Below are positions 1 through 10,367 of a DNA stretch of 10,367 nucleotides, piece by piece. A model generated the notes under the pieces. The model was given only the letters and a program-made list of their open reading frames with translations. It was not told where the DNA came from and ran no database searches. The stretch is from Thermococci archaeon. GTDB taxonomy: Archaea > Hadarchaeota > B88-G9. The stretch's first letter is position 1; each line of letters opens with the position of its first letter. The position numbers and the translations under genes are program-made. The stretch is taken from assembly GCA_003660555.1 (NCBI GenBank), contig QMUK01000041.1, forward strand, positions 1 through 10,367, read 5' to 3'.

Positions 1-106
1 AAAATTATCTCAGCGATTTGCTTGGGGTAAAGGTTGATTTGGTTGAAAAATCTGCATTAAAATCAAGGATTGGCAAAGTATTCTAGGTGAGGTCGCATAC
101 TTATGA
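1..106 (+). pseudogene. 3' remnant of MntA-type minimal nucleotidyltransferase, frameshifted
   Basis: The frame starting at position 3 reads NYLSDLLGVKVDLVEKSALK and then SRIGK. This is the typical C-terminal part of the minimal nucleotidyltransferases (MntA antitoxins) that pair with HepT. After the GK codons the frame is lost: the original frame stops at 84-86 (TAG). A frame one base off continues with SILGEVAYL and stops at 104-106, overlapping the ATG of the hepT remnant (ATGA, 103-106), as in intact coupled pairs. A one-base deletion near 77-80 explains this. The catalytic GSxxRG region would lie left of the window, so the state of the 5' half is unknown. In intact pairs the enzyme AMPylates or otherwise neutralises HepT. 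Recognition is from family memory, not from a search. Confidence 0.7.
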
Positions 107-430
107 AAAGGGAAATTGGCGACTATATAGGACATTTCGGAGACTATGACTAACGCTATAGAATTCACAAGAGATATATCATATGATGAGTTCGTTAAAG
201 ATACTCTAAACTGTATATGCTGTTATCAGAGCCATAGAAAATTATTGGAGAGGTAGTCAAAATATACCAAGGGAAACTAGAAAGAAAATCCAGATATTCC
301 TTGGAGAAGCATAACTAGAATGAGAGATGAAGTTATATATGGGTATTTCGGCGTTAAGATTGAAGGAGTTTGGGAGGTTATAAAAAGAGATATACCGAAC
401 CTCAAGCCCAAATTTGGGGAGAGATTGATG
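103..430 (+). pseudogene. decayed HepT/HEPN (DUF86) toxin remnant
   Basis: Six blocks in changing frames together spell a DUF86/HepT protein. They are MKREIGDYI (103-129), DISETMTNAIEFTRDISYDE then FVKD (131-202), AVIRAIE (219-239), IIGEVVK (241-261), NIPRETRKK (261-287) and PDIPWRSITRMRDEVIYGYF (290 onward) continuing to DIPNLKPKF. At least five frame changes separate them, so no full protein can be made. The HEPN RNase motif is normally R-D-x-x-x-H-x-Y. Here it reads RDEVIYGY: TAT at 338-340 stands where CAT/CAC would encode the catalytic His. HepT is a ribonuclease toxin neutralised by MntA, and the ATGA overlap with the upstream remnant matches the usual operon. Neighbouring housekeeping genes are intact, so sequencing error is an unlikely explanation for so many shifts. 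The end near 415-430 is approximate. Confidence 0.8.
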
Positions 431-477
431 GTAGGAATATTCCGCGCGACAACAAGCATTCCATGGTGCATTGCCTC

Positions 478-590
478 CAAGTCACCTAACAAGAGCATGT
501 ACCTCACTTTGTTAGCCAAATTCCCGCTTCGGGGGAACTTCACACATCCCCAACTGTTAGGCGTAATAGGGCTGTGCTCCCTTGGAAGTA
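478..590. other. hairpin-rich non-coding segment of unknown origin
   Basis: Several inverted repeats are crowded here. CTAACAA (486-492) pairs with TTGTTAG (509-515), 7 bp around a 16-nt loop. TTCCCG/CGGGGGAA (521-537) forms a short GC hairpin. AGGG/CCCT (568-582) forms a third. GTTAG-type words recur at 511-515 and 556-560. No convincing protein is read on either strand; longer open stretches here overlap the hepT remnant or lack any recognisable family. It could be the end of a decayed transposon, a structured RNA, or debris that came with the toxin-antitoxin module. No function is assigned. Confidence 0.35.
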
Positions 591-835
591 ATTCAAATAA
601 ATAAATAAAACAAATGGAGGTGAGAGCCTTGGGAAAAAGCAAGATCTATAAACTCCTGAAAGGAATTTTTAGAATTCAAACTGGTTTTGCATTAGTCAGA
701 ATGTGGTCCTTGAATAGAGTTCATCCAAGAAAAACAAATATACATCTGTTTGGCTTGATCAATAAAATGAGGCGGAGAAAGACGAAATGAGTTTCAAAGC
801 CCAACTCTCTGTTCGCTATCGCTCACGCCTAACAG
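554..835. repeat. 11-bp inverted repeat flanking a 260-bp segment
   Basis: CTGTTAGGCGT at 554-564 is the exact reverse complement of ACGCCTAACAG at 825-835. Similarity continues weakly outward: both arms have ACAT a few bases beyond the repeat. The arms enclose the small ORF at 629-790. No flanking target-site duplication was recognised. The arrangement resembles the remains of a small mobile element, but an 11-bp match alone is not proof. Confidence 0.4.
629..790 (+). CDS. small basic protein, unrecognised (53 aa)
   Basis: A TTG start at 629 is preceded by GGAGGTGA (616-623) with a 5-nt spacer, the same SD and spacing as the thermosome gene downstream. The frame stays open for 53 residues (MGKSKIYKLLKGIFRIQTGF...) to TGA at 788-790; an in-frame ATG at 614 would overlap the SD. 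The product is strongly basic, with a C-terminal MRRRKTK tail, no cysteines and no membrane segment. I do not recognise it. A faint likeness to ribosomal protein L39e (short, basic, NRV-HP and RR-rich end) is too weak for a name. The ORF sits inside the 554/835 inverted repeat and next to decayed genes, so it may itself be a remnant. The SD is the main support; there is no clear promoter at a suitable distance, although an A/T-rich run lies at 594-609. Confidence 0.35.
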   Translation: MGKSKIYKLLKGIFRIQTGFALVRMWSLNRVHPRKTNIHLFGLINKMRRRKTK

Positions 836-883
836 GTGTATGTCTACTTCGCTATTACCTCTCTAAATTCCTCACTTCGCTCG
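812..883. repeat. degenerate TTCGCT repeats in the 791-982 gap
   Basis: TTCGCTAT occurs at 812-819 and 848-855, and TTCGCTCG at 876-883. The last two share a longer imperfect unit (ACTTCGCTATTACCTC at 846-861 and ACTTCGCTCGTAACCTC at 874-890, 28 bp apart). No gene is visible between 791 and the thermosome promoter. The copies are too few and too degenerate for a CRISPR array. They may be the edge of a decayed element. Confidence 0.35.
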
Positions 884-982
884 TAACCTCAGATATGCTC
901 AGAACGCTAAGTGAGACGTTTTCAGGATTGATTTAGAGCTACTACTATGTTTTGCAACACCTAGGAGACAATGAGTTCTCAC

Positions 983-997
983 AGAAAAGTTTAAATA
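983..997 (+). promoter_or_regulatory. thermosome promoter (BRE + TATA)
   Basis: AGAAAAG (983-989) followed by TTTAAATA (990-997) is a textbook archaeal BRE/TATA pair. Transcription should start about 25 nt after the TATA centre, near 1018-1020, giving a leader of roughly 40 nt that contains the SD GGAGGTGA (1045-1052). No heat-shock regulator site is recognised with confidence. Confidence 0.8.
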
Positions 998-1057
998 CTA
1001 GTGATAAGGAACGTCCGAGTCCGGTAGGAATACCTTGAAAATACGGAGGTGACTGGA

Positions 1058-2704
1058 ATGGCAGCCCAAATGGGTGGTACCCCAATACTCGTCTTGCCAG
1101 AAGGTTACAGAAGGTATCTGGGTAGAGATGCTCAAAGAACAAATATACTGGCAGCTAGAGTAATAGGAGAGGCAGTTAGAACCACTTTGGGTCCAAGGGG
1201 AATGGACAAAATGCTAGTAGATCAATTCGGAGACGTAGTGGTTACAAACGATGGAGCCACTATACTAGATGAGATAGAGGTAGAACACCCAGCTGCTAAG
1301 ATGATGGTGGAAGTGGCCAAGACTCAGGACGACGAAGTCGGGGACGGAACAACCACAGCTGTTGTTTTAGCCGCTGAACTTTTGAAGAGAGCTGAAGAAC
1401 TATTGGATCAAGGGATACACCCAACCATAATAGTGAGCGGATATAGGAAAGCCGCAAGTAAGGCAATAGAAGTCCTTGAAGAAATATCTGAGGAGGTGAA
1501 CATAGACAACGATGAGGAGTTAAGGAGGATAGCCATAACATCCATGAACAGCAAGGGCGTAGAAGCAGCTAAGGAACACCTAGCAGAGGTAGCAGTAAAG
1601 GCAGTGAAGATGATAATGGAGAAGGAAAACGGTGGATTCAAAGTAGACACAGATTATATAAAACTAGAAAAGAAAGAAGGAGAAAGCCTCTTTGACACTG
1701 AACTCATAAACGGAATAGTAATAGATAAAGAGGTCGTCCATCCAGGAATGCCCAAGAGAATAGAGAACGCAAAAATAGCAATATTAAACTGTCCGATAGA
1801 AGTGAAAGAGACTGAAACTGATGCAGAGATAAGAATACACTCACCGGACCAACTAAAGGCCTTCCTAGAGGAAGAAGAAAGGATGTTAAAGGAGATGGTC
1901 GACAAGATAAAGGAGGCTGGAGCTAACGTAGTGTTCACCCAGAAGGGAATAGACGACTTGGCCCAACACTACCTAGCGAAGGCAGGAATAATGGCGGTGA
2001 GAAGAGTCAAGAAATCTGATATAGAGAAGTTATCTAGAGCTACAGGTGGAAGAATAGTGACCAGAATAGAGGATCTAACTCCAGATGACCTAGGAGAGGC
2101 AGGATTGGTAGAGGAGAAGAAGATAGCTGGAGACGAAATGATATTCGTTAGAGACTGCAAGAATCCAAAAGCAGTGAGTATTCTAATAAGGGGAGGAACC
2201 GAACACGTGGTAGACGAAGCAGAAAGGGCCCTCAATGACGCAATAAATGTTGTAGCAGATGTAATAGAAGAAAACAAGATAGTGCCGGGAGGAGGAGCTG
2301 TAGAAATAGAGTTAGCAAAGAGAATAAGGGAATATGCTGAAACAATAGGTGGGAGAGAACAATTGGCCATAGAAGCATTTGCCAATGCTATGGAAATAGT
2401 TCCCATGACCCTCGCCGAAAACGGGGGATTGGATGCCATAGACATAGTTGTTGAGTTGAGGGCCAAACACGAAGAACGGGACGGAAAAGGTTATGGGGTA
2501 AATGTCTTGGAGGGGAAGGTCAGCGACATGTTCCAGTTAGGAGTAGTGGAACCATTGAAGGTCAAGAAACAGGCGATAAAGTCAGCTAGTGAGGCAGCTC
2601 AAATGATACTGAGAATAGATGACATAATAGCAGCCTCAAAGATGGAGAAAGAGAAAGAGGGCGAAGAAGGAGTAGAGGAGGAGGAAAGTGGCACTGAGTT
2701 CTAG
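1058..2704 (+). CDS. thsA: thermosome subunit (group II chaperonin)
   Basis: This is an ATP-dependent cytosolic chaperonin of the TCP-1/Cpn60 group II family, which folds proteins inside an eight- or nine-fold double ring with a built-in lid. The 548-residue length is standard. Family motifs are in place: [12 protein letters not shown] at residues 44-55, NDGATIL at 64-70, the nucleotide-binding GDGTTT at 95-100, VVPGGGA-like [11 protein letters not shown] in the second equatorial half, and an acidic low-complexity C-terminal tail. The ATG at 1058 is chosen because GGAGGTGA (1045-1052) lies 5 nt upstream. A GTG at 1049 is in frame but is part of that SD, so it is a poor start. The gene has its own promoter. 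Its last 17 bases overlap a possible GTG start of rpoK, so the two genes may be cotranscribed. The subunit type (alpha/beta/gamma) cannot be decided here, so the symbol is generic. Confidence 0.97.
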
Positions 2705-2963
2705 CATCTCTCCCCAATCCAAAATTTTTAGAGGTGTCCCCTTGGGGAAAGATAGGAATGAGAGCAGGAAATACACGAGGTTTGAAAAAGCCAGAATAAT
2801 AGGTGCTAGGGCTCTCCAATTGGCAATGGGAGCCCCTCCCCTATTGGAGATACCCGAGGGAATGAGCGATCCAATAGAAATAGCCCTTTACGAGTTTGAG
2901 AATGGTGCCATACCAATAACTGTAGTTAGGAAGTACCCCAGTGGTAGGAAGGAACTAGTTTAA
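2688..2963 (+). CDS. rpoK: DNA-directed RNA polymerase subunit K (Rpb6/omega homologue)
   Basis: RpoK is the archaeal Rpb6/omega counterpart; it clamps the largest subunit and aids polymerase assembly. [20 protein letters not shown] followed by GAPPLLEIP and [17 protein letters not shown] covers the whole conserved core, from about residue 28 to the end. Two starts are possible. GTG 2688 has GGAGG at 2677-2681 six bases upstream, overlaps the thermosome end by 17 bp and gives 91 aa. TTG 2742 has GAGGTG (2731-2736) five bases upstream and gives 73 aa. The first 18 residues of the longer form are low in complexity and not part of the family core. I list the longer form, but the shorter is about equally likely. 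It sits directly after the thermosome gene and before TFB. Confidence 0.92.
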
Positions 2964-3006
2964 TTGTAGTACTCGGACACTATCTTTGATTGAGTTGTGA
3001 TTTGTC

Positions 3007-3041
3007 GGGGGAAACTTTATATTTAGGTAAAAGCTTATAAG
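3007..3041 (+). promoter_or_regulatory. promoter region of the TFB gene
   Basis: GGGGAAAC (3007-3014) followed by TTTATATTTA (3016-3025) is a good BRE/TATA pair. It predicts initiation near 3045, about 36 nt before the GTG start. A second TATA-like word, CTTATAAG (3034-3041), would predict a start near 3062 and a very short leader. The two may be alternative promoters. Confidence 0.6.
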
Positions 3042-3046
3042 TTTTG

Positions 3047-3060
3047 CGGTCCTTCGACCG
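3047..3060 (+). promoter_or_regulatory. small hairpin in the TFB mRNA leader
   Basis: CGGTC (3047-3051) and GACCG (3056-3060) form a perfect 5-bp stem around the loop CTTC. The hairpin sits 8 nt upstream of the SD GGAGG (3069-3073) of the TFB gene and would be at the very 5' end of an mRNA started at the upstream TATA box. Its role is unknown; it may affect mRNA stability or ribosome access. Confidence 0.35.
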
Positions 3061-3080
3061 GCAACCTAGGAGGAATTGAA

Positions 3081-4088
3081 GTGCAACCGATAATTGATTT
3101 AATAAAGAAGTGTCCTGAGTGTGGGTCTGAGAATTTGAGTTACATAGAGAAAACGGGAGAGTTGGTTTGTAACGATTGTGGCCTGGTAATAGAGGAAAAC
3201 ATAATAGATTCTAGGCCAGAGTGGAGAAGTTTTGAAGACGATAAGGAGAAGGACAGATCCAGGGTGGGTCCTCCAGTTTCTCTCAGAATACATGACAAGG
3301 GGTTACACACGACGTTTTCCCTGAGGGATTTGAGTAAGTTAGACCAGTCGATATCACCAAAGAGGAGAGGAGAAATAATAAAAATGCACAGACTTCAGAG
3401 AATGATGAGAGTGTCTGGAAGTGGTGAGAGAAACTTAGTCTATGCTCTCTCCGAGCTGGATAGAATAGCTTCTGCTTTGTCTTTGCCCACTAATGTTAGA
3501 GAGGAGGCAGCTAGACTATATAGGATGGTTGTGGAGCAAAAAGCTGGAAGAGGAAGGAGAATAGAAGAAATAGTGGCTGCTTGTGTATACGCTACCTGTA
3601 GAAAGATGAAAATATCTAGGACATTGGATGAAATAGCAGCAGTAACCAACTTGAAGACCAGAGACATAGGAAAAACATATAGGCTAATAGCTAAGAAAAT
3701 GGGAATGAAAATGAGCCCTTCAAATCCGTCAGAGTACATACTCAGATTTTCAAGCGACTTAAAGCTCTCTGAGGAGGCAACTACCTTGGCAATGGAAATA
3801 GCTAAGGAAGCTGAGAAAAAGCAAATAGCCATGTCTAGGAAACCACAGGGAGTAGCTGCAGCTGCCATATACTTAGCATCGGAGATAAAGGGAGAAGCCA
3901 AAACACAGAGTGAAATAGCAAGAGTAGCTAGGGTCACCGAGGTAACGATAAGACACGTACTCAAGGAACTGGTCGATAAGCTCGATATGGTCAAAGAATA
4001 TATGAAAAGAGAAGAGGAAAGGAAAATGAGAGCAAAAAGAATAGAGGAGAGCAAGGAGATAGAGGCAATCGTTAAGTCAACTCCTTGA
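3081..4088 (+). CDS. tfb: transcription initiation factor IIB (TFB)
   Basis: TFB recruits RNA polymerase to TBP-bound promoters and sets transcription direction through BRE contacts. Seen in order in the 335 residues: an N-terminal zinc ribbon with Cys11, Cys14, Cys30 and Cys33 (CPECG...CNDCG), the B-reader/linker around IDSRPEWRSFEDD, and two cyclin folds. The first fold includes AARLYRMVV and AACVYATCRK; the second includes GVAAAAIYLAS and the recognition-helix region EVTIRHVLKEL. The tail is Lys/Glu-rich. The GTG start at 3081 is supported by GGAGG at 3069-3073 with a 7-nt spacer and by the family N terminus. The 3' end overlaps the convergent rio2 gene by 17 bp; a run of seven T at 4296-4302 inside rio2 could end transcription. 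The symbol is generic because archaea often have several TFBs. Confidence 0.97.
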   Translation: MQPIIDLIKKCPECGSENLSYIEKTGELVCNDCGLVIEENIIDSRPEWRSFEDDKEKDRSRVGPPVSLRIHDKGLHTTFSLRDLSKLDQSISPKRRGEIIKMHRLQRMMRVSGSGERNLVYALSELDRIASALSLPTNVREEAARLYRMVVEQKAGRGRRIEEIVAACVYATCRKMKISRTLDEIAAVTNLKTRDIGKTYRLIAKKMGMKMSPSNPSEYILRFSSDLKLSEEATTLAMEIAKEAEKKQIAMSRKPQGVAAAAIYLASEIKGEAKTQSEIARVARVTEVTIRHVLKELVDKLDMVKEYMKREEERKMRAKRIEESKEIEAIVKSTP

Positions 4089-4959
4089 TTAGTTCTCCTG
4101 CAGCTTGAACGTCTATGCGATATTTGTTACTAAAATGGGCAGAGATCCTAGAGATGTCTCTCCGGATCAGTTCCTCTGACCCTGAATACTCGGGATGGAC
4201 ACTCTGTGGAAAATCTATGTAGTAGAATTCATCGTCCTCTGAGACGAGCACGTTGAATTCATTGAAGTCTCCGTGAACCACCCCATTCTCAACCATTTTT
4301 TTGTAATCATCGAGTATGGTGTGGAAGGCCTCCTCTGCATCTTCTACCACGACTTTGTTAAGTTGGGGTGCTGGCACCTTGTCTCTGGTTATCATTTCCA
4401 TGGCAACAGCATGTCTATTCAATCCTAATGGCTTAGGAACGTTGACTTTACTCCTTAGAACCTCTAAAGAGTGCATCTCTATTTGAGCTTTAGCCCTAGG
4501 TACATCTATCTCGAATTCATCTATTTTTAGCTCACTTCCACGTATTCTAATTGCCATGTAGGCTAGAGACTTCTCTATTTTCTTAAATTCTTGGGAATAA
4601 TACCTGTGAAGCTTAACAGCAACAGCTTTTCTCCCTCGTTTTGAAATCAGTATAGTAGCCTCTTTTCCACAGGCCACTATGTCTCCAATTTCACCTATTG
4701 CGCCGTGGTTTCTGAGGTCCCATAGGGCGAGGGTATCCAATCCTCTCTCCGTGAGCCTAGAACAAACTTCTCCGAACGATGGGACGTTCCTCAGGACTAT
4801 TAGATTCATCCTAGCCAAATCTGAAATTCTCTTGTTTATTTCTCTTCCTTTAAATGGCAGCTTCTCGTGTAATTTGCTCAGAGGAATCCACTCGTATCTC
4901 TCTCTAAGCCCGTCCATAGCTCTCATTATGGCTATGTCCCTCTTGTCCACTATCCTCAT
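4072..4959 (-). CDS. rio2: RIO2-family serine/threonine kinase/ATPase
   Basis: RIO2 is an atypical kinase/ATPase that acts in late maturation of the small ribosomal subunit. The 295 residues show the RIO2 layout. An N-terminal winged helix spans about 1-85 (RDIAIMRAMDGLRERYEWIP...). A nucleotide loop region IVACGKEATILIS lies at 94-106 with the ATP-binding Lys116 (VAVKLHR). The catalytic loop VVHGDFNEFNVL at 227-238 contains Asp231. The metal-binding Asp249 lies in YYIDFPQSVHPEY, the RIO2 signature. The ATG at 4959 has AGGTGG four bases upstream (4964-4969), and the N terminus aligns with the family. A TATA-like word lies only about 15 nt upstream of the ATG, too close for a normal start, so the promoter is unclear. 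The gene is divergent from moxR and convergent with the TFB gene. Confidence 0.95.
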   Translation of the reverse strand: MRIVDKRDIAIMRAMDGLRERYEWIPLSKLHEKLPFKGREINKRISDLARMNLIVLRNVPSFGEVCSRLTERGLDTLALWDLRNHGAIGEIGDIVACGKEATILISKRGRKAVAVKLHRYYSQEFKKIEKSLAYMAIRIRGSELKIDEFEIDVPRAKAQIEMHSLEVLRSKVNVPKPLGLNRHAVAMEMITRDKVPAPQLNKVVVEDAEEAFHTILDDYKKMVENGVVHGDFNEFNVLVSEDDEFYYIDFPQSVHPEYSGSEELIRRDISRISAHFSNKYRIDVQAAGELIKELT

Positions 4960-4970
4960 CGGACCACCTT

Positions 4971-4977
4971 TTTATAT
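4971..4977 (+). promoter_or_regulatory. TATA box for the putative C/D box sRNA
   Basis: TTTATAT at 4971-4977 predicts transcription starting about 26 nt downstream, near 4998-5001. This is at the 5' stem of the sRNA candidate. Read on the other strand (ATATAAA) it would place initiation inside rio2, so the plus-strand reading fits better. No good BRE is visible on either side. Confidence 0.4.
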
Positions 4978-4995
4978 GATCGTGAGAGTAGGATC

Positions 4996-5056
4996 GTTGC
5001 CGATGATGATGAATTCAATAGGTCCTGGTGCCTTTTAGGAGGTGAACTGAGGCAAC
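4996..5056 (+). ncRNA. candidate C/D box sRNA (2'-O-methylation guide)
   Basis: The segment has the frame of an archaeal C/D box sRNA. GTTGCC (4996-5001) and GGCAAC (5051-5056) form a perfect 6-bp terminal stem. Box C ATGATGA occurs in two overlapping registers (5003-5009 and 5006-5012). Box D CTGA (5047-5050) touches the 3' stem directly. The total length of about 60 nt is typical. The internal boxes are weak: CTGG at 5025-5028 could be D', and a GTG-only C' follows with no loop. With those boxes both guide spacers are 12 nt (5013-5024 and 5035-5046). The second contains AGGAGGTGA (5037-5045), complementary to the UCACCUCCU end of archaeal 16S rRNA. By the fifth-base rule the C at the fourth position of that target would be methylated. 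As an SD it has no usable start codon: its GTG is followed at once by a stop, and no other start occurs before 5085. One unpaired G (5002) separates stem and box C, which is a weakness. Confidence 0.5.
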
Positions 5057-5078
5057 TTATAATCTAGAATTCCCCTAG

Positions 5079-5085
5079 TATTTAT
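5079..5085 (+). promoter_or_regulatory. TATA box of the moxR operon
   Basis: TATTTAT at 5079-5085 would start transcription near 5107-5110, a few bases before the TTG at 5114, so the moxR mRNA would be nearly leaderless. This fits the absence of an SD before moxR. Another TATA-like word, CTTATAAT (5056-5063), lies upstream. Confidence 0.45.
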
Positions 5086-5113
5086 TGTTTCTTAGAAAGA
5101 CTTTTCTGTACTA

Positions 5114-6034
5114 TTGCAAAAAGAACAGAAGGGCACAGGCTTGGAAGAGATTGTTAGAGAGATACAGCAAAACTTCGGAATAGTAGGTAGAGATGAAGAG
5201 ATAAAAAAAGCGATAGCAGCCAAAATGGCCGGAAAACACCTATTGATAGAGGGAGAAGTTGGAACAGGGAAGACCACACTCGCTGTAGCTATATCTAAGT
5301 ACTTCAACCAACCCTTATTTAGGATAGACGGGGACGAGAGAATGACCGAAGCCAAACTCGTGGGACACTTCGATCCTCCCATGGTGGTGAGGAAGGGATA
5401 CACTTGGGAAGCCTTCGTCCCAGGCCCCTTGGTCAGAGCCATGAAGGAAGGAGGAATACTATTCATAAACGAGCTGAATAGGCTCCCAGAGGGTACTCAG
5501 AACGTCTTACTTCCAGCTATGGATGAGGGAAAGATATACATACCGAAACTCGGAGAGATAAACGCCAAGGATGGATTCACAGTTATAGCTACAGAGAATC
5601 CCAGCGAACACGTTGGAACAACACCTCTCAGCGAGGCCATTAGGGACAGATTCGTTCTGATAAGTTTGGAATATCAGTCAGAGGATGAGGAGATCGAAAT
5701 AGTCACACTGAGAAGTGGATGCTCTAGGGAAATAGCTGAGAAGTCCGTCAAAATAACTAGACTCACTAGGGAACATCCTGACATAAAGAGGGGATCCTCT
5801 GTGAGGGGAGCAATAGACATAGCGTCCTTAGTTGAAAAAATCGGAAATGGGCTAGAGTTGAGTTCATGGATAGATGCTTCTTTAATGGCTCTATCTACCA
5901 AAATAGAGTTGAATGACGGGACGAACAGATCAATAAGGGAGATAATCGAGGAAATAGTCCTCAAGGCAATCAAGGATTTTCCTGGAGGGAGAGAGGAGCT
6001 AGGCCTCTCGATGATTCAGAGGAAGTCAATGTAA
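5114..6034 (+). CDS. moxR: MoxR-family AAA+ ATPase
   Basis: MoxR ATPases are cytosolic AAA+ chaperones that work with VWA-domain partners to activate or assemble other proteins or complexes; the client here is unknown. In the 306 residues: Walker A GEVGTGKT at 47-54, the MoxR-typical DGDERMTEAKLVGHFDPP segment at 72-89, Walker B ILFINELNR at 115-123, sensor 1 ATENP at 159-163, the arginine-finger region AIRDRF at 175-180, and a helical lid after it. The start is TTG 5114: an in-frame stop lies at 5093-5095 and the only other early start is TTG 5141. No SD is seen, in keeping with a leaderless mRNA. The VWA gene begins 41 bp downstream. Confidence 0.93.
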   Translation: MQKEQKGTGLEEIVREIQQNFGIVGRDEEIKKAIAAKMAGKHLLIEGEVGTGKTTLAVAISKYFNQPLFRIDGDERMTEAKLVGHFDPPMVVRKGYTWEAFVPGPLVRAMKEGGILFINELNRLPEGTQNVLLPAMDEGKIYIPKLGEINAKDGFTVIATENPSEHVGTTPLSEAIRDRFVLISLEYQSEDEEIEIVTLRSGCSREIAEKSVKITRLTREHPDIKRGSSVRGAIDIASLVEKIGNGLELSSWIDASLMALSTKIELNDGTNRSIREIIEEIVLKAIKDFPGGREELGLSMIQRKSM

Positions 6035-6075
6035 AAGAAGGAGATGATGAGGAAACACTGATACTAAGGAATGGA

Positions 6076-7041
6076 ATGTTAGAGGAGATAACCAAGGAGA
6101 TGGACTACGACACAGCCTTCGGACTAGCGACAAAGGCAATAGAGATAAAGGACGTGAGATCTCTACTCACCTTAGCGCATAACAGGAAAATAGCTGTAGC
6201 AAGAGCGGCAGAGAGAATGAACAGGGAATTCATTTCCATGGTCAAAGAGAGGATAAAGGACGAACCAATGAACATCGCCCGACTCTACTACATGTTGAGA
6301 AGGGAACTAAGAGAAGATCTTAGGAGAATTTTCAGGAGACTTTCGACGATTTCCCTACTTAGGGTAGCTCTAAGGGTAAGTGGGAGAGGTCTTAGAAGAG
6401 AAATCAATAAGCTGGTGGAATATCATCCGGGTCTAGGTGACTTCGATCTAGAGATGACCATAGAGCGTATCTTGGAAAGAGGGACGGAACCAGGGATCAT
6501 ATCTTATGAAGACATAGTTGGCATAGAGAGAATTGGGAAAAGGAGAGCGGGCGTGGTAATGTTAGATACAAGTGGTTCCATGTTCGGAGACAAGATAATA
6601 ATAGCTGCTCTCAGCGCGGCAGTTCTTACATACACCCTCAGGAACGACGATTACTCACTCATACTTTTCAACTCCAGAGCAAAAGTGATCAAGGGAATAA
6701 CCGAGAGGAAGGGAATAGAAAGCATAATTGACTCTATACTAGAAGTGGGACCAGCGGGATACACTAACATAAGTGAAGCTCTGGAGAGAGGATTAGAGGA
6801 ACTTTCTAGGATAAGCAGGGGAGACAAGTGGGGAGTAATAGTTACAGATGGAGAACACAATCTGGGCCCAAAGCCAGAGATATTTGCGAAGAGATATCCA
6901 AGACTGCACGTAGTAGGTATACCTGGCACTCTTTCAGGAAAGAGAAGATGTAAGGAATTAGCTGAACTAGGCAATGGAAGATACATATCCGTGAAGAGGT
7001 TAGAGGAAGTCCCTAGAGCCCTCTCAAGATTGTTGAGGTAA
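6076..7041 (+). CDS. VWA-domain protein partner of MoxR
   Basis: This is a soluble von Willebrand factor A protein; such proteins pair with MoxR ATPases and bind clients through a metal-ion-dependent adhesion site (MIDAS). The 321 residues start with about 155 residues of basic, mostly helical sequence, followed by the VWA domain. The MIDAS is complete: DTSGS at 164-168, Thr230 in AGYTNIS and Asp258 in VTDGE. No signal peptide or membrane segment is seen. ATG 6076 is the only usual start, with AAGGA (6066-6070) upstream. The frame is open back to a stop at 5914 and the codons just before the ATG read like protein (an acidic DDSEEVNVKEGDDEETLILR), yet they contain no ATG, GTG or TTG. The gene follows moxR and precedes the GIFT-like gene by 5 bp. 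Confidence 0.9.
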   Translation: MLEEITKEMDYDTAFGLATKAIEIKDVRSLLTLAHNRKIAVARAAERMNREFISMVKERIKDEPMNIARLYYMLRRELREDLRRIFRRLSTISLLRVALRVSGRGLRREINKLVEYHPGLGDFDLEMTIERILERGTEPGIISYEDIVGIERIGKRRAGVVMLDTSGSMFGDKIIIAALSAAVLTYTLRNDDYSLILFNSRAKVIKGITERKGIESIIDSILEVGPAGYTNISEALERGLEELSRISRGDKWGVIVTDGEHNLGPKPEIFAKRYPRLHVVGIPGTLSGKRRCKELAELGNGRYISVKRLEEVPRALSRLLR

Positions 7042-7046
7042 TCTCC

Positions 7047-7694
7047 ATGAGATTGCTGTTTGATAAAGCACATGGGGAAGTGTATGACTTTTACCAAGAC
7101 AACCCACTCCTGAGTTTATCCGAATTCCATAGAATAGCTTCCGACTTAGGATTGAGAATATGGAGAAACATGGGCCAATTAAAAAACCTACTGAAATTCG
7201 ATATACTGTTCATGTTGTTGCCTAAATACGAATTCTCTGAGAAGGAGATTGAGGAGATGAAGAATTTCGTACTCGATGGTGGTCTTCTAGTTGTAGCGGG
7301 AGGATTGAGCAAAGTGGTCAACTCCTTGACTTCTGACTTCGGATTAACTCTCAACGGAGACGTATTAGTAGATCCCCTCAGGAATTACGGAGAACACTGG
7401 TTACCCCTAGTGGAGACAACGGAGAAGCATTGGGCTACAAAAGACGTCAAAACCATAGTCCCTTTGTGTGGAAGGACCCTCAACCTATATGAGGGGTCAA
7501 AGGTTCTAGCAAGAGCGTCTCCATCTTCCTACGGGATATTGGGACCATACTCTCAGGGAGAGAAACCCCCTTTCATGGGCACGTCCGAGGACTATCCTCT
7601 GATAGTGCTAGGAGATGGTCACTTGTTCTCAGACGATTTGATCTGGATGGGGGACAACGAGTCTCTCCTAGTGAACCTCCTAAGGAGAGTCTAG
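7047..7694 (+). CDS. GIFT/DUF4350-like soluble protein
   Basis: The 215-residue protein begins RLLFDKAHGE, the Asp-x-x-His-Gly start of the GIFT/DUF4350 type of class-I glutamine-amidotransferase-like fold. It continues with FSEKEIEEMKNFVLDGGLLV at about 70-89. Related proteins are often encoded next to MoxR-VWA modules. No nucleophilic Cys elbow is visible, so a non-enzymatic binding role is likely. It lacks a signal peptide and membrane helix, unlike its paralogue at 8492-9805, to which it aligns clearly (FSE-EI--FV-DGG-L-V-AG, FG---N-D--VD). ATG 7047 follows the VWA stop by 5 bp, with GAGGT at about 7034-7038 as SD, so it is the third gene of the operon. The stop is one base from the end of the convergent gene. 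Confidence 0.75.
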   Translation: MRLLFDKAHGEVYDFYQDNPLLSLSEFHRIASDLGLRIWRNMGQLKNLLKFDILFMLLPKYEFSEKEIEEMKNFVLDGGLLVVAGGLSKVVNSLTSDFGLTLNGDVLVDPLRNYGEHWLPLVETTEKHWATKDVKTIVPLCGRTLNLYEGSKVLARASPSSYGILGPYSQGEKPPFMGTSEDYPLIVLGDGHLFSDDLIWMGDNESLLVNLLRRV

Positions 7695-7695
7695 C

Positions 7696-8361
7696 CTATC
7701 TCAGGTATGGTGGAAGGGAACTATCCTTAGGAGGCTTTTTAACTTTTTTTCTACCTTTTTTCGCTCTTTTCGTCTTTTTCTTTGGTTCTGGTATCTCTAG
7801 TGCCTCTATTTCTTCATCTAGGGGCACACCTTCTTTTTTCTCTTTACTAACCTCCTCGGCTAGATATGGTGGAAGGGAACTATCCTTAGGAGGCTTTTTA
7901 GTCTTCTCCTCCTCTGCCACTTCCTCCTCTCGTACTTCCTCCATTCTTTCGACTCCTATCTCCTCCTCTGCTTCCTCCTCCATGGTCTCTTCTTTCTCCT
8001 CTTCAATTTCCTCAATCTCTAGTTTTTCTTCAATTTCTGTCTCTATTTCTTCTGGAGGAGGAACTTCTGTTATCAGTTCTGGTTCTGTGACTATGAGAAT
8101 TGCTTGGGAGCCCAAACTCCTAGCTATATCGAATATTGCCTCTGCAGCCTTTTCGTTTATTCCCAGATCATATATATCAATAGACCCTACTTTTCCTCCT
8201 GATATTTTTTCTATCAGATTAGTCATCTTATTAACGTCTAAAGCACCAATTATTGCATTAGCATCCTCTATCTTTAGGAAGAAGAACTTCCCTAGGTATT
8301 CAGCCACGTCTTTGTTTGGTCCCCTCTTCAGGAACACGAAGGTCGGTATTTCTCCTTCCAC
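7696..8361 (-). CDS. unrecognised protein with acidic linker and duplicated KKPPKDSSLPPYL motif
   Basis: I do not recognise this family. The 221 residues fall into three parts. Residues 1 to about 93 form a compact alpha/beta-looking domain (PTFVFLKRGPNKDVAEYLGK, later GSIDIYDLGINEKAAEAIFD). Residues about 94-154 are a Glu-rich, probably coiled or disordered linker. The remainder carries KKPPKDSSLPPYL twice, at about 155-167 and 208-220, one residue before the C terminus. A very basic KKKTKRAKKGRKKVKK stretch precedes the second copy. There is no signal peptide or membrane helix. The layout suggests a soluble scaffold or tether whose repeated short motif binds a partner, possibly with nucleic-acid contact by the basic part; this is inference. 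The GTG start (8361) has GGAGG seven bases upstream (8369-8373) and a promoter behind it. The gene is convergent with the MoxR operon. Confidence 0.8.
   Translation of the reverse strand: MEGEIPTFVFLKRGPNKDVAEYLGKFFFLKIEDANAIIGALDVNKMTNLIEKISGGKVGSIDIYDLGINEKAAEAIFDIARSLGSQAILIVTEPELITEVPPPEEIETEIEEKLEIEEIEEEKEETMEEEAEEEIGVERMEEVREEEVAEEEKTKKPPKDSSLPPYLAEEVSKEKKEGVPLDEEIEALEIPEPKKKTKRAKKGRKKVKKPPKDSSLPPYLR
7706..7900 (-). repeat. 36-bp perfect direct repeat inside the 221-aa gene
   Basis: Positions 7706-7741 and 7865-7900 are identical over 36 bp, 159 bp (53 codons) apart in the same frame, and encode the two KKPPKDSSLPPYL motifs. Synonymous sites match throughout the 36 bp; the final Tyr and Leu codons differ (TAC CTG against TAT CTA). 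The identity suggests a recent duplication or gene conversion. Confidence 0.9.
7736..7783 (+). terminator. oligo-T terminator region of the moxR operon
   Basis: On the plus strand, T runs of 5, 7, 6, 4 and 5 bases lie between 7736 and 7779, starting about 40 bp after the last operon gene. Archaeal RNA polymerase stops at such T tracts without a hairpin. The same bases are the Lys codons of the basic tail of the convergent gene, so the tract may be partly a by-product of coding. Confidence 0.5.
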
Positions 8362-8392
8362 TCGAGACCCTCCTCTCCTATTTGCTAGAGGG

Positions 8393-8408
8393 AAATAAAA
8401 CCTTTTTC
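8393..8408 (-). promoter_or_regulatory. promoter of the 221-aa gene
   Basis: On the minus strand GAAAAAGG (8401-8408) is followed by TTTTATTT (8393-8400), an acceptable BRE/TATA pair. The predicted start near 8371 falls at or just before the SD GGAGG, so the leader would be very short. The rest of the 8409-8491 gap shows no gene. Confidence 0.5.
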
Positions 8409-8491
8409 CTGGGGGGAGTACCGCATCACGTTACACCTATAGAAGAGAAGACATTTAATAATGAGTATACTTCGTTGAAGATGATTGTGAG

Positions 8492-9805
8492 CTACTTTCT
8501 AGTGGCATATCTATTTTTCCTTAATCGTTTGACCATAACGTAGATTCCAAGAAGAGGTAGGAGAACGAAGAAGTACCAGAGATACTTATGGACCCCAGAT
8601 TCATCATTTTCTATATTTTTTATTGTTTTACTCTCTGGAACAACCTCAGAAGTCTCTCTGAAAAGAATTCTTCGCTCAGATCCATGAATTAGTGGAATTT
8701 CTACTTCTATGTTTATTACATCGAATTCACCCGGTATTTTCGGACACTCTCCTACGACTCTAACCTCCATAGTATCTAATTTGTCCTGCTCTAGCTCAAA
8801 CTGGAATTCCCTCCCGGAAGAATGTAGAGTACCTAGTTCTGGCCCGAGCGAAACTATCCACTCACTCTTCTTTAGGTCAGTTTTGAGATACACCTTGGAC
8901 TTAATGGGAATGGGCTGGACATATATCTTAACATCTGTTGAGATGTTTTCTCCACCTTTAACAGTATCTGGAGCTTTAGAATAGGAACTAATCTTAAATA
9001 GATCTCCTATGTTTATTTCTTCCCCAACCTGACTTAGGTCATGGAGAAGCCACTTGAATATCCTTATTCCAAGCTCTTTGTTATCGAATTTGTTCAGATA
9101 GAAGTCCTTTAGTGTAGAGCTGTCACTCATGAAGACACATCTGCCATTCCCGAATTCGAATGCCGCTAGAACTGGAGGGTACTCTCCAAACCCATACACT
9201 GTGTTCTCCTGCTTAAGAACGATTTTATCTCCTTCTCTAACCATCATTATAGAGATGGAGTCCTGATCTCCCCACGCTATGGCCATCTCGCCTTTAAGCA
9301 ATCCTAAGGAGCCACCCCAGTACATCGAAAAGGACGTAAGCCCTCTGGTTATCGGATGCATTGAGAACCTGTGTATTATGGGGGATTGGGGATCTCCATC
9401 GTTATCGCTTTTATCTATGACGATGTCTTTGTTGAAGTGCACTCCGAACCTATTAGCCAATGGATTGAGGTAATCGGCTACTCCGGCTATTACGAGAATA
9501 CTCCCCCCATCTTTCACGAATTTGACTATCTGATCTATTTCTCTCTCAGAGAAGGGTTTAGTTGGAGTAGAGATAACTAACAGGTCTATTCCACTTAAAT
9601 CTTTTATTTCGTCCTCTTTTACAATATATCCGAGTTGTCTGAGTTCAAAAGAGAGGAGAGAATATTCCGTGCTGGGGAGATACTTCTCTCCGTGAGATGT
9701 ATCGAATAGTATCAACTTGCCTTCAGGCTCGTTGGTTTGAGCATGGGACGCTGTGACGATCAAGGAAGCAATCACCAAAGGCAGGAGATGTAGACTTCTC
9801 TTCAT
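8492..9805 (-). CDS. membrane-anchored surface protein with GIFT/DUF4350-like domain
   Basis: The 437-residue protein has an N-terminal signal peptide (charged MKR, hydrophobic LHLLPLVIASLIVTA, likely cleavage after SHA near residue 22). A GIFT/DUF4350-like domain follows from about 30 to 250, starting LILFDTSHGE and including FSEREIDQIVKFVKDGGSIL. A beta-rich region spans about 260-395 and resembles CARDB/Ig-like stalks (inference). One membrane helix at about 408-425 (YLWYFFVLLPLLGIYVMV) is followed by a basic tail. Topology: outside with a cytosolic C terminus. It is a paralogue of the soluble protein at 7047-7694. The ATG overlaps the stop of the helicase gene (ATGA, 9802-9805), which implies translational coupling. 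The extracellular role is unknown; binding of a ligand or cell-surface polymer is possible. Confidence 0.8.
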   Translation of the reverse strand: MKRSLHLLPLVIASLIVTASHAQTNEPEGKLILFDTSHGEKYLPSTEYSLLSFELRQLGYIVKEDEIKDLSGIDLLVISTPTKPFSEREIDQIVKFVKDGGSILVIAGVADYLNPLANRFGVHFNKDIVIDKSDNDGDPQSPIIHRFSMHPITRGLTSFSMYWGGSLGLLKGEMAIAWGDQDSISIMMVREGDKIVLKQENTVYGFGEYPPVLAAFEFGNGRCVFMSDSSTLKDFYLNKFDNKELGIRIFKWLLHDLSQVGEEINIGDLFKISSYSKAPDTVKGGENISTDVKIYVQPIPIKSKVYLKTDLKKSEWIVSLGPELGTLHSSGREFQFELEQDKLDTMEVRVVGECPKIPGEFDVINIEVEIPLIHGSERRILFRETSEVVPESKTIKNIENDESGVHKYLWYFFVLLPLLGIYVMVKRLRKNRYATRK

Positions 9806-10367
9806 CGAGACCAGAACCTCCTAGTAACTATGTACCTCCTCTCCTCAGCCATCATACCCATATAAATCCCTTCCTCATTAGAGGACCTAGATAAAATCCT
9901 AGAGGCAGTTCTCGGGCCAATACCTCTACCTCCTAAGACCTCCACTGCTCTTCTACCGTATGATAGAACGAGATTGGCCGAGTCTATGACCCTTTTTAGA
10001 ATCCTTCTTTCTTCATCTGTTAGCTCATCTCCGGTTTTACTCCTCCTAAGTATGGATTTCGCCTCTCCGAGACTATCTGGACTTACCACTCCTATGAACA
10101 TGGATCCACACTTGGGACATCTTACTTCGTCATCTAAATTACCAATTCTTCTCACTCCAGACCACTCGAGGCAGTAAGCACATATCAATCCCACTCTTCT
10201 GGATAGTATTCTCTTCTTCATCGCTTCTATTATTACATCTCTCCTCGATTGTGGCACTATCTCGTGGAATTTGACATCCACAGAAAAACTGAGAGGCCCA
10301 CTGACTTCCGGGATTCCATTCTCTCTAATTGTCCTTATTATTTTCTCTGCCCCCTTTACATCTAGCT
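9802..10367 (-). CDS. Lhr-family helicase, C-terminal part (runs off the right edge)
   Basis: The frame is open from the edge, so the GTG at 10281 is internal and not the start. The visible 187 residues match the C terminus of large archaeal Lhr-type DEAD/DEAH helicases. They include a zinc-finger-like part with Cys62, Cys65, Cys83 and Cys86 of the visible piece (CAYC...CPKC). After this comes a helical part with NLVLSYGRRAVEVLGGRGIG and the end RRYIVTRRFWSR, the usual E-x-x-Y-I-x-T-R-x-F-W closing motif. These helicases unwind nucleic acids and act in DNA repair or RNA metabolism. The motor domains lie outside the window, so the subgroup cannot be set. The stop overlaps the start of the surface-protein gene by 4 bp. 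Confidence 0.85.
   Translation of the reverse strand, partial: LDVKGAEKIIRTIRENGIPEVSGPLSFSVDVKFHEIVPQSRRDVIIEAMKKRILSRRVGLICAYCLEWSGVRRIGNLDDEVRCPKCGSMFIGVVSPDSLGEAKSILRRSKTGDELTDEERRILKRVIDSANLVLSYGRRAVEVLGGRGIGPRTASRILSRSSNEEGIYMGMMAEERRYIVTRRFWSR

Follow-up and report, generated by a model that had tools for sequence, protein, structure and literature searches.

Does the short gap between the divergent genes rio2 and moxR encode a C/D box sRNA, and would such an RNA be guided to the anti-Shine-Dalgarno (anti-SD) tail, the stretch of 16S rRNA by which start sites on mRNAs are chosen? The question is raised by 61 nucleotides on the plus strand of the window (here the whole stretch of DNA analysed, 10,367 nucleotides), at positions 4996-5056, for which the initial annotation had proposed a C/D box sRNA with a guide against the 3' end of 16S rRNA. 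The candidate element lies entirely in the rio2-moxR gap and has the layout GTTGCC-G-ATGATGA-37 nt-CTGA-GGCAAC as read from the sequence (Table 1).

Direct reading upheld the annotated order and spacing of a 6-bp terminal stem, box C, and box D, the stem consisting of six Watson-Crick pairs with no GU and touching box D directly. The TATA box annotated about 25 nt upstream was likewise found, the first base of the TATA-like TTTATATG preceding the first base of the stem by 25 nt. In a normal kink-turn (K-turn), the stem is followed by three unpaired nucleotides (G-A-U) and then by tandem G.A pairs. The unpaired G beside box C, counted initially as a weak point, is thus expected and no weakness at all, as it forms the 3-nt bulge together with the first two bases of box C; a matching G is also present in all six orthologues of family f73 described below. 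A second box C register (ATGATGA at 5006-5012) overlaps the one at 5003-5009 and yields no stem. The spacing of 37 nt from box C to box D compares with 36-42 nt in the canonical anti-SD guide sRNAs of other archaea. The terminal stem is the second-longest of the C/D set of its genome, and the folding energy of the element RNA is unremarkable (z -0.26). The other weakness conceded at the outset, poor C'/D' boxes, is real and was in fact understated: a box search of the expected region (5022-5034) returned no acceptable C'/D' pair, the best being CTGG with a non-matching C'. C'/D' is described as essential for the function of archaeal guides (PMC8413462).

Table 1. Positions of the element, its neighbours, and related sRNA loci (window coordinates, unless a locus is named)
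Feature	Position	Strand	Basis
Neighbouring RIO2-type kinase gene (rio2), Rio2_N and RIO1 domains	4072-4959	-	Domain match; ATG at 4959
TATA-like TTTATATG	4971-4978	+	Consensus-like; putative promoter
Terminal stem, 5' strand GTTGCC	4996-5001	+	Direct reading
Unpaired G, nucleotide 1 of the 3-nt kink-turn bulge (G-A-U)	5002	+	Direct reading
Box C ATGATGA, exact RUGAUGA	5003-5009	+	Direct reading
Putative D' guide TGAATTCAATAG	5010-5021	+	Pairing to 16S h31
Expected D'/C' region GTCCTGGTGCCTT, without acceptable boxes	5022-5034	+	Box search
D guide TTAGGAGGTGAA, 12 nt	5035-5046	+	Pairing to own 16S 3' end
Box D CTGA	5047-5050	+	Direct reading
Terminal stem, 3' strand GGCAAC	5051-5056	+	Direct reading
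Neighbouring MoxR-type AAA ATPase gene (moxR)	5141-6034	+	Likely start TTG 5141
Canonical C/D sRNA candidate, same genome	L056, about 2752	-	Clear C'/D'
Canonical C/D sRNA candidate, same genome	L134, about 1619	-	Clear C'/D'
Canonical C/D sRNA candidate, same genome	L081, about 10419	+	Clear C'/D'
Canonical C/D sRNA candidate, same genome	L071, about 14875	+	Clear C'/D'
Canonical C/D sRNA candidate, same genome	L050, about 16543	-	Clear C'/D'
Canonical C/D sRNA candidate, same genome	L094, about 5714	-	Clear C'/D'
Canonical C/D sRNA candidate, same genome	L072, about 1133	+	Clear C'/D'
Anti-SD guide sRNAs, family f73	L148, L168, L169, L170, L172, L174		

The organism's own 16S rRNA (G000:C2:44942-46416) has the 3' end ATCACCTCCTAAT, also given as CGATCACCTCCTAATGG. 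Against the tail AUCACCUCCUAA, the D guide forms 11 of 12 possible pairs, contiguous and all Watson-Crick, with the sole mismatch adjoining box D. The annotated complementarity to the anti-SD end was therefore both confirmed and extended, the pairing amounting to 11 contiguous bases instead of nine because the organism's own 16S end was used for the comparison. By the N+5 rule, the predicted target is C1535 (E. coli numbering, here and below assigned by eye from conserved flanks), which faces guide base 5 as counted from box D. Only 1.9% of random genomic 12-mers match rRNA as well as this guide. The guide spans the whole anti-SD and pairs with two bases beyond the 16S end as modelled by Rfam, which would fit a precursor, although that end is set by the model and the mature end may differ. 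The putative D' guide can form 10 contiguous pairs (one of them GU) with 16S rRNA at about E. coli 959-968 (h31, P site); since 15% of random 12-mers do equally well, this match is not significant and was rejected as evidence.

The host genome encodes fibrillarin, L7Ae, and Nop5 (the last matching PF01798 with an E value of 2e-69), along with about seven canonical C/D sRNA candidates with guides of 10-13 nt and clear C'/D' boxes, against 0.25 obtained per simulated genome at the same score. For several guides of these seven candidates, the best rRNA matches comprise 8-11 contiguous pairs, mostly in 23S rRNA. The element thus shares with archaeal C/D box sRNAs the box C, the box D, the terminal K-turn, a D guide of 12 nt, the length from C to D, and an encoded L7Ae/Nop5/fibrillarin set; it differs from them in its target, the anti-SD tail, and in having no recognisable C'/D', a feature which the other seven sRNAs of the genome all possess and which counts against it.

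That missing feature is an argument for the strongest rival, namely that the element resembles a C/D sRNA gene by chance or is a decayed one without present function (a recent relic being among the options). SD-like strings are common, and a loose search pattern gives chance-like matches in roughly 2-5% of genomes. This explanation is nonetheless judged unlikely, as the stem, boxes, guide, and TATA-like sequence coincide within 86 bp of intergenic DNA, and simulated genomes never reach the combination of stem and boxes seen here. In these tests, 1.07 of the 1.30 Mb of the genome was read as stretches and the simulations were order-2 Markov sequences of 1.07 Mb each. With a Watson-Crick stem of at least 5 bp, exact boxes, and a gap of 30-45 nt, the element was the single observed case against none in 25 simulated genomes; with GU pairs allowed, a gap of 28-50 nt, and a stem of at least 6 bp, two were counted where the simulations gave about 0.4 per genome, the second being the canonical C/D sRNA on contig C6 (L056). 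The C'/D' criterion alone would place the element among the chance matches, whose stems, however, are 0-1 bp: of the matches without C'/D' that were examined, the element with its 6 bp is the sole exception. Rfam returned no family at gathering score on the window, with several C/D families aligning to the element over the full model below threshold. As none of 15 comparison loci reached the gathering score either, canonical anti-SD guides among them, this test is insensitive.

Relatives of the element itself are few. The 61 nt recur identically in contig NJEE01000093.1 of 'Candidatus Bathyarchaeota archaeon ex4484_205', the only near sequence; as this contig belongs to the same species (about 99.6% identity), the identity is uninformative on conservation or selection. 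No match to the element was found in 27 other genomes of the phylum, all of them distant and from outside its family.

For a wider comparison, 394 genomes of the domain were searched with a pattern combining box C, box D, and an anti-SD guide, each match then being read and the loci compared by box anatomy rather than by covariance model. Matches were obtained in 15 of the 394 genomes. Canonical C/D sRNAs with anti-SD guides, having both internal boxes, guides mostly of 12-14 nt, and terminal stems of 0-5 bp, are present in no fewer than five further archaeal families, including four genera of family f22 and six genomes from two genera of family f73. The guide core GGAGGTGA, situated beside box D or D', is common to the window element, f22, f73, and the genomes G201, G311, and G148. 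The predicted target is C1535 in f73, G311, and one sRNA of G201 (G201b), as it is in the window, and C1533 in f22, G148, and the other sRNA of G201 (G201a). These RNAs differ from the window element in their good C'/D' boxes and shorter stems, and G311 and G148 further in carrying the anti-SD guide at D' instead of D. The single genome G201 holds two anti-SD C/D sRNAs (loci L150 and L159), offset such that C1533 and C1535 would be their targets.

The D' guides of the two families point by the N+5 rule to the decoding site, at C1402 in f73 and at A1408 in f22. C1402 is a known archaeal (and eukaryotic) Cm (PMC7005279), and A1408 has been predicted as a site in S. acidocaldarius and N. equitans (PMC4644070); in this the RNAs look like true guides. 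The guide AAAGGAGGTGAT (AAAGG...) of G045 can pair over 12 contiguous positions with the tail of its own 16S, ...ATCACCTCCTTT (CCUUU), and the window guide (TTAGG...) pairs with its own tail CCUAA; that each guide fits the 16S tail of its own genome is suggestive, the comparison covering two genomes only. In G163, the guide-16S pairing comprises only nine contiguous pairs. The terminal stem of f22 varies with compensation (GCC/GGC versus ACC/GGT), and the end of a neighbouring gene is common to at least three of its four genera. In one f73 genus, at least two genomes have a pilin-like gene downstream of the sRNA, whereas in the other genus the sRNA stands beside a different gene; the RNA therefore outlives its neighbourhood.

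In f22, G201b, G311, and G148, the guide core is not an SD sequence, because either the next downstream gene runs on the opposite strand, or the RNA comes after the end of a gene and no start lies at SD distance; an SD role is excluded by distance or convergent gene order in G163 and f22. In the f73 genus g231, the canonical sRNA abuts an ORF with an ambiguous start, and its D guide might also serve that ORF as an SD. A second f73 set (L171, L173, and L176) was dropped: its 'C'' ATGATGA is likely the start of an ORF resembling an ASCH-domain protein (judged by eye), of which the motif may be the SD. The conserved GGAGGTGA-CTGA-ATGATGA near that ORF start mimics a C/D sRNA and is a trap for pattern searches. 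Six loci outside canonical spacing (L145, L146, L149, L178, L182, and L183) were set down to chance, with K-turn stems of 0-1 bp and no C'/D', and L151-L153, L177, and L179-L181, several of which look like coding DNA, were not counted as C/D sRNAs. A reversed-pattern control gave one match, but this control ignores codon bias, and C'/D' and the stem were relied on instead.

Strengthened by the 11-nt match to the organism's own 16S rRNA, the complete protein set, and the independent, conserved anti-SD guides elsewhere, the proposal of a C/D sRNA aimed at the 16S 3' end is still the best reading of the locus, its weak part being the missing C'/D'. The element is probably a genuine C/D RNA gene that is presumably transcribed, and it is reasonably likely to be aimed at the 16S tail. 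Whether the RNA actually methylates C1535 appears evenly balanced, and the overall explanation favoured here, a C/D sRNA gene with its own promoter that guides methylation of the anti-SD, is held with the same middling confidence. On this explanation, the gene at 4996-5056 would be transcribed from its own promoter, and L7Ae would bind the terminal kink-turn and recruit Nop5 and fibrillarin. The D guide would then pair with the tail of 16S or pre-16S rRNA over the whole anti-SD, whereupon fibrillarin would 2'-O-methylate C1535, which faces guide base 5 and lies inside the anti-SD. The particle, while bound, would keep the tail from pairing with mRNA, and masking of the tail during maturation may be all that the RNA does, should catalysis be impossible without C'/D'. 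Methylation by the window copy is uncertain, shielding being indistinguishable from it by sequence.

Shielding in its pure form is the next rival: an L7Ae-binding kink-turn RNA that base-pairs to the anti-SD tail of pre-16S rRNA and guides no methylation, but shields the tail for a time or assists folding as a chaperone, U3-like in logic. It is rather improbable. The strong terminal K-turn, whose stem exceeds those of all canonical anti-SD guides found, and the want of a C'/D' site fit such an RNA, and the reach of the guide past the Rfam-modelled end makes pairing with a precursor possible; however, in both length (12 nt) and position the guide is normal for methylation, and the canonical sRNAs of the same aim keep C'/D', which suggests that methylation is their use.

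The element might alternatively belong to the 5' leader of moxR, as a kink-turn to which L7Ae binds to regulate translation, with the SD serving an undetected start. L7Ae-bound leader k-turns are known in archaea (PMC5539422, PMC6298567), and moxR does lie downstream on the same strand. The start of moxR, however, is about 97 nt downstream with its own SD-like AGAAGGG (5127-5133), a TATA-like TTATAAT (5057-5063) stands between it and the element, and the k-turn overlaps neither the SD nor the start of moxR, with no start codon at SD distance, all of which makes this account very improbable. The ORF list opens moxR at TTG 5114; TTG 5141, 7 nt after AGAAGGG, looks the better start.

That the perfect AGGAGGTGA at 5036-5044 (one of 33 occurrences in 1.07 Mb of the genome) is an ordinary SD, marking the start region of a small gene that was overlooked, is barely credible, as it is followed by no ATG, GTG, or TTG at SD distance and no ORF of at least 20 aa begins there even with CTG or ATT starts, in agreement with the original description of a perfect SD lacking a start codon to serve.

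The proximity to a small-subunit maturation kinase, initially thought to add interest, was not borne out. Homologues of rio2 and moxR are absent from all 17 comparison loci, and the RIO2 neighbourhood looks incidental. Among the genomes compared, the best identity of the rio2 product outside its own species is 48%, other phylum members giving RIO-domain matches only, at about 25-33%.

Among known systems, eukaryotic U13 and yeast snR45 are likewise C/D RNAs whose pairing site in small-subunit rRNA is close to the 3' end (PMC5464676), but the modification they guide is cytidine acetylation in the helix 45 region instead of ribose methylation in an anti-SD, a sequence that 18S rRNA does not possess. 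In Nanoarchaeum equitans sR15 and sR17, both guides of one sRNA are directed at 16S rRNA, with a possible role in folding (PMC4644070); their targets are strands of helices 28 and 30, whereas the second-guide match of the window element is not significant. C/D sRNAs are a known kind, and the anti-SD as a guide target is the new part within the literature searched. The target goes unmentioned in a survey and a review of archaeal C/D RNAs, from which the word 'Shine' is absent (PMC4644070, PMC7994747), and targeted literature searches found no published anti-SD guide; they did not extend to the 2015 per-species target files of Dennis et al., so an earlier prediction may exist there. The modification list from the P. 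abyssi 30S cryo-EM structure has no modification in the 16S tail (PMC7005279).

Ribose methylation within the anti-SD could alter how it pairs and how stable it is, and a bound guide would hold immature subunits off mRNA. The question posed is whether the archaeal anti-SD is ribose-methylated, with an effect on initiation, and it is directly testable because the guides are conserved across genera in two archaeal families. A broader and distinctly speculative extension, which we consider improbable, is that several archaeal lineages maintain C/D sRNAs methylating or masking the anti-SD (at C1533 or C1535), often together with a decoding-site guide, for the control of maturation or initiation, the window RNA being a masking-only form stripped of C'/D'. 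In G148, the anti-SD guide sRNA (L147, about 1495-1600) is directly followed by more C/D-like units with repeated TGATGA and CTGA, suggesting a tandem C/D sRNA array.
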